Shown one piece after another: positions 1 through 64,000 of a stretch of DNA of 64,000 nt. The notes below the pieces were generated by a model. The model did no database searches and was not told where the DNA came from. It worked only from the letters and a program-made list of their open reading frames with translations. Made by a program: the position numbers and the translations under genes. This DNA comes from Desulfolithobacter dissulfuricans (GTDB lineage Bacteria > Desulfobacterota > Desulfobulbia > Desulfobulbales > Desulfobulbaceae). Numbering within the stretch: position 1 is the stretch's first letter; each line of letters starts with the position of its first letter. Where the stretch lies: contig NZ_AP024233.1 in the NCBI RefSeq assembly GCF_025998535.1, forward strand, positions 2,116,001 to 2,180,000, written 5' to 3'.

Positions 1-85
1 AACCGCCGTAATAGGGTTCAAGGACACAGATCCGCGCCCTCTGCTTGCCATTAATGCGATTGAGTACTATTTTTTCTTCATTCAT
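1..85 (-). CDS. N-terminal fragment of a probable tRNA-queuosine alpha-mannosyltransferase-like protein (DUF3524 type)
   Basis: Only the first 28 codons lie in the window; the gene runs off the left edge. The start is ATG at 83-85; the nearby second ATG (79-81) leads to a stop after a few codons. The visible protein has a short basic lead ([14 protein letters not shown]), then a strand ending in CVLEPYYGG. An ILEPYxGGSH-like opening is typical of the DUF3524 glycosyltransferase family, some members of which add mannose to queuosine in tRNA-Asp. The family call rests on this short motif alone. No clear Shine-Dalgarno sequence is seen. The gene is divergent from the GYF/AIM24 gene at 188, with about 100 bp between them. 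Confidence 0.45.
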
Positions 86-187
86 GGTGGATTTTTATAT
101 ACCATAGAGTACAGGGAAAAGAGTCTGCTTTATTCAGGGCCACTGGATAGCAGAAAACAACCCTCACCCAGACAAGAGGTACATACG

Positions 188-1189
188 ATGGCACGCTGGT
201 ACGTCGCGGTCAATGGCACATCCACCGGTCCGTTTTCCCTGGACCAGATACGCAAATCCCTGGCCAGTGGGGAGTACACCGACACTACCCTGGTCTGGCG
301 GGACGGTTTTTCCGACTGGCTGCCCATGGGCGAGGTGGAGGAGCTGAGCGGTCCGGCCCGGGAAGCGGCACCAGCGCCTCCGCCGGTCTCCGGACAGCGG
401 GCCCATGAGATCGACTTCAAGATCTTCGGCCACGAGATGCAGTTTGTCGAGATCGAGCTCGACCCAGGCGAGAGCGCAGTCTCCGAGGCCGGGGCCATGA
501 TGTACATGTCGGACCGGATCACCATGAAAACAGTCTTTGGCGACGGCTCGGACGAATCCCAGAGCGGCGGATTTTTCGACCGGATGCTGGGGGCGGGCAA
601 GCGGCTGATCACCGGGGAAAGCCTATTTATCACCGTGTTCACCTTCGAAGGCCAGGGCAAGGGCCGGGTGGCCTTCGCCTCACCCTATCCGGGAAAAATC
701 ATCCCCCTGGACCTGAAAAAGTATAACCAGCGGCTCATCTGCCAGAAAGACGCCTTTCTCTGCGCGGCCAAGGGCGTGTCCATCGGGGTGGCCTTTCAGA
801 AAAAGATCGGCGTGGCCCTGTTTGGCGGGGAGGGCTTCATCATGCAGAAGCTGGAGGGCGATGGCCTGGTCTTTCTCCATGCCGGCGGGACCATTGTCGA
901 AAAACAGCTGGAACCGGGCGAGATTCTCCGGGTCGATACCGGCTGCCTGGTAGGGCTGACCGAGACGGTTCAGTATGACATTGAATTTGTCGGTGATGTC
1001 AAGTCGGCCCTTTTCGGTGGCGAGGGATTTTTCTTTGCCACCCTGCGCGGCCCAGGCCATGTCTGGCTCCAGTCCCTGCCCTTCTCCCGCCTGGCGGGTC
1101 GCATCTGGAGAGCCGCGCCCCAGGCCGGCGGCCAGAGCCGGGGTGAAGGATCGGTCCTGGGCGGCATCGCCACCATGTTTGAACGATAA
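188..1189 (+). CDS. GYF_2-domain / AIM24 (TIGR00266-like) protein
   Basis: A 333-residue protein with two recognisable parts. Residues 1-55 form a GYF_2-type domain ([20 protein letters not shown]; also [11 protein letters not shown]), a small fold that in bacteria usually precedes membrane or regulatory domains. A Pro/Ala linker (about 58-70) follows. From about residue 75 the protein resembles the AIM24/TIGR00266 beta-rich family, with an EAGAMMYMS segment and repeated glycine-rich strands ending in FGGEGFxxxxLxG (about 215-290). There is no signal peptide or membrane helix, so it is probably cytosolic. The biochemical role of this bacterial family is not established. The next gene starts 6 bases after its stop, suggesting cotranscription. 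The ATG follows an AGAGGT-like ribosome site (174-180). Confidence 0.75.
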
Positions 1190-1195
1190 GATGTC

Positions 1196-1981
1196 ATGGC
1201 CATCTCCCCTGTGACATACAGCCCTTGGAGCGGCTTGCAGAACGCGGATGTCTCTGCCCGCGCAGGATCCCGTCTGCGCTCCGAACCGGTGCGCAGGGTC
1301 ATTATTCCTGCGGCCCCGGCAGACACGGGCCAGGAGCAGCCCCCGCAGGGAACCGACGACCGGGTGACCATCTCTGCCGAAGGCCGGAAACAGGCCCGGG
1401 CCAATGGCCGAAACGGTGAGCGCGACAGGGCGGGAGAACCGGGAAACAGCCGGGACACCGAGAGTGCCGGAACCGACCGGCAGGCCCCGAAAAAATCGGC
1501 CGACAGCGACAGCCGGCTTACCGCCGAAGAACAGCAGGCCCTGATGCAGCTCAAACAGCGGGACCGGGAAGTCCGCTCCCACGAGCAGGCCCACCTGGCC
1601 AATGCCGGCGGCTATGCCCGCGGCGGAGCCTCCTTTTCCTATCAGACCGGGCCCGACGGCCGGCGCTACGCCGTTGGCGGTGAAGTGCCCATCGATATAA
1701 GCAGGGAATCGACCCCGGAACAGACCATCCAGAAGATGCGGACTGTCCGGAGGGCTGCCATGGCCCCGGCCAACCCCTCGTCGGCGGACAGAAACATTGC
1801 CGCCACGGCGAGCAAGAAAGAGGGTGAGGCCCTGCGCGAGCTGCGTACCGAGCAGCAGGAGGGTGGCGAATCGCTGGCCGGAGGAACCGTGGAACCGGCC
1901 ACCGAGACCCCCGACAGCAGCGGGGCCGGCCCGATCAGCGATGAAACGGTGACCGGCGGGCGGATATCGGTCATTGCCTGA
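1196..1981 (+). CDS. SprA-related putative metalloprotease (CJM1_0395-like)
   Basis: 261 residues. A disordered, charged N-terminal half (about 1-105) is followed by a compact conserved block: VRSHEQAHLANAGGYARGG, then YQTGPDGRRYAVGGEVPIDIS. The HExxH-like HEQAH and the downstream YAVGGEV block are the hallmarks of SprA-related putative metalloproteases, a family common in Proteobacteria. The substrate is not known. A second helical stretch (MRTVRRAAMAPANPSSAD) also matches family members. The C-terminal 50 residues are low-complexity. Expected zinc ligands are the two His of HEQAH; I cannot identify the third. It starts 6 bases after the GYF/AIM24 stop, so it is probably in the same transcript. 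Confidence 0.7.
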   Translation: MAISPVTYSPWSGLQNADVSARAGSRLRSEPVRRVIIPAAPADTGQEQPPQGTDDRVTISAEGRKQARANGRNGERDRAGEPGNSRDTESAGTDRQAPKKSADSDSRLTAEEQQALMQLKQRDREVRSHEQAHLANAGGYARGGASFSYQTGPDGRRYAVGGEVPIDISRESTPEQTIQKMRTVRRAAMAPANPSSADRNIAATASKKEGEALRELRTEQQEGGESLAGGTVEPATETPDSSGAGPISDETVTGGRISVIA

Positions 1982-2054
1982 GGCCGGCCGGGAAGGTCAC
2001 TTCATGGCAAGGATATTCATCCCGACCCTGCCCCGAGGCCAGGGTTATCTGCCG

Positions 2055-2236
2055 AACACCCATGCAGGCTCACACGGCCTGCACAACGAAACATGAAAGC
2101 TGTTGTCCCCCTGGAGGATGGGACGAGACTTTCATATAAACCAGCATGGCTGGACCATATTTCGGCACTGTCCAGCCACAACAGACCATGAAAATCACCC
2201 TGGCAACACCTCGCCCTGAGGCGATTTTCGGATAAA
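2055..2236 (+). repeat. Dispersed palindromic repeat, family R1, copy 1
   Basis: This non-coding stretch fills the gap before apeB. It consists of a left block (AACACCCATGCAGGCTC to GACTTTC) and a right block containing the inverted pair TGGCTGGAC/GTCCAGCCA and the pair GAAAATC/GATTTTC around a GC-rich loop, ending in ATTTTCGGATAAA. Closely similar sequence recurs at 35152-35450 (left block inverted relative to the right block) and the left block alone at 42494-42567. It ends 12 bases before the apeB ATG, so it supplies the leader of that gene. Confidence 0.7.
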
Positions 2237-2248
2237 TCACAAAAAAAC

Positions 2249-3568
2249 ATGGCACACGATCATCATACCGACGCCCTGCTCTCCTTTCTGGCCGACTCGC
2301 CGACCAGCTTCCATGCCACGGCCAACCTGACGGCCATGTTGCAGGAGGCCGGCTTTGTGGAACTTGTCGAAAGCGATCCCTGGACCGATCTCAAGCCGGG
2401 AAGTTATTTCATCCGGCGCAACCAGTCCAGCCTGCTGGCCCTGGTCCTGACCGGAGAAGACCCGGTCAGGACGGGTTTTCGCATGGTCGGCTGCCACACC
2501 GACAGCCCGGGACTGAAGCTCAAGCCCGGGGCCCTGCATACCGGCCACGGCTTCGTCCAGCTGGGAGTGGAAGTCTATGGCGGGCCGCTGCTGGCCACCT
2601 GGTTTGACAGGGACCTGTCCCTGGCCGGACGGGTGGTCTGGCAGGACAGCGATGGCTGCCTCCATACCAGCCTGGTCAACTTCGAGCGGCCGGTGGCCAT
2701 GATCCCCAGCCTGGCCATCCACCTGGACCGGGAGGCCAACAAGAATAAAACCATCAACCGGCAAAACGACCTGGTCCCGGTCCTCATGCTGGAGAAAGAG
2801 AGCCCGACCCCGCTCCGCGAGATCCTGGCCGCGCAACTGGCCAGACAGTACCCTGGCAGCAAGCCCGCCACTGTACTTGATTTCGACCTTTTCCTGGTGG
2901 ACTGCCAACCGCCGGCAAAAATCGGCCTGGAGGAGGAATTCATCGTCTCGGCCAGACTGGACAACCTCCTCTCCTGCCACAGCGCTGTCCGGGCCCTGGT
3001 GGACACGGTGCCGGAATGCAACACCATGGTCATTCTCCATGACCATGAAGAAGTGGGTTCCATGACCCTGGCCGGGGCCCAGGGCTCATTTCTCTCTTCG
3101 ATCCTGGAACGGATTCTGCCTGGGCCGGGCCAGCGTCAGGCGGCCTTAAAACGATCTTTTTTTATCTCGTCGGACAATGCCCACGGCGTGCACCCCAACT
3201 TTGCCGACAAACACGATCCGCACCACCTGCCCCGCATCAACAGAGGCCCGGTGCTCAAGAGCAACGCTGCCCAGCGGTATGCCACCGACGCGGTGAGCGC
3301 GGCTTTCTTCCGGGCCCTGTGCGGGATGACCGACGTACCGGTGCAGGAATTCGTCATGCGCAGCGACATGGCCTGCGGCTCCACTATCGGCCCGCTGACA
3401 TCGGCAGCCCTGGGCGTGGCCACGGTGGACGTGGGCGTGGCCCAGCTGGCCATGCACTCCATAAGAGAACTGGCGGGAGAGCGGGATGTCTGGTATCTTT
3501 ACCAGGTAATGTGCTCCTTTTTAACCCTGTCCACCCGAAATAATCTATGGCGTTCCCTGGCAGCATGA
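2249..3568 (+). CDS. apeB: M18 family aminopeptidase
   Basis: 439 residues, usual for the family. M18 enzymes are cytosolic, tetrahedral, di-zinc aminopeptidases that remove N-terminal residues from peptides. Metal and catalytic motifs are all visible: GCHTDSPGLKLKP near residue 82 (first His and nearby Asp), VSARLDNL near 235 (bridging Asp), HDHEEVGS near 264 (Glu-Glu pair plus Asp), MRSDMACGSTIGP near 370, and the late His in AMHSIREL near 410. There is no signal peptide. The ATG at 2249 lies just behind repeat R1 and has no Shine-Dalgarno match (an A-run precedes it), so its translation signal is unusual. The transglycosylase gene overlaps its stop codon. Confidence 0.9.
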   Translation: MAHDHHTDALLSFLADSPTSFHATANLTAMLQEAGFVELVESDPWTDLKPGSYFIRRNQSSLLALVLTGEDPVRTGFRMVGCHTDSPGLKLKPGALHTGHGFVQLGVEVYGGPLLATWFDRDLSLAGRVVWQDSDGCLHTSLVNFERPVAMIPSLAIHLDREANKNKTINRQNDLVPVLMLEKESPTPLREILAAQLARQYPGSKPATVLDFDLFLVDCQPPAKIGLEEEFIVSARLDNLLSCHSAVRALVDTVPECNTMVILHDHEEVGSMTLAGAQGSFLSSILERILPGPGQRQAALKRSFFISSDNAHGVHPNFADKHDPHHLPRINRGPVLKSNAAQRYATDAVSAAFFRALCGMTDVPVQEFVMRSDMACGSTIGPLTSAALGVATVDVGVAQLAMHSIRELAGERDVWYLYQVMCSFLTLSTRNNLWRSLAA

Positions 3569-4230
3569 CAGCATTCCCCTCCCCGCGGGCCCGGCCCGGG
3601 CTCCTTATCCTGGCCAGCCTCCTGCTTTGCCTGGTGCTGCCCTGGCCAGCGGAGGGTTCGCTGGACCATTACATCCGTAAATACAAGAAAATCAAGGCCA
3701 GCCCGGCCCAGCTGAAAAAGCTCAGGCAATATGACCACCTGATCACCTATTATGCCAACATCGCCTACTTCAAGCCCCGCCACAAGGTCAACGCCGATTT
3801 CATGCGGGCCCTGATCCTGGCCGAGTCCAACGCCGATCCCCGAGCGGTCTCTAAAAAAGGGGCCAGGGGGCTCACCCAGATCATGTATGCCACCGGAAAA
3901 CAGGCGGCCCGTGAGCTGCTGGCAAAAAAAATATCCTTCCGCCATGTATCGGCCACCACCCTGCGCAACCTCGAGCCGGATGATCTCCATGACCCGGCAC
4001 TGAACATCCTGCTTGCCTGCTACATGATATCCAAATATAATGCAACCTACGGCGGAAAACTCGACCTGGTGGTCTCGGCGTGGAATGCCGGCGAAAACTC
4101 GATAAAAAACAATAAACCACCGAACTACAGGGAAACCCTGGACCTGATCGGCAAGGTCAATGGATATTTTGTCTATTTCCTTTACCAGGGTCGGGATTCC
4201 TACCGGTACGCCTACCGATATCGAAAATAA
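3565..4230 (+). CDS. Lytic transglycosylase, SLT domain, exported
   Basis: About 221 residues from ATG 3565, which overlaps the apeB stop as ATGA; an in-frame ATG at 3547 would add six residues and is the alternative. Residues 7-30 form a signal peptide (LLILASLLLCLVLPWPAEG). The mature part has the SLT (soluble lytic transglycosylase, GH23) signature: catalytic Glu in ALILAESNADPRAVS, then GARGLTQIM, the NILLACYM helix, and SAWNAGENS near the C terminus. Such enzymes cleave the MurNAc-GlcNAc bond of peptidoglycan to give anhydro-MurNAc ends. It lacks the extra domains of MltF or Slt70 and resembles small MltC/EmtA-like stand-alone SLT proteins. Translational coupling with apeB is likely. Confidence 0.8.
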   Translation: MTAFPSPRARPGLLILASLLLCLVLPWPAEGSLDHYIRKYKKIKASPAQLKKLRQYDHLITYYANIAYFKPRHKVNADFMRALILAESNADPRAVSKKGARGLTQIMYATGKQAARELLAKKISFRHVSATTLRNLEPDDLHDPALNILLACYMISKYNATYGGKLDLVVSAWNAGENSIKNNKPPNYRETLDLIGKVNGYFVYFLYQGRDSYRYAYRYRK

Positions 4231-4267
4231 AGGGAATTGTTTCACCGGTGGGAAGTAGCTTTTCCTC

Positions 4268-4296
4268 TTGACACGGTGAGTGTTTACTGGTATTTG
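4268..4296 (+). promoter_or_regulatory. Candidate sigma-70 promoter for tRNA-Val/thrS region
   Basis: A perfect TTGACA (4268-4273) is followed after 17 bases by TATTTG (4291-4296), a partial -10 match. It lies about 65 bases upstream of the tRNA gene and no other gene intervenes. The -10 is weak, so this is a candidate only. Confidence 0.4.
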
Positions 4297-4319
4297 AGTT
4301 GCGTTTTTTCAAAACATGA

Positions 4320-4345
4320 TTTACTCTTACAGATTCGAGAGTAAA
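4320..4345 (+). other. Stem-loop upstream of tRNA-Val
   Basis: TTTACTCT pairs with AGAGTAAA across a 10-base loop, ending 14 bases before the tRNA. It would lie in the 5' leader of the precursor. A role in processing or in DNA binding is possible but not shown. Confidence 0.35.
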
Positions 4346-4359
4346 CAACAGGACCTAGC

Positions 4360-4434
4360 AGGCGCGTAGCTCAGTGGGAGAGCGCTACCTTGACGCGGTA
4401 GAAGTCGGCGGTTCAATCCCGCCCGCGCCTACCA
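4360..4434 (+). tRNA. tRNA-Val (anticodon GAC)
   Basis: A 75-base cloverleaf: acceptor AGGCGCG pairs with CGCGCCT, D stem GCTC/GAGC, anticodon stem CTACC/GGTAG with loop TTGACGC, T stem GGCGG/CCGCC with loop TTCAATC, and an encoded CCA end. The anticodon at 4392-4394 is GAC, reading valine codons GUC and GUU. Confidence 0.95.
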
Positions 4435-4441
4435 GAATACC

Positions 4442-4493
4442 AAAGGCTAAGAGCCGGGCATTATATCGCAATATTGCCTGCTCATTAGCCTTT
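4442..4493 (+). terminator. Long two-part hairpin between tRNA-Val and thrS
   Basis: AAAGGCTAA pairs with TTAGCCTTT, and inside it GAGCCGGGCA pairs with TGCCTGCTC with a small mismatch; ACTTTTTG follows. It can act as a terminator for the tRNA transcript or as an attenuator/leader structure for thrS, which starts 94 bases later. The T-tract is short and interrupted by C, so termination would be partial. It does not have the conserved features of a T-box. Confidence 0.5.
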
Positions 4494-4587
4494 ACTTTTT
4501 GACAGCGGCCATCAAGAGGAATCCCCACCTGCCGGGCAGGCGGAAGATCCCGGGCAAAAGAACCTCAGGATACGGCCTGAAGACGAG

Positions 4588-6516
4588 ATGAGCGAAATCA
4601 CTGTTTCCATAAAAGACGGCAAGTCCGGACAGTTTGCCAAAGGCACCCCGGTGGCCGAAGCGCTGAAGGAGCTTGTTTCCAACAAGCAGCGGAAGCAGAC
4701 CCTCGCGGTTCTGGTGGATGGCCGGCCCGTGGACCTCAGCGCGCCGTTGGAAAACGATGCCGTTCTGGAGCCGATTTCCATGCGTTCTGACCTCGGCCTG
4801 GAGATCCTGCGCCATTCAGCGGCCCATATCATGGCCCAGGCGGTCAGGGAACTCTATGGCGAGGACGTCAAGGTGGCCATCGGCCCGGCCATCGAAGACG
4901 GCTTTTATTACGATTTTGACCGGCCGCAGTCCTTTACCCCGGACGACTTCGAAGCCATTGAGAAAAAAATGGCGGAAATCGTCGCCGCCCGACTGCCCTT
5001 CACCAGGAAAGAGATGCCCCGCGACGAGGCCATCGAATATTTCCGGCAACAGGGCGAAGTGTACAAGGTGGAGCTCCTTGAAGAGATGGAGGAGGATACG
5101 GTCAGCCTCTACCAGCAGGGTGATTTTGTCGATCTCTGCCGGGGTCCGCATCTGCCCGACACCTCCTGGCTCAAGGCCTTCAAGCTGCTCCGGGTTGCCG
5201 GTTCCTACTGGCGGGGCGACGAAAAGCGTCCCATGCTCCAGCGGCTGTACGGCACTGCCTTTTTTGACAAAAAGGAACTGAAGAAATATCTCAACCGGCT
5301 CGAAGAGGCCAGGAAACGGGATCACCGGCGTCTCGGCAAGGAACTGGGGTTGTTCACCATCTCCGACCAGATCGGTCCGGGGCTCATTCTCTGGCAGCCC
5401 AGGGGCGCCATGCTCCGGCGGCTCATCGAAGACTACTGGAAGGAAGAGCATTACCGGCACGGGTATGAGCTGCTCTATACGCCGCACATTGCCCGCCAGG
5501 ACCTGTGGAAGACCTCCGGTCATCTGGACTTCTACGGCGAGAACATGTATTCGGGCATGGAGATTGACGAGGTCAAGTACCAGCTCAAGCCCATGAACTG
5601 CCCGTTCCATATCGGCATCTACAAGAGCCAGAAACACAGCTACCGGGAATTCCCCATCCGCTGGTGCGAGCTGGGGACCGTCTACCGGTATGAACGGACC
5701 GGGGCGCTGCACGGGCTCTTGCGGGTACGCGGCTTTACCCAGGACGATGCCCATATCTTCTGCCGGCCCGATCAGCTGGAAGACGAAATATTCAATATCA
5801 TCGATCTCAATCTCCACATCCTGAAGACCTTCGGATTTGCCGACTACGACGTATACCTCTCCACCAGGCCGGACAAATACGTGGGCAGCGACGAACACTG
5901 GAATCTCTCCACCGAGGCCCTGAAGTCGGCCATGGAGAAAAAAGGACTGGAGTACACCATCGATCCCGGTGAAGGGGTCTTCTACGGTCCCAAAATCGAC
6001 ATCAAGATCAAGGATCAGCTGGGGCGTTCCTGGCAGTGTTCCACCATCCAGGTGGACTTCAACCTGCCCGAACGGTTCGAGATGACCTATACCGGCGAAG
6101 ACAACAAGGAACATCAGCCCATCATGATTCACCGGGCCCTCATGGGCTCGCTGGAGCGGTTCATCGGGGTGTTGATCGAGCATTATGCCGGGGCCTTCCC
6201 CCTGTGGATGGCGCCCGAGCAGGCCCGGATCCTCAACATCACCGATGCCCAGGCCGGCTACTGCGATGAGATCCACGCCCGGCTGCGCGAAGCCGGAGTA
6301 CGGGTGGAAAAAGATCTACGCAACGAAAAGCTCAACTACAAGATCCGCGAAGCCCAGCTCATGAAGGTCCCCTACATGCTGATTATCGGCGACCGGGAAA
6401 TGGACGAGGGCACGGTGACAGTGCGCAAGAGAAATGGGGAAAATCTCCCGCCCATGACCGTGGAGGCCTTTGCCGATATGGTCCACCGGGAGTGTGAAGA
6501 AGGCAAGCAGGCATAG
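4588..6516 (+). CDS. thrS: Threonyl-tRNA synthetase
   Basis: 642 residues, full length for bacterial ThrRS. Order: TGS domain (about 1-62), editing domain (about 65-240, with HSAAHIMAQAV zinc-site-like motif and CRGPHLP), class II catalytic core (about 245-535) and anticodon-binding domain (about 540-640). Core motifs are visible: PMNCPFH (first zinc Cys), the motif 2 region YRYERTGALHGLLRVRGFTQDDAH, and the motif 3 region PIMIHRALMGSLERFIGVLIEH. It charges tRNA-Thr and clears Ser-tRNA-Thr. It is the first gene of the thrS-infC-rpmI-rplT-pheST-ihfA cluster. The ribosome site before ATG 4588 is weak. The E. coli enzyme represses its own mRNA; no matching operator can be recognised here. Confidence 0.97.
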   Translation: MSEITVSIKDGKSGQFAKGTPVAEALKELVSNKQRKQTLAVLVDGRPVDLSAPLENDAVLEPISMRSDLGLEILRHSAAHIMAQAVRELYGEDVKVAIGPAIEDGFYYDFDRPQSFTPDDFEAIEKKMAEIVAARLPFTRKEMPRDEAIEYFRQQGEVYKVELLEEMEEDTVSLYQQGDFVDLCRGPHLPDTSWLKAFKLLRVAGSYWRGDEKRPMLQRLYGTAFFDKKELKKYLNRLEEARKRDHRRLGKELGLFTISDQIGPGLILWQPRGAMLRRLIEDYWKEEHYRHGYELLYTPHIARQDLWKTSGHLDFYGENMYSGMEIDEVKYQLKPMNCPFHIGIYKSQKHSYREFPIRWCELGTVYRYERTGALHGLLRVRGFTQDDAHIFCRPDQLEDEIFNIIDLNLHILKTFGFADYDVYLSTRPDKYVGSDEHWNLSTEALKSAMEKKGLEYTIDPGEGVFYGPKIDIKIKDQLGRSWQCSTIQVDFNLPERFEMTYTGEDNKEHQPIMIHRALMGSLERFIGVLIEHYAGAFPLWMAPEQARILNITDAQAGYCDEIHARLREAGVRVEKDLRNEKLNYKIREAQLMKVPYMLIIGDREMDEGTVTVRKRNGENLPPMTVEAFADMVHRECEEGKQA

Positions 6517-6568
6517 AGCACCGACCTGGGCGCCTGCGACAAGACGAAACGGAACAGGAGGAACGGAC

Positions 6569-7114
6569 ATTAAAAGACGAGGTAGAAGACTTCCGCAGAA
6601 ACAGGAAATCAAGATAAAGGTTAACGAACAGATTACCTATCCGGAAGTTCGGCTCATAGATGCCGACGGGGAACAGCTGGGCATCGTCTCCACCAAGGAG
6701 GCCCTGGACAGGGCTTATGACCAGGACTTGGATCTGGTCGAGGTCTCAGCCTCAGCCAAACCTCCGGTCTGCCGGATAATGAACTACGACAAGTTCCGTT
6801 ACGAGCAGAAGAAAAAACAGCAGGAAGCCAAGAAAAAACAGACGGTTATAGAGACCAAGGAGATCAAGTTCCGGCCCAAGACCGAAGAACACGATCTCAA
6901 TTTCAAGATAAAGAAAATCAAAAAGTTCCTGGCCGCCAAAAACAAGGTCAAGATCACCATGCGCTTCCGGGGCCGTGAAATCATTTATGCCCAGTCCATC
7001 GGTCTGGACGCGCTGAAGAAAATCGCCGATGAACTGCGTGACGACTGCGTCATTATCCAGGAGCCGAAGATGGAAGGTCGGCAACTGGTTATGTTTGTCG
7101 GTCCGAAAGCTTAA
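6569..7114 (+). CDS. infC: Translation initiation factor IF-3, AUU start
   Basis: 181 residues. Homology begins at IKRRGRRLPQKQEIKIKVN, and there is no ATG, GTG or TTG at that point. An ATT codon (6569-6571) sits 7 bases behind a perfect AGGAGG (6556-6561), so this is the start. AUU initiation of infC is known in E. coli, where IF-3 discriminates against its own start codon and so limits its synthesis; the same control is inferred here. The N-terminal domain covers about residues 15-85 (VNEQITYPEVRLID, LGIVS, ALDRAYDQDLDLVEVS, KPPVCRIMNYDKFRYE) and the C-terminal domain about 92-180 after a Lys-rich linker (KKKQQEAKKKQ). A longer frame opening at 6470 inside thrS is rejected. It lies 52 bases after the thrS stop. 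Confidence 0.95.
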   Translation: MKRRGRRLPQKQEIKIKVNEQITYPEVRLIDADGEQLGIVSTKEALDRAYDQDLDLVEVSASAKPPVCRIMNYDKFRYEQKKKQQEAKKKQTVIETKEIKFRPKTEEHDLNFKIKKIKKFLAAKNKVKITMRFRGREIIYAQSIGLDALKKIADELRDDCVIIQEPKMEGRQLVMFVGPKA

Positions 7115-7254
7115 TGACAACGGCCGACCAGGTCGGAGCGGGTTTGACCTGCACTTTTTTTCGGACAGGCGACAGGGTTGCATGATCCCGGCCTTTTTGT
7201 AGACAGTTTTTGATTACCGGCCGGAAAAGGTCGACTTTTGCAAGGAGATATACC

Positions 7255-7452
7255 ATGCCCAAAATGAAAACAAACCGGGGTGCGGCCAAACGCTTCAAGG
7301 CCACAGGTTCCGGCAGGATTAAGAGAAACAAGGCCTACAGCAGTCACATTCTGACCAAAAAGTCCACCAAGCGCAAACGCAACCTGCGCAAATCCGCCCT
7401 GATCTGTGATGCGGACATGAAGGCTGTGCGGCGCATGCTGCCCTACCTGTAG
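7255..7452 (+). CDS. rpmI: Large ribosomal subunit protein bL35
   Basis: 65 residues, very basic: [20 protein letters not shown] at the N terminus and [21 protein letters not shown] at the end match bL35. ATG 7255 is chosen because AAGGAG (7242-7247) precedes it at the right distance and because bL35 proteins start MPKMKT; an in-frame ATG-like start at 7210 would only add a non-homologous lead. The 140-base gap after infC has GC-rich segments followed by T-runs near 7158-7165 and 7194-7200 that could be attenuator-like. It is followed by rplT, as in most bacteria. Confidence 0.95.
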
Positions 7453-7472
7453 GCAGGCGAAGAAGACAAAAG

Positions 7473-7538
7473 CCCTGTCACCTGACGAGGGCCAGTACGA
7501 AAACACATTGTACTCCCGGCGCCCGCGGCGTGACAGGG
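7473..7538 (+). promoter_or_regulatory. Inverted repeat in the rpmI-rplT spacer
   Basis: CCCTGTCAC (7473-7481) pairs with GTGACAGGG (7530-7538) around a structured 48-base loop containing GGGCC and CCCGCGG-type segments. It ends 31 bases before the rplT start. In several bacteria L20 binds the leader of its own operon; this structure is a candidate for such control, but the known L20 binding motif has not been matched. Confidence 0.35.
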
Positions 7539-7569
7539 ATGACAGGAAAACATTATCTGGAGTAGAAAG

Positions 7570-7920
7570 ATGCCTCGTGTAACACGTGGATTCAAAGCCC
7601 GTCGCAGAAGAAATAAAGTCCTGAAAATGGCAAAGGGATACAGGGGTGGCAAGCACCGGCTTTACCGGACCGCCACCGAAGCCGTGGACAGGGCACTCTG
7701 CTTTGCCTATCGCGATCGCCGGACCAAGAAACGGGAATTCCGCCGGCTGTGGATCACCCGCATCGGTGCCGCCGCCAAGATGAACGGCACCAGCTACAGC
7801 AAGCTGATCCATGGTCTGAAGGAATCCGGCATTGAACTGGACCGCAAGGTTCTGTCCAACCTGGCCATTGTTGATCCCAACGCCTTCACTCAGGTTGTAA
7901 AGGCCTCCGGCGTTAACTGA
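7570..7920 (+). CDS. rplT: Large ribosomal subunit protein bL20
   Basis: 116 residues, normal length for bL20. The N-terminal Arg/Lys-rich tail ([20 protein letters not shown]) that threads through 23S rRNA and the globular half ([26 protein letters not shown]) are both conserved. L20 is an early assembly protein of the 50S subunit and often represses rpmI-rplT translation. A purine-rich GGAGTAGAAAG precedes the ATG. It lies between rpmI and pheS in the usual order; there is no pheM leader peptide that I can identify in the 100 bases before pheS. Confidence 0.96.
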
Positions 7921-8020
7921 GAGACCGGGATGGAGTCATCCTGCTCAGACAATTGATGAAAGCCAGCGGCCGTACAGGCCATCCTGGAACCTTCAGAAAA
8001 ACTATCCACTTCTCTATTCA

Positions 8021-9031
8021 ATGGAAGAAGAACTAAAACGCCTCAAGGCGGAGGCTGAAGAGGCCCTGGCGGCCATCACTGATGCTTCCGGCCTTGAGCC
8101 GTTCCGAGTCCGGTTTCTTGGCAGAAAAGGATCGCTGTCCACGGTTATGCGCCGGCTGGGACAGGTTCCCAAGGAAGAGCGTCCCCGTCTCGGCCAGCTT
8201 GCCAACAGTATCAAGCAGGAGATCTCCGACCGGTTCGAGACCCTGAAAGCCTCCCTCTCCAGCGGTGATGCCGGACAAACGAAGGGCAGAGAAGACCTCA
8301 GCCTGCCAGGACGGTACCTGCCCTTTGGCAAGCTCCATCCCGTCACCCAGGTCATGGAAGAGATCTGCTCCATTTTCGAGGGCATGGGCTTTGCCGTGGC
8401 CGAAGGCCCCGATGTGGAGCTCGATCATTACAACTTCGAGGCCCTGAATATTCCCAAGCACCATCCGGCCCGTGACATGCACGACACCTTTTATGTCACG
8501 GAGTCCATTCTACTGCGAACCCATACCTCGCCCATGCAGGCCCGGATCATGGAGAAACAGGATCCGCCCCTGCGCTATATCGCCCCGGGCAAGGTCTACC
8601 GTTGTGATTCCGATATTACGCATACCCCGATGTTTCACCAGGTGGAAGGATTCCTGGTGGACCGGGATGTCTCCTTTGCCGATCTGAAAGGCGTCCTCAC
8701 CAGTTTTACCCGCCGGATGTTCAAGGATGATCTGGCCCTGCGTTTTCGCCCGAGTTTTTTCCCGTTCACCGAGCCAAGCGCTGAGGTGGACATAGCCTGT
8801 GTCATCTGTGGCGGTTCGGGATGCCGGGTCTGCAAGAAGACCGGCTGGCTGGAAATCCTCGGGGCCGGGCTGATCGACCCCGAAGTGCTCAAAATGGTCG
8901 GCTATGATCCGGACGTCTATTCCGGATTTGCCTTTGGCCTTGGCGTGGAACGTATTGCCATGCTCAAGTATGGTATTGACGACATCCGTCTCTTTTACGA
9001 AAACGATCTTCGCTTTTTAACTCAGTTTTAA
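8021..9031 (+). CDS. pheS: Phenylalanyl-tRNA synthetase alpha subunit
   Basis: 336 residues, normal for bacterial PheS. A coiled-coil arm (about 1-90, [19 protein letters not shown]) is followed by the class II catalytic domain: [43 protein letters not shown] (motif 1 region), [31 protein letters not shown] (motif 2) and [18 protein letters not shown] (motif 3). It also carries [12 protein letters not shown], which lines the phenylalanine pocket, and a Cys set ([17 protein letters not shown]). It forms an alpha2-beta2 enzyme with PheT. No strong ribosome site precedes ATG 8021. Confidence 0.97.
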
Positions 9032-9256
9032 CCCATAATCGATGATGGTGTGGCCACCGACCCGACCCCTGGTTCGGGAACGGACGCATCATAGTTGTGG
9101 CCGGACAGCCTGCGGGTTGTGCCGGTCCAGTGGTTTGTCCGGAGAACGCTCTCCGGTATCCGGTTGAAAACCTTGTCCCGTCCCGGACGGTGAACAGGGT
9201 TTTCATGATTCGTTGCGCAGGATCCGCTGTCCTGCAGGTGTGAGACAGGTATATTC
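9032..9256 (+). other. Structured 225-base spacer between pheS and pheT
   Basis: pheS and pheT usually lie close together. Here the spacer contains CCGGACA paired with TGTCCGG, followed at once by GGAGA/TCTCC across a 4-base loop. No open frame of interest, ribosome site or repeat-family match was seen in it. Confidence 0.4.
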
Positions 9257-11701
9257 ATGAAATTCACCATCAGCTGGTTAAACGAGTACGTCCAGGTCAA
9301 GGACCTGAACCCGGCCCTGCTGGCAGACAAGCTGACCATGCTAGGCCTGGAAGTGGAAACCGTGCAGGAGCTGTACAGGGGCGTGGCCGATATCGTGACC
9401 GCCCGGGTTCGCCAGGTCCGCAAACACCCCAATGCCGACCGATTGACCCTGTGTGATGTTGAGGTAGGCGATGAAACCATCCAGGTGGTCTGCGGGGCCC
9501 CCAACGTCCGCGAAGGGCTGGTCACCGCCCTGGCCCGTCCGGGTACGGTTGTCGGCTCCATGAAGATAAAAAAGGCCAAGGTCCGGGGTGAGGTCTCCAT
9601 GGGCATGCTCTGCTCGGAAAAGGAGCTGGGTTTAAGTGAGGATCACTCGGGGATCATGGAACTGGACGACTCCATCGCTTCGGGGTTGCCCCTGGCCGAG
9701 GTGCTCGAGCTTGACGACACCATGATCGAGATCGATCTTACCCCCAACCGGCCTGACTGCGCCAGTGTCATCGGTATTGCCCGCGAGGTTGCCGGCGTTA
9801 CCCGGAGGGAGCTGACCATTCCGGTTACCGACCGCGATGTGCCTGCGCCTGACAACGACGGCCCGGAATTCTCGGTCCGCATCGACGAGCCGGAACTCTG
9901 TCCCCGATATGCGGCCACCAAGCTTGTCGGCGTCACCATAAAACCGTCCCCCTGGTGGCTCCAGAAACGGCTCATGGCCGTGGGAATGCGCCCCATCAAC
10001 AACATCGTCGACATCACCAACTACGTGATGCTCGAATATGGCCAGCCACTGCATGCCTTTGATTTCCAGAAACTGGCCGGTGGCGCCATCGTGGTCCGAC
10101 GCCCCTCAGCGGACGAGATGACCTTCACCACCCTGGATGGCGTGGAGCGTACCCTTTCACCAGATACCCTCATGATATGCGACCGGGACAAACCGGTGGC
10201 CGTGGCCGGGGTCATGGGTGGACTTGACTCTGAAGTGACCGACGTCACCACCGAGGTGCTGCTGGAGTCGGCCTGCTTTGACCCGGTCTCCATCCGCCGC
10301 ACGGCCAGAAAACTCAACCTGCCCTCCGAGGCCTCTTACCGCTTCGAGCGGGGCGTGGACCCGAACGGCTGTGCCCGGGCCATGGAACGGGCTGTTCGAC
10401 TCATGGTCGAGCTTGCCGGAGCCACGGTGAAAGGTGCGCCCAAGGATCTCTATCCGGGCAAAAAGGAACCCCTGATCCTCAAACTGCGGGTCCAGCGGGT
10501 ATGCCAACTGCTCGGCATTGAGCTTGGCGACACCGAGATCGCCGATTATCTGCGCGGTATCGGTTTTGAGGTGGAGGGCTCCGGCGAGGTGCTCCAGGTG
10601 CGGGTACCCAGCTTCCGGATCGACATCGAACGGGAGGTCGACCTGGTGGAAGAGATCGCCCGGCTGGTGGGCTACAACGATATCCCCACCACTCTGCCCA
10701 AAATCACCATGGACTATCCCGAGCGTGATCCACTGCGGACTCTGCGCCAGGACATTGCCGAACTCCTGCGGGCCAACGGCTTCTGCGAGGCCATCAACTA
10801 CTCCTTTGTTTCGGAAAAACACTGGGACATGATGGGACTTGGCGAGAATGACCCGCGCCGCCAGGCTACCCGGCTGCTCAATCCGCTCTCCGAAGATCAG
10901 GCCGTCATGCGGACCATGCTGCTGCCGGGACTGCTGGAAAATATCCGCCGTAACATCAATTATCAGCAGACTGACATCCGGTTGTTCGAAACCGGCAAGA
11001 CCTTTATCCAGCGGGAACAGGGGAGTCAGCCTGAAGAGCGTTTTCAGCTCTGCGTGGTCATGAGCGGTAACCGGTATCCCGGTGCGAGACCTCTTTACTT
11101 TTCCGGCTTGCAGGCAGACTTTTTTGATGTTAAGGGAGTGGCCGAATCGCTGCTCCGGGAACTGCGGATTGCCGGCTCCAGCCAGGCAATCGAATTCAGA
11201 GAGCCTGAAAGCGGTGCTGTTCAGCCCTACGGTGATCCGGCCGGTTTTCTGACCATCATGGACGGAAACACGGAAATCGGCAGACTGGGCCGACTGCACC
11301 CGGCCACGGCCAAGCAGTTTTCCATCAAGCAGGAGGTCTATTTCCTGGAAATGGATGTGGAAACGCTCTGTGGCCTGCCACGGGCTGAAAAGTCCTTCAA
11401 GCCGCTGCCGAAATTCCCGGCCGTGAAACGGGACATCGCCCTGGTGGTGCCCGAAGAAGTGGAGGCCGGTAAACTGCTGGAAGAGATTCATGCCCACAAG
11501 GCAGAGTTGGTGGAGCATGCGGACATATTCGACGTGTACCGGGGGAAACCCATTGAACCCGGAATGAAGAGTGTCGCCCTGACCGTGACCTACCGGTCTG
11601 CGGAGAAGACACTGGACGATGAAACGGTTGACAGATTTCACGATAAAATTGTAAGCTCACTGATGTCCCGCTTTGGCGGTCGATATCGGGAAGGACAGTA
11701 A
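9257..11701 (+). CDS. pheT: Phenylalanyl-tRNA synthetase beta subunit
   Basis: 814 residues, full length. In order: tRNA-binding OB-fold domain (about 40-150, with VRKHPNADRLTLCDVEVG and VVCGAPNVREG), B3/B4 editing domain (about 215-380), B5 domain (about 405-475), the catalytic-like core (about 490-690) and the C-terminal anticodon-binding RRM-like domain (about 715-814, FPAVKRDIALVVPEEVEAG through SLMSRFGGRYREGQ). The B3/B4 site removes misactivated tyrosine. The stop is 3 bases before the start of the ihfA-like gene, so the two are cotranscribed, as in enteric bacteria. Confidence 0.97.
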   Translation: MKFTISWLNEYVQVKDLNPALLADKLTMLGLEVETVQELYRGVADIVTARVRQVRKHPNADRLTLCDVEVGDETIQVVCGAPNVREGLVTALARPGTVVGSMKIKKAKVRGEVSMGMLCSEKELGLSEDHSGIMELDDSIASGLPLAEVLELDDTMIEIDLTPNRPDCASVIGIAREVAGVTRRELTIPVTDRDVPAPDNDGPEFSVRIDEPELCPRYAATKLVGVTIKPSPWWLQKRLMAVGMRPINNIVDITNYVMLEYGQPLHAFDFQKLAGGAIVVRRPSADEMTFTTLDGVERTLSPDTLMICDRDKPVAVAGVMGGLDSEVTDVTTEVLLESACFDPVSIRRTARKLNLPSEASYRFERGVDPNGCARAMERAVRLMVELAGATVKGAPKDLYPGKKEPLILKLRVQRVCQLLGIELGDTEIADYLRGIGFEVEGSGEVLQVRVPSFRIDIEREVDLVEEIARLVGYNDIPTTLPKITMDYPERDPLRTLRQDIAELLRANGFCEAINYSFVSEKHWDMMGLGENDPRRQATRLLNPLSEDQAVMRTMLLPGLLENIRRNINYQQTDIRLFETGKTFIQREQGSQPEERFQLCVVMSGNRYPGARPLYFSGLQADFFDVKGVAESLLRELRIAGSSQAIEFREPESGAVQPYGDPAGFLTIMDGNTEIGRLGRLHPATAKQFSIKQEVYFLEMDVETLCGLPRAEKSFKPLPKFPAVKRDIALVVPEEVEAGKLLEEIHAHKAELVEHADIFDVYRGKPIEPGMKSVALTVTYRSAEKTLDDETVDRFHDKIVSSLMSRFGGRYREGQ

Positions 11702-11704
11702 AAG

Positions 11705-12001
11705 ATGAAGAAAAAAAACGTTACCCGCAAGGAACTTGCTGTAGCAGTAAATGAACAACTCGGCGTATCTCAGCGAAATGCCGCTGAGATTGTAGACACT
11801 GTCTTTGCCACCATGAAGAATACCCTGGTGGGGGGCGAATCCATCAAGCTGGTCCAGTTCGGCACCCTGACCGTACGGGACAAGTCGCCGAGAAGGGGCA
11901 GAAATCCACGGACCGGAGAGGCCATGACCATCACCAAGCGTAAGATGGTTTCCTTTCGGTCCAGCAAGCGGCTGCGGGAACGGCTGAATAACAACAAGTG
12001 A
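11705..12001 (+). CDS. ihfA: Integration host factor alpha / HU-family DNA-binding protein
   Basis: 98 residues with the DNABII fold: helical dimerisation part ([29 protein letters not shown]), a strand [11 protein letters not shown], the DNA-bending arm [19 protein letters not shown] and a final helix [12 protein letters not shown]. The arm sequence RNPRTGE places the Pro that intercalates in the minor groove. Position directly after pheT matches ihfA of gamma- and deltaproteobacteria, which is why the alpha subunit is preferred over HU. It would bend DNA and act in nucleoid structure and in promoter architecture. Confidence 0.85.
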
Positions 12002-12002
12002 T

Positions 12003-12383
12003 GTGAATACACAGACTGCCGGAAGTTCAGTCCAGATACCGGAAAAAAAATACTTCCGGATCGGTGAGGTCAGCAAGCTTGTTGGTGTTGACCCTCATGT
12101 ACTGAGATACTGGGAGTCTGAATTCAAAACCATCCGGCCCCGACGGGCCAAGTCCAAGCAGCGGCTCTACCGCCGCAAGGACGTCGAGACCCTTCTCCTA
12201 ATAAAGACGTTGCTGCACGAAGAGGGGTATACCATAGCAGGAGCCCGAAAGGTCCTGGCCGATGGCGGTAGACGCCCGGTGGTCCCGAAACCAGGGCCCG
12301 TGCTCACCGGTTCCAGCGAGCGGCTGGCCTTTATCAGAAAAGAACTGCAGGCCATCCAGGACATTCTTGGTCGCAGGGGATGA
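12003..12383 (+). CDS. MerR-family transcriptional regulator
   Basis: 126 residues from a GTG codon one base after the ihfA stop, so translational coupling is likely. After a 14-residue lead, [31 protein letters not shown] is a typical MerR winged helix-turn-helix, followed by the wing [25 protein letters not shown] and the helix [17 protein letters not shown]. The C-terminal part is short and lacks metal-binding cysteines, so it is not a metal sensor of the MerR/CueR kind. A MerR-like gene after ihfA is a common arrangement in Proteobacteria; its target is unknown. Confidence 0.85.
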
Positions 12384-12471
12384 AAACACAAGAAGGCTGT
12401 TGACATACACAGCCGCAGGATGCTAAAAGAGACACCATAAATTTCGGACCGCATCCCGGTCCAGCAGATAT

Positions 12472-12548
12472 CGGAACGTAGCGCAGCCTGGTAGCGCACC
12501 TGAATGGGGTTCAGGGGGTCGGAGGTTCAAATCCTCTCGTTCCGACCA
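12472..12548 (+). tRNA. tRNA-Pro (anticodon GGG)
   Basis: A 77-base cloverleaf: acceptor CGGAACG/CGTTCCG, anticodon stem CCTGA/TCAGG with loop ATGGGGT, T stem GGAGG/CCTCT with loop TTCAAAT, encoded CCA. The anticodon GGG reads CCC and CCU. Confidence 0.94.
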
Positions 12549-12555
12549 GTAAATG

Positions 12556-12589
12556 AAAAACGGCCGCAACTCATTGCGGCCGTTTTTTT
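12556..12589 (+). terminator. Rho-independent terminator after tRNA-Pro
   Basis: AAAAACGGCCGCAA pairs with TTGCGGCCGTTTTTTT around a short loop. It is strong in the plus direction, and its A-run makes it usable from the minus strand too. Confidence 0.9.
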
Positions 12590-12741
12590 GTTCTTTTGTT
12601 CTTTGTTTTTCGCGCAACCTGTACTGCTCTCTTACATTATCTTGTTACCCGCCTTGAGTGCAGGACTCCGGGAACAATCCATGGTATGCCCGGAGCGATC
12701 ACATCCACATCGCAGGTTCCTCACCTCGCCTGTGAAGATTG

Positions 12742-13557
12742 CTAACGCACGGTAAGGACATCACAACCACTGTGGTGGACCAGGGCATTGGCCACCGAGC
12801 CGAGGACCCGCTTCATTCCCCGCCGGCCACAGGTGCCGGCCACGATGAGATCGACGTCGTGCTGTTCCGCGTACCTGGGAATGGCCACCTTGGGTGCGGA
12901 ATCGAGGATCACGATCTCTGCCTCCCTGGCTCCCAGTTCGTCCGCCCACTGCCGCAGCCTGTCCTCGGCCCGTTTGCGATGCTCCTCGTGCCGGGCCAAC
13001 CATTCCTCGACAAAGACCGGCTCGTAGAATTCATCGTAGAGCATCGGGTCATCCACCACGTAGACAAAACTGAGTTTTGCGCCGTAGTTCCCGGCCAGTT
13101 CCACCGCCCTTTCCGCTGCCCGCCGGGCATGGGGGGAGAAATCGGTGGCCAGTAGAATATGACTGTAGGGCTTGAGCGGTTCTATCGCCTCCTGGCCTTC
13201 CTCCGCCTTGAGCCAGGCAAGGGCCTCATCCATGGCATCCCTGGGAAAAAACTTGATTTTGGCATTAAAGAAGACATTGGAGAGCCGGCTCATCCACTCG
13301 AGCCAGCCCGAATCGCCGACCACGGCTATTTTCTTGAAGTCCCTGGCATGTTCCAGGCCGAACTTGAGATCATCCCAGGCTGCCCTGGGTTCCCAGCCCT
13401 GAAAATCTTCGAACACGGCCAGCACCGATACCGGCCCTTCCCGCTCGATAATCTTTTCCAGTACCGGAAGAAAGGCCTTGTAATCCTCATCGGTCAGTTT
13501 ACCTGTCGCCTTGAAGGCGACCACCCCGTCTATATTCACCGGTAGTTCCTGAAACAT
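12742..13557 (-). CDS. SpoIIAA-like / universal stress protein fusion
   Basis: 271 residues from ATG 13557, which follows AAGGAGGTG at good spacing; an in-frame start 75 bases upstream lacks a ribosome site. Residues about 1-120 (MFQELPVNIDGVVAFKATGK, then DFKKIAVVGDSGWLEWMSRL and IKFFPRDAMDEALAWL) match the SpoIIAA-like (PF11964) fold, seen in small proteins related to STAS and CRAL-TRIO domains. Residues about 130-271 are a UspA domain, opening YSHILLATDFSPHARRAAERA and ending GTCGRRGMKRVLGSVANALVHHSGCDVLTVR, where the G-2x-G-9x-G(S) nucleotide motif can be followed. It is probably a cytosolic stress or energy-status protein. The first domain may bind a small lipid or mediate protein contacts; this is not known. 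Confidence 0.82.
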   Translation of the reverse strand: MFQELPVNIDGVVAFKATGKLTDEDYKAFLPVLEKIIEREGPVSVLAVFEDFQGWEPRAAWDDLKFGLEHARDFKKIAVVGDSGWLEWMSRLSNVFFNAKIKFFPRDAMDEALAWLKAEEGQEAIEPLKPYSHILLATDFSPHARRAAERAVELAGNYGAKLSFVYVVDDPMLYDEFYEPVFVEEWLARHEEHRKRAEDRLRQWADELGAREAEIVILDSAPKVAIPRYAEQHDVDLIVAGTCGRRGMKRVLGSVANALVHHSGCDVLTVR

Positions 13558-13770
13558 GGTGCACCTCCTTTCAGATCGTTTCACCCTGCCTGGCGCGGAC
13601 GCTGCCGGAAATTTCCGAACACGCCCGGTCACAGTCTGTCCCGTTTACAAACTATGCATTATTTCCCACCTGTCAAACCGTCAACCCGTGGCGAGCAGGG
13701 TCAAACATCCAGCCACTCCCGAAGGGACCGGTACTGTCTCAAATCCCCGGGGCCTGACAGAGGGCCAAGG

Positions 13771-14117
13771 TTATCCGGCGAGCTGGTTTTCCATGGCCAC
13801 CGATTTGTTCCTCCGGATCACCACCATTTCATTGCCTCCCCGCTGGAACTCATAGGGTACCTCCCGAACAGACGCCATACAGCCCCGTTGCAACAGGGCA
13901 CGAACAAGGGGTGGGAGATGGGGGTGAGACTGTGCCCTGGAGGGTGACGAGCGGGAAGATTCGCACCTCGCGGGCCACCCGGAGCAACTCCAGGACAGAT
14001 TGAAGGTGGAAATCAAGGGAGAGATGGTCACTGTAGAGCAGGAGAAAATGGGAACACAGCGCAAGATCAAAACTATCGGCGGCCAGGGAAAAGACCGGAT
14101 CCGGGTCGGCACCGTTA
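13771..14117 (-). pseudogene. C-terminal remnant of a SAM-dependent methyltransferase-like protein
   Basis: Directly after the exporter operon the minus strand codes DSFDLALCSHFLLLYSD and then LELLRVAREVRIFPLVTLQG. This reads like the end of a class I methyltransferase (acidic loop, then strand and helix). The frame then fails, and the matching tail LVRALLQRGCMASVREVPYE plus FQRGGNEMVVIRR continues in the frame one base further along. There is no start codon or N-terminal half: the coding sequence abuts the stop of the permease. So it is a 5'-truncated and frameshifted remnant. The family assignment is from motif appearance only. Confidence 0.6.
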
Positions 14118-15226
14118 TCAGTACATACGCTTTCGAAACATCAGGGCGGCCGTGGTCAGGGTCGTGAGTCCGATGAGCGCCATGGGCCAGTACTGGGACC
14201 AGAGTAGATCAAAGGAGGCCCCCTGAAGAAACACCGAACGGACAATGATCAGGAAATAACGCATTGGATTGAGATAGGTCAGGTACTGGACCAGTTCCGG
14301 CATGTTCTCGATCGGGGTGGCAAAACCCGAGAGAATAACCGCCGGGACCAGAAAGAGAAAGGCGCCCATCAATCCCTGCTGCTGGGTGATCGACAGAGCT
14401 GAAATCATCAGGCCGATGCCCACGGCAGAGAGCAGGAAGATGAGCAGCCCCAGGTACAGGGCCGGCAGGCTGCCGCGCAGGGGAACATGGAACCAGTAGA
14501 CCACCATGGTGATGACCACCGTGGCCTCGATGACCCCGATGATCAGCCCGGGCAGGGATTTGCCCACCAGGATCTCGAACGGCGTCATGGGGGTGACCAG
14601 CAGCTGGTCAAAGGTGCCGGCCTCCCGTTCCCTGGCCACAGACAGGGCCGTGACCTCCAGGGTGACCACCAGGTTCAAAAGGGCGACGATACCGACGATG
14701 ATGAACCAACGCGAGTCCAGGGTGGCGTTGAACCAGGCCCGCTGGACGACCACGGCCGGCGGCTTGTACCCCCGTGCCTGGCCATCCACGAGGTGCTGAA
14801 GGTGGAAACAATATTCTGCACATAGCCCAGGGCGATCATGGCGGTGTTGGAGTTGCGGCCGTCGATGATAACCTGGAGCCGGGTCGGTTTGCCGGAATGG
14901 AGGCTGGCGGAAAAATCCGGCGGCACGTGGAGGACCATCAGTACCTTGCGGGTATCGATGAGCGGCGCCACCTCGCCATCGCTGTCCACGGTGGTGTAGA
15001 GCTCAAAAACCTCGGAACCGGAGAAATGGGACAGCAGCCTCCGGCCTTCGACGCCGCGGTCCTCGTTGTAGACCGCGTAGGAAACATGGTTGAGATCAAA
15101 GCTGGCCGCGTAGCCGAAGATGAGGAGCTGGGCAATGGGCGGGACAATAATGACCATCCGGCTCTGACGGTCCTTGAGCACGGAAAGAAATTCCTTGATC
15201 ATGAGGGCAACTATCCGGCGCAGCAT
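14118..15226 (-). pseudogene. ABC-2 type exporter permease, second subunit, frameshifted
   Basis: The YhhJ-like permease is split into two frames. From ATG 15226 the first frame gives an N-terminal helix and a large periplasmic domain (MLRRIVALMIKEFLSVLKDR to ALGYVQNIVSTF). The second frame carries on from QHLVDGQARGYKPPAVVVQ through ALSVAREREAGTFDQLLVTP and five membrane segments to the stop at 14118. The switch is near 14790-14810 and is equivalent to one missing base. Together they would give about 369 residues, the usual size. The site is not a homopolymer. It could be true inactivation or a sequence error. The last 12 bases before it separate it from the first permease, so it is the last gene of the exporter operon. 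Confidence 0.8.
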
Positions 15227-15238
15227 TGCGTATCTCCC

Positions 15239-16387
15239 CTACTCCAGACGTTTATGGGATTTTTTCCGGATCAGGATCAGAAAGACCGCCGCCATGATCA
15301 TGAGCCAGAAACAGTTGTAATAAAAGATCGACCAGATATTGCCGGCCAAGAACACGGACTGGAGAATGGAGACAAAATAGGTGGCCGGAACAATACGGGT
15401 AACCCACTGGATAACCATGGGCATAGAATTGATATCAAAGACAAAACCGGACAGGATAAAGGCGGGAAGAAAGGTGACCACGATGGCGGTCTGGCCGGCG
15501 ACGAACTGGCTGCGGGCATTGATGGAAATCAGCAGGCCCATGGCGATGGCCGTGAGCATGAAAATGGCCGAGGCCACGGTCAGGGCCAGGACTGAACCCA
15601 GAAGCGGAACCTTGAACACATAGACGGCCATAAGCACCGACAAAACCATGCCTCCCATGCCGAGGATGAAATAGGGGACAATCTTGCCGATAAGGATTTC
15701 CCGGATCGAGACCGGGGTCACCAGCAGGGCCTCCATGGTTCCCCGCTCCCATTCCCGGGCCACCACCATGGATGTCAGCATGGCGCCGATGAGCGTCATG
15801 ATAACCGCGATCAGGCCGGGCACCAGATAATCCCGGCTGCGGACCGCCGGGTTGAACCAGACCCGGTACTCCACCTGGACCGGAATTTTCAGAGGCCGGC
15901 CCAGTTCTTCGGACATCCGGACCAGCCACTGGAGCCAGACCCCGTTGATGTACCCTTCGATCAGGCGGGCCTTATTGGCGTCCACCCCATTGATGATCCC
16001 CCCCACCTGAGCCCCGCCGCCCCGCAGGATCTGGCGGCTGAAATCCTGCCGCAGCCAGACGATACCATCAATCCGGCGCTCCATGAGGGCCTTTTCGGCC
16101 TCCTGGATGGAGCCCATGGGTCGGGGTGAGAAAAATTCCGACTGGTTGAAACCGCTGACCAACTCGGTGGTGCCGGGGCCCGGTTCATCGACCACGATAC
16201 CTATGCCCACGTCCCGGGCGTCCAGCGAGACCCCGTAGCCAAAGATCAGCAGGAGCAGCACCGGCAGGACAAAGGCGATACCGATACTGGAGGGATCGCG
16301 GATGATCTGCAGGCTCTCCTTGCGGATCAGGCCGCGCAGACGCATGAAATCGATTTGACCCCGTGGTGTTTGCTGTTCCCCTTTCAT
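15239..16387 (-). CDS. ABC-2 type exporter permease, first subunit
   Basis: 382 residues. One N-terminal membrane helix (SIGIAFVLPVLLLLIFGYGVS), a periplasmic domain of about 150 residues, then VPGLIAVIMTLIGAMLTSMVVAREWERGTMEALLVTPVS, the diagnostic ABC-2 coupling motif, and four more helices. The start overlaps the ATPase stop as ATGA, so coupling is clear; a second ATG 42 bases in is an alternative. It belongs to the YhhJ/YbhR-like family that works with a two-domain ATPase and a HlyD protein to expel drugs or other hydrophobic solutes. The substrate is unknown. Pairing with the damaged second permease would normally form the heterodimer. Confidence 0.88.
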   Translation of the reverse strand: MKGEQQTPRGQIDFMRLRGLIRKESLQIIRDPSSIGIAFVLPVLLLLIFGYGVSLDARDVGIGIVVDEPGPGTTELVSGFNQSEFFSPRPMGSIQEAEKALMERRIDGIVWLRQDFSRQILRGGGAQVGGIINGVDANKARLIEGYINGVWLQWLVRMSEELGRPLKIPVQVEYRVWFNPAVRSRDYLVPGLIAVIMTLIGAMLTSMVVAREWERGTMEALLVTPVSIREILIGKIVPYFILGMGGMVLSVLMAVYVFKVPLLGSVLALTVASAIFMLTAIAMGLLISINARSQFVAGQTAIVVTFLPAFILSGFVFDINSMPMVIQWVTRIVPATYFVSILQSVFLAGNIWSIFYYNCFWLMIMAAVFLILIRKKSHKRLE

Positions 16388-18165
16388 GATCCGTTCCGGG
16401 CGGCAAACTGTTCAATCAGGTAGATAAAGGCGTCTTCCATGGTTGGCTCGGGAATTTCCGCCGTGGCGGTATCCTCCTTGAGCGATTCGGGTGTGCCGGT
16501 GGCCAGTACCTCTCCCTGGGCCATGATCACCAGCCGATCGCAGTATTCGGCCTCTTCCATGAAATGGGTGGTCACAAGCACGGTGACCCCGGCTTCGGCC
16601 AGACCATTGATGTGGTGCCAGAATTCACGCCGGGCCAGGGGATCGACCCCGGAGGTGGGTTCATCGAGAAAAAGGATCTCCGGCTCGTGCATAAGCGCCG
16701 CTGCCAGGGCAAGGCGCTGTTTGTAACCTAGCGGCAGATCGCCGCTTGCGGCATCGCGCACCGGCTCAAGCTCGAAACTCTCCAGGGCCCACTGGATCCG
16801 TTCTTTCCGGGTACGGCCACGCAAGCCGTAGGCGGCTGCAAAGAAGCGTAGATTCTGAAACACGGTCAGCTCACCATAGAGGGAAAACTTCTGGGCCATG
16901 TAGCCGATCTTTGCCCGGGCCCGGGCCCGGGCCACCCGCAGATTCTGGCCCGCCACCTCCAGGATGCCTCCCGAGGCAGGCAGCAGACCGCAAAGCATGC
17001 GGAAAGTGGTCGATTTACCGGCCCCGTTGGCCCCGAGCAGACCGAAGATCTCACCGCGTTTGACGGTAAACGACAGGTTTTTCACCGCGTAAAAGCTGCC
17101 GAAACGGCGCTGCAGATCCCGGACCACGATCACATCCTCTTCCGGGTCGGTGTCCCTGGGGGTGGCCCGGATATCCCTGACCTTGCCATAGCGGCCCTCT
17201 TCCTCGAGCCGGGTCCGCAACAGACCGATAAAGGCATCCTCGAACCGGGGTTCCACGGCCTGGACGTCCAGGAAGCCGGGACCGCTAAAGAGAGTGGCCA
17301 CCCGCTCCCGGTCCATGGGGTCCCGGGTGACCAGCCGGACCCGGTCGCCCAGGATAATGGCATCCATGACCTCCGGCCGCCGACTGAGCCGTTCCTGGAG
17401 GGTACGGCGGTTTTCCCGGTTGCTGCGGAGCATGAAACAGTGCCCCTGCGTCCGCTCACTGAAGCTATGGGGCGGTCCCTGGCCCAGGAAGTGGCCCTCG
17501 TGAAGCAGGATCACGTCCTGGCACCGTTCCGCCTCGTCGAGATAGGCCGTGGAGAGCAGAACCGACATGCCCTCCTCTTCCACCTGGCGATAGACAATGG
17601 ACCAGAGTTCGCGGCGGGATACGGGATCGACCCCAACGGTGGGTTCATCGAGGAGCAGCAGTCGGGGAGGTTTGATAAGGGTGCAGGCCAGACCAAGTTT
17701 CTGTTTCATGCCGCCGGAAAGCCGGCCGGCCAGCCGGGAGGTGAACGGTGCCAGGCCGGTGAGCTGCATGAGCTGGGCGTAGCGGACCGTGCGTTCGGCC
17801 GATGGTACCCCCTGGAGATCACCATACAGGTCCAGATTTTCCTGAACCGTGAGGTCTTCGTAGAGCCCGAACCGCTGGGGCATATAGCCAAGGCGGGTCT
17901 GGATGACGAGAGCATCGGTCACCGCGTCCATGCCCAGCACCGTGGCACGTCCCTGGTCGGGCCGGAGCAGGCCGGACACCAGCCGCATAAGGGTGGTCTT
18001 GCCCGCCCCGTCCGGACCGATGAGCCCGGTGACAATACCCTGGCGGACAGCAAAGGAAACCTGGTCCAGGGCCCGCACCTCCCGGTTGCCGATGAAGAAG
18101 CGCTTGCTCAGCTCCTCCACCTGCAGAACATCGCCACCAGCCGTGCCCAGTGTGCGGGATTCCAT
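16384..18165 (-). CDS. Tandem ABC transporter ATPase (RbbA/YhiH-like)
   Basis: 593 residues with two nucleotide-binding domains. Domain 1: Walker A GPDGAGKTT (about residue 44), signature LSGGMKQKLGLACTL, Walker B LLLLDEPTVGVDP. Domain 2: Walker A GANGAGKSTT (about 372), an unorthodox signature LPLGYKQRLALAAAL in place of LSGGQ, Walker B ILFLDEPTSGVDP and the switch His in LVTTHFMEEAE. In domain 1 the switch position reads LLSTAYLDEAE, lacking the His, so the two sites are probably functionally unequal. It energises the ABC-2 permeases next to it. It lies 26 bases after the HlyD gene and overlaps the next gene by 4 bases. Confidence 0.9.
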   Translation of the reverse strand: MESRTLGTAGGDVLQVEELSKRFFIGNREVRALDQVSFAVRQGIVTGLIGPDGAGKTTLMRLVSGLLRPDQGRATVLGMDAVTDALVIQTRLGYMPQRFGLYEDLTVQENLDLYGDLQGVPSAERTVRYAQLMQLTGLAPFTSRLAGRLSGGMKQKLGLACTLIKPPRLLLLDEPTVGVDPVSRRELWSIVYRQVEEEGMSVLLSTAYLDEAERCQDVILLHEGHFLGQGPPHSFSERTQGHCFMLRSNRENRRTLQERLSRRPEVMDAIILGDRVRLVTRDPMDRERVATLFSGPGFLDVQAVEPRFEDAFIGLLRTRLEEEGRYGKVRDIRATPRDTDPEEDVIVVRDLQRRFGSFYAVKNLSFTVKRGEIFGLLGANGAGKSTTFRMLCGLLPASGGILEVAGQNLRVARARARAKIGYMAQKFSLYGELTVFQNLRFFAAAYGLRGRTRKERIQWALESFELEPVRDAASGDLPLGYKQRLALAAALMHEPEILFLDEPTSGVDPLARREFWHHINGLAEAGVTVLVTTHFMEEAEYCDRLVIMAQGEVLATGTPESLKEDTATAEIPEPTMEDAFIYLIEQFAARNGS

Positions 18166-18191
18166 GTCAGCGGTCCACCAGATCCATCAAC

Positions 18192-19274
18192 TCATTGACC
18201 TTTGGAACCAGTGGATCTGGCCGGGGACTCCTGGCAGACGGTGGCCCGATCCAGCTGCCCTGGGGGACGGGCCTGGGTCAGATCCACGCTTACTGTGGCC
18301 GGCATGCCCAGACGCAGTTCATTCCGAGGATCGCAGACAAAGACCCGAACCTGGTAGACCAGCCGGGTCCGGAGTTCCGGGGTTTCCACATTCTTGGGAG
18401 TAAATTCGGCAACCGGCGAGATGTAGCCGATCCAGCCGCGATAGGATTTGCCGGGATAGGAATCGGTGGAGACCGCGGCTATCATCCCGGGGCTGATACG
18501 ACCAAGCTCGGTTTCAGGACAGTAGGCCCGTACCCAGAGAGGATCGGTCAGGGCCAGGGTGAGCACCGGAGTGGCGGGAGAGGCCATGTCTCCTGGTTCG
18601 AGGATACGGTCGCGGATCAGACCGGAGGTGGGGGCATGGAGGCGGGTATCGGCCAGTTCCCGGCGGGCGAGTTCCACGGCCGCCTCCCTGGCCCGCAGCT
18701 TGGCCCTGGCGGCGGCGATATCTTCCTGCCGGGGACCGAGGATGACCAGTTCCAGTTCTTTTTTTGCCGCTTCCAGGGACTGGACGGCGGTTTCCAGGGC
18801 CGTCCGGGCGTCATCGGCTTTCTGTTTGGCGATATCACTGACCGCCACCAGCCGGGACAGCCTCTCATAGGTGAGGCGGGCATTTTTTACCCGCGCCTCT
18901 TCCGCCGCCACCCTGGCCCTGGCCCGGGCGATTTCCTGGGGCCTTGAACCGGCCTCCAGTCGGGCGACCTCATGCTTCTGGGCCTCCAGTTCGCCTTCGA
19001 GCTGCTGCAGCCGGGCCCGGTAGCGGGCATCATCGATCTCGGCCAGCAGGTCGCCCTTCTTAACCTGGTCCCCTTCTTGGACATGTACGGCGGTGATACG
19101 CCCCACATCCTGAAAGGCCAGCTGGACCTGGCGGATATCAACATTGCCGTAGAGCGTAAGCACATCCTGGGGAGCGGCCTCGCGGGTGGCGTACAGATAG
19201 CGTCCGCCCGCGACACCGGCTGCCAGGACCAGCATTCCCACCAGAACCGTACGAAATTTCCCCACCCTGTTCAC
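18192..19274 (-). CDS. HlyD-family periplasmic adaptor subunit of the ABC exporter
   Basis: 360 residues from a GTG start. An N-terminal membrane anchor (VLVGMLVLAAGVAGGRYLYA) is followed by a split lipoyl/barrel-sandwich domain (VGRITAVHVQEGDQVKKGDL and TRLHAPTSGLIRDRILEPGD) enclosing a long coiled coil (about 85-200, rich in EAQKHEVARLEAG-like heptads). A beta-barrel domain follows (LTDPLWVRAYCPETELGRIS). It is of the YhiI/YbhG kind, linking the inner-membrane ABC pump to an outer-membrane channel. No TolC homologue lies in the window. The IS1595 element ends 32 bases upstream of the start, so the native promoter was probably displaced. Confidence 0.9.
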   Translation of the reverse strand: MNRVGKFRTVLVGMLVLAAGVAGGRYLYATREAAPQDVLTLYGNVDIRQVQLAFQDVGRITAVHVQEGDQVKKGDLLAEIDDARYRARLQQLEGELEAQKHEVARLEAGSRPQEIARARARVAAEEARVKNARLTYERLSRLVAVSDIAKQKADDARTALETAVQSLEAAKKELELVILGPRQEDIAAARAKLRAREAAVELARRELADTRLHAPTSGLIRDRILEPGDMASPATPVLTLALTDPLWVRAYCPETELGRISPGMIAAVSTDSYPGKSYRGWIGYISPVAEFTPKNVETPELRTRLVYQVRVFVCDPRNELRLGMPATVSVDLTQARPPGQLDRATVCQESPARSTGSKGQ

Positions 19275-19306
19275 CTCAGTTGCCAGAATTACCGAACAAA
19301 AATTTA

Positions 19307-20290
19307 TATGGCTCTTAACATTTTTCAGCTAATGCTTATATTTATAACAAGATCAAGCAGATACCGGCTTGAAGGAGGTCTTGTTATGAAGATGCCAGCA
19401 GTCTCCTTGTTGGAGTGGCAGAAAAAATTTGGCAGTGAAGAAGCGTGTGCGGCCGAGTTGGCAAAAGTGCGATGGCCGGATGGCTTTTTCTGCCCAAGAT
19501 GCGGCAGCCGAAAAGCAAGCTATATTTCCACCAGACATCTCTACCAATGCTCCAAGTGTCGCCACCAAGTGTCCATCACCGCTGGTACAATTTTTCATGC
19601 CACAAAAATTTCACTCGTCAAATGGTTCTGGGCAATTTATCTCACCGCCTCCGATAAGGGTGGCATTTCTGCTCTGCGTCTTGCCAAGCACCTGGGTGTT
19701 TCCTGGCTGACCGCATACCGAATGTTGCGAAAAATCCGGATGGCCATGGCTCATCGCGATTCCATATACCGCCTTAAAGGGTTTATTGAACTCGATGATA
19801 CTTATGTAGGTGGCAAACGATCCGGCAAGCGAGGGCGAGGTGCAGAAGGTAAAAAGCCTGTACTGGTGGCGGTTGAAATGCACCCGGATAAAGGTGCCGG
19901 CTTTACGGCTATGAAGGCTGTGGAGACAATTTCCCATGATACGGTGCAGTCTTTCCTTACCAGAAAGCTGCTTACCGGGCAAAAGGTTAAAACCGATGCT
20001 TTGCCGGCTCTGACTGTGGTTGGAACGAGCCAGCAGCATGAGAAAAAGATTACACCACCAGAGGAAGCCGCCAAATGGTTGCCTATGGTCCATGTGATCA
20101 TCGGTAATATGAAAGCCTTTCTTACGGGCACCTTTCATGGGGTAAGCCTCAAGTATCTGCAAGAATATCTGGACGAATTCTGTTACCGATTCAATCGAAG
20201 ATTCTGGGAGCCGGAATTGCCCATGCGTTTGCTCAACGCTTGCTTGGCCCATGTTCCGGTGACTAAAGCTGAATTTGGTTAAGAGCCATA
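19307..20290 (+). mobile_element. IS1595-family insertion sequence, complete
   Basis: 984 bp. Terminal inverted repeats start TATGGCTCTTAAC on the left (19307) and, read inward, on the right (to 20290); the similarity continues imperfectly to about 28 bases including TTCAGCT. The bases AAAATTTA flank both ends directly (19299-19306 and 20291-20298), an 8-bp target duplication as expected for IS1595-family elements. It holds one transposase gene without visible frame damage, so the copy looks recent. It has inserted in the AT-rich left flank of the 20301 palindromic element and just upstream of the HlyD gene. Confidence 0.9.
19386..20282 (+). CDS. IS1595-family transposase
   Basis: 298 residues from ATG 19386, preceded by GGAGGT. 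The N-terminal zinc ribbon (CPRCG ... CSKCR, about residues 37-62) is typical of the family, followed by a helix-turn-helix region (LAKHLGVSWLTAYRMLRKIR). The catalytic DDE-like core opens with FIELDDTYVGGKRSGKRGRG (first Asp) and includes VIIGNMKAFLTGTFHGV and YLDEFCYRFNRRFW near the end. In many relatives the second acidic residue sits in an xxxxD-N/H-K context; here the strand reads KTDALPALTVV. Frame intact. The stop lies within the right terminal inverted repeat, as is common for this family. Confidence 0.92.
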   Translation: MKMPAVSLLEWQKKFGSEEACAAELAKVRWPDGFFCPRCGSRKASYISTRHLYQCSKCRHQVSITAGTIFHATKISLVKWFWAIYLTASDKGGISALRLAKHLGVSWLTAYRMLRKIRMAMAHRDSIYRLKGFIELDDTYVGGKRSGKRGRGAEGKKPVLVAVEMHPDKGAGFTAMKAVETISHDTVQSFLTRKLLTGQKVKTDALPALTVVGTSQQHEKKITPPEEAAKWLPMVHVIIGNMKAFLTGTFHGVSLKYLQEYLDEFCYRFNRRFWEPELPMRLLNACLAHVPVTKAEFG

Positions 20291-20300
20291 AAAATTTATG

Positions 20301-20472
20301 TGATTACCATCAATCTTCAGCATTGAAACCAGTGCCGGGCCTCGCTTGTTTCACGGGACGCCATAAACCCGTTCCTGGGGGCTTGACTGTGGCCATCCAG
20401 GCCACAGACACCCGTGCAACAAGCAAGCCCCGACACCTTCATTCATCGGTGGCTGAATTTCAGTGGTAATCA
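20301..20472 (+). repeat. Palindromic MITE-like element, TGATTACC family, copy 1
   Basis: 172 bp with ends TGATTACCA and TGGTAATCA. Inside are arms around CTTGTTTCACGGG / CCCGTGCAACAAG and a central hairpin CTGTGGCC/GGCCACAG. The AT-rich AAAAATTTAT is found just outside both ends (20290-20299 and 20474-20483), consistent with a roughly 10-bp target duplication. It has no coding capacity. Its arm mismatches are the same as those of copy 4 in inverted orientation. Confidence 0.85.
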
Positions 20473-20488
20473 GAAAAATTTATTATAA

Positions 20489-20733
20489 CCTGAATCCGTG
20501 AAGCTGGAATTTCGCCGCATACGCCGGTTAAGCGAAGACTCCGGGTAGAGGCCCATTGATGAGAGTGACGCTCTATCAATCGTTGATAACGCCGCGGATG
20601 CGGTGAAAGTCGAGCTCCCGAAGGGTGGCTCCATTACAAAGGGTGAATTGGAAAACCCATTATCAACTTTTCGTTTTGATTGAAATTCAAGGCAGCTATC
20701 CAAAAACAATAGTTTTTCCGTCACGGATTCAGG
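20489..20733 (+). repeat. CCTGAATCCGTGA element, copy 1
   Basis: 245 bp bounded by CCTGAATCCGTGA (20489) and its reverse complement (to 20733). The left end continues as AGCTGGAATTTCG and is repeated at 38780-38907 in inverted orientation, as is the right end (TTTTTCCGTCACGG). It contains GGTTAAGCGAAGACTCCGGG at 20526. The middle of this copy is not found in the shorter second copy. No coding potential. The remaining 219 bases to the aldolase gene show no recognisable feature. Confidence 0.65.
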
Positions 20734-20952
20734 TATCATCCAGAGATAACAGAATCTATACCCCATGCGGACATTGTCAAGCTGGAAACAGCCCATATGG
20801 AGCTGATCCCCACTGCTGGAATCCAGCCAGAGATCAATCAGGGATAACTTCGCAAGGTGTCAGGAAATATTGTCGGCAGAGCCCGTTGTCTGTGACCTGG
20901 CCCTGAAAACAGGTTTTCCCCTGTTGCACGATATGGAAAGCGGGACTCCCTG

Positions 20953-21600
20953 TCAGGAAGAGGTCTGGCGATAACCGCTGAAACGCTCCAGGACCTCACT
21001 CATCTGTTCCCGGCTGAGCAGGGGGGGCTCCCCTATCTGCAGGGCTTGGCCATACATCCGGGCGAGGGTTTCCACCTCGATGGCCAGGGCCAGAACAGCT
21101 TCCAGGTCAGCGGCGTAACAGACCATGCCGTGATGGGCCAGCAGGCAGGCCGAACGGCCGCCGGCCAGGGCGTTCAGGACATGGTCCGAGAGTTCCTGGG
21201 TACCGAAGGTGGCATAGGGTGCCAGTTCGATGGAGTCGCCACCGGCGACGGCAACCATGTAGTGGAACGGGGGAATGGACCGCTCGAGACAGGCCAGGGT
21301 CGTGCACCAGGGAGGATGGGCATGGAGGATGGCCCCGGCTTCCGCCCGGGCCAGGTAGATATCACGGTGCAACCGCCACTCGGACGACGGTCGGCCCTTT
21401 CGGCCCTCCACCGCGCCCGCGAGGCTCATCTCCACCATATCAGCAGGGCGGCACCGGTCATAGGGCAGGGCCGAGGGGGTGACAAGAAAGCCGTTTTCCG
21501 TGCGGACAGAGAGATTCCCGGCCGTCCCCTGATTGAGGCCAACGCTGTTCATGGCCAGGGCGGTATCGATGAGCTGTCGGCGCAAAATCAGTGGAGCCAT
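20953..21600 (-). CDS. Class II aldolase/adducin-family protein, probably 5-methylthioribulose-1-phosphate aldolase
   Basis: 215 residues from ATG 21600, chosen because the fold begins at LRRQLIDTALAMNSVGLNQG; an in-frame ATG at 21666 would overlap mtnA. Conserved points: GTAGNLSVR (phosphate site), catalytic Glu in SSEWRLHRDIYL, zinc His pair in AILHAHPPW and a third His in CLLAHHGMVCYA. This is the L-fuculose-phosphate aldolase family. It starts 31 bases after mtnA on the same strand. In the DHAP shunt described in Rhodospirillum and some E. coli, such an aldolase (Ald2) cleaves methylthioribulose-1-phosphate to DHAP and methylthioacetaldehyde. MtnB dehydratase is the alternative; absence of later Met-salvage genes nearby makes the shunt more likely, but they may lie elsewhere. 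Confidence 0.75.
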   Translation of the reverse strand: MAPLILRRQLIDTALAMNSVGLNQGTAGNLSVRTENGFLVTPSALPYDRCRPADMVEMSLAGAVEGRKGRPSSEWRLHRDIYLARAEAGAILHAHPPWCTTLACLERSIPPFHYMVAVAGGDSIELAPYATFGTQELSDHVLNALAGGRSACLLAHHGMVCYAADLEAVLALAIEVETLARMYGQALQIGEPPLLSREQMSEVLERFSGYRQTSS

Positions 21601-21631
21601 AACGGGTCGATCCCAATCTTTGCCGGAAACA

Positions 21632-22729
21632 TCAGGCCCCTGCTTCTTCAGGATAGAGTCCGGCAAGCCCCTCCCGGCTGGCGGGACAGATACCCCGCTC
21701 GGTGATCAGCCCGGTGACCAGGCCAGCCGGGGTGACGTCAAAGGCCGGATTGGCGGCCGGGGTCTGTTCCGGGGCAATGGATACCCTGGTCAGGTCGCCG
21801 CCTTCCTCGCGACCCCAGACCCGCAGGATCTCATCCTGGTCCCGCTCCTCGATGGGAATCTCCCGGCCATCGGTCAGGGTCCAGTCGATGGTGGATCCGG
21901 GCAGGGCGACATAGAAGGGAATATTGTTGTCGCGGGCGGCCAGGGCTTTCAGATAGGTACCGATCTTGTTGCACACATCCCCGCTGGCCGTGGTCCTGTC
22001 CGTCCCGACAATACAGATATCCACCATGCCGTGCTGCATGAGATGGCCGCCGGCATTATCGACGATGAGGTGGTGGTCAATACCATGGGCCGCCAGTTCC
22101 CAGGCCGTCAGGTGGGCCCCCTGGTTGCGGGGCCGGGTTTCATCCACCCAGACATGGACAGCTATTCCCTCCTGCACCGCCCGGTAGACCGGCGCCAGGG
22201 CCGTACCCCAGTCCACGGTGGCCAGCCAGCCGGCATTGCAGTGGGTAAGAATATTAACCGGCGTCTTTTTCTCTTTCTCTTCCCAGATACGGCGAATCAG
22301 CTCCACCCCGTGCCGACCGATGGCCTCGTTGGTGGCCACATCCTCCCCGCAGATCCGACCGGCCTCCCGGTAGGCGGCCTCCACCCGGGTCTCCGCAGGC
22401 AGCGGCGCAAGAACCAGGCGCATCCGCTCCACGGCCCAGCGCAGGTTGACCGCGGTTGGCCGGCAGCGGACAAGCTGCTCGCCGATCTGGAGCAGGGCCT
22501 GATCCGAACTGTCCCGGCGCAGGCCAAGACAGAAACCATAGGCCGCCGTGGCGCCGATGAGCGGCGCGCCGCGGACAAGCATGTCGCTGATGGCCCGGCA
22601 GGCATCGGCCAGGGTTTCCAGCCGCACCACCTCGAACCGGTGCGGCAACCGGGTCTGATCGATAATTTCCACCCCCCAGCCGTCATCGGCCAGCCAGATG
22701 GAATGATAGTGACGATCTCCTACCTTCAT
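21632..22729 (-). CDS. mtnA: S-methyl-5-thioribose-1-phosphate isomerase
   Basis: 365 residues from ATG 22729, which follows AGGTGAGG. An upstream in-frame ATG (22774) would place the N terminus inside the flank of a repeat element and is not used. Family motifs: [20 protein letters not shown], the active Cys region [20 protein letters not shown] (Cys expected for catalysis), [30 protein letters not shown] and the acidic [19 protein letters not shown], holding the catalytic Asp. It converts methylthioribose-1-phosphate, made from methylthioadenosine, to the ribulose form; many homologues also act on 5-deoxyribose-1-phosphate. Its product would feed the adjacent aldolase. No phosphorylase gene is seen in the window. 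Confidence 0.93.
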
Positions 22730-22761
22730 TACCTCACCTGCCCCCTGATATAAAGTTTTTC

Positions 22762-22931
22762 TGATTACCATCAATCTTCAGCATTGAAGTCGGTGTCGAC
22801 CTCCCTTGTTTCACGGGACGCCATAAACCCGTCCCTGGGGGCTTGACTGTGGCCATCCAGGCCACAGACACCCGTGAAACAAGGGAGGCCGACACCTTCA
22901 TCCATCGGTGGCTGAATTTCAGTGGTAATCA
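22762..22931 (+). repeat. Palindromic MITE-like element, TGATTACC family, copy 2
   Basis: 170 bp, same orientation as copy 1. Its main arms are perfectly paired (CCTCCCTTGTTTCACGGG with CCCGTGAAACAAGGGAGG). AAAGTTTTT lies just outside both ends. It sits 32 bases upstream of the mtnA start. Confidence 0.85.
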
Positions 22932-23405
22932 CAAAAGTTTTTGAAACGGGAAAAGCTCCCGCGCAGTGTATTGGAAATAATAAAACTTTCCCTTCTTACC
23001 TGTTCTCCGGTAGACGGGTCAAGGAAAAAGAAAAGCTGGTTTTCCGGCCATATCACGCCGGTGAATCGGACCTGTGTCCGGTCCAGAGGGGGAGTTTCCG
23101 CTTTTACGGACGTCCCTTTTCCCGACTTGCCACAAGTTTCCGGATACCTGTGAACGGTTGACAGACACCTGCCTGCTCCCGGATCAAATTTTTCCAGCGA
23201 AACGGAAAAAATTTATTTTTTCTTCTGTTTCCTGGATTTTAAAAAACACCTGTGCTACATAGAAGAAGAGTCGATTACCGCGTTCCCGGTTCCCGTTTTC
23301 ACGCTGGAACGAAAAGCCACACAGTGGCACAATATTTCCACCACGGGGAATTCCGCCCCGGGGAGTAATAGTTAAATCACGTTACCTCTACCAGGTCGCC
23401 AGTAA
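22932..23405 (+). other. 474-base intergenic region, no gene seen
   Basis: Between the mtnA-side repeat and the HDOD kinase. It has AT-rich stretches near 23190-23260 and scattered inverted repeats (GGAAAAAGAAAAGC region). Small open frames here lack ribosome sites and protein-like composition. The promoter of the kinase gene must lie here or close by, but no clear sigma-70 pair was found. Confidence 0.5.
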
Positions 23406-25547
23406 ATGAGTCCTGCAGAAACGGCCCTGAACCGTCTGAAAACTTCCGGCAATCTGCCCAGCATGCCCCAGGTGCTGGTGCAGCTGATCGATGCCTGTCA
23501 CAAGACAGAAGTCGATCTGCGGGAGGTCAGCGGTATTGTCGAGCAGGACACCACCCTGAGCGCCAAAATACTTCAGCTGGCCAATTCCGCCTTCATGGGC
23601 GCCAAGAGCAGCTTTGTCGATATTGGCCAGGCGGTCATCTATCTCGGCGCTGACACGGTCAAGAACCTGGCGATCTCCGTCTCGGTCCAGCAGGTCTTCC
23701 GTCGCATAGAGACCAATGGTCTGCTCTCCATGGACCGGTTCTGGTACCACTCCTGCCTGAACGCGGTCATTGCCCGCCAGCTGGCCACCATCACCGGCTA
23801 TACCAACCCTGCGGAGGCCTACCTGGCCGGGTTGCTCCATGATATCGGCAAACTGGTACTGTGGATGGCTTTTCCGGGAAAATACGCCCCCCTGCTGCTC
23901 AAGGGCATCCGCTGTCATAACGGCCGGCTGGCCTTTCTCGAGCAGGAAAAACTCCATATCAACCACTGCCAGGCCGGTGCCTGGCTGGTGGACGAATGGC
24001 GTTTTCCCACCCTGTTTGGCGACGCCATCCGCTTTCATCACCATCCGGTGGACGAGCTGGTCGAGGCGCTTCCCCTGGTACGGCTGGTTTACCTGGCCGA
24101 TCTCCTCAGCCATGCCGAAACCGGGGATCCGGAATGTGAAGCCGTGGCCGAGCGTTTTTTCGGCCTGGATGCGAAGAAACTCTGGACCAGCCTGGAGAGC
24201 GTGGAAGAGCAGGTGGAAGAGATGGCCGCAACACTTGGCATCCCCATTCCCTCCTCCCGGCAGTCGTCACTTGCACCGGAACCAGCCGCCGAGGCTCCCC
24301 ACCGGGAGACCTCCCTGGAACTGATCAGCCGGGTCCGGGACATATCCCAGCTGACCGGGGCCATGGGCCGTCTCATCCAGGCCGAGGACCAGGAGCAGAT
24401 CATCAATGTGCTCGAAGAAAGTCTCAAGATCCTGTTCAGCGAAAACAGGTCGCTTATGCTCTGTCACGACCGGCGTACAGGCGAGCTGTATGGCTGCGCA
24501 TCCACGGACAATCCCTATTACCGTGAAGCCGGGCAGCTGCGCTTCCCGGTTGATCAGCATCCCAAGAGCCTGGCCAGCCGGGCCGTGGAACTCGGCCAGA
24601 TCATGCACTCGTTCATGAACCGGCCAAGCCAGGAAAAAAACATCCTCGACGAGCAGATCCTCCACCTGCTGGGGACCGATGGACTGCTTGTCGTTCCCAT
24701 GGTCCACCGGAAACAGGTGCTGGGCGCCCTGATCATCGGAATCTTCAAGGACTCCTACCGGGCCCTGCTGTCCCACGCCACCCCGCTGCAGCTCCTGGCA
24801 TCCCAGGCGGCGGCCAGCCTGTACATCGAACATCTCCATCGTGAAGAGGCCCAGCGGCTGATCAATGAGCGGCTGGAGGCGGCCGGCCTGGTGGCACGGA
24901 AAATTGCCCATGAAATCAACAATCCCCTGGCAATTCTCCGCAACTATATGAAGATACTGGATCTCAAGCTGGGCAAGGACCACCAGGTCCGGGAAGAACT
25001 CACCATCATTGACAGCGAGTTTGAGCGGATCGGGCAGATAACCGAGCAGCTGCGTGATCTCTCCGCTCCGAAATCGGTTCGCAACCAGCATGCTCTGGAC
25101 CTGAACCGAACCCTTGAGGACATCATCAACCTGTTTCGCATGGTGCTTGACAGGGACCGGAACATCAGGATGGAATTCGACCCGGCCGACAAATTGCCCC
25201 CGGTTGTTTCCGATGCCAACGCCCTGCGCCAGGTTATGATCAACCTGTGTACCAACGCGGCCGACGCCATGCCCGATGGCGGTACCATCACCATTGCCAC
25301 CCGGTCTGTGACCAGGGACGGTCGCGACTGGGTACAGATCACGATTACGGATACCGGCACCGGGATCGACGCCGCCATGCAGGATAAGATCTTTCATCCT
25401 GGTATCAGCAGCAAGGGCGGCGGCCATGCCGGCCTGGGCCTGGCCATAGTCCAGAAAATTATCCGGGACATGGGCGGAGAGCTGACATTTGAAACCTCGA
25501 CGCAGGGCACTACATTTAGTATCACCCTGCCGGCCCAGCATACATGA
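23406..25547 (+). CDS. HDOD-GAF sensor histidine kinase
   Basis: 713 residues. N-terminal HDOD domain (about 10-205: LPSMPQVLVQLIDACHKTEV, VEQDTTLSAKILQLANSAFM, and AGLLHDIGKLVLW in the HD position). Then a GAF-like domain (about 320-480), a HisKA dimerisation helix with phospho-acceptor His502 in KIAHEINNPLAILRNYMKIL, and a HATPase domain (about 600-710: N box LRQVMINLCTNAADAMPDGG, G1 ITDTGTGID, G2 GGHAGLGLAIVQKI). There is no membrane segment, so it is a cytosolic kinase. HDOD output domains are used in regulation of chemotaxis, cell cycle and cyclic-di-GMP-linked traits. Fusion to a kinase is a frequent deltaproteobacterial design. The hybrid kinase downstream, in the same direction, may be its partner. 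Confidence 0.88.
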   Translation: MSPAETALNRLKTSGNLPSMPQVLVQLIDACHKTEVDLREVSGIVEQDTTLSAKILQLANSAFMGAKSSFVDIGQAVIYLGADTVKNLAISVSVQQVFRRIETNGLLSMDRFWYHSCLNAVIARQLATITGYTNPAEAYLAGLLHDIGKLVLWMAFPGKYAPLLLKGIRCHNGRLAFLEQEKLHINHCQAGAWLVDEWRFPTLFGDAIRFHHHPVDELVEALPLVRLVYLADLLSHAETGDPECEAVAERFFGLDAKKLWTSLESVEEQVEEMAATLGIPIPSSRQSSLAPEPAAEAPHRETSLELISRVRDISQLTGAMGRLIQAEDQEQIINVLEESLKILFSENRSLMLCHDRRTGELYGCASTDNPYYREAGQLRFPVDQHPKSLASRAVELGQIMHSFMNRPSQEKNILDEQILHLLGTDGLLVVPMVHRKQVLGALIIGIFKDSYRALLSHATPLQLLASQAAASLYIEHLHREEAQRLINERLEAAGLVARKIAHEINNPLAILRNYMKILDLKLGKDHQVREELTIIDSEFERIGQITEQLRDLSAPKSVRNQHALDLNRTLEDIINLFRMVLDRDRNIRMEFDPADKLPPVVSDANALRQVMINLCTNAADAMPDGGTITIATRSVTRDGRDWVQITITDTGTGIDAAMQDKIFHPGISSKGGGHAGLGLAIVQKIIRDMGGELTFETSTQGTTFSITLPAQHT

Positions 25548-25601
25548 TATCCAGCATTCTGGAATAATTCTTATTTTTTTAACCTTTCGAATTTATTGTG
25601 T

Positions 25602-25631
25602 TTGAATAGTTTTGAAGGATTGTGCTATATA
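25602..25631 (+). promoter_or_regulatory. Candidate promoter before the hybrid kinase gene
   Basis: TTGAAT (25602) and TATATA (25626) are separated by 18 bases in an AT-rich stretch 140 bases upstream of the start. It follows the end of the HDOD kinase gene, so the hybrid kinase may be transcribed separately. Confidence 0.35.
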
Positions 25632-25770
25632 TGTGAGCAGGTTCTCGAAAGAGAATATTTTCTTCAGGCACCGCTATGTTCCATTTTCTGGACACAGGCT
25701 CTGCTGATAAGAGAAATCTTCTCAGGAGGCTGAAACCAGAGTTACCGTATGTTGGCCCTGGCATAACTGA

Positions 25771-27675
25771 ATGGCGTATCACATTCTGATAATCGATGAT
25801 GAACCGCAATTCTGCATCAGCCTCAAGATGCTTCTTGAGGCGGACGGTTATGCAGTTGACGTGGCTCATTCCGGACAGGAAGCGCTCTTTTTTCTCGAGA
25901 AAAAATCCTTCCATGCCACCCTGCTCGATATCGGACTGCCAGACATCAGCGGCAATGAAATAGCCGCCCATATCTCCCATAATCATCCCAACACAGCCAT
26001 TGTCATCCTCACCGGTATCGCCACCGTGGAAAACGCGGTGGAGGCCATGCGGCAAGGTGTGTACGATTATCTGCGTAAACCCTGTGATCCCGAACAACTG
26101 CTTAGAATCATCAGCCGCGCCATAGAACATAAGAAACTCCAGTCCGATCTCCGGGCCAGCGAACGGCGCTTCCGGCAGCTCTCCGAAGCCACCTGGGAGG
26201 GCATCTTCATTTACGAGGAAGGGTGCCTGCTCCTGGCCAACCAGCAGCTGTGCGAGATGTTTGGCTACAGCGAGGAAGAGCTGATTGGCGAACAGATCTT
26301 CAACATCCTCCTGGACCGCAACAGTATCCGGGCCATGCCCCTCCAGAAGACCGAGGATGCCCTCGGTCCCTTTGAAGCCAAAGGTATAAAAAAGGACGGT
26401 ACCCGGTTTCCGGTGGAGATCCGGGTCAAGCATATCGACTACCAGGGCAAGACGGTACAGGTGGCGGCCATCCGTGATATCTCTGCTCGCCGGGAGGCGG
26501 AACAGAAGCGACTGGTACTGATGGAGAAGCTGGCCGATGCCAAACGCATGGAATCCCTTGGTCTCATGGCCGGATCCGTGGCCCATGACCTCAACAACAT
26601 CCTGGCCGGCATCCTCACCTATCCGGAACTCCTGCTCCTCGACCTGGACGAGGATTTCAAGTACCGGGAGGAGATCGAGCTGATCCGCGATGCCGGTAAA
26701 CGGGCGGCGGCGGTGGTCAACGACCTGCTCACTGTGGCCCGGGGCGCGACGTGCAAAAAGGAGGTGCACAACCTCAACGTCATCGTCTCGGGTTATGTCA
26801 ACTCACCGGAATGCAGGGAGCTGACCAAGAGATACCCGGGCGTCACCATTGAAACCGAACTGGAGCAGAACCTCTGCAACACCCGGTGCTCGCCCATGCA
26901 CGTCTCCAAGTCCATCATGAACCTGGTCACCAACGCGGCCGAGGCCCTGGAGGACAGAAAAGGCACGGTCCGGATACGCACCTGCAACATGCATGTCACC
27001 AAGCCCATCCGCGGCTACGAGACCGTCGAGCCGGGCCGCTACGTGGTCATCACCGTGGAGGACAACGGACCCGGGATCAAGAACGCCGATATCGAGCACA
27101 TCTTCCAGCCCTTCTACTCCAAGAAGGTCATGGGCCGCAGCGGCACCGGACTGGGCCTGGCCGTGGTCTGGAACACGGTCCACGACCATGGTGGCTATGT
27201 GGACCTCGTCTCCAGTAAAAAGGGCACCTGCTTCACCCTCTACTTCCCGGCCACCAAGGAGCAGTTTGCCGCCGCGATCAAGGAATTTCCGCTCCAGGTC
27301 TGCACCGGCTCCGGTGAACGCATCCTGGTGGTGGACGACCAGAAAAGTCAGCGGGAAATCGCCCGCCGGCTCCTCACCCGTCTGGGATACAAGCCCTACG
27401 TGGTGAGCAGCGGCGAAGAGGCAGTGGAATTCATCAAAAGGGAGTCCGTGGATCTGGTCATGCTGGACATGATCATGGGACCGGGGTTGAACGGCTGCGA
27501 GACCTACCAGCGCATTGTCCAGCATGCCCCCGGGTTACGGGCCATCATCACCAGTGGCTACTCCAGTCCCGAAGATATCGAAAAAGCCAGGCACCTCGGC
27601 ATCTCCCAGTTTATCAAGAAACCCTACTCCATGCAGGACCTCGGCCAAGCCCTGAAGCTTGAAATCGCGCAGTAA
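25771..27675 (+). CDS. REC-PAS-histidine kinase-REC hybrid sensor
   Basis: 634 residues. N-terminal receiver (1-120, phospho-acceptor Asp53 in ATLLDIGLPD, Lys in YDYLRKPCDP), PAS domain (about 130-250, FRQLSEATWEGIFIYEEG and IRDISARREAEQ), HisKA with His272 in GSVAHDLNNILAGI, HATPase (about 385-500: VTNAAEAL, EDNGPGI, GRSGTGLGLAVVW) and a C-terminal receiver (about 515-634, Asp566 in LVMLDMIMGPG). No membrane helix. The first receiver could accept phosphate from another kinase, such as the HDOD kinase upstream, and the last could relay it onward. No DNA-binding partner is encoded next to it. Confidence 0.9.
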   Translation: MAYHILIIDDEPQFCISLKMLLEADGYAVDVAHSGQEALFFLEKKSFHATLLDIGLPDISGNEIAAHISHNHPNTAIVILTGIATVENAVEAMRQGVYDYLRKPCDPEQLLRIISRAIEHKKLQSDLRASERRFRQLSEATWEGIFIYEEGCLLLANQQLCEMFGYSEEELIGEQIFNILLDRNSIRAMPLQKTEDALGPFEAKGIKKDGTRFPVEIRVKHIDYQGKTVQVAAIRDISARREAEQKRLVLMEKLADAKRMESLGLMAGSVAHDLNNILAGILTYPELLLLDLDEDFKYREEIELIRDAGKRAAAVVNDLLTVARGATCKKEVHNLNVIVSGYVNSPECRELTKRYPGVTIETELEQNLCNTRCSPMHVSKSIMNLVTNAAEALEDRKGTVRIRTCNMHVTKPIRGYETVEPGRYVVITVEDNGPGIKNADIEHIFQPFYSKKVMGRSGTGLGLAVVWNTVHDHGGYVDLVSSKKGTCFTLYFPATKEQFAAAIKEFPLQVCTGSGERILVVDDQKSQREIARRLLTRLGYKPYVVSSGEEAVEFIKRESVDLVMLDMIMGPGLNGCETYQRIVQHAPGLRAIITSGYSSPEDIEKARHLGISQFIKKPYSMQDLGQALKLEIAQ

Positions 27676-27927
27676 ATCCCGTATTCTTCCCACCTGACAG
27701 CCTTGAACAGTCCATACCATGGTTTACAGCCATAAGGCACGAAAAGTTTTCTCGCAACCATCTCACTGATATTTCGAAGATAACCTTTCACAAGCACAGC
27801 CAGAACAAGAAGAACTGGACGTAGTTCCTGGCTCGCCCTGTGCCATTTCCGGACTGAACCCGTACCCATGTAAACCCGCCGGTGGCCTGCATGCCGGTTG
27901 TTTCCTTTAAGGACGTAAGGAGATATC

Positions 27928-29787
27928 GTGAAAAAATTCTTTATCCTGATTGCGGTCTTTTTCCGGTGGATCTGGAAGGTTCTGACCACCGGCCTGACTG
28001 TGCTCGGCAGTCTGCTGACGCTGGGGCTCGTCTTTCTGCTTATCAGCGCCCTCTTCTACCATCCGGTCAGCGAGGTACCGGTGGACGCCGCCCTGATAGT
28101 GCGTCCCGAGGGCAAGATCGTGGAAAAGAAATCGCTGATCGACCCCCTGGGCCGGATCTTTGGCCTCATGGTCGACGGGCCCATGCAGGGAGAAACCCTG
28201 CTCCAGGACATACTCGATACCATCAATTCGGCTGCCATCGACGACCGGATCCAGGCCATGGTGCTCGATACCAGTGCTTTGGAGCAGGCCAGTTTCAACC
28301 AGCTGCGCACCATCGGCCTGGCCATAGAACGGTTCAGGGACACCGGCAAGATAGTGATCGCCCGTGGGCCCAGCTATTCCCAGGCCCAGTATTACCTGGC
28401 CTCCTGGGCCGATGAAGTCTATCTCAACCCCATGGGCAGTGTGGAACTGCGCGGTTTCGGGGTCTTCAGGCTCTATATGCGCGACCTGCTCGACCGGCTC
28501 CGGGTCAGCCTCCACATCTTCAAGGTCGGCTCCTACAAGTCAGCGGTGGAACCGTTTATCCGTAACGACATGTCACCCGAGGCCCGGGAGGCCAACCGGT
28601 TCTGGCTGGCCAATATCTGGAATCAGTTCACCTCTGATATCGCCAGTCACAGGAAATTTGGCCCGGTCCATCTCGACGACATCGTCAACCACCTGCCCGA
28701 CTACCTGCAGAGCGCCGGCGGCGACAGTGCCAAAATGGCCGTGGACACAGGGCTGGTGGACGGCCTGAAGACAGAAGAGGAGCTGGAACAGTATCTCCGC
28801 GACCTGGTCGGGCCGGCAGAAGATGGCTCCGGGTTCCGCCGGATTTCTTTTCGCGAGTACCTCAGCACCCTGGCACCCTCCTACACCAGAGCCGAATCCG
28901 ACCAGGACAGGATTGCGCTCATCATCGCCCAGGGCAGCATCGTCTACGGAAACGGGACCCCGGACCAGATCAGCGCCGATGATCTTATCGCCCAGATACG
29001 TTCAGCCCACCGCGACCGGAGTGTTCGCGCCCTGGTGCTGCGCATCGACAGCGGTGGCGGCAGTGCCTTTGCTTCGGAACTCATCCGCCAGGAACTGCAG
29101 CGCTTCCAGGATACCGGCAGGCCCCTGGTCGTTTCCATGGGTTCCATGGCTGCCTCCGGGGCCTACTGGCTGGCTGCCGGGGCCGATCATATCGTGGCCT
29201 CGCCGGTCACCCTGACCGGATCCATCGGCGTGTTCGGGGCCATGGCGACCCTGGAAAACAGCCTGGAGCGTATCGGAGTCCACAGCGACGGTACCGGTAC
29301 CACCCGCCTGGCCGGGGGCGCAAACCTGGTCCGTCCCCTGGCCCCGGAGGTTGCCCGCTCCATCCAGCTCGGGGTGGAACATACCTATAGCCGCTTCCTC
29401 GATATTGTCGGTCAGGGACGGGGCATGGAACCGGACGAGGTGGAAAAAATTGCCGAGGGCCGTGTCTGGGACGGAAAGACCGCCCTGGAGCTGAACCTGG
29501 TGGACAGTCTCGGTACCCTGAGCGATGCCATGGACCAGGCGGCTCGGCTTGCGGAACTGACAGAGTACAGCGGTGTCTATGTCCAGCCGCCGGGGACCTC
29601 TCTCCAGCGGCTTCTCCAGCGGTTTGGCCGGCAGACCAGCCTTCTGGGAAGCGCAGCCGCCATTTTTCCGACTTCAACCGGCGAGACCCGCAGCGCCCGG
29701 AGCCACATGGAGCTTCTCCTGAATCGAAAAGATCCCCGGGCCATCTATGCCCTGTGCCTGGTTCCTGGACAAGAGCTGATGAATTGA
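27928..29787 (+). CDS. sppA: Signal peptide peptidase SppA, long (67K) type
   Basis: 619 residues from a GTG start with AAGGAG at 27917-27922. One N-terminal membrane helix (LTTGLTVLGSLLTLGLVFLL region, about 15-45) is followed by two S49 domains. The general base Lys is in the N-terminal domain (FKVGSYKSAVEPFIRNDMSP) and the nucleophile Ser in the C-terminal domain (VSMGSMAASGAYWLAAGADH); both motifs are intact. The protein forms a bowl-shaped tetramer on the periplasmic face and degrades released signal peptides in the membrane. The GTG start, then MKKFFILIAVFFRW, fits an inner membrane anchor. It is 250 bases downstream of the hybrid kinase. Confidence 0.94.
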   Translation: MKKFFILIAVFFRWIWKVLTTGLTVLGSLLTLGLVFLLISALFYHPVSEVPVDAALIVRPEGKIVEKKSLIDPLGRIFGLMVDGPMQGETLLQDILDTINSAAIDDRIQAMVLDTSALEQASFNQLRTIGLAIERFRDTGKIVIARGPSYSQAQYYLASWADEVYLNPMGSVELRGFGVFRLYMRDLLDRLRVSLHIFKVGSYKSAVEPFIRNDMSPEAREANRFWLANIWNQFTSDIASHRKFGPVHLDDIVNHLPDYLQSAGGDSAKMAVDTGLVDGLKTEEELEQYLRDLVGPAEDGSGFRRISFREYLSTLAPSYTRAESDQDRIALIIAQGSIVYGNGTPDQISADDLIAQIRSAHRDRSVRALVLRIDSGGGSAFASELIRQELQRFQDTGRPLVVSMGSMAASGAYWLAAGADHIVASPVTLTGSIGVFGAMATLENSLERIGVHSDGTGTTRLAGGANLVRPLAPEVARSIQLGVEHTYSRFLDIVGQGRGMEPDEVEKIAEGRVWDGKTALELNLVDSLGTLSDAMDQAARLAELTEYSGVYVQPPGTSLQRLLQRFGRQTSLLGSAAAIFPTSTGETRSARSHMELLLNRKDPRAIYALCLVPGQELMN

Positions 29788-29927
29788 GCCCACGCACTCC
29801 GGTGTTTTTTTCGTGCCATCCTCCCTGCGATGAAGAGACACCTCCTTCGATCGGCAGGATGGACCTGCTCCAGGAACCATTCCGGCCAGGTACCGGCTAT
29901 TTGGACGTTTTGTTTTAAGGATATCAA

Positions 29928-30895
29928 ATGGAAACCGACACCATATCTCTGCTATGGCATCAGCTTGGCTGGCCGCTGGTGCGCCTGATCATCTTCATAT
30001 CCATCGGGTTGCTGGTAGCCAATTTCATCGAAGCCCTGAACTGGACCAGGAAAATGGCTGTCCTGGCCCGGCCCCTGACCCGGTTCGGCCGCCTGTCCAA
30101 TATTACCGGCGCCTCCTTTTCCATGGCGTTCTTTTCAGGGGTTGCCGCCAACACCATGCTGGCCGAGGCCTACGAGAAACATGAAATCAGCAAAAAAGAG
30201 CTGGTGCTGGCCAACCTGTTCAACAGTCTGCCCACCTATTTCCTCCACCTGCCAACCACCTTTTTCATCACCGCTCCGTTGCTTAAAAGTGCTGCTTTTC
30301 TCTATATGGGCCTCACTCTGGCAGCCGCGATTCTCCGTACCCTGGTCATTACTGTTGTCAGTCATTTTCTTCTCCAGGGCGAAGGGATGGGCAGTGATTC
30401 GGCCTCCTCGGCAAAAGCCAGTGAGCAATCGGTCAAAAATGCCTGGGAACGGACCTGGAAACGGTTCAAGCGGAGGATACGCAAAATCATTCGCTATACG
30501 ATTCCCATCTATATTGTCTTTTTCCTCCTCAACCGGGTCGGTCTGTTCACTGCCCTGGAGGAGTTCATGGCCGCCCATCTCTCCTTTCTTGCCTGGCTCT
30601 CCCCCAGGCCATGTCCATAGTCGCCCTGCATATCGCGGCTGAATTCACCGCCGGCCTGGCGGCCGCAGGCGCCCTGCTCCAGGACGGGGTCCTCGGGGCC
30701 AGGGAGGTCGTCCTGGCCCTGCTGGTCGGCAATGTTCTCTCGTCACCGGTCCGTGCGGTCCGCCACCAGTTTCCCTATTATGCAGGAATTTTCCAGCCCC
30801 GGCTGGCCATGCAGCTCATCCTCTATAGCCAGAGCTTCAGGACTCTGAGCATTATCGGGGTGGCGATCATCTACTACTTTCTCAGCGCTACCTGA
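29928..30895 (+). pseudogene. Nucleoside-recognition (Gate) domain membrane protein, frameshifted
   Basis: Two frames join into one multi-pass protein of about 322 residues. Frame 1 from ATG 29928 (after AAGGAT) gives helices such as LVRLIIFISIGLLVANFIEA and SMAFFSGVAANTMLAEAYE, ending abnormally SFLAWLSPRPCP. Frame 2 continues AMSIVALHIAAEFTAGLAAA to IIGVAIIYYFLSAT. The break is at the run CCCCC (30601-30605): with six C the protein would read WLSPQAMSIVALH without interruption. The family (Gate domain, as in SpmA-type and nucleoside transport relatives) is a best guess from the FSGVAANT and helix pattern. It may be a true one-base loss, phase variation or sequence error. Confidence 0.7.
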
Positions 30896-31015
30896 TACCC
30901 GGCCGGTGACGCTCTGCTTTTTTGACAGTCTCCGGTATGTTTCTTTAAAGCTGTGTGGTATACTTCCGTCTGACTGGAGGATACCTGTACCTGCGAAACA
31001 GAGAGGGAGGAAGCA

Positions 31016-31941
31016 GTGGAAAAAAAGATACTCGTGGCCATTGACGGCTCTGTCTACAGTTCCAACAGTCTCGACTACCTGATCAAGCAGTTCGCCAATG
31101 ACAAGGATATCTGCGTGCATCTGCTCAGCATTATTTCCTCTGCCGGCAAGGACGACAACTGGATGTTCGAGGTGGATTCCCTGCGCCAGCACTCCCCTCC
31201 GAACATCGCAGAAAAGCGGTGGCAGAAAAATATCTCAAGGATGCAAAGTCCCGCCTGATACGAAACGGCATGGAGGAATCCCAGATCAGTTTCGAAGCCC
31301 TGATCACTACCTCCAGCATCGCCACCGCCATCCACCACTACGCCGTCCACGGTCTCTACGACAGCCTGCTGGTGGGCCGACGCGGTATGGGTATGATGGG
31401 TGAGATGCTCATGGGCAGCGTCTCGTCCTACCTGGTAAAAAAATGCCACGAGGTTCCACTGTGGATCATTGATGGCGAAGTGACCTCCCGCCGTTTCCTC
31501 CTTGCGGTCCACAGTGTTCCCGCATCCCTGCTGGCTGCCGATCACCTGGCCTTTTTCATCCGCTCAAATCCTGGCGCCGAGGTTCTGCTCTACCATTCCA
31601 GCGCCCTTTTCAGCACCAAGGGCAAACCCAGACTGGAAGACTTTCACAAGCAATGGGGAAAAGAGTGGTGTGACAAGTACCTGGACCTGGACGATCATCT
31701 CTTCCAGGCCCACACTCAAATACTCGTGGAGGGCGGTGTGCCGAAGGAACGGATTACCCGCCTGCCCACAGGCGCCGACCTGGAGGCCAGCCACGACCTG
31801 CTGCGCAAGGCCCGAAAGCATCGCTGCGGCACCATTGTTCTTGGACGCCGGGGCCGCGACGCCAGCAAGGGCCTCCTGGGCGGTGTCTCGGACCGAACCC
31901 TGCAGCAAGCCGAAAACATGGCCGTCTGGCTGGTGGGATAA
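31016..31941 (+). pseudogene. Tandem universal stress protein, frameshifted
   Basis: GTG 31016 follows GGGAGGAAG. The first Usp domain starts KKILVAIDGSVYSSNSLDYL and runs to about 31206, where the frame is lost. The other frame resumes with AVAEKYLKDAKSRLIRNGME, finishing the first domain (LLVGRRGMGMMGEMLMGSVSSYLV, the ATP-motif) and holding a second Usp-like domain (FLLAVHSVPASLLAADHLAF to LGRRGRDASKGLLGGVSDR). The break falls at GAAAAG (31211-31216): with one more A the product would read NIAEKAVAEKYLKDAK without interruption, about 308 residues in all. It may be a one-base deletion or an assembly error. Confidence 0.78.
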
Positions 31942-31989
31942 AATTATTGCACCATTCCCGCAGCAGGAAAACGGTACCAATGCCAGGTA

Positions 31990-32171
31990 GTGCCTGTCCA
32001 GAAATGAGGATTTTCGTTCGAGATCAGGTAAGCGAAGACTCCGAGGAATGCGAAAAAAATAAGCGCAGGCATATGTGTAATATTCCGAGCATTATTTTTT
32101 GAGCATGACGCAGAGATCGGGCGAGGTAAGCGAGCCTGCGAGACTCCGAAATACCATTTCTGGACAGGCAC
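31990..32171 (+). repeat. MITE-like element with GTGCCTGTCC ends, copy 1
   Basis: 182 bp with perfect 17-base inverted ends GTGCCTGTCCAGAAATG (31990) and CATTTCTGGACAGGCAC (to 32171). CAGGTA lies directly outside both ends, a likely 6-bp target duplication. It has no open frame of note. A diverged relative is at 62472-62613. It contains the AGGTAAGCGA...AGACTCCG module twice (32026 and 32124), which the relative lacks. Confidence 0.8.
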
Positions 32172-32257
32172 CAGGTAACCATCTTCCGTCCTGGCACGTA
32201 GGCGCAGAACACCCAGGGTGATGGCATGTCACACCAATGAGGTAGCGCGGGAATCGG

Positions 32258-35128
32258 TCATGGCTTTGTTTCTGATTTCAGGACAATACCGGCCAGCCGA
32301 TCCGGGCCGAGATATTTTTCTGCCAGTCCGGCAAGTTCCTCAGGTCTTATGCTGGCGAAATCCTTCTGGATACTCAATGGCCACTGCAGTTGTTCCGGAT
32401 GGCGGTCCGAGAGCACCAGAACCGACTCCAGCCAGTAGCGGTTGGTACGCATCATGTCGCGGATGGAGGTCAAGGTGGGCTTGAGGGCCCGCTGCAGTTC
32501 TTCGGCCGAGACTCCCTGGCGGGCAATATCCGCTCCGACCTGCTCCATCCGTTTAAGCAGTATATCTGCCCGGGCCGGATCCACGATGATCATACTGCGA
32601 AGCACCCCGTACCCCGGATCAACGCGGCTGGAACGGTTGTATACCACCGGCGAATAGGTGGCACCCAGTTTTTCCCGGACCTCACGGCGCAACCTGTCAC
32701 TGAGAATCGATGCCAGAATACTGAGCCGCCTGGTCCTGGAAATATCCCAGAAATCATCTGTTTCCCAGGCAGCGACCACCAGGGCCTTCTCGGTCTCGGT
32801 CTGCACGGTACGACGCAGAGTTTTTCCTGCCGGGAAGGCAATATGTTCGCCCTTTGCCCCGGGCTCGAGGGTTCGCCTGGACGCGCCGAAATACTTTGAA
32901 ACAAGGGCGACCACCTCTTCGGGGTCCACATCACCGACCACAGAAATTTCCAGCCTGGCCCCGGCAAGGATCGGACGGAGCCACTCTTCCACCTCTTTCA
33001 GGGTCAAGGCCATGAACTTCTTCCGGTCCACCATGCCATAGCGCTGGTTACCTCCGGCAAGAAACACCTCGCCAACCAGCTGCATCATGCCTTCGACCGA
33101 GCTCTCCATCTGATCATACATCTGCCTGAACCGGTCCATGGACAGCCGATACGCTTCTGCCCGGAAACCTGGATCCTCCAGCTGCGCCTGGACCAGTTGC
33201 AGGAGCAGTTCCAGTTCCTGACTGAGCGCCTTGCCGCTGATCCGAAAACTTTCCTCGCCCACCTGGAAGCGGATTTCGGCACTACGCCCTGCCAGGGCCC
33301 TGGCAAGCTGCTCCCGCGTCATACGCCCAAGCCCGCTCTCCGACACCACGCTCTCTGCCAGACGATCCAGTCCGGGAGTCGGCACTGCCAGACGGCCGTC
33401 GCCAAAACTGACCACCATACGCACTTCTCCGGGCTCAAAATCGGTCTTCTTCACATGCAGACGGGTCCCATCACCAAAAACCCATGTTTCAGCGTCAATC
33501 TGCCCGTGCACCGTGTGGCCGATCACCCTGCCCTGCTCCTTCCGGGGCGAAAGATAGGGGAAAGCAGAAGCCTCTTCCTCTACCCATGGGGACACGGCTG
33601 CTGAAAGCGCTGCATTGTATGTGCGCAGAATCTGCTGTTCCGGAGCTTCCCTGCCCTGGCCCAGATCAGCATTGCCAAGGACCTCGATCAATCGGTTATC
33701 ACGATTCCACAGATCCCTGAAGGCCTGATTGATCTCTTCCAGGGTCATTTTTTTGAGCAGGGCGCCATAGAGCTGCTTTTCCTGCTCCGGTGACTTGAAT
33801 ACCTGATTATCATTGAGATGATCCACGAGCTGTGAGGCCAGCTCACTGCTTCTCCGGCTGGCCCTGGTCTGCACCTGCTTGTGCAGATCAGCCATGATCT
33901 CCCGTTGCACCCGTTCCAGTTCAGCCGGGGTAAAACCGTATTCCAGGGCCTGCTTGAGGGTGGAGGTAAGCAAGGCCAGAGACTTTTCCCACTGGTCACC
34001 GTCGGTCACAGCGCGCAGCGTGGTGTATCCCACCCGTTGAAGCAGCGCCCCGTAATAGGCCTGGGCACTGGTCAGCGGACTGTCCGGCCGGGCTGTCAGC
34101 ACCTCCAGCCGGTTGTTCAGGATGGCCGTTGCCACGTATCTGGAAAAGAATTTCTCTTCCCACTCCCGGGTATCCGGTTCCGGATTCCTGTCCCAGACGC
34201 TTTCCAGATAAATCTGGGTTGCCCCGAGTTCCGGCTCATGCAGGTAGAACACCTCAGTCCCCTTGCGGGCCACCTTGCCGAAGTCCGGGCACTGCGGCAG
34301 TACCTCAGCTGCCTGCAGGCCAGAGAGCTGCTCACGGAGCATGACATCAACCCGGTCGGGATTCATATCTCCAACCACAACCAGGATCATATTTTCCGGC
34401 CGATACCAGGCATCGTAGTAAGCCCTGAGCAACCTGCTGTCAGCAGCCAGCAAGGTCTCTTCCGTGCCGATGATATCGCGCTTGGCAATCCGGGTTCCGG
34501 CAAAGGTAAAATGCATCCGTGCCCGGGCGGCCCTGGACCGGGCAGAATCCCTGGCCCGTTTTTCCGCCAGAATAATTCCCCGCTCCCGGTCCACCTCCTC
34601 TTCAAGCAGGAGGGCGCCGCGGGCATAGTCGGCCATGATCAGGAGCCCTTCACTGATCCGCTTTTCACTGTTGTCGGGCAACACCAGTTTGTAGACCGTC
34701 TCGCCGTAACTGGTATGGGCATTGGTATCGGCACCGAACTCCATACCCACGGACTGGAGATATTCGACCAGGGTGCCAGGGGGAAAATGGGTGGTACCAT
34801 TAAACAGCATATGCTCCAGGAAATGGGCCAGACCACGCTGCTCATCCGTTTCATTGACTGAACCGGCCTGAACGTCAAGATACATGGCCACCCGGCCCCG
34901 GGGCTCCCGGTTCTCCATAAGCACGTAGCGCAGCCCGTTTTGCAGGGTGCCGAAGCGAAGGGTCGGATCCGGCTGCAGATCACTGGCATCCTGGGGCCAG
35001 CCCTTGCTGATACAGGACAGCGGGGGTTCTCCGGCATACCCCAGCAGTCCGGCCCCACCGCCAAGGACAAGCAAAAGGGTGGCAAGCAGCGTACAATACG
35101 AATATATAACGGGTTTGATATGTCTCAT
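32258..35128 (-). CDS. M16-family zinc protease, pitrilysin-like, exported
   Basis: 956 residues from ATG 35128; an in-frame GTG at 35167 would start inside a repeat and is disfavoured. Residues 8-32 form a signal peptide (YSYCTLLATLLLVLGGGAGL). The inverted zinc motif HxxEH is in LAHFLEHMLFNGTTHFPPGT, and the third ligand Glu is in ERGIILAEKRARDS, about 75 residues on. Four homologous M16 repeats would fill the length; the second half (about 480-956) lacks a zinc motif, as in other full-length family members. Its likely site is the periplasm, possibly as a lipoprotein (a Cys lies near the cleavage region, PLSCISKG). The substrate is unknown; relatives degrade small peptides. No strong ribosome site. 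Confidence 0.88.
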   Translation of the reverse strand: MRHIKPVIYSYCTLLATLLLVLGGGAGLLGYAGEPPLSCISKGWPQDASDLQPDPTLRFGTLQNGLRYVLMENREPRGRVAMYLDVQAGSVNETDEQRGLAHFLEHMLFNGTTHFPPGTLVEYLQSVGMEFGADTNAHTSYGETVYKLVLPDNSEKRISEGLLIMADYARGALLLEEEVDRERGIILAEKRARDSARSRAARARMHFTFAGTRIAKRDIIGTEETLLAADSRLLRAYYDAWYRPENMILVVVGDMNPDRVDVMLREQLSGLQAAEVLPQCPDFGKVARKGTEVFYLHEPELGATQIYLESVWDRNPEPDTREWEEKFFSRYVATAILNNRLEVLTARPDSPLTSAQAYYGALLQRVGYTTLRAVTDGDQWEKSLALLTSTLKQALEYGFTPAELERVQREIMADLHKQVQTRASRRSSELASQLVDHLNDNQVFKSPEQEKQLYGALLKKMTLEEINQAFRDLWNRDNRLIEVLGNADLGQGREAPEQQILRTYNAALSAAVSPWVEEEASAFPYLSPRKEQGRVIGHTVHGQIDAETWVFGDGTRLHVKKTDFEPGEVRMVVSFGDGRLAVPTPGLDRLAESVVSESGLGRMTREQLARALAGRSAEIRFQVGEESFRISGKALSQELELLLQLVQAQLEDPGFRAEAYRLSMDRFRQMYDQMESSVEGMMQLVGEVFLAGGNQRYGMVDRKKFMALTLKEVEEWLRPILAGARLEISVVGDVDPEEVVALVSKYFGASRRTLEPGAKGEHIAFPAGKTLRRTVQTETEKALVVAAWETDDFWDISRTRRLSILASILSDRLRREVREKLGATYSPVVYNRSSRVDPGYGVLRSMIIVDPARADILLKRMEQVGADIARQGVSAEELQRALKPTLTSIRDMMRTNRYWLESVLVLSDRHPEQLQWPLSIQKDFASIRPEELAGLAEKYLGPDRLAGIVLKSETKP

Positions 35129-35151
35129 AATGATCAACAAGAGGTTTATTT

Positions 35152-35450
35152 GAAAGTCTCGTCCCACCCTTTAGGGGGACAACAGCTTTCATGTTTCGTT
35201 ATGCAGGCCGTGGGAGCCTGCATGGCTGGACCAGGTAAGCGACCGAAGGGAGACTCCGGGTTTCAGCACTGTCCAGCCACAACCGATAGCGAAGACTTCG
35301 AACCATGAAAATCACCCTGGCAACACCTTGCCCTGGGGCGATTTTCGGATAAACCAGCATGGCTGGACCATATTTCGATACGTCCCAGCCACAACAACCT
35401 AGGAAAATCACGATGGAATTATCAAAACTTGCAGTGATTTTCGGATAAAA
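35152..35450 (+). repeat. Dispersed palindromic repeat, family R1, copy 2 (rearranged)
   Basis: The left block of R1 is present in inverted orientation (35152-35224). The right block follows (TGGCTGGACC ... GTCCAGCCA, then GAAAATCACCCTGGCAACACC to ATTTTCGGATAAA), and then a second, shorter right block (from 35357) ending again in GTGATTTTCGGATAAAA. Relative to copy 1, AGGTAAGCGACC...GACTCCGGGTTTC is inserted at 35233, and a related GATAGCGAAGACTTCGA at 35286. Confidence 0.65.
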
Positions 35451-35494
35451 TATTTCCATCAAACAGCCTATAGAATATACTTCCCGGTGGCAAG

Positions 35495-36322
35495 ATGAAT
35501 CTCAAAGGAAAAAACGGCCTGGTCCTGGGTGCTTCCCGGGGTATAGGCCTGGCAATCGGTCGGACGCTGGCCGATTGTGGCGTCCGCCTGGCCCTCATAT
35601 ACCACGACTGGCCCGAATCCTCGGCCCGGATGATCAAGGAGTTCACGGCCCGGCAGGAGGGTCACCTGTTCCTGCAGGTCGACCTGCGCAGCCCTGAAGC
35701 CGTGGAGGAGATGGCACAGCGGCTGGCCGGAGAATTCGGTAGCCTGGAGGTGCTGATCAACAATATCGAGCGCGGCGGCATGCCGGCGGTCCACGGCGCC
35801 TACACCCGGCCGGTCAACCGGGACCAGTGGCAACTGGAAATGGATACCACCCTGCACGCCAAGCACCTGGTGTTCAACAGCTGCCTGCCCCTGCTCCAGC
35901 GGGCTGACAAGGCAGCGGTGGTCAACATCTCCTCCATTGCCGCCATAACCGGCCGCTCAGGACCGGCCGGCCTTGTCTTCAGCGACGGCTACAGTGCCGC
36001 CAACCGGGGAGTGGCCGCTCTCACCCGGACCTGGGCCAGGCTGGGAGCACCGTCCGTGCGGGTCAACGAGCTGATGCTCGGCCTCATCGACAGCCGGCAC
36101 GGTCGGGGGACCAGGGGCTGGAACGAGGCCTTGAGCAAAGCGCAGAAGCAGGCCCTGCTGGACCATACCCTGGTGGGCCGAACCGGCACACCGGAGGAGG
36201 TGGCCCGGGCGGTTCTTTTTCTCGTGGAGGCTGATTTCATGACCGGCGCGACCCTGCGGCTGGACGGTGGCTTTGTCCTGGGCGGAGAACAGGTACCCCC
36301 CATTCCCGATGGCATTATCTGA
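35495..36322 (+). CDS. SDR-family protein with altered catalytic lysine
   Basis: 275 residues, classical SDR length. Coenzyme motif GASRGIG (residues 12-18) in NGLVLGASRGIGLAIGRTLA; NNIE in place of NNAG; VVNISSIAAITGRSG holds the catalytic Ser; Tyr is present in DGYSAANRGVAALT, but the YxxxK Lys is Asn. The C-terminal LVGRTGTPEEVARAVLFLVE and FMTGATLRLDGGFVLGG are typical of 3-oxoacyl-ACP reductase (FabG)-like enzymes. The Lys normally lowers the Tyr pKa, so activity may be weak or lost. It lies alone between repeat families. No ribosome site match is strong. Confidence 0.8.
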   Translation: MNLKGKNGLVLGASRGIGLAIGRTLADCGVRLALIYHDWPESSARMIKEFTARQEGHLFLQVDLRSPEAVEEMAQRLAGEFGSLEVLINNIERGGMPAVHGAYTRPVNRDQWQLEMDTTLHAKHLVFNSCLPLLQRADKAAVVNISSIAAITGRSGPAGLVFSDGYSAANRGVAALTRTWARLGAPSVRVNELMLGLIDSRHGRGTRGWNEALSKAQKQALLDHTLVGRTGTPEEVARAVLFLVEADFMTGATLRLDGGFVLGGEQVPPIPDGII

Positions 36323-36332
36323 TTTTTTTATG

Positions 36333-36503
36333 TGATTACCACTGAAATTCAGCCACCGATGGATGAAGGTGTCGGGCCTCACTTGTTTCACGGGTGTCTG
36401 TGGCCTGGATGGCCACAGTCAAGCTCCCAGGGACGGGTTTATGGCGTCCCGTGAAACAAGTGAGGGCGACACCGGTTTCAATGCCAAAGATTGATGGTAA
36501 TCA
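36333..36503 (-). repeat. Palindromic MITE-like element, TGATTACC family, copy 3
   Basis: 171 bp, inverted relative to copies 1 and 2. Its arms CCTCACTTGTTTCACGGG and CCCGTGAAACAAGTGAGG pair perfectly; the pair that is C-G in copy 2 is A-T here. GATTTTTTTAT lies to the left and GATTTTTTTTAT to the right, a probable target duplication of 10-11 bp. It lies downstream of the SDR gene. Confidence 0.85.
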
Positions 36504-36615
36504 GATTTTTTTTATTACGGACTAAAACGGCTCCAGGACAACCCGCCGGCCGTGTCCGTCAACACCATCTGGCGATGGCGGATATGGATGAAAACCCATC
36601 GCCCTTTCCGGATCA

Positions 36616-36885
36616 ATGCTCGACAAGAACGCTGCCCTTGCCACGGTCCTGGCCCGGTGCCGGAAACTTGATCCGGGCCAGGCCATTGAACTGCTGACCT
36701 GGAAAAAGGATAGGTCTGTACGCATCATCCGCCTGGAGGACGGGCGATTGCGGGTGGAGGAACGGGGCTTTGAGAGACAGGATTTCGTGGTACAGGCCGA
36801 CAAGCTCAAAAAACTGCTGCGGACCCTCATCAAACGGGAATTCCCACGCAGCCACAAGATCCGCATGACCATCCATGGTGCGTAA
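36616..36885 (+). CDS. Small protein of unknown function, overlapping dinB
   Basis: 89 residues: MLDKNAALATVLARCRKLDP, then QAIELLTWKKDRSVRIIRLE, a basic and amphipathic protein of alternating helix and strand, ending RSHKIRMTIHGA. Its last 11 bases overlap the dinB start, so coupled translation with polymerase IV is likely. I do not recognise the family. Comparable small genes next to dinB in other Desulfobacterota would make it a real partner; that is not shown here. Confidence 0.6.
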   Translation: MLDKNAALATVLARCRKLDPGQAIELLTWKKDRSVRIIRLEDGRLRVEERGFERQDFVVQADKLKKLLRTLIKREFPRSHKIRMTIHGA

Positions 36886-38011
36886 GATCATCCACATCGA
36901 CATGGACGCCTTCTACGCCTCGGTGGAACAGCGGGACAACCCGGCTCTGCGCGGCCGGCCAGTGGTGGTGGGTGGCGACCCCCACGGCCGCGGGGTGGTG
37001 GCGGCCTGCTCCTACGAGGCACGCCGCTTCGGCATCCATTCGGCCATGAGCTGCGCCAGGGCGGCTCGTCTCTGTCCCGAAGCGGTCTTCGTCAGGCCGC
37101 GCCGGGAGCGCTACCAGGAGATATCGGCCCGAATCATGGCAATATTCCATGAATACACCGACCTGGTGGAGCCGCTCTCCCTGGACGAGGCCTTCCTCGA
37201 CATCACCTGCAACCGCAAAAACATTCCCTCGGCCACCTGGGTCGCCGAAGCCATCCGCCGCGATATCGCGGCCCGAACAGGACTCACGGCGTCGGCCGGT
37301 GTCTCATGCAACAAGTTCCTGGCCAAGGTGGCCTCGGACTGTAACAAGCCCGACGGGATCACCGTGGTGACCCCGGAACAGGCCCTGCCTTTCATCAGGA
37401 GCCTGGATATCGGTAAATTCTACGGGGTTGGCCGGGTCACGAAGAAAAAGATGCATGCCCTGGGTATCCGGACAGGAGACGATCTGCGGAGGTTGAGCCG
37501 GGACGAACTGGTGGCCCATTTTGGCAAATCAGGGCTGTTTTTCCATGATATCGTCCGGGGTATCGACCCCAGACCAGTGTGCCCGGTTCGGGAGCGGAAA
37601 TCCCTGGGCACCGAGACGACCCTGAAAACCGATACCGGAGATCCGGACCTGATGCTGGAGTTACTGGCCGAACAGGCCAGGCAGGTGGCTGCTGCCCTGC
37701 AGGAAAAGAAATGCATGGGCCGGACCATCACCCTCAAGCTCCGCTACCATGACTTCACCACCATCACCCGCTCCAGAACCCTGGGTCAGCCCACGGACCT
37801 GGCCGAAGAGATCCTCCCGGTAATCCAGATCCTGCTCAAGGCCACCGATGCCGGGCGCCAGAAGGTGCGGTTGCTCGGCATCACGGTCTCCAACCTTGTC
37901 TCCAGCGAAAATGGCGCCCCGCGGGGCCGGCAGCTCGTTCTCCCCTTCTGCGGCCCGATAGAAAAGAAAAAGCCGGGGAGCAGCAGCTCCTCGGCTTCAT
38001 GGACCCAGTAA
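36875..38011 (+). CDS. dinB: DNA polymerase IV (Y family)
   Basis: 378 residues. The palm starts KIIHIDMDAFYASVEQRDNP (metal Asp pair), and the second acidic site is SLDEAFLDIT; the fingers, thumb (LLDIGKFYGVGRVTKKKMHALGIRTGDDL helix-hairpin-helix) and little-finger domains are all present. A dinB N terminus and length are normal. The last residues (KKKPGSSSSSASWTQ) are low complexity and do not include a clear QLxLF beta-clamp motif at the end; RQLVLPF about 30 residues before the end is a plausible clamp-binding sequence. The enzyme performs error-prone translesion synthesis. No LexA box was seen upstream. The 3' end carries the terminator of the convergent gene. Confidence 0.93.
   Translation: MVRKIIHIDMDAFYASVEQRDNPALRGRPVVVGGDPHGRGVVAACSYEARRFGIHSAMSCARAARLCPEAVFVRPRRERYQEISARIMAIFHEYTDLVEPLSLDEAFLDITCNRKNIPSATWVAEAIRRDIAARTGLTASAGVSCNKFLAKVASDCNKPDGITVVTPEQALPFIRSLDIGKFYGVGRVTKKKMHALGIRTGDDLRRLSRDELVAHFGKSGLFFHDIVRGIDPRPVCPVRERKSLGTETTLKTDTGDPDLMLELLAEQARQVAAALQEKKCMGRTITLKLRYHDFTTITRSRTLGQPTDLAEEILPVIQILLKATDAGRQKVRLLGITVSNLVSSENGAPRGRQLVLPFCGPIEKKKPGSSSSSASWTQ
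37961..37997 (-). terminator. Terminator for the 38041-38298 gene, inside the dinB coding end
   Basis: AAGCCGGGGAGC (37970-37981) pairs with GCTCCTCGGCTT (37986-37997). On the minus strand the stem is followed by a T-rich stretch (TTTTTCTTTTC). It encodes the GSSSSSAS tail of DinB on the other strand. Confidence 0.7.
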
Positions 38012-38040
38012 CAGGGACGAGGTCCCGGGGCGGGACGGAC

Positions 38041-38298
38041 TCAGATATCCAGGGCCCAGTCCGGGATGCGGTGCAGGATGTAATTGGAAACAGCCTCTTT
38101 TTCCTCTGTTTTCTTCACCGGACCGACCGCTTCCATCACCTCGTCGAAATCAAACCAGCAGATCTCCCGATCATCGTGGTTGTAGACGGTGAGAATGCGA
38201 TGGTTCGGTTCTTCGATGTCTTCTTCTTCCTGGATTGCGGCAACGATCTTGATTGCTTCCTCGTAGGGCAGAAAACGGATTTCTTCTTCCTGGCTCAT
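38041..38298 (-). CDS. Acidic hypothetical protein
   Basis: 85 residues from ATG 38298, preceded by GAGGAGGAAACC. Sequence opens MSQEEEIRFLPYEEAIKIVA, with an acidic patch EEEDIEEP, and a beta-like block RILTVYNHDDREICWFDFDE, ending ILHRIPDWALDI. I do not recognise a named family. No signal peptide or helix that would cross a membrane. It is a separate minus-strand unit between dinB and rpmB, with its own terminator. Confidence 0.7.
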   Translation of the reverse strand: MSQEEEIRFLPYEEAIKIVAAIQEEEDIEEPNHRILTVYNHDDREICWFDFDEVMEAVGPVKKTEEKEAVSNYILHRIPDWALDI

Positions 38299-38420
38299 GG
38301 TTTCCTCCTCCTCGGTTGTATACACGTAACCGCATACCTGCACAGACCACAATGAACACCCGGCTACGATTATCCAAGCAGGACCGGACTTTCAGATGAT
38401 CTCATGTTAGCCAGCGGTGG

Positions 38421-38460
38421 CAAAAGAAAGGGGCGAGAAGAAAAAATCCACTCGCCCCTT
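38421..38460 (-). terminator. rpmB terminator
   Basis: AAGGGGCGAG (38428-38437) pairs with CTCGCCCCTT (38451-38460). On the minus strand the stem leads into TTCTTTTG. It lies 22 bases after the rpmB stop. Confidence 0.85.
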
Positions 38461-38482
38461 GACTCATGTCCTGCCGGAACAA

Positions 38483-38677
38483 TCAGGCTGGTTTGACTAC
38501 AGCTCCGGAGCGGATGCAACGGGTGCAGGCGCGTACACGAACGGTGCTGCCATTCTTGGTAACCATCCGAACTTTCTGCAGATTCGGCAGCCAGCGACGA
38601 CGGGTCTTGTTATGGGCATGGCTGACGTTGTTTCCGGTGGCCGGACCTTTTCCACAAATATCGCATACTCGTGACAT
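38483..38677 (-). CDS. rpmB: Large ribosomal subunit protein bL28
   Basis: 64 residues: [20 protein letters not shown] at the start, then [16 protein letters not shown] and [17 protein letters not shown]. Both CxxC pairs (CDIC and CTRC) are kept, so this is the zinc-binding (C+) paralogue. GAGGAGAATATATC precedes the ATG. It is transcribed alone, with its terminator just downstream. No rpmG lies next to it, unlike in many bacteria. Confidence 0.96.
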
Positions 38678-38779
38678 GATATATTCTCCTCACAAAGGGT
38701 TGTTTCTGTGTGAAACAGGTATTTATACCCTGCAAGGAGAAAAAAGCAAGTTCTTTTCCTTGCAGACCGTTTTTTCCGT

Positions 38780-38907
38780 CCTGAATCCGTGACGGAAAAT
38801 TATTGTTTCCTTGTTGTCTACCCTAGAATAACAACCAAAAAGGAAAGACAACCTGGAGTCTACGCTTACCTGTGTATACGACGAAATTCCAGCTTCACAG
38901 ATTCAGG
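38780..38907 (-). repeat. CCTGAATCCGTGA element, copy 2
   Basis: 128 bp with ends CCTGAATCCGTGA (38780) and TCACAGATTCAGG (to 38907). Read on the minus strand, it opens CCTGAATCTGTGAAGCTGG and AATTTCG, then AGGTAAGCGTAGACTCCAGG, matching the left end of copy 1. The interior is shorter than in copy 1. Confidence 0.65.
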
Positions 38908-39071
38908 GCCTCTGCAGCAATAAAAAAATCCGCTTGACGGACCCGGCCACCGCAAGGTACCACAAAGTCGGAATGATACAGTATACTGGCGTTTTACACG
39001 ATGCAATATACCGTGAATCCGGTATTCAATTATGGTTCTTCCTGGCATATAAGGGTAAGCAGGAGGTAATT

Positions 39072-39239
39072 ATGAAAGACGTAAGCCAACATCACAACTG
39101 TATTAAATCAGGATTACCCATATCCAATCCTTCGGTGTGCCGCATGTGCCGACGGTCCTGCCGTTATGCCGGTAGCCGCGGGAAAAGATATCCTGCCAGC
39201 CAGACAGCGAAATCCACCCGTAGAACGGTGGCTCACTGA
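39072..39239 (+). CDS. Small Cys- and Arg-rich open frame with strong ribosome site
   Basis: 55 residues from ATG 39072, with AGGAGGT exactly placed before it (39061). The peptide MKDVSQHHNCIKSGLPISNP continues with VCRMCRRSCRYAGSRGKR; four Cys lie within 24 residues. No relative is recognised. It may be a small zinc-binding or basic peptide, or a chance frame behind a good ribosome site. It lies alone in the 620-base region between the 38780 repeat and the sensor kinase. Confidence 0.35.
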   Translation: MKDVSQHHNCIKSGLPISNPSVCRMCRRSCRYAGSRGKRYPASQTAKSTRRTVAH

Positions 39240-39418
39240 GCAGGGCGGGAAACCGGGGGTTGTACGTTGCCAGACAATCCTCCCGGCCATGCCAGGCCGG
39301 AACCTGAGTTATGCAGGACCAGGTCGGAAGTTGCCCCGACAAGTTTATCCTCCTTGAACCAATGCCTCTCATTCGATGAATTTTGGCTTGGAATAATTAC
39401 CTCCCAACCTCCTCCTCT

Positions 39419-39452
39419 ACCACAGGTCCCGAAAAGATCCGGGGCCTGTGGT
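39419..39452 (+). other. Stem-loop in the region before the sensor kinase
   Basis: ACCACAGG pairs perfectly with CCTGTGGT, with GGTCCC/GGGGCC-like pairing inside. A weak T-rich tail (TGATTCTTGC) follows. It could end the small upstream transcript or act as a kinase-gene leader structure. Confidence 0.35.
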
Positions 39453-39528
39453 GATTCTTGCACTCCCGAACGCGTCTGGTTATATCTGAATCGATCTCTC
39501 TCTTAACTCCTCCACCGAACCACGAGCC

Positions 39529-41853
39529 ATGCTGAGCAGCCTGCGCGGTAAACTCATCTTCATCTTTGTCGCCCTCACCGTCTCGGTGGTTATCATCAGC
39601 AGTGGCTATGCCCGTTACAAGCAGCGCCAGTTCGCTCTGGACCGGGCCAAGGAACGGGCCCTGGTGGACCTGGAACTGATGGAGAGCGATATCCAGTCCG
39701 TACTCCAGTGGGTGATGCGCGACCTGCTTGTCCTGCGGGACATGCCCAATTTGCAGAATTTTCTAAACGCCACTTCCATGCAGCAGCGCCACATGGCCCT
39801 GCGCGAGCTGGGTGAAGAATTCCTGGCCCTGGCCAGGAATCATACGATCTTCCAGCAGATACGCTTTCTCGACAACCGCGGTTTCGAGGTCATTCGGGTC
39901 AATGTCAAGGGCAGGAAGACCTGGCTGACCCCACCGGATCAGCTTCAGGACAAGAGCGGCCGCTACTATTTCCGGGAGGCCATCCATCTGCCGCCGGGCA
40001 AGGTCTACATCTCCCCCATGGACCTCAACGTGGAAAAGGGTCAGATCGAACGCCCCATTGTCCCGGTCATCCGTTATGCCACCCCGGTGGTGGATCGTCA
40101 TGGCCAGAAACGCGGCGTCCTGGTTCTCAACGTCTTCGGCTCGGTCTTCCTGGACCTGCTGACCGAGCAGCAGAACACTGCCCCGCGGGGCGAACAGTAC
40201 TTTCTGCTCAACAAGGACGGTTACTTTCTCTTCCATCCGGACCGTTCCAAGATCTTTGGCTTCATGCTCGGCACCAACGAGACCCTGTTCCGTTACGAGC
40301 CCGAACTGGAACAGTGGATAGCGGGCAACATCAGCGGCCTCACCATACGCAAGAGCCGGGAGACCTATAAACAGACCCTCTACGCCTTCAAGCGTATCAA
40401 CCTGGCCACCTCGATCAACTCGGTGGCCCATGCCAGCCATGACTCCCTCGGGGTCACCTACCCGGGCAGGAACGAGAGATACTGGGTCCTGCTGACCACA
40501 GTGGACGATGCCAACCTGTTAATGGGCTTCAACGAGTACGTCCAGTCGTTCATGCCCTTTACCATCCTGCTCATCGTCATCTGCGTCGCCATGGCCGTCC
40601 TGGTGGCCTGGAACTGCTCTCGACCCATCGAGTCCCTGGCCAGGGCCGCCGGACGGATCCAGCGGGGAGACCTGTCGGCCCGGGCCCAGGTGTATACCAG
40701 TGATGACATGGGGCGGTTTGGCAAGCTCTTCAACGAGATGGCTGCCAAGCTCGAGCAGACCATCCGCAAACTTCGTCTCTCGGAGACCAAGTACCGGCAG
40801 ATTTTTGAAAATTCCCGCGACTGCATCTTTGTCACCGATACCATGTGCAATATCGTCGACATCAACGAGGCGGGCCGCTGCCTGCTCGGTATCGACCGAC
40901 AAGGCTCCACGGGTCAGCTCACCCTGGGCTGCTGCCAGTCCCACCCGGACAAAGGCGACAGACAGCCGGCCATCCTCGATGCGATCCGTGACAAGGGCTA
41001 TGTCAGGAACTACGAAACCTGGCTGGTCCGGGCCGACGGTACCACCAGGCTCTGCCTGATGACCGCCACCGCACGCTACGATGACTCGGGCAGCCTGATC
41101 GGCTACGAGGGAATCCTCAGGGACGTGACCGAGGAGAAAAAACGGCAGGAGGAAAAACTCCACTTCCACAAGAAGCTGCAGGAGGAAATCGTCCTGGCGG
41201 AAGAACGGGAACGGCGGTATATCGGCCAGATCCTCCACGAGGAAATGGCCCAGAACCTGGCTCTCGTCAACCTCAAGCTCCAGGAGACGGAAAAACAGAT
41301 CCGCCACCGGCCCGGGGACGCGGGTGACAGTGGGATCAGCGAGCTGCTCGGGGAAATCCGCGAGGTCATCAACCTGATGATCCGCCAGATCCGGACCATG
41401 ATCTTTGACCTCTACCCCACCGTCCTTGACACCCAGGGACTGGTACCGGCCATGCTCTGGTACACCGACAACTTCACCCGAAGGACCGGGATCAACGTCT
41501 CGGTGTATGGCCCTCCTGGAGAGCTGGGTCTTTCCGAGTCACAGAAGATCTACCTGTTCCGCTCTTTCAAGGAACTCCTCCACAATGCCTGGAAGCATGC
41601 CGAGACTAAAGAAATTGTTGCAACCCTGCAAAAAAAGGACAATCATGTCCGACTGACAGTGGATGATGAGGGTCGGGGCTTTGATCCGAGCAGCCTGAAA
41701 TCGGCCGAACCCGAACTCCAGGGCATCGGCCTCATCTCCATTCGCGAATGGATCACGGCCATGGGCGGTACTTTTTCAGTGGAATCCGAACCAGGCAAGG
41801 GTACGCGGATCGTCATTGATATCCCTCTGAGCACAGACAATCACTTGACATGA
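39529..41853 (+). CDS. Membrane sensor histidine kinase, NarL-type system
   Basis: 774 residues. TM helix 1 (LIFIFVALTVSVVIISSGYA), a periplasmic Cache-like sensor domain (about 35-335), TM helix 2 (FTILLIVICVAMAVLVAW), HAMP (about 362-415), a PAS domain with PAC-like tail (about 420-535, QIFENSRDCIFVTDTMCNIV), HisKA_3 with phospho-acceptor His570 (QILHEEMAQNLALVNLKLQE) and a HATPase domain (FKELLHNAWKHAETKEI, DDEGRGFDPSS, GIGLISIREWI). Its final ATGA overlaps the response regulator start, so the pair is one unit. The ligand is unknown; Cache domains often sense small organic acids or amino acids. Confidence 0.9.
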   Translation: MLSSLRGKLIFIFVALTVSVVIISSGYARYKQRQFALDRAKERALVDLELMESDIQSVLQWVMRDLLVLRDMPNLQNFLNATSMQQRHMALRELGEEFLALARNHTIFQQIRFLDNRGFEVIRVNVKGRKTWLTPPDQLQDKSGRYYFREAIHLPPGKVYISPMDLNVEKGQIERPIVPVIRYATPVVDRHGQKRGVLVLNVFGSVFLDLLTEQQNTAPRGEQYFLLNKDGYFLFHPDRSKIFGFMLGTNETLFRYEPELEQWIAGNISGLTIRKSRETYKQTLYAFKRINLATSINSVAHASHDSLGVTYPGRNERYWVLLTTVDDANLLMGFNEYVQSFMPFTILLIVICVAMAVLVAWNCSRPIESLARAAGRIQRGDLSARAQVYTSDDMGRFGKLFNEMAAKLEQTIRKLRLSETKYRQIFENSRDCIFVTDTMCNIVDINEAGRCLLGIDRQGSTGQLTLGCCQSHPDKGDRQPAILDAIRDKGYVRNYETWLVRADGTTRLCLMTATARYDDSGSLIGYEGILRDVTEEKKRQEEKLHFHKKLQEEIVLAEERERRYIGQILHEEMAQNLALVNLKLQETEKQIRHRPGDAGDSGISELLGEIREVINLMIRQIRTMIFDLYPTVLDTQGLVPAMLWYTDNFTRRTGINVSVYGPPGELGLSESQKIYLFRSFKELLHNAWKHAETKEIVATLQKKDNHVRLTVDDEGRGFDPSSLKSAEPELQGIGLISIREWITAMGGTFSVESEPGKGTRIVIDIPLSTDNHLT

Positions 41854-42494
41854 TTTCCACTTTTCTTGCAGACGACCACCAGCTTTTCCGCCAGGGACTG
41901 CGAACCCTGCTGGAATCCACCGAAGATATCAAGGTGGTGGGAGAGGCCAGTGACGGCCAGCAGTCCCTCGCCCTGATCGAAGAGCTCCAGCCCGACGTGG
42001 CCGTGCTCGATATCGCCATGCCCGGCCTGACCGGCATTGAGGTCGCCAAACGGCTGACCAGAGTTGCCCCGGATACCCGGACCCTGATCCTGACCATGCA
42101 TGCTGACTGTTTCTTCGCAGTCGAAGCGCTCAAGGCCTCGGCGCTTGGCTTCATGCTCAAAGAAGAGAGCTTTGACATGCTGATCGGCGCCATCCGTACC
42201 GTGGCCGCCGGCGAGATGTTTGTCTCCCCCACCCTGGAGACCCCGGTCCTCAGGGAGTTTATCAACATGGCCCGCCATTCCTCCGATGGTTCCGGCAACA
42301 TCCTCACCGAGCGGGAACGCGAAATTCTCCAGCTGGTAGCCGAGGGCATGACCAACCAGGAGATCGCCTCCAAGCTCTGCATCTCCACCTCCACGGTGGA
42401 TACCCACCGCAAGAACATCATGGCCAAGCTCGACATCCACTCGGTGGCCGGGCTGGTCAAGTACGCCATCCGCCACAAAATCGTTACCCTCTAA
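41850..42494 (+). CDS. NarL/FixJ-family response regulator
   Basis: 214 residues. Receiver domain 1-120 with Asp54 (VAVLDIAMPG), Thr/Ser and Lys (GFMLKEES). LuxR-type helix-turn-helix at about 150-210: LTEREREILQLVAEGMTNQE, then SKLCISTSTVDTHRKNIMAK. Phosphorylation by the kinase encoded just upstream should activate DNA binding. The stop codon is followed directly by the left block of repeat R1. Target genes are unknown; the nearest downstream genes face the other way. Confidence 0.95.
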   Translation: MISTFLADDHQLFRQGLRTLLESTEDIKVVGEASDGQQSLALIEELQPDVAVLDIAMPGLTGIEVAKRLTRVAPDTRTLILTMHADCFFAVEALKASALGFMLKEESFDMLIGAIRTVAAGEMFVSPTLETPVLREFINMARHSSDGSGNILTEREREILQLVAEGMTNQEIASKLCISTSTVDTHRKNIMAKLDIHSVAGLVKYAIRHKIVTL

Positions 42495-42567
42495 CACCCA
42501 TGCAGGCTCGCACGGCCTGGACAACGAAACATGAAAGCTGCTGTCCCCCTGCAGGGTGGGACTTTTC
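42494..42567 (+). repeat. Repeat R1, partial copy 3 (left block only)
   Basis: AACACCCATGCAGGCTC to TGTCCCCCTGCAG matches the R1 left block closely. It begins within the stop codon of the response regulator. The right block is absent. Confidence 0.6.
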
Positions 42568-42642
42568 CTGAGCCGGGAGTCCTTCGGGGGTTCATCATCT
42601 GACTGCGGACCTCACCGTCCCTCTCACCCGCATAAAATAATC

Positions 42643-42812
42643 TGATTACCACTGAAATTCAGCCTTCGATGGATAAAGGTGTCGGGCTTGCTTGTTGCAC
42701 GGGTGTCTGTGGCCTGGATGGCCACAGTCAAGCCCCCAGGGACGGGTTTATGGCGTCCCGTGAAACAAGCGAGGCCGACACCGGTTTCAATGCTGAAGAT
42801 TGATGGTAATCA
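42643..42812 (-). repeat. Palindromic MITE-like element, TGATTACC family, copy 4
   Basis: 170 bp, inverted orientation. Apart from a few bases, its reverse complement equals copy 1, including the mismatched arm (GCTTGCTTGTTGCACGGG). Right flank CATAAAAAAAAC and left flank CATAAAATAATC are imperfectly similar. Its right flank merges with the terminator of the cytochrome operon. Confidence 0.85.
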
Positions 42813-42815
42813 CAT

Positions 42816-42852
42816 AAAAAAAACGCCCTGCCGGCAAAAAACCGACAGGGCG
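42816..42852 (-). terminator. Terminator of the multiheme cytochrome operon
   Basis: CGCCCTGCCGG (42824-42834) pairs with CCGACAGGGCG (42842-42852); on the minus strand eight T follow (42816-42823). It lies 34 bases after the dodecaheme gene. Confidence 0.88.
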
Positions 42853-42886
42853 CTCTCAGGGATTCAACTACTCCCTTTCAGGGTGC

Positions 42887-45256
42887 CTACTTCTGCATGG
42901 CAGCAGGTTTCACCCCGTCTTTGGCCATCTGCTTGACCATATTGTTCATCATCTCAAGATGCTTCTTGGGATCCAGGGTTCCGTCGGTGCTGACCTTCTT
43001 CCAGAGCTCCTTCTCGCTCATGTTCTGATGGCAGCCCATACAGGTACCGGCCCGGAGGAAGTTATCCAGCTCCTCCTTATTGAAGGCCCGGGAAAGCGGC
43101 CAGTGGGTACCGACAGTGGCAAGCTGGGTACCATCCCGGTCAACAATCTGGGACCAGTCGAATTTCAACTTGGGAATGGCCGGAATCTGGACCTTGTAGT
43201 TCTTCGGAATCGGCTTGCCGGTTTTGGCATCGACGAGATCCTCAACAATGTTCTCGCTCTGCCGATAGCCGAAGGCACCGCCTCCAAGTCCCAGTCCCGC
43301 GACCTTGGGATTGGCATGGCAGGACTCGCAGGTCCGGGCCTTACGCTGGGCTGTATGAGGCTGGACCGGAGCCATATCAATGGCCAGCGGGACATGCTTC
43401 TGACCGAGCTGAGCGGCCTCGTCCGGGGCCATGGCAATCTCGTTGTTGACCAGGGTCTCACCCTTCTCGTTGATAACCGTGTAGGTTACCTGGCAACCCG
43501 GCATGAGCGGGGTTACCCGGCCTTCACCACCGATACCGAGGACAGGATCCTCCCAGCGCAGGTAGGAACGTTTTTCCATGGGCTTGCCGGCGCTCTTGAT
43601 ACCACCGGTTCCCAGGACAGACTCGGCGGTCTGACCGTTCTTCTTCTGTGCATTACCAGAAGCTACCCAGTCGATACCCTGGCGCGGCTTGCCATCCTTG
43701 GGCGAGTAGTTGACCTGGACATGGCAACCGTAACACTGCGGAACCCAGGAGGCGTGGCAGGCATAACATTCCATCTTGTCCATGTGCTTGGACACCGAGG
43801 ACATGGCGACCTCGGCCGACGGATCCTTCCACTTATTCTCCAGCTGCAGGTTCTTGAGTACCGGAACCTCGAAGTCGTTACCGGTGGCCGAGTGGACGAT
43901 GACCTTGTTGCCACGGCGGACAACGTTGCCGATGGGGTTACCGCGGGCGGTCAGAACAAAGCCGTCCTCGGGATCGTACTTGGTACCGAACTGCATACCT
44001 GGAATCAGACGCTGCTCGGCCACGCCACGGGGCTTGGGATCGAGCTTCTTGCCGAACTCGTCACCGTAGCCAACGGGCAGTTCCCAGGGATATTTGTCCG
44101 GACGGCCATGGCAGTCCGTACACTCGATTTCCACCTGGCCCATGGTGGTGCCATGAATGTTGCCATCACCATGCACGTCGATGGACGTATGACAGTCCTG
44201 ACAGAGCAGGCCACCCTTGGGGTTGCCCTCCCGGCTCTGCACCTGATGGTGCAGGTCGTCGGAGATGAAGAGGTATTTCTTGGTATGCAGTTTCGGCTGG
44301 GTCTTGCCGTTCTTGTCATAGGGCGAGCCGTACGGGAACTCCATCAGACCCTGATAGGAGACACCGATCCGTTTGCCGCGATTATGGCAGGAGTTACAGG
44401 ACTCCACCGGGATACCGCCGGTCTTGCGGGTACCGACGATCTCGTGCTTGAGCATATGACCGGGCTTGGTCTTGTCGATGGATTTGTCGTTCCCCTCGTA
44501 GAGGCCCTCGTTGCCATAGAGGATATGACAGGCCGAGCAGCCCATACCACGGTAATCACCGCGTTTTTCACGTCCGCGGACACCGATGTGGCACCGCTGG
44601 CAGTCGTGACGCTGATAGGTGAGAGCCGCCTTCTTGGGATCCTTGTTGATCTCCTCCAGGGTCGGCTGGGGCAGCATTTTGAGGCTGGTGGGATACTGAT
44701 CCGGATACATGGCGATCTGCTCGCGCATGTACTCCTTGTAGGTCTCGGTACCGGAAATCGGTTCCTGACCGTCAATATCCTCGGTATCGTAGTTACCATA
44801 GGGATTCTTGAAATTCTGAACCTCCTCGAAGCCCCACGTGTGCAGATTACCCGAGATCTTGCCGGCCTCGGTGTTCATCAGGGACTGCTTGGTCCGGTAG
44901 ACGTAACCGGGATGACAGGCCCCACAGGTGTTTTCCGCGATCCAGATGGAACCAGGATCCGGATAGAAATCCTTGGGGCCGGGCGCCATCCGCAGGGTTG
45001 CCGGAATTCCCTTGTGGGCCTCTTCCTTTTTGGTGGCCTTGGGATTGCCACCATGACACATGACGCATCCGTCAGGATCGCCATGCTGGGCACCATTCAT
45101 CTTGATGGTGCGCATCATTTCGTGATCCGCCGGCTTGATATCGGACAGGCCTGCATGACACTCCTTGGTCGAGCAGCCTCCACCGGCGTACGCTGCTGAC
45201 CCGGCCGCGAAAACAAGACCAAAGGCCAGCATGCAACAAACTTTTTTCCTTGCCAT
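42887..45256 (-). CDS. Periplasmic dodecaheme cytochrome c
   Basis: 789 residues from ATG 45256, which follows AGGAGG at good spacing. Signal peptide MARKKVCCMLAFGLVFAAGS, cleaved near AYAGG. Eleven CxxCH sites are visible (CVMCH, CGACH, CQRCH, CSACH, CNSCH, CQDCH, CTDCH, CYACH, CYGCH, CESCH, CMGCH), plus one CSTKECH (CX4CH) near the N terminus, so twelve hemes are expected. It is the last gene of a four-gene set: tetraheme, ferredoxin, NrfD, dodecaheme. Such an arrangement is like Hmc/Tmc/Cbc-type complexes that link the quinone pool to periplasmic cytochromes. It is not the 16-heme HmcA or the 8-heme OCC. No beta-propeller or peptidase domain is seen; its hemes are spread over the length, with a heme-poor part (about 325-435) and another near the end. 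Confidence 0.9.
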   Translation of the reverse strand: MARKKVCCMLAFGLVFAAGSAAYAGGGCSTKECHAGLSDIKPADHEMMRTIKMNGAQHGDPDGCVMCHGGNPKATKKEEAHKGIPATLRMAPGPKDFYPDPGSIWIAENTCGACHPGYVYRTKQSLMNTEAGKISGNLHTWGFEEVQNFKNPYGNYDTEDIDGQEPISGTETYKEYMREQIAMYPDQYPTSLKMLPQPTLEEINKDPKKAALTYQRHDCQRCHIGVRGREKRGDYRGMGCSACHILYGNEGLYEGNDKSIDKTKPGHMLKHEIVGTRKTGGIPVESCNSCHNRGKRIGVSYQGLMEFPYGSPYDKNGKTQPKLHTKKYLFISDDLHHQVQSREGNPKGGLLCQDCHTSIDVHGDGNIHGTTMGQVEIECTDCHGRPDKYPWELPVGYGDEFGKKLDPKPRGVAEQRLIPGMQFGTKYDPEDGFVLTARGNPIGNVVRRGNKVIVHSATGNDFEVPVLKNLQLENKWKDPSAEVAMSSVSKHMDKMECYACHASWVPQCYGCHVQVNYSPKDGKPRQGIDWVASGNAQKKNGQTAESVLGTGGIKSAGKPMEKRSYLRWEDPVLGIGGEGRVTPLMPGCQVTYTVINEKGETLVNNEIAMAPDEAAQLGQKHVPLAIDMAPVQPHTAQRKARTCESCHANPKVAGLGLGGGAFGYRQSENIVEDLVDAKTGKPIPKNYKVQIPAIPKLKFDWSQIVDRDGTQLATVGTHWPLSRAFNKEELDNFLRAGTCMGCHQNMSEKELWKKVSTDGTLDPKKHLEMMNNMVKQMAKDGVKPAAMQK

Positions 45257-45413
45257 TTCTTCAAGTCCTCCTTTTTGAAAACAGCAACTCCAGTAGAAAA
45301 AACCTTTTTTCGCTTCTTTCCCTGTCTCACCTCCTTTTTGTTCTCTTTCTGATTGGCTACGCCGGCCACCGGGACGTGCGGCCTGGCGGAAACGGGCGGA
45401 AGAACCAAAGGGG

Positions 45414-46595
45414 TTATTCTTCCCGGTTGATAATGGGAATGGCTCCCTTGAGCATGAGGGTATAGACGAGCAGGCCAAAAGCCCACACACCCACGCAGAC
45501 CAGGAGTTCGTTCACCGAGGGAACGTACTGGACAAAGTCGCCCAGGGTGGTCGGGATAAAGGCCGGAATAACAAAGCCAAGCCCCTTTTCCGTCCAGATA
45601 CCGACAATGATCATCATACAGGCGACGATCAGGACCCCCTGGTTACGGCGGGCCGGAGAAAGGAGAAGGATGGCCGCCGCGACATTGAGACCAAGGGCGG
45701 TCCAGATCCAGGGCGCCAGCAGGCTTTCACCGTGCAGCCCGAAGAGATGGCTGAAATGGACCACATGCTTGGAGTCGGAGTAGAACTCGGCAAAGAGCTC
45801 GGAACCGGCAAAAAAAATGTTGATCAGGAGCGACACGGTGATAATGACCCGGATGCGGCCGATCACCTGATCGTTGAAGGTGATGGCTCCGCTTTTCCGG
45901 AGAAAGAGAAAGACAAGAATCATGAAGGACGGTCCGGCGGCAAAGGCCGAGGCCAGGAAACGGGGCGCGATCAGGCCCGAGTTCCAGAACGGACGGCCAC
46001 CAAGGCCCTGGAAGAGAAAGGCTGTGGTGGTGTGAATGGAAAAGGCCCAGCCGATAGCCAGAAAGACAACCGGAATATAGAGAGCCGGTTTTGGCTTTCT
46101 GCCATGGAACCGGGAGTAGAGGACATAGAAACAGACATAGAGGTTGAGCAGCAGGTAGCCGTTTAAAACCAGGACATCCCAGGTCAGCATGGATCCAGGC
46201 CAGTTGAAATAACCAAGCCTGGGCACCATGTGCCAGATCCGGTCCGGCCGGCCCAAGTCCACGGTGACAAAAAGAATACACATCACCATGGCCGCCACTG
46301 CAAAGAGCTCGCTCAGCACGACGATCTTGTGCATCTCCCGGTCTTTGAAAATGTAAGCCGGGATAACCATCATCACCGCGGCCGCAGCCATGCCGACAAG
46401 GAAAACGAAGTTGGCGATGTACATACCCCAGGAGACCTCATCTCCCATGCCGGAGGTGGCCAGGCCGTGGGCCAGCTGTCGGGCCCAGGCATTGAGACCG
46501 ATCAGGGAGACAGCGAGGAGAAACGTCACCCACAGCCAGTAGGTCCTGCTGCCGCGAAAGGTGGAGATAAATCCGTGCACGAAAAACTGTATCAT
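45414..46595 (-). CDS. NrfD/PsrC-like integral membrane subunit
   Basis: 393 residues with about ten membrane helices, starting MIQFFVHGFISTFRGSRTYW. NrfD-type features: GMYIANFVFLVGMAAAAVMM, GRPDRIWHMVPRLGYFNWPGSMLTWDVLVL and SIHTTTAFLFQGLGGRPFWN, the last with conserved polar and His positions that in relatives are near the menaquinone site. Proteins of this family exchange electrons with menaquinone, partnered by an FeS protein, and may conserve energy. It follows the ferredoxin gene by 77 bases and precedes the dodecaheme gene by 157. Confidence 0.93.
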   Translation of the reverse strand: MIQFFVHGFISTFRGSRTYWLWVTFLLAVSLIGLNAWARQLAHGLATSGMGDEVSWGMYIANFVFLVGMAAAAVMMVIPAYIFKDREMHKIVVLSELFAVAAMVMCILFVTVDLGRPDRIWHMVPRLGYFNWPGSMLTWDVLVLNGYLLLNLYVCFYVLYSRFHGRKPKPALYIPVVFLAIGWAFSIHTTTAFLFQGLGGRPFWNSGLIAPRFLASAFAAGPSFMILVFLFLRKSGAITFNDQVIGRIRVIITVSLLINIFFAGSELFAEFYSDSKHVVHFSHLFGLHGESLLAPWIWTALGLNVAAAILLLSPARRNQGVLIVACMMIIVGIWTEKGLGFVIPAFIPTTLGDFVQYVPSVNELLVCVGVWAFGLLVYTLMLKGAIPIINREE

Positions 46596-46672
46596 GATGC
46601 TCTGTCTGGTCGGGTTAGCGGGTTAGTGTTGCAACTGCCTCAAGGGTAAGGACGGGCCAGCAGGAGCTTCGC

Positions 46673-47602
46673 CTACTTGGCAAAGACGTAGTAGAACTTG
46701 GGCAGGGTTCCCAGGTCCTGCTTCAGGACATAGACCCGTTCGTTTTCAAGGATCTTGCGCACCTCTGAATCTGGATCACGCAGGTTGCCGAACTTGCGGG
46801 CCCCGGTGGGGCAGACCTCCAGGCAGGCCGGATAACGCCCTTCCCTGGTCCGATGGAGGCAGAAGGTGCACTTCTCCATAACCCCCATGTAGCGGGGCCG
46901 GTTGGAGAGGTAGCCCATATCGGGATTAAGATCTTCGCTGGAGAGTCCGGGCTTGGACCAGTTGAAACGCCGGGCATGGTAGGGACAGGCCGCCTCGCAG
47001 TAGCGGCAGCCGATGCACCAGTTGTAGTCGATGACGATGATGCCGTCCTTTTCCTTCCAGGTGGCCTTGACCGGGCACACCTTGACACAGGGAGGATTGC
47101 GACATTGCTGACACTGGACCGGCATGTAGAAATAGTTGGGATCCGCGGCCTCTTCCGGCGGATAGTCATGAACGGAGGTCTCCAGATCCACGCTGCCTTT
47201 TTTCAGTTTCATCACCCGGATGTACTGGATCTGCGGATCGCGGGACTGGTTGTTTTCCTTCATGCAGGCATAGACACAGCGTCGGCAGCCGATACAGCGG
47301 CCTATGTTGAGCACATAGGCGAACTCGACCCCATCGATGGGTTTGGGATCGCAGATGGTGGCCTTTTTGCCGTACTGCTTTTCGATTTCCCGTTCCAGGC
47401 GGGCAAAGATCTCCTTTTTGTCCGCCGGAGTCAGCCGCCGGTAATGTTTCTGGATAAACTCATCAGCCGTGGGTATCTCCTCCGCATCCATGAGCGGGGC
47501 CAGGGCCGCGGCGCCGGCTCCGACACTTGCCAGGGTCACAGCGGCACCGGTGACAAAATCCCTCCTGCTGATACCTGCGCAGGCCTTCTGATCGCCAGAC
47601 AT
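46673..47602 (-). CDS. TAT-exported 4x[4Fe-4S] ferredoxin subunit (DsrO/HybA-like)
   Basis: 309 residues. The N terminus has a twin-arginine signal (ISRRDFVTGAAVTLASVGAG), so it is folded before export. Four cluster-binding groups are visible: CIGCRRCVYAC, CQQCRNPPCVKVCPVKA, CIGCRYCEAACPYHA and CTFCLHRTREGRYPACLEVC. It belongs to the periplasmic ferredoxins that bridge an NrfD membrane subunit to cytochromes. Start codon is one base after the tetraheme stop. A linker (about 35-75) is rich in charged residues. Confidence 0.92.
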   Translation of the reverse strand: MSGDQKACAGISRRDFVTGAAVTLASVGAGAAALAPLMDAEEIPTADEFIQKHYRRLTPADKKEIFARLEREIEKQYGKKATICDPKPIDGVEFAYVLNIGRCIGCRRCVYACMKENNQSRDPQIQYIRVMKLKKGSVDLETSVHDYPPEEAADPNYFYMPVQCQQCRNPPCVKVCPVKATWKEKDGIIVIDYNWCIGCRYCEAACPYHARRFNWSKPGLSSEDLNPDMGYLSNRPRYMGVMEKCTFCLHRTREGRYPACLEVCPTGARKFGNLRDPDSEVRKILENERVYVLKQDLGTLPKFYYVFAK

Positions 47603-47603
47603 T

Positions 47604-48284
47604 TTAGAACATCTCCTTGGGTTCCGATCCTATGATAAATTCGGACATTGCATCGCCGTGCTCTTCCACCTGACCTTTGCGGATGTACTTGGCCGGCCAG
47701 GTGGGCGCGGGGGCAAAATCCTTGAATTTGAATTTCGGGGAATGGGGATCGTGGCACTCGGTGCACTTGAAATTTTCCTGGTCGAACCGGCGCTTCACCT
47801 GCCACTTGCCCCGACGCAGACCATGGGTACCGTTTTGCCAGTCCTTGTAGATCAGCCCGTGGCATCGGGCGCAGAGCAACTCCACATTCTGGGGCATGAT
47901 GCCGGTTCCATCATCGGCCACATACTTGTTACGGTCATAGATGAGGTGACAGTTATAGCACCGGTCGTTACGACCGTGATCGAGCTTGATAGCCACATGG
48001 GCAAACTGCGGCTGGCGCACTTCAGGATCCGGTGGCACCTTGACCCAGAAGGCATGACAGATGAAACAGTTACCGACCATTACCGCGTTTTTCACCTCTT
48101 CCCCCCGGGCGGTTTTGGGTGTATACCAGGCAGGATTGAGGGAAGGTACCGCCTCTTCAGACTCCGACGTCCCGGCACTGAAGAAGAGGAAATAGAGGGC
48201 CAGGGCGATACAGGCGGGGATTGTCAGCAGCAGATACCATCTGCTGCCACAGGTCTTGGCCAAGTCACGGTCGCGGTTGTTCAT
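47604..48284 (-). CDS. Membrane-anchored tetraheme cytochrome c
   Basis: 226 residues. An uncleaved N-terminal helix (WYLLLTIPACIALALYFLFF) anchors it, followed by four CxxCH sites (CFICH, CYNCH, CARCH, CTECH). The last is in ECHDPHSPKF, a typical cytochrome c3/NapC-like context. It begins the operon with the ferredoxin, NrfD and dodecaheme genes. A similar set (Cbc-type) occurs in Geobacter. It could be the contact point between the membrane complex and soluble cytochromes such as the c3 at 51175. Confidence 0.88.
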   Translation of the reverse strand: MNNRDRDLAKTCGSRWYLLLTIPACIALALYFLFFSAGTSESEEAVPSLNPAWYTPKTARGEEVKNAVMVGNCFICHAFWVKVPPDPEVRQPQFAHVAIKLDHGRNDRCYNCHLIYDRNKYVADDGTGIMPQNVELLCARCHGLIYKDWQNGTHGLRRGKWQVKRRFDQENFKCTECHDPHSPKFKFKDFAPAPTWPAKYIRKGQVEEHGDAMSEFIIGSEPKEMF

Positions 48285-48789
48285 GGGATGCTGTTCTTTC
48301 CTGAAAGTTCATCTGTTGCAGGGTTTTGCCGGGAACCTCATGTGCAGCGGATTATGGCATAACAACCAACCCAAACAAATACCGGGAAGCCGGGATATGG
48401 ACATCGGAAATCCAGGGAGCAGGTGACAGGATCTCCCTGATAATAAATAGTAAAATTCATAGATTTCTTCGGTGCATACTGGCTTGACAACGGCCATGGG
48501 AGAGCTGCCGAAAAAGGCTTTCAATGCCGGATCTGGCTCTGGACGGCCATTGGGACAAAAAAAAACAGTTGAGATCAGGTGGCAACAGATGTTAATAGTA
48601 ATTATCAGTTCTAAATAGGTCGAGCTCGGGTCGGCTCCAGCAGCCGTGCAGCCGGCAGCTGTGCCGCAGTTTGCGCCGGTGTATTGTGTATTGACAGGTC
48701 ACAGATGTTGTGGTAGCAGAAACAGCCATGCCACAGTGTGCGAACAGGCACATAATCCACTAAATATTCACTGATCCAAAAATATTCCC
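48285..48789 (+). other. 505-base divergent intergenic region
   Basis: It separates the minus-strand cytochrome operon from the plus-strand resB-ccsA genes and must hold both promoters. TTGACA-like boxes occur at 48484 and about 48691, neither with a convincing -10. GC-rich short palindromes lie near 48615-48670. No gene is supported. Confidence 0.5.
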
Positions 48790-50139
48790 ATGTCCCAAAA
48801 AAAGAAAAATCCTGTCTGGGCGTTTTTCGCCTCGGTCAAACTGGCGCTTTTCCTGCTCTTTATCCTGGCCGCCACATCCATCATCGGTACCATCATTCCC
48901 CAATCCAAGCCCATGGACTTCTATGTCCATGAATATGGAGAAAACATGGCCAGGCTCATGCAGACCCTGGGCATCCCGGACATGTACAATTCCTGGTGGT
49001 TTCTTGGTCTGCTCACCTTCTTTTCCCTCAACCTCATTGTCTGCAGCCTGGAACGCATCCCCACGGTCTGGAAAATCATTCATAAGGACAACCTGGACAT
49101 AGACCCGGCCAAGCTTGTCCGGCGCAAGATCAAAAAGGAAGTGACTCTGCGGAGCAAGAAGGATGAGGTGGTGTCCAAGGTTGCCTCGTTTCTCAAATCC
49201 AAGGGCTGGAAACCTGAACAGCGGGACAAGGGCGACGGCGTACTGCTCTTTGCCGAAAAAGGCCCCTGGACCAGGTTCGGGGTCTACATCGTCCACACTT
49301 CCATTCTGATCATTTTCATCGGAGCCATTATCGGCTCGCCTACGGTGGCCAGGAAGATCTTCAAAAACCCGACCTTTGCCTTCAAGGGCTCGATCATGAT
49401 CCCGGAAACCAGGCAGACCGATTCGATCTTTGCCTTTGACACCGGTGAAAAAATTCCCCTGGGTTTCACCATCCGCTGTAACTATTTCAACATCGAGTAC
49501 TATCCCAATGGCATGCCCAAGGAGTATCTCTCCGACCTCACGGTCATCGAGGATGGCAGGGAAGTCCTGCACACCAGGATTGAGGTCAACAGCCCCCTGA
49601 CCTACAGGGGTATCACCTTTTATCAGTCCAGCTACCAGCCCTATAACGACTTCGTTGTCCGGGTAAAGAGTGAAAAGACCGGGGCCACCTACGCATCGGT
49701 CATCCCCCCGGCCAAACAGATCCGCTGGGACGAGGGCGGAATCACCTTTGGTATCCTCAATACAGAGCGGTTCGGTGAGGTGGTCCGGCGGGTCAAGGTT
49801 TGGTTCTCCGACAACCAGGGCGAGCCCTCCATCTTCTGGATCGAGGCGGGACGGGAGGCCATTATCGAGCGGCCGTCCGGGAAATACGCCTTCACGGCCA
49901 AACAGCTCTATGCCACCGGCCTCCAGGTTGCCAAGGATCCCGGCGTCTGGTTTGTCTATATCGGTTGTGGTATGATGCTCCTGGGCCTCATGGTCGCCTT
50001 TTTCATGTCCCATCGCAAGATCTGGGCTTATGTCCGGGAAGAGGACGGGGCCATCCGGATCCTCTTTGTCGGCTCTGCCAACAAGAACAAGCTTGGGTTT
50101 GAGAAAAAATTCCACGAGATGCTGGACGATTTTTCCTGA
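48790..50139 (+). CDS. resB: Cytochrome c biogenesis protein ResB
   Basis: 449 residues. Helices at about 12-30 (LFLLFILAATSIIGTIIPQS), 72-90 (WWFLGLLTFFSLNLIVCSLE), 165-185 (FGVYIVHTSILIIFIGAIIG) and near 390-410 (YIGCGMMLLGLMVAFFMSHR), with a large periplasmic domain between the third and fourth. ResB-type features include SLERIPTVW and LTYRGITFYQSSYQP. With CcsA it forms the system II heme lyase that attaches heme to CxxCH apocytochromes. ccsA lies 66 bases downstream. It is encoded beside cytochromes with a total of 20 predicted hemes. A ribosome site before the ATG is weak. Confidence 0.93.
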   Translation: MSQKKKNPVWAFFASVKLALFLLFILAATSIIGTIIPQSKPMDFYVHEYGENMARLMQTLGIPDMYNSWWFLGLLTFFSLNLIVCSLERIPTVWKIIHKDNLDIDPAKLVRRKIKKEVTLRSKKDEVVSKVASFLKSKGWKPEQRDKGDGVLLFAEKGPWTRFGVYIVHTSILIIFIGAIIGSPTVARKIFKNPTFAFKGSIMIPETRQTDSIFAFDTGEKIPLGFTIRCNYFNIEYYPNGMPKEYLSDLTVIEDGREVLHTRIEVNSPLTYRGITFYQSSYQPYNDFVVRVKSEKTGATYASVIPPAKQIRWDEGGITFGILNTERFGEVVRRVKVWFSDNQGEPSIFWIEAGREAIIERPSGKYAFTAKQLYATGLQVAKDPGVWFVYIGCGMMLLGLMVAFFMSHRKIWAYVREEDGAIRILFVGSANKNKLGFEKKFHEMLDDFS

Positions 50140-50205
50140 ACCTGATCTGTACGTTATGCTGCCTGGCAGCCTTTAAACTCATATCAACCAAATAGCGAGA
50201 TAACT

Positions 50206-51057
50206 ATGAACAGTTCACAGCTTCTTGGTATCACGACGCTTGCCTATCTGCTTTCGTCTGCGTTCTACATTGCCCTGTTTGTCTTCAAGAACAGAAAACT
50301 GGGGACCATCGGCCTTGCCATAACCGTTATCGGCTGGTTCTGTCAGACCGCTGGCCTTGGCCTGCGCTGGTACGAGTCCTACCAGATGGGCATCGGTCAC
50401 GCGCCACTGACAAACATGTATGAATCCCTGGTCTTTTTCGCCTGGTGCGTTGTTCCGTTCTACATTTATATGGAACTCAAGTTCAAGACCAGTGTGATTG
50501 GCACATTTGCCATGCCCTTCGCCTTTGTGGCCATGGCCTATGCCTCGTTCGCCAAAGGTATCAACCAGGAGATCAGCCCGCTTATTCCGGCCCTGCAATC
50601 CAACTGGCTGATCGCCCACGTCGTCACCTGTTTTATCGGCTACGGTGCCTTTGCCGTGGCCGGCGGACTGGGCATGATGTACCTGCTCAAGAAATCGGCC
50701 ATCAGGCGGTCTCTGTCGGCGGATTCTCTGACCGGCTCTCTGCCGGACCTCAAGGTGATCGACGACATGACCCACAAGACCATTGTCTTTGGCTTTCTCT
50801 GGCTCTCCGCCGGGATCATCACCGGCGCCGTATGGGCCAACGAGGCCTGGGGCACCTACTGGAGCTGGGACCCCAAGGAAACCTGGTCGCTGATCACCTG
50901 GTTTATCTACGCGTCCACCCTCCATGCCCGTTTTACCCGCGGCTGGAGCGGCAGCCGGATCGCCTGGCTCTCCATCCTCGGTTTCATTGCCGTCTTCTTC
51001 ACCTATTTCGGTGTTAACTTCTGGCTCTCAGGCCTCCACAGCTACGGAGCCGGTTGA
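50206..51057 (+). CDS. ccsA: Cytochrome c biogenesis protein CcsA/ResC
   Basis: 283 residues, eight predicted helices. The WWD-type heme-handling motif is WGTYWSWDPKETWSLITWFI (about residues 222-241). Conserved His occur in LIAHVVTCFIGYG, in DDMTHKT and in LHARFTRGW near the C terminus; LTNMYESLVFFAW is also typical. It transports and presents heme at the outer face together with ResB. The tetraheme c3 gene follows, 117 bases later. Confidence 0.94.
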   Translation: MNSSQLLGITTLAYLLSSAFYIALFVFKNRKLGTIGLAITVIGWFCQTAGLGLRWYESYQMGIGHAPLTNMYESLVFFAWCVVPFYIYMELKFKTSVIGTFAMPFAFVAMAYASFAKGINQEISPLIPALQSNWLIAHVVTCFIGYGAFAVAGGLGMMYLLKKSAIRRSLSADSLTGSLPDLKVIDDMTHKTIVFGFLWLSAGIITGAVWANEAWGTYWSWDPKETWSLITWFIYASTLHARFTRGWSGSRIAWLSILGFIAVFFTYFGVNFWLSGLHSYGAG

Positions 51058-51174
51058 TCCCCGGAACTTCCTAAAAGCCGGCTTGACACCACTACACTGT
51101 CGTGCTATAAAATGTTTGATTTTATGAATCACCATTCAGCAAAAAATGTGATACATACCAAGAGGAGGAGAAGT

Positions 51175-51579
51175 ATGAAAAAAACAATCGTTTATGCAGT
51201 GGCTGCAGCCTTTGTGTTCAGTGTAGCCCTGAGTGGCCTGTCCATGGCCCAGGACAAGGGTCCGGCCGAGATGACCCTGAAATCCACCATTGATGGAGCC
51301 AAGAAGCCCAAACCGGCCCATTTCCCCCATGCCGAGCATCAGGAACGACTGAAATGCGGTGAGTGCCACCACACCAAGGGTGCGGACGGCAAGCAGGTTC
51401 CCTACTCCGAGGGTATGAAGATCGAGAAATGTGAGAGTTGTCACAACAAGGGTGCCGGAATGCCCAAGGGTCTGCAGACCTTCAAGGCTGTTGGCCATAA
51501 GAACTGCAAAGGCTGCCATAAAGAAACCGGCAAGAAAGAGCTGACCAAGTGCTCCACCTGTCATCCGAAGAAGAAATAA
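51175..51579 (+). CDS. Small tetraheme c3-type cytochrome
   Basis: 134 residues from ATG 51175, with GAGGAGGAG before it; an in-frame start 63 bases upstream has no signal peptide and is rejected. Signal peptide MKKTIVYAVAAAFVFSVALS, cleaved near SMAQ. Four heme sites: CGECHH, CESCH, CKGCH, CSTCH. Tetraheme cytochromes of this class III type are the periplasmic electron carriers of sulfate and sulfur reducers, docking with hydrogenases and NrfD complexes. The first site has two His in a row, as is normal in c3. It directly follows ccsA and faces the group II intron. Confidence 0.92.
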   Translation: MKKTIVYAVAAAFVFSVALSGLSMAQDKGPAEMTLKSTIDGAKKPKPAHFPHAEHQERLKCGECHHTKGADGKQVPYSEGMKIEKCESCHNKGAGMPKGLQTFKAVGHKNCKGCHKETGKKELTKCSTCHPKKK

Positions 51580-51653
51580 CCGGCTGACAGCAGGTTAGAG
51601 GCAAATCGAGTAGGGTGAGGCAAGTTAATTACGCTTGCCTCATCCCTCTCACA

Positions 51654-51684
51654 GAACCGTACGTACGGGTCTCGTATACGGCTC
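51654..51684 (-). ncRNA. Group II intron domain V
   Basis: A 31-base hairpin: GAGCCGTA pairs with TACGGTTC with one G-U pair, a 2-base CG bulge on the 3' side, then an upper stem TACG/CGTA closing a 5-base loop (AGACC). This shape is diagnostic of group II catalytic domain V. The catalytic triad is at the GAGCC end (AGC). Confidence 0.88.
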
Positions 51685-51698
51685 CTGTTTATTTTCCT

Positions 51699-52988
51699 TC
51701 ATATTGAAACAGAGATTCCAGTAGATACAGCACCAAGATCAAAGAGACCCAAGCCCCGGTGTAAATATCCGTTGGGCAGGGCATAATGGCTCAAAGGACT
51801 TGCCGCATTGGCCCAGGAGTTCATTTTGATCGCATCAAACTTCCCCCTGTATCCAAGCTGCCTCAGCCTGCGGTGAAGCCGATTGGGCTTCTTCCACAAT
51901 TTCAGCTGGATGGCTCGCAGTCTTCTCCGAATCCATCTCATCAGCCTTGAAAATTCTCCTGTGCAGTTCGCTATCCGGAAGTAGTTGGCAAATCCCCTCA
52001 AGAGCGGATTGAGATCTGCAATCACTTTCTCAAGATTCACCGGGGAATTACGCCGGGTCATTGCCTTGACCTTTGCCTTGAAAGACTTAATCTTGCCTCG
52101 CTGGATTTGCGTATACTGAGAGCATACGGATACTCCCAGAAAGTTTACGCCCCGACTGCTGTGGCAGATATGGGTCTTTTCACGGTTGACAGTCAGCAGC
52201 AATTCTCCTTCAAGATAGTGCCGTGCCTGCTCAAGAGCATTCTCGGCCGCTTTCTTTGATTGGCACAGAATCAGGATATCGTCCGCATAGCGGACTATTC
52301 GGTGGCCACGATTCTTCATGAATTGATCAAAAGAATCGAGATACACATTGGCTATCAGAGGGCTGATCACGCCGCCCTGTGGACTGCCGATCTCGCTAGC
52401 CGTAAATCCCGAATCCGTCATTACACCGCTCTTCAGAAACTTCTCCAGGAGACCGAGGATACTCCCGTCCCTGATCCGGCGACGAAAGGCGCTGAGGATG
52501 AGATCATGGTCCAAGGTGTCAAAGCATTTGGACAGATCCATATCAACTACCCACTTTCGATCGTAGTCACGGATAAACATCGTCGCCTTGGATATCGCCT
52601 GATGACAACTGCGGCCTGGGCGATAGCCATAGCTCGACGGGTGGAAATCCCGATCGAATATCGGCAGGAGAATGTCGAGCAGTGCCTGCTGCACTACACG
52701 GTCACGGACTGCTGGAATACCGAGCAACCGAACTCCTCCGGTTGGCTTGGGTATCTCTACCCGGCGCACGGCCAGTGGCTGGTAACTCTTTTCCCACAGT
52801 TCCTTCAGGAGACAGTCGATGTTGGCTTCGGCTGATGCGGCAAAGTCCTTGATGGACTGGCCGTCTATTCCGGCAGCTCCCTTCGCAGACCTCACCTTCC
52901 CAAACGCCTTGTGCAGAGCGTCCCTGCTCAGCATCCGGTCATACAGACTGTACCAAACGTCAACCATGCTCCTGTCCTGCGTCCCCAT
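51699..52988 (-). CDS. ltrA: Group II intron reverse transcriptase/maturase
   Basis: 429 residues from ATG 52988; a TTG 39 bases upstream and an ATG 21 bases downstream are alternatives. Reverse transcriptase motifs: FHPSSYGYRPGRSCHQAISK, VVDMDLSKCFDTLDHDLIL (first Asp pair), SPQGGVISPLIANVYLDSFD and the active site RYADDILI. The thumb/maturase (X) domain follows (NPLLRGFANYFRIANC, then WIRRRLRAIQLKLWKKPN). It ends without the zinc-finger/HNH endonuclease domain. It is needed for splicing of the host intron and for retrohoming. All motifs are intact, so it may still be active. Confidence 0.93.
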   Translation of the reverse strand: MGTQDRSMVDVWYSLYDRMLSRDALHKAFGKVRSAKGAAGIDGQSIKDFAASAEANIDCLLKELWEKSYQPLAVRRVEIPKPTGGVRLLGIPAVRDRVVQQALLDILLPIFDRDFHPSSYGYRPGRSCHQAISKATMFIRDYDRKWVVDMDLSKCFDTLDHDLILSAFRRRIRDGSILGLLEKFLKSGVMTDSGFTASEIGSPQGGVISPLIANVYLDSFDQFMKNRGHRIVRYADDILILCQSKKAAENALEQARHYLEGELLLTVNREKTHICHSSRGVNFLGVSVCSQYTQIQRGKIKSFKAKVKAMTRRNSPVNLEKVIADLNPLLRGFANYFRIANCTGEFSRLMRWIRRRLRAIQLKLWKKPNRLHRRLRQLGYRGKFDAIKMNSWANAASPLSHYALPNGYLHRGLGLFDLGAVSTGISVSI

Positions 52989-53696
52989 CCCTCCACTTCT
53001 GCCTGGAATCCCCGGGTCTTCACCCAAATGAGAGCGCCTTCTATCCCAATGGGCAATGTACGCTCAACTGTTCAGGTTACTCCGATGAACGGCCAAAATC
53101 AGCAGACGGCCTCTCACAGCATACCGCCGAAAATGTGCCCCGCCCCGTCGGGCAGCTTGTGTTCTGACTCCAGACCTCCATGATCTTCAGGGAACCTTCA
53201 AATAAACTTCATCCCTTCGCAACTGATACCGCTTTTGGCAAATACCAGCCCCTGTCAAACAACGCTGACAGGTCATCCCGGTTTTATCCTCCACGCTGTT
53301 ACCAGGCTTCTCCGGCCGGGATTTCATCACTACTACGGAATCATCTGCCACCTCCCACCGCTTCGGTAGGCCTTGGATCTCTCCTTGAACCTTCCTTAAC
53401 TCTCGTACTGCAAGTACGCTAGGAGGCTTCCCCGGTTAAGGCGAACTCCCGGTGAGCAATCCCATCCTCAATCACGCCAAAGGTCTGACCAGGTATCGGG
53501 CTTCACGCTATTGTGCACGCTTACCCACCTATGACGCCGAATCAGGTTCACTTACGCTATGTACCGCTCACTTCCTATCGCTTCCTTCAGACCCTGCCGT
53601 TGCCAGCAACGCCCTTGCGATTCGGATTGTCTTCCCCTGGTCGGGGTGACGCCTGCGTTCCGCAGGCTGGGTTTGCCCGCCATGCCGGGCAAACAC

Positions 53697-53731
53697 AAAA
53701 AAAGGCTGCTCAATTCGAGCAGCCTTTTTTT
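53697..53731 (-). terminator. glyS terminator, bidirectional, group II intron target
   Basis: GGCTGCTC (53704-53711) pairs with GAGCAGCC (53717-53724) around AATTC; A7 lies to the left and T7 to the right, so it can work on both strands. It lies about 200 bases after glyS. The intron starts at the end of the minus-strand T-tract. The 190 bases between it and glyS show nothing else. Confidence 0.88.
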
Positions 53732-53924
53732 GTGTCTTTTTGTATTGTTACAACAAGGTCCAACAAGAGCGGCGGCCATCATCAGGGCCGCCTGAAATAA
53801 TCTCAAGGTAGCCTCAAAATGTCCTGCAAGAAAACACTCCGCCTGGAGTGTAGTATCCCGGCATCGGACGACGGTCAGGTCAGCCCATCACGGGCTTATT
53901 GCCAGAAGGCCTGTTTGCCGACCT

Positions 53925-56003
53925 CTATCCCTCAACATGCATCTTGGAGATATCGCCCACCTGCAGGACAAGCTGGCCCAGGGCGGTGAGCAGGTTGAGC
54001 CGATTCTGCCGCACGGCCGGATCCTCGGCCATGACCATGACCTGGTCGAAGAACCGGTCCACCGGCTCCTTCATCCGCAGCATGGCCCGCAGCGAGGCCT
54101 TGTATTCTCTTTTCTCAAGCAGGGGCCCCACAGCCTCCTGAACTTCCTGCAAGACCTGGTAGAGCTCCTTTTCCGCCTCCTCGACAAACATGTCCGGATC
54201 CACGGCTGTCTCGGTATTGTCCTTGATGATGTTTCTGATCCGCTTGAACGATCCGGCAAGAACAGTGAACTCTTCCTGGCTGCGTATCCCATCCAGAGCC
54301 CGGATCCGGGCCAGACAGTCAACCACATCATCAAATCCGACCGAAGTCGCCGCTTCCACCACCTCGGACCGTGTACCCGAGGCCACCAGGTCGTTGGTAA
54401 AGCGCAGGCGGATAAAGCGGAGTACCTCGTCAACGATCTTTTCATCCGGCTCATGCCCGAGCAGCTCTCCGTATCCCTTAAGAGCATAACCGACAATGGC
54501 CTTCAGGGAGAGGGAAATATTGAGTCCTGAGATGATATGCAACAACCCAAGAGCCTGGCGTCTGAGACCAAAAGGATCCGTGTTGCCAGTGGGTTTTTCA
54601 CCGATGGCAAAGCAGCCGGTCAGGGTATCGATCCGGTCGGCAATACCGACAATGGCGCCCAGCAGGGTGGTCGGAAGCTCGCCACCGGCCCGGAGCGGCA
54701 GATAATGTTCATGGATGGCCAGCGCCACTTCCGGTTTCTCGCCATCCAGCAGGGCGTATTCCCGCCCCATGACCCCCTGGAGCGATGGGAACTCGCCCAC
54801 CATCTCGGTCAACAGATCGGCCTTGCACAGCCAGGCTGCCCGGACCGCGTCCTCCTCCAGGTCCGGGGCCAGTTCCCGGGCCAGCATGCCGGCCAGTCGG
54901 GCAATACGGGCCGATTTTTCCTTCATGCTGCCGAGTTTCTGCTGAAAGATGATACCTTCCAGAGCATCGATCCTCCTGGCCAGCGGAGTTTTCTTGTCTT
55001 CGTTGAAAAAGAAAAGTCCGTCTTCCAGACGGGCCCGCAGGACCCGTTCATGGCCGGCGACCGCCAGATCCCTATCCTCGATACGGGTATTGTTCACTGC
55101 AACAAAGAGCGGCATCAGGCAGCCGTTCCTGTCCTGGACTGGAAAATACTTCTGGTGCTCCCGCATGGAGGTGATCAGGGCCTCGTCGGGTAATTCGAGA
55201 AATTTTTCGTCAAAGCTCCCGCATACCCCCCAGGGAATCTCCACCAGATTGGTGACCGTGTCCACCAACCCCTCGTGGAGGACCGGTTCGCCCTCGGACG
55301 TGCGACCGGCCACGGCCTGTTTGACCTCGCTGATCACCTGGCGCCGCCTCTTTTGCGGATCCACCAGCACAGAGTGTTCCTGGAGCCTTTCCTGATACTG
55401 CGCAAAGCCGGTGACCACAAAACTCTCCGGAGCCATGAACCGGTGTCCCCGGGTCGTGTTGCCACTCACCGTATCCTCCACTTCAAACTCCACCACCTGG
55501 CCATCATACAGGGCCAGGAGCCACTGGATGGGCCGGGCAAAGGCCAGCGAGGTATTGGCCCAGCGCATGGACTTGGGAAAGACCATACTGCGGATCAATC
55601 CTTCCAGGATCTCCGGCAGAAGCTCGATGGTCTCCCGCCCCTGAACATGTTCAACAGCCATCAGATACGGCCCCTTGGGAGTCTCCACCACCTGGAGATC
55701 CTCCACCGCAACCCCGCGGGAACGGGCAAATCCCATGGCTGCCTTTGTGGGATTACCGTCCGCATCAAAACCGGCCTTTTTCGAGGGCCCGATATGTTCC
55801 ACCCTTCTGTCCGGCTGCCTGGACTGGAGATCTTCCACGCAGAGGGTCAGCCGCCTCGGGGTTCCCACCGTATGAATGGGGCCGGATTCAAGCCCGAGCT
55901 CGGAAAACCTGGCCGCACAGGCCTGCTCCATAAATGCCAGAGCCGGCTGGATATAGCCGGCAGGGATCTCTTCGGTACCTATTTCAAACAGCAGTTCATT
56001 CAT
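53925..56003 (-). CDS. glyS: Glycyl-tRNA synthetase beta subunit
   Basis: 692 residues, usual length. Family signature MNELLFEIGTEEIPAGYIQP at the start; VFPKSMRWANTSLAFARPIQ, VNNTRIEDRDLAVAGHERVL, GREYALLDGEKPEVALAIHE and an HD-like region further on; the C-terminal tRNA-binding domain ends VGDISKMHVEG. It works with GlyQ, which is not in the window, in an alpha2-beta2 enzyme. Its start overlaps the end of the FolE2-like gene as ATGA, so coupled translation is likely. Confidence 0.95.
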   Translation of the reverse strand: MNELLFEIGTEEIPAGYIQPALAFMEQACAARFSELGLESGPIHTVGTPRRLTLCVEDLQSRQPDRRVEHIGPSKKAGFDADGNPTKAAMGFARSRGVAVEDLQVVETPKGPYLMAVEHVQGRETIELLPEILEGLIRSMVFPKSMRWANTSLAFARPIQWLLALYDGQVVEFEVEDTVSGNTTRGHRFMAPESFVVTGFAQYQERLQEHSVLVDPQKRRRQVISEVKQAVAGRTSEGEPVLHEGLVDTVTNLVEIPWGVCGSFDEKFLELPDEALITSMREHQKYFPVQDRNGCLMPLFVAVNNTRIEDRDLAVAGHERVLRARLEDGLFFFNEDKKTPLARRIDALEGIIFQQKLGSMKEKSARIARLAGMLARELAPDLEEDAVRAAWLCKADLLTEMVGEFPSLQGVMGREYALLDGEKPEVALAIHEHYLPLRAGGELPTTLLGAIVGIADRIDTLTGCFAIGEKPTGNTDPFGLRRQALGLLHIISGLNISLSLKAIVGYALKGYGELLGHEPDEKIVDEVLRFIRLRFTNDLVASGTRSEVVEAATSVGFDDVVDCLARIRALDGIRSQEEFTVLAGSFKRIRNIIKDNTETAVDPDMFVEEAEKELYQVLQEVQEAVGPLLEKREYKASLRAMLRMKEPVDRFFDQVMVMAEDPAVRQNRLNLLTALGQLVLQVGDISKMHVEG

Positions 56004-56734
56004 TGATTTTTTCTTGTTGAGGATGTGTGGTTAGATGAGTTGACACTGGCAAAGGTCGCAAACCCGCTGGCAAAATTTTCCACCACCACCGAAAACCAGC
56101 GGATGGCCGGCTGATCGGCAAGTATTTCACCCAGCTGGCGGCAGACCGTCTCCACCGAGTCGGGCAGGTCACTTCTGCCGGCCAGTCCCTGTTCCACCAG
56201 GCTGATCAGATCTTCGATCCAGATAAACTCCCGGAACCGGACCGCAACCCTGGCCGTTCCCCAGCGGCCCATGGACCGGGGCAATCCGCCCTGGTCAAGG
56301 CTTGAACGGGGAACCGTGATCGGGACATCGATTTCCAGCACCAGGTCGTCGCTCTCGGCCAGGGAACCGTGCATGCGGCACTCATAACGCTCGGTGCCGA
56401 TGGAGTCGACCGAGGAGTCCCGCTGGAGAAAATAGGGAAACTCTATCTCCATGTGCGCGGCTTCCGCATCAAGACGGCCCTTGGTCTCCTCGAGAATATG
56501 ATGGAAGCTCTCCAGATTTATCCGGCCATGAAACCGATTCAAGATCTCCACGAAACGGCTCATGTGGGTGCCCTTAAACCGGTGCGGCAGGTTGACGTAC
56601 ATGTTGACCGTGGCCACAGTCTGCTGCAGCCGATGCTCCTTGTCGAGCACAGTTACAGGATAGGAAATGGTTTTGACGCCGACCTTGCGGATGTTGATAC
56701 GCCGGTCATCGCGGAGGTTCTGGATATCCTTCAT
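56000..56734 (-). CDS. FolE2-like protein without the catalytic cysteine motif
   Basis: 244 residues. The first 135 residues match GTP cyclohydrolase IB (FolE2): MKDIQNLRDDRRINIRKVGV, VATVNMYVNLPHRFKGTHMS and the AHMEIEFPYFLQRDSSVDS strand. FREFIWIEDLISLVEQGL and WFSVVVENFASG also match. However, where FolE2 has its CPCSKxIS...GAHNQR block with the metal/catalytic Cys, this protein has VPRSSLDQGGLPRSMGRWGT. The later acidic/His region is also shortened. So the T-fold is kept but the usual active site is missing. It may have another role. It overlaps glyS by 4 bases. Confidence 0.8.
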   Translation of the reverse strand: MKDIQNLRDDRRINIRKVGVKTISYPVTVLDKEHRLQQTVATVNMYVNLPHRFKGTHMSRFVEILNRFHGRINLESFHHILEETKGRLDAEAAHMEIEFPYFLQRDSSVDSIGTERYECRMHGSLAESDDLVLEIDVPITVPRSSLDQGGLPRSMGRWGTARVAVRFREFIWIEDLISLVEQGLAGRSDLPDSVETVCRQLGEILADQPAIRWFSVVVENFASGFATFASVNSSNHTSSTRKNQ

Positions 56735-57005
56735 GCTGATTTCCGGTTAACGGATTTTCCCCTGTGGGGGATTCTGGATACACCACGAAAAACACGAAGT
56801 ACGCAACACGGTCTGGGCATTGCACACTTCGTGTTTCCCGGGATGAAATGTCTTTTTCATTCCCTGCCCGGCCACGAACCCTGAACAGCAACGAGTCAGC
56901 CCCTCACTGCGGGGTCACCCCACAGCCGGACCCGTATCCCTTGTGCGCCACCAGGCAGACCACAACGGTTGTTACCGGCAAAGCGGCCGTCGGTCCAGGG
57001 TCGGC
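56735..57005 (-). other. Intergenic region with an inverted repeat
   Basis: AAACACGAAGT (56790-56800) pairs with ACTTCGTGTTT (56826-56836), near CCACGAAAAACACGAAG, a sequence style often seen in small dispersed repeats of many bacteria. No gene is supported in the 271 bases. It could also terminate the response regulator transcript, but has no T-tract. Confidence 0.45.
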
Positions 57006-57371
57006 TTATGCATCGAGATACTTGTGAACCGCAGCCTTGAGCTCGTCGAGGTTGGCTGACTTGACGATATACTCCTCCGAGGCCCAGGTTCCGAAATCCT
57101 GCTTGTACTCCTGGTAGGCAGAGGAGAGAATCACCGGCAGATCCGGATTGATCTCTTTCATCTGGCGCAGCACTTCGATTCCGTTCATTCCCGGCATGTT
57201 GATATCCAGGATGACCAGGTCCGGCGGATTGGCCTTGAATTTCTCCAGGGCTTCCTCGCCGTTATAGGCCGTGTCGACCTCGAACCCTTCATCCTCGAAC
57301 TCCTCCCGGTACAGGAGCTGGATACCCTCTTCGTCATCCACGAGCAATATACGTTTCTTCCTGGTCTCCAC
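57006..57371 (-). CDS. Single-domain response regulator
   Basis: 121 residues from GTG 57371, with AGGAGG at good spacing; longer in-frame starts overlap galT. It is only a receiver domain: RILLVDDEEGIQLLYREEFE, phospho-acceptor Asp56 in LVILDINMPGMNG, Ser/Ala at SSAYQ, Lys in IVKSANLDELKAAV. No output domain, so it acts by protein contact as in CheY/Spo0F-type relay. Some galT-linked receivers of this type are known in Deltaproteobacteria. It starts 11 bases after the galT stop and is probably cotranscribed. Confidence 0.9.
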   Translation of the reverse strand: METRKKRILLVDDEEGIQLLYREEFEDEGFEVDTAYNGEEALEKFKANPPDLVILDINMPGMNGIEVLRQMKEINPDLPVILSSAYQEYKQDFGTWASEEYIVKSANLDELKAAVHKYLDA

Positions 57372-57382
57372 TGGTACTCCTC

Positions 57383-58381
57383 CTAGAGGGCCTCGCGCAG
57401 ATACCGGCAGGCATCTTCCGGAGGCATGGGATTGATATAGAAACCCGATCCCCACTCAAAACCAGCTATGCTGGTCAGCTTGGGAACAATTTCAAAATGC
57501 CAGTGATAATGTTCCAGCGGCTGTGAACGAAGTGGCTGGGTATGGAGCACAAAGTTGTAGGGCACGTTGGGAATACATGCATCAAGGCGCCGCAGACTCT
57601 CGGAAAAGATATCGGTCAGGGCGGCCATGGTCCTGTCATCCTGTTCTATGTACGAAGAGCTGTGCTGCCGCGGCAGGATCCACATCTCAAACGGGGTTCG
57701 CGGGGCAAAGGGTGTGACGGTCACGAACAGTTCATTACCGCAGACCAGCCTGATGTCCTGCTGGATCTCCTGGCGGATGATGTCACAGAAAATGCAGCGA
57801 TCCTTGTACCTGTAATAGGAAAGACTGCCGTCAAGCTCTGAGGAAACCATGCGCGGCAGGACCGGCAGGGCGATGAGCTGGGAGTGGGAGTGTTCCAGTG
57901 ACGCTCCGGCAGCGCGGCCGTAATTCTTGAACACCATGACATAGCGGAACCGGTCATCGCGGGCCAGGTCCCGGATCCGGTCCCGATAGGCCCGGAAGGT
58001 GAGAATCATCTGTTCATGGGGCAGATAGGTGAAGTGCTCCTCATGCTCCGGGGTCTCGATAATGACCTCGTGGGCCCCGATACCGTTCATCCGATCATAA
58101 AGCCCTTCGGCCTGCTTGTCCAGCTCACCCTCGATAACCAGGGCCGGATACTTGTTGGGCACCACCCGCAGCTGCCAGCTGGAGGAATTGGGCGGCATAC
58201 CCGGCTCCCGGCCGTAGACCAGAACCTCATCAGGGGTGGTTTTTTCATTGCCGGGACAGAGAGGGCAGAAACCACCCTTGGTCGGATAATCTTCGATTAT
58301 AAAATCAGTGGGGCGTTTGGACCGTTCCTTGGCAATGATGATCCAACGGCCCAGGATAGGATCCTTGCGGAGCTCTGGCAT
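57383..58381 (-). CDS. galT: Galactose-1-phosphate uridylyltransferase
   Basis: 332 residues. Zinc and catalytic motifs: FCPLCPGNEKTTPDEVL (CxxC), VMVFKNYGRAAGASLEHSHS with the HxHxQ nucleophile motif (EHSHSQLIALP), and a second HIT-like half with CIFCDIIRQE and LEHYHWHFEIVPKL. It transfers UMP between UDP-glucose and galactose-1-phosphate. In organisms with few sugar pathways, such as this one, it may act in nucleotide-sugar supply for envelope polymers. It follows dksA by 81 bases. Confidence 0.93.
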   Translation of the reverse strand: MPELRKDPILGRWIIIAKERSKRPTDFIIEDYPTKGGFCPLCPGNEKTTPDEVLVYGREPGMPPNSSSWQLRVVPNKYPALVIEGELDKQAEGLYDRMNGIGAHEVIIETPEHEEHFTYLPHEQMILTFRAYRDRIRDLARDDRFRYVMVFKNYGRAAGASLEHSHSQLIALPVLPRMVSSELDGSLSYYRYKDRCIFCDIIRQEIQQDIRLVCGNELFVTVTPFAPRTPFEMWILPRQHSSSYIEQDDRTMAALTDIFSESLRRLDACIPNVPYNFVLHTQPLRSQPLEHYHWHFEIVPKLTSIAGFEWGSGFYINPMPPEDACRYLREAL

Positions 58382-58462
58382 GATGTTTTTTTCTAATCCT
58401 GTTCTCAGGTGGACACAGATCGGTACCTGCTGCGAGACACAGAACGCCCGCAGCTGTCCGGG

Positions 58463-58825
58463 CTATCTGCCCTGGGCTTTTTCAAGCTGTTCCTGTTTGG
58501 TTTTGCAGTCAATACATAACTCAGCAACCGGTCGGGCTTCAAGACGTTTTATGCCGATTTCTCCACCGCAACCGTCACAGATGCCATAGGTACCCTCCTC
58601 GATACGGTGCAGGGCTTCATCGATCTTGTCCATGAGTTTCCGTTCCCGCCCTCGGATACGCAGCTCGAAACTGCGATCCGATTCCACCGTAGCCCGGTCA
58701 TTGGGGTCAGGAATATTGCCGCTCTGGGTGGATATCTCGGAGAGGGTCTGTTCCACGTCCGAAATAATGGCCTGCTTCATGTCCAGCAGCTGCTCCTTAA
58801 ACTGCTGCAGATCTTTCTTATCCAT
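58463..58825 (-). CDS. dksA: DksA/TraR-family zinc-finger regulator
   Basis: 120 residues from ATG 58825. An N-terminal coiled coil ([20 protein letters not shown]), with [20 protein letters not shown] at its tip region, and a C-terminal zinc finger with CDGCGGEI and CIDCKTKQ (four Cys). The coiled-coil tip in DksA carries an acidic pair; here DPNDRAT includes the DxxDRA motif, as in true DksA. It should bind the RNA polymerase secondary channel and act with ppGpp. It lies between moaC and galT. Longer in-frame starts lack support. Confidence 0.9.
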
Positions 58826-58880
58826 AGATAATCCCCGACTGGTAATCGTTCCCGGTCTGCAGAGGCCGACTGACCGGCCG

Positions 58881-59396
58881 TCATGGTTTATGTCCTGTAC
58901 TCTCCGAAGGCTCTTGTCTGCAAAAATCTCCGCTCTTGCCACCACTCTTGCGAACCAGCCTGATATCAGAGATTTCCATGCTCTTGTCCACCGCCTTGCA
59001 CATATCATAAATGGTGAGTGCTGCCACCGATACTGCGGTCAGAGCCTCCATCTCCACCCCGGTGCGGCCGGTTATGCCGACAGTGGCCTCGATATGGATG
59101 GTCCGGCCGTCGTCTGAAAAACGAAACCCGATGTCGGCGCTGGTGATGGCCAGCGGGTGGCAGAGAGGTATGAGCTGGTCCACCTTCTTGGACGCCATGA
59201 TGCCGGCAATCCGGGCAACCCCAAGGACGTCGCCTTTTTTCATGGTCCCTTCCCGGACCATGGCAAAGGCCTGTTCAGACATGGTAATCCGCCCTTCGGC
59301 CGTAGCCCGGCGAACGGTCTCGCCCTTGGCACTCACGTCCACCATCCGGGCATTGCCGCTGGCATCAAAGTGGGTGAACTTCAATCCTGCTTCCAT
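58881..59396 (-). CDS. moaC: Cyclic pyranopterin monophosphate synthase
   Basis: 171 residues, normal for Moa[21 protein letters not shown], the metal/substrate motif [40 protein letters not shown] and [20 protein letters not shown] are all conserved. It makes cPMP, first step of molybdopterin synthesis, along with MoaA (not in the window). Its ATG directly follows the dnaJ stop, so these are cotranscribed. The molybdenum cofactor would serve enzymes such as formate dehydrogenase or nitrate/polysulfide reductase. Confidence 0.95.
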
Positions 59397-60527
59397 CTAC
59401 GCTTCCTCGGCCTGCTGTTTCTTTTTATGTTTCTTCAGGTGACCGTGAAACAGCCGGGAGAAAAAGCCCTCATCCTCTGGTTCCTGACCACCGGTCGAGT
59501 CAAACTGGTGCAGCAGTTCCTTTTGTTCTTTGGTGAGCTTTCTGGGAATCTGGACCTGAACCTCGACGACCATGTCTCCCCGACCCCGGCCACGGAGGCT
59601 GGGCACCCCTTCTCCGCGCAGGGTAAAACGCTGCCCGGGCTGAGTGCCGGCGGGAATTTCCAGGGTGGTGGAACCGTGGATGGTCGGGACTTCCACCTTG
59701 CAGCCCAGGGTCGCCTGGACCATGGGCAGGGGATAACGAAGATAGATTGTCTGACCATCCCGTTCAAAGAATTCATGACGCTGGACATGGAGGACCACGT
59801 AGAGGTCACCGGAGGGTCCCCCCCGACGGCCGCCCTCGCCCTCTCCCCGCAACCGCATCTGGGCTCCGGTGTCAACGCCGGCCGGAATATTGATCTTGAC
59901 CTTCTTGGTCCGATTGACCAGTCCCTGGCCGTTGCAGTCAGTACACGGTTCCAGAATGACCTGGCCCCGGCCATGGCACTGGGGACAGGTGGAACTGACC
60001 TGGAAAAATCCCTGGGAGCGAAGAACCTGCCCCCGTCCACGGCAGGTGGGACAGACCTGGGGCCGATAGCCCGGCCGGGCCCCGGTCCCTTCGCAGGTCC
60101 AGCAGGTTTCCCGCTTGGTGATCTCCACTTCTTTGTTGGTCCCGTGCACCGCTTCCATGAAGGTAATCTCCATGTCATAGCGGAGATCATCACCCTGGAT
60201 GGGGCCATTGGGATTGCGGCGGCGGGTATTGAAGCCAAAGAGATCGCCGAAAAGATCGTTGAATGACGAGAAGATGTCGTCACTGGGACCCGAATAACCG
60301 CTGTTTTTCAGTCCCTCATGGCCGTAGGTGTCATACACGCGTCGTTTCTGCTCATCACTGAGAACTTCGTAGGCCTCGGCGGCCTCCTTGAAACGGGCTT
60401 CGGCTTCCGGATCGTCGGGATTGCGGTCCGGATGATATTTCATGGCCAGCTTGCGGTAGGATTTTTTAATCACTTCCATGCTGGCATCCCGGGAAACCCC
60501 GAGAATCTCGTAGTAATCTCTGCTCAT
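59397..60527 (-). CDS. dnaJ: Chaperone protein DnaJ
   Basis: 376 residues. J domain 1-70 with HPD motif in [20 protein letters not shown]; Gly/Phe-rich region (about 75-115, [19 protein letters not shown]); zinc domain with four CxxCxGxG-like repeats ([32 protein letters not shown]); and C-terminal peptide-binding domains. It stimulates DnaK ATPase and binds unfolded proteins. dnaK and grpE are not here, so the chaperone genes are split. The tail ([20 protein letters not shown]) is basic. It heads a unit with moaC and dksA. Confidence 0.96.
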
Positions 60528-60672
60528 ATTCGTACTGTCATCGGCAGCAACCGGTTATCTTGAGGTTAATAAGCGGACACGACGTCTCCCCGACCGTTGC
60601 CGGGATGGTTGCGGGAAAGAGGCCTGGCCAGATTCTGCCTGGTCCTCCTGGCGGGTGAAGCACCGATCCGGC

Positions 60673-60939
60673 TCAGACGGTCTCGGCTCCATCGGATTCC
60701 TCGGTCTCGGCATCCTGAGCCGACCGACGCTGCTTGGGCAACTCGAGAATATTATCAAAAGTTACCTTGCCCGCCGCGATTTCCCGCAGGGTCATGACCA
60801 CCTCTTTGTTCTTTCCCTCCACCAGATACGGCTCACCATTGCGGTGCTGGCGGATACGTTCAACGGCAAGGTGAATCAGGGCAAAACGATTGTCATCACC
60901 GACAGTGGCGAGACAGTCTTCAACGGTAATACGAGCCAT
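60673..60939 (-). CDS. rpoZ: RNA polymerase omega subunit
   Basis: 88 residues: MARITVEDCLATVGDDNRFA, LIHLAVERIRQHRNGEP and MTLREIAAGKVTFD match omega. It folds around the beta' C terminus and takes part in ppGpp binding. The last 20 residues are acidic and poorly conserved. It is about 145 bases upstream of dnaJ on the same strand. Confidence 0.92.
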   Translation of the reverse strand: MARITVEDCLATVGDDNRFALIHLAVERIRQHRNGEPYLVEGKNKEVVMTLREIAAGKVTFDNILELPKQRRSAQDAETEESDGAETV

Positions 60940-61141
60940 GGCTGGAAAACCTCCAAAAGATTATCAGGTAACGAATCCAAACGATACATTACATGATAGC
61001 AGATAGTACTTTAGCAAATAATCATTTTTATTTTTTTGGCAAGAATCCCATCCGGCCAAAAATATTCCAGGACAAACATGCCCTGGTGAAGAACCGGCAC
61101 GCCGGTGTCTGAAAACCAGAAATTCTGGGGATCACGGGCTG

Positions 61142-62461
<1,320 letters not shown>

Positions 62462-62471
62462 TTAAACTTGA

Positions 62472-62613
62472 GGCTGTCCTGAAAAATCAGGGTGTTCGTC
62501 CACGATCAGGAAAGGAAAAAAATCTTACCGCAGGCATCTGTCCAACCATTGCGAGGATAAAATTTTTCACCTGCCGCAGAGATCAGGCGAAAAGACAATT
62601 TTTCAGGGTTGCC
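62472..62613 (+). repeat. MITE-like element, diverged copy of the 31990 family
   Basis: 142 bp with imperfect ends GGCTGTCCTGAAAAAT and ATTTTTCAGGGTTGCC. The interior matches the 31990 element in order (TTCGTxxxxGATCAGG, CGCAGGCATxTGT, ATTxCGAG, CGCAGAGATCxGGCGA). It lacks both AGGTAAGCGA modules of that copy, so it may be nearer the ancestral form. It lies directly upstream of purA. Confidence 0.6.
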
Positions 62614-62716
62614 GTGATACAAAATAAAAGGCCGACCAGTATACCCGAAGGCCATACTGGCAGCCTGAAAAACCGGAGAAATATAGCCAGGAATGATTGA
62701 AAAGTCAAACGATGTG

Positions 62717-62738
62717 AAAAAAAACCCCGAATTCGGGG
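62717..62738 (-). terminator. Terminator of the 62778 gene
   Basis: CCCCGAATTCGGGG (62725-62738), a perfect palindrome, is followed on the minus strand by eight T (62717-62724). Confidence 0.88.
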
Positions 62739-62777
62739 CTGAAATCACCGGTGAAGAGAAAAAGCAGACAGGCAGCT

Positions 62778-63371
62778 CTACTGCTGACTACTCTGCATGA
62801 ACTCCTGCAGAAGGGGATCGGAGGAGATGATGTAGTAGATGACCGCTGGCTCCTGGTCGTCGGCGCCGGCATTGGAAATGGTAATTGAGCTGGCGAACTT
62901 GACCGTGGCCAGCACCTTGATGCTGCCGTCTTTCTTGGCAATGTTGAACTGGTCCTCGCTGATCTTGCCGTCCTTGTTCCAGGCCCAGTAGATCATCTTG
63001 TCATGGGCCATGGTGGTGGGCTCGCCAAACCGGTCAAGAAGCTCGACAATCATGGCCTTGACCTCCCCGGAACCGGCTTTTTCATTGCGGTGATACAGGG
63101 CCAGCACGGTGCCGTCCCTTTCTGCCGCTACAACCCCGGTTCCGCCATCCATGAACTTGATGGTGCCCGGGTAGGCGTCTTCCATGGCCGCATCCCTGGC
63201 CTTTTCCATCTGGGCGGCGGTCAGCTTTCTGCCAAGTATATAGTCACCGATGCCAAGACCGAGTCCGGCAACCGTCTCGACCTTTGAGGCAACAGCGCCT
63301 CCGGTGGAAGGCATCAGAAGAAACGAAGTCAACAACAGGGATACGAGACTGATGGTTTTGAAAAATTTCAT
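62778..63371 (-). CDS. Exported protein of unknown function
   Basis: 197 residues. Signal peptide MKFFKTISLVSLLLTSFLLM, cleaved near GGAVA. The mature protein starts with SKVETVAGLGLGIGDYILGR and continues with an alpha/beta pattern: GTVLALYHRNEKAG, KAMIVELLDRFGEP, DKMIYWAWNKDGKISEDQFN. The last part is a repeated strand pattern, ending LLQEFMQSSQQ. I do not recognise the family; the WAWNKDGK block resembles that of small periplasmic proteins of unknown function in deltaproteobacteria. It has its own terminator and lies just after the HAO-like gene's terminator. Confidence 0.7.
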   Translation of the reverse strand: MKFFKTISLVSLLLTSFLLMPSTGGAVASKVETVAGLGLGIGDYILGRKLTAAQMEKARDAAMEDAYPGTIKFMDGGTGVVAAERDGTVLALYHRNEKAGSGEVKAMIVELLDRFGEPTTMAHDKMIYWAWNKDGKISEDQFNIAKKDGSIKVLATVKFASSITISNAGADDQEPAVIYYIISSDPLLQEFMQSSQQ

Positions 63372-63399
63372 GATCAGGTTTTTCTTTCCTTTCCGTGGT

Positions 63400-63438
63400 A
63401 AAAAAGTCCCCGGACTGCGGAGGGCACAGCCCGGGGAC
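63400..63438 (-). terminator. Terminator of the HAO-like cytochrome gene
   Basis: GTCCCCGG (63406-63413) pairs with CCGGGGAC (63431-63438) with a 17-base loop; on the minus strand six T follow. It is 30 bases after the stop. Confidence 0.85.
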
Positions 63439-63468
63439 AGGATAGGCAGGTAAGATTCTATCTGCGGT

Positions 63469-64000
63469 TTACTGCTTATACCGGTCTGCCTGCTCGGCCT
63501 GGATAGCCTTCATGACGTCGGTCCCAAAACCTTCCTGGCGCCACTTGTGCTCGGGCCGGGACAGGATCTCGCCGATGGCCTTCTCGTACTTGGCGGTCAT
63601 GCCATGCTCGGTGGCCAGCTTCATCAGCTCGGGCAGGAACTTGAAGTAGAATACCTCGGCGACATCGTACATTCCATGCCAATGGGTGTAGTCCGGTCCC
63701 TGCATGGCTGCACCGTGCCGGGCGCGCCGTCCCTGATGGTGCCACAGCTCCCACCAGTACCAGCCCAGGTCGGTATGGAAGGTGGAGCCCTTGATCAGGC
63801 CGTCCTTTTTGGCCATACCGTACAGTTTTTTGGCAGGCTTGGCGAATTTTTCGTTGTAGGTCACAACCAGGGCGTCGAACTGCTTGTAGAAGTTATCTAC
63901 CTGCTGCATGCCGTGACAGGACTTGCAGACACCCTTCATGTTGTTACGCCGGTCCTCCCAGGAGATAACCTTCTCGACCTGCTTCTCGGCGCTGATCTTT
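63469..64000 (-). CDS. Hydroxylamine oxidoreductase-like octaheme cytochrome c, C-terminal part
   Basis: 177 codons are visible; the start lies beyond the right edge. One heme site, CKSCH, follows WEDRRNNMKGVC, and the segment VDNFYKQFDALVVTYNEKFA, WYWWELWHHQGRRARHGAAM, QGPDYTHWHGMYDVAEVFYF and KFLPELMKLATEHGMTAKYE is typical of the end of HAO-family octaheme cytochromes. In nitrifier HAO a Tyr in this C-terminal region crosslinks to heme P460 of a partner subunit; I cannot tell whether DYTHWHG or MYDVAEVFY fills that role. In anaerobes these proteins usually act as reductases of nitrite or hydroxylamine. The remaining hemes should lie upstream. Confidence 0.85.
   Translation of the reverse strand, partial: KISAEKQVEKVISWEDRRNNMKGVCKSCHGMQQVDNFYKQFDALVVTYNEKFAKPAKKLYGMAKKDGLIKGSTFHTDLGWYWWELWHHQGRRARHGAAMQGPDYTHWHGMYDVAEVFYFKFLPELMKLATEHGMTAKYEKAIGEILSRPEHKWRQEGFGTDVMKAIQAEQADRYKQ

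Follow-up and report, generated by a model that had tools for sequence, protein, structure and literature searches.

The window analysed here, a stretch of 64,000 nucleotides, carries on its minus strand a gene for a Cys-less protein similar to GTP cyclohydrolase IB (FolE2), from here on A, followed on the same strand by glyS (Table 1). The coupling of the two genes, pointed out in the preliminary description, is real, the stop codon of A and the start codon of glyS overlapping in an ATGA. In the window genome A adjoins glyS and not folate genes. On the other side of glyS, between this gene and an ORF with four CxxCH motifs (51112-51579), lies a reverse transcriptase ORF (51699-53027, minus strand) with a YADD motif, by sight of the group II intron type.

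Table 1. Position of A, its sequence motifs and the adjoining glyS gene in the window.
Feature	Position	Strand	Basis
glyS, glycyl-tRNA synthetase beta subunit, 692 aa	53925..56003	(-)	ORF; named by sight and in the preliminary description
ATGA stop/start overlap of A with glyS	56000..56003	(-)	Sequence
A copy, Cys-less FolE2-like protein, 244 aa	56000..56734	(-)	Open ORF; PF02649; FolE2 fold, Z 21.9
DxQ..DxR N-terminal segment, residues 3-11	56702..56728	(-)	Kept in A, missing in B
KGTHMSRF, residues 54-61	56552..56575	(-)	Retained by A and lost by B
Residues 141-158, a degenerate block where CPCSK..GAHNQR would be, with the A-specific LPRSxGxWG	56261..56314	(-)	
C-terminal part, shortened, without LKR.DEK..TE, P.F and SIHxHxA	56045..56179	(-)	Column-by-column alignment

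In Pfam, A matches PF02649 with 143.9 bits (cut-off 25), over profile positions 1-144 of 260 only, and against the FolE2 equivalog of NCBIfam its 121.3 bits fall far short of the cut-off of 215. As had been claimed, its N-terminal half is FolE2-like, aligning closely with three solved FolE2 chains, KGTHMSRF included, and the FIWIEDL block is present; the place of CPCSK..GAHNQR is taken by VPRSSLDQGGLPRSMGRWG, and the LKR.DEK..TE segment and the SIHxHxA end are missing, in agreement with the reported shortening of the late acidic/His part. The AlphaFold model of A (pLDDT 83.6) had FolE2 as its best structural match (Z 21.9, rmsd 3.3 to 2r5r) and uricase as the next one (Z 15.6). It is well supported by the sequence that A by itself would be no GTP cyclohydrolase. 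The suggestion that it could be a non-enzymatic T-fold protein fits A taken alone, but the protein looks like one half of the same enzyme and not like a stray T-fold protein.

An orthologue of A was found in 60 of the 73 genomes of the same family (own genome included), with 49-78% identity in the others, one of them partial. At the level of the class, which we take to be Desulfobulbia because the named A-type relatives include Desulfobulbaceae, Desulfobulbus, Desulfocapsa, Desulfofustis and Candidatus Electrothrix, the set comprised 159 genomes with completeness of at least 90%, and a match below 1e-40 was obtained in 154 of them; the second copy of such genomes (B, described below) scored only roughly 1e-10 to 1e-28 with the A query. 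The remaining five correspond to one fragment, one genome with no match and three genomes of genus g11. These class-wide figures for A and B rest on E-values, and E alone cannot tell A from an ordinary FolE2, because FolE2s from outside the class reach up to 4e-60 with the A query; the sequences of the five matches among the 154 that were weaker than 1e-60 (G019, G112, G146, G185, G189) were read. A, B and one-chain sequences, taken one per genome and type, were inspected for motifs (94, 66 and 34, respectively), covering part of the 159 genomes; two of the A sequences have fewer than 200 residues (L060, with 115, and L229, with 170) and are too short to show the C-terminal end.

KGTHMSRF is present in all 94 A sequences, the window protein among them, as are D3, Q5, D9 and R11 of the DxQ..DxR segment. 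CPC is found in none of the 94 (L060 ends before the block), and two of them have a Cys aligned to the first Cys of this motif, with the rest of it absent. Column by column, the canonical residues of the CPCS, GAHNQR, DEK..TE and SIHxH blocks appear in 0-23% of the A sequences; none of these has the HNQR Asn, Gln or Arg, and the His residues late in the protein (SIHxH) are retained in 0-1%. Median dN/dS values for A, calculated with whole-gene pairs of dS 0.05 to 2 in four hand-chosen genera, were 0.047, 0.065 and 0.111 in three of them (11, 21 and 17 pairs) and 0.066 in the fourth (a single pair); these ratios are rough, since dS was often above 1. The tightest constraint fell on the first 64 residues in three genera (0.016-0.044), and in the genus with a single pair this segment tied with the degenerate block, both at 0.016. 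Most listed orthologues lack inner stops; a few rows have one or two, many of them where the match passes residue 235. Given that all 94 extracted orthologues keep KGTHMSRF and none of them has CPC, and that median dN/dS is 0.05-0.11, a frameshift, which the preliminary description had considered as a source of the altered block, is unlikely, and the possibility that A is a pseudogene was rejected.

At the place of the former GAHNQR, residues 151-159 of A form a conserved LPRSxGxWG, whose Gly156 and Trp158 are present in 90 of the 94 sequences. In genus g12 (L029-L032, L040, L046) the dead block is about 10 residues shorter in the four sequences aligned, and the other two read alike. The A-specific motif, together with His94 and Cys119, two residues of domain 1 invariant in 59 rows, could be taken as a sign that A has a new site, metal-free or re-invented, for another reaction. 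We regard this as highly improbable, because the block that replaces the catalytic one is variable, down to the shortening in g12, and because the only invariant or nearly invariant acid, His or Cys residues of domain 2 are Glu174 and Glu195, common to ordinary FolE2s. The new substrate initially proposed for A is not supported either, since the conserved N-terminal motif retained by A is precisely the one missing from its catalytic paralogue; this candidate was rejected, with no new conserved catalytic set in the second domain of A.

The association with glyS is widespread: this gene was downstream of A, in the same orientation, in 25 of 30 loci and then in 51 of 54 further loci (some genomes being represented twice). 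Such an arrangement might suggest a role of A tied to translation or to glycyl-tRNA synthetase. However, six of the eight loci without glyS after A belong to genus g12 (the other two are contig ends), where A is maintained and glyS was not found beside it in the stretch of about 1.5 kb that was searched; in G059 (L155) the downstream stretch without it extends to about 3.4 kb. In addition, glyQ is not near A but elsewhere in the window genome, and the constraint on A falls on the FolE2 substrate motif. A function in translation is thus very unlikely. Since g12 has A without an adjacent glyS, the coupling is unlikely to define the function of A; it may set its level without being essential to it.

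Besides A, the window genome has two further PF02649 genes. One of them, B, is located at contig position 2450601, 0.28 Mb away from A and unlinked to it, and has a canonical look, with CPCSK, GAHNQR, DEK..TE, FVED and SIHxH. Its AlphaFold model (pLDDT 90.7) also gave FolE2 as the best match (Z 28.1 to 3d2o), followed by uricase (Z 15.3). CPCS and GAHNQR are present in all 66 B sequences, which have the other catalytic blocks as well, and KG[TI]xMSR in none of them: KGTHMSRF is degenerate in B, mostly with S/T-Cys at the place of Thr-His. A Cys at the His position of this motif is conserved in 61 of the 66 (residue 45 of the B protein of the own genome). The DxQ..DxR segment is gapped in 66 of 66 and D[VILM]Q was absent from all 66 in-frame upstream sequences; in 40 cases the upstream frame hits a stop within 13 codons. 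The other gene (L002, contig position 943611, adjoining a polyphosphate-kinase-like gene named by sight) encodes an MptA-like protein with KGIHMSR, CPCT and THSQR, and matches of this kind, with E values of 1e-20 or better, were found in 38 of the 159 class genomes, own genome included. FolE1 was not found in the window genome and was detected in 1 of the 159 class genomes, one with 8% contamination, which discards FolE1 as the real enzyme and leaves the folate pathway resting on FolE2-type proteins. As to a canonical folE or folE2 in the genome, raised in the preliminary description, there is no FolE1, and B, for all its canonical look, lacks the N-terminal motifs.

The distribution of conserved positions between the two proteins was compared with 34 complete one-chain FolE2s, 28 of them from the phylum outside the class, together with those of Neisseria and Cupriavidus and four of genus g11. 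The 28 were read, from among the matches listed and corresponding to the stronger ones, out of 315 phylum genomes outside the class with a match. All three motif patterns are present in 33 of the 34, the exception being Cupriavidus, with RGTHMSRF. A column was considered invariant when conserved in at least 97% of the one-chain proteins, and kept when conserved in at least 90% of A or of B. Of the 73 invariant columns, both proteins keep 16, A alone 20, B alone 36 and neither of them one, vs about 10.6 shared losses expected; none of the 72 circular shifts, in which the block structure is preserved, gave so low a value at that threshold, and across six pairs of thresholds between 0 and 6 of the 72 or 89 shifts did. 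The columns kept only in A are mostly in the N-terminus and the first T-fold domain, with the exception of Asn238, while those kept only in B start at Lys104 and are mostly in the second domain (numbering of the N. gonorrhoeae row).

This complementarity bears on the possibility that A is a regulatory pseudoenzyme, similar to GFRP in modulating a partner (B or another enzyme), with KGTHMSRF as its binding site for GTP or a pterin, B being active alone despite its changed domain 1. The strong constraint on A would agree with such a role, and dead paralogues that activate their partners are known as prozymes in trypanosomatids, which differ from the present case in being eukaryotes; the prozyme folds are unrelated to the FolE2-type fold. 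In deoxyhypusine synthase and AdoMetDC of these organisms, an impaired enzyme reaches full activity only with the help of its dead paralogue (PMC3663545, PMC5201418); the title of the first of these reports terms the activation of deoxyhypusine synthase allosteric (PMC3663545). A regulatory function, however, leaves unexplained why the motif lost by B should be the very one retained in A, and why the shared losses are so few, and we consider it unlikely.

A and B were found together in 149 of the 159 class genomes, counting fragments at contig ends (A in G071; B in G011 and G165). Six drafts (G080, G082, G161, G163, G173, G182) have A, or a piece of it, without B, one genome (G187) has B without A, and three, all of genus g11 (G052, G055, G056), have neither. 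Each of these three carries one FolE2 with both motifs, and in the smaller of the trees described below the g11 FolE2 (two rows) was placed outside the FolE2 clade of the phylum, as would be expected if a foreign complete enzyme had taken the place of both halves; the three genomes count as one event. With respect to the drafts, A may persist without B, since six of them have A alone, four with an MptA-like paralogue, and A may have another partner there, as this proportion (4/6) compares with 38/159 overall. This, and its occurrence in the window genome, would be the arguments for a general pairing of A with the MptA-like third paralogue instead of B, which is nevertheless extremely unlikely: such a match exists in only 38 genomes vs 154 for A, and the MptA-like copy of the window genome has its own KGIHMSR and CPC.

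In a first, larger tree, built with 35 A and 32 B sequences picked by hand, Cys-less A and CPC-bearing B each formed one clade (100/100 in both cases), the nodes around A being weak. In a second, smaller one, with 13 A and 11 B and seven one-chain rows dropped (five from outside the class and two of g11), A and B fell inside the FolE2 clade of the phylum (100/98). Grouping of A and B as one clade was not rejected (p-AU 0.37), so that one duplication and two sources both fit. Of 56 paired genomes, the 46 in which enough of glyS was available were used to compare the distances within A and B, which correlated beyond what is accounted for by glyS (partial r 0.65, 0/2000 permutations); the partial correlation was 0.28 (1/1000) after removing 9 of the 46 genomes, most of them fast-evolving. 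The glyS control is not clean, since A and B each correlate with glyS given the other (0.21, 3/1000, and 0.36, 0/1000, respectively).

In our opinion these data are best explained if A and B together form a hetero-oligomeric GTP cyclohydrolase IB, the enzyme with which folate synthesis begins, as its two kinds of subunit, which we consider probable with good confidence. The two FolE2 genes of the class would have degenerated in complementary ways. A would give the domain-1 half of each GTP site (DxQ..DxR and KGTHMSRF), its domain 2 being dead, and B the domain-2 half with the metal, Cys, His and Glu residues, its domain 1 being dead. In a T-fold oligomer, each live site would then combine the first domain of an A subunit with the second domain of the B subunit next to it, and the reciprocal sites (domain 2 of A with domain 1 of B) would be dead. 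We infer from this a physical association of A and B in which neither would work alone, A being non-catalytic and B impaired. The LPRSxGxWG of A may perhaps pack against the dead motif of B.

What makes this arrangement preferable is that related T-fold enzymes build their sites between subunits. GTP cyclohydrolase IB is a bimodular homotetramer with an essential Cys in CPCS. An ordinary FolE2 (PF02649; PDB 2r5r, 5k95, 8g6c) shares fold and origin with A and B and has all motifs in one chain, whereas here they are divided over two genes, KGTHMSRF in A and all catalytic blocks in B. That its site would lie between subunits is taken by analogy from uricase and QueF. In the uricase tetramer the ligand sits between two protomers, with Thr57* coming from the second one (PMC7792999); uricase has the same overall fold class as A (Z about 15 for the A model), but is homomeric and has a different chemistry. 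In QueF, a T-fold nitrile reductase, the sites of the unimodular form are located where subunits meet, and the bimodular form has the QueF motif in one module and the Cys/Glu in the other, the two coming together in one site (PMC5372742). Bimodular QueF resembles A and B in that, after duplication of T-fold modules, the halves of the site are in separate modules (PMC5372742), the difference being that its modules are fused in one chain and A and B are unlinked genes with two T-fold domains each.

Extended to the whole class, the relatives of cable bacteria included, it seems fairly likely that an obligate two-gene GTP cyclohydrolase IB is required for de novo folate synthesis, with every active site shared by a Cys-less and a KGTHMSRF-less subunit, and that one genus reverted to one gene by means of a foreign FolE2, losing both halves together. 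No two-gene FolE2 came up in the literature searched, with most subscription papers outside it. If this reading is correct, a housekeeping enzyme would have passed from homomer to heteromer through complementary loss of active-site halves, a change fixed across a class of sulfur-cycling bacteria, and this would be a clean and testable case of the origin of an obligate heteromer. B copies annotated as complete enzymes may then need a partner, and a plain GTP cyclohydrolase annotation should not be used for the Cys-less "FolE2" of the class genomes.

Some minor observations were made in these searches. Among 80 named loci, 15 were A-type, 64 had all four motifs and one lacked the last, a scan blind to B-type proteins because it looked for KGTHMSRF and MYVNLPHxF. 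Outside the class, four genomes gave two matches with the A query: two full-span copies are present in G557, one full copy together with a fragment in G332, and a single copy split in two in G455 and G531. In G455, a one-contig genome, the adjacent pieces (L340 and L344) cover profile positions 1-100 and 82-260, with one TAG inside, and could be due to misassembly, a frameshift or breakage of the gene. Finally, G066 has two A-type matches (C83 and C64, with 69% and 64% identity), from either a mixed bin or a duplication.
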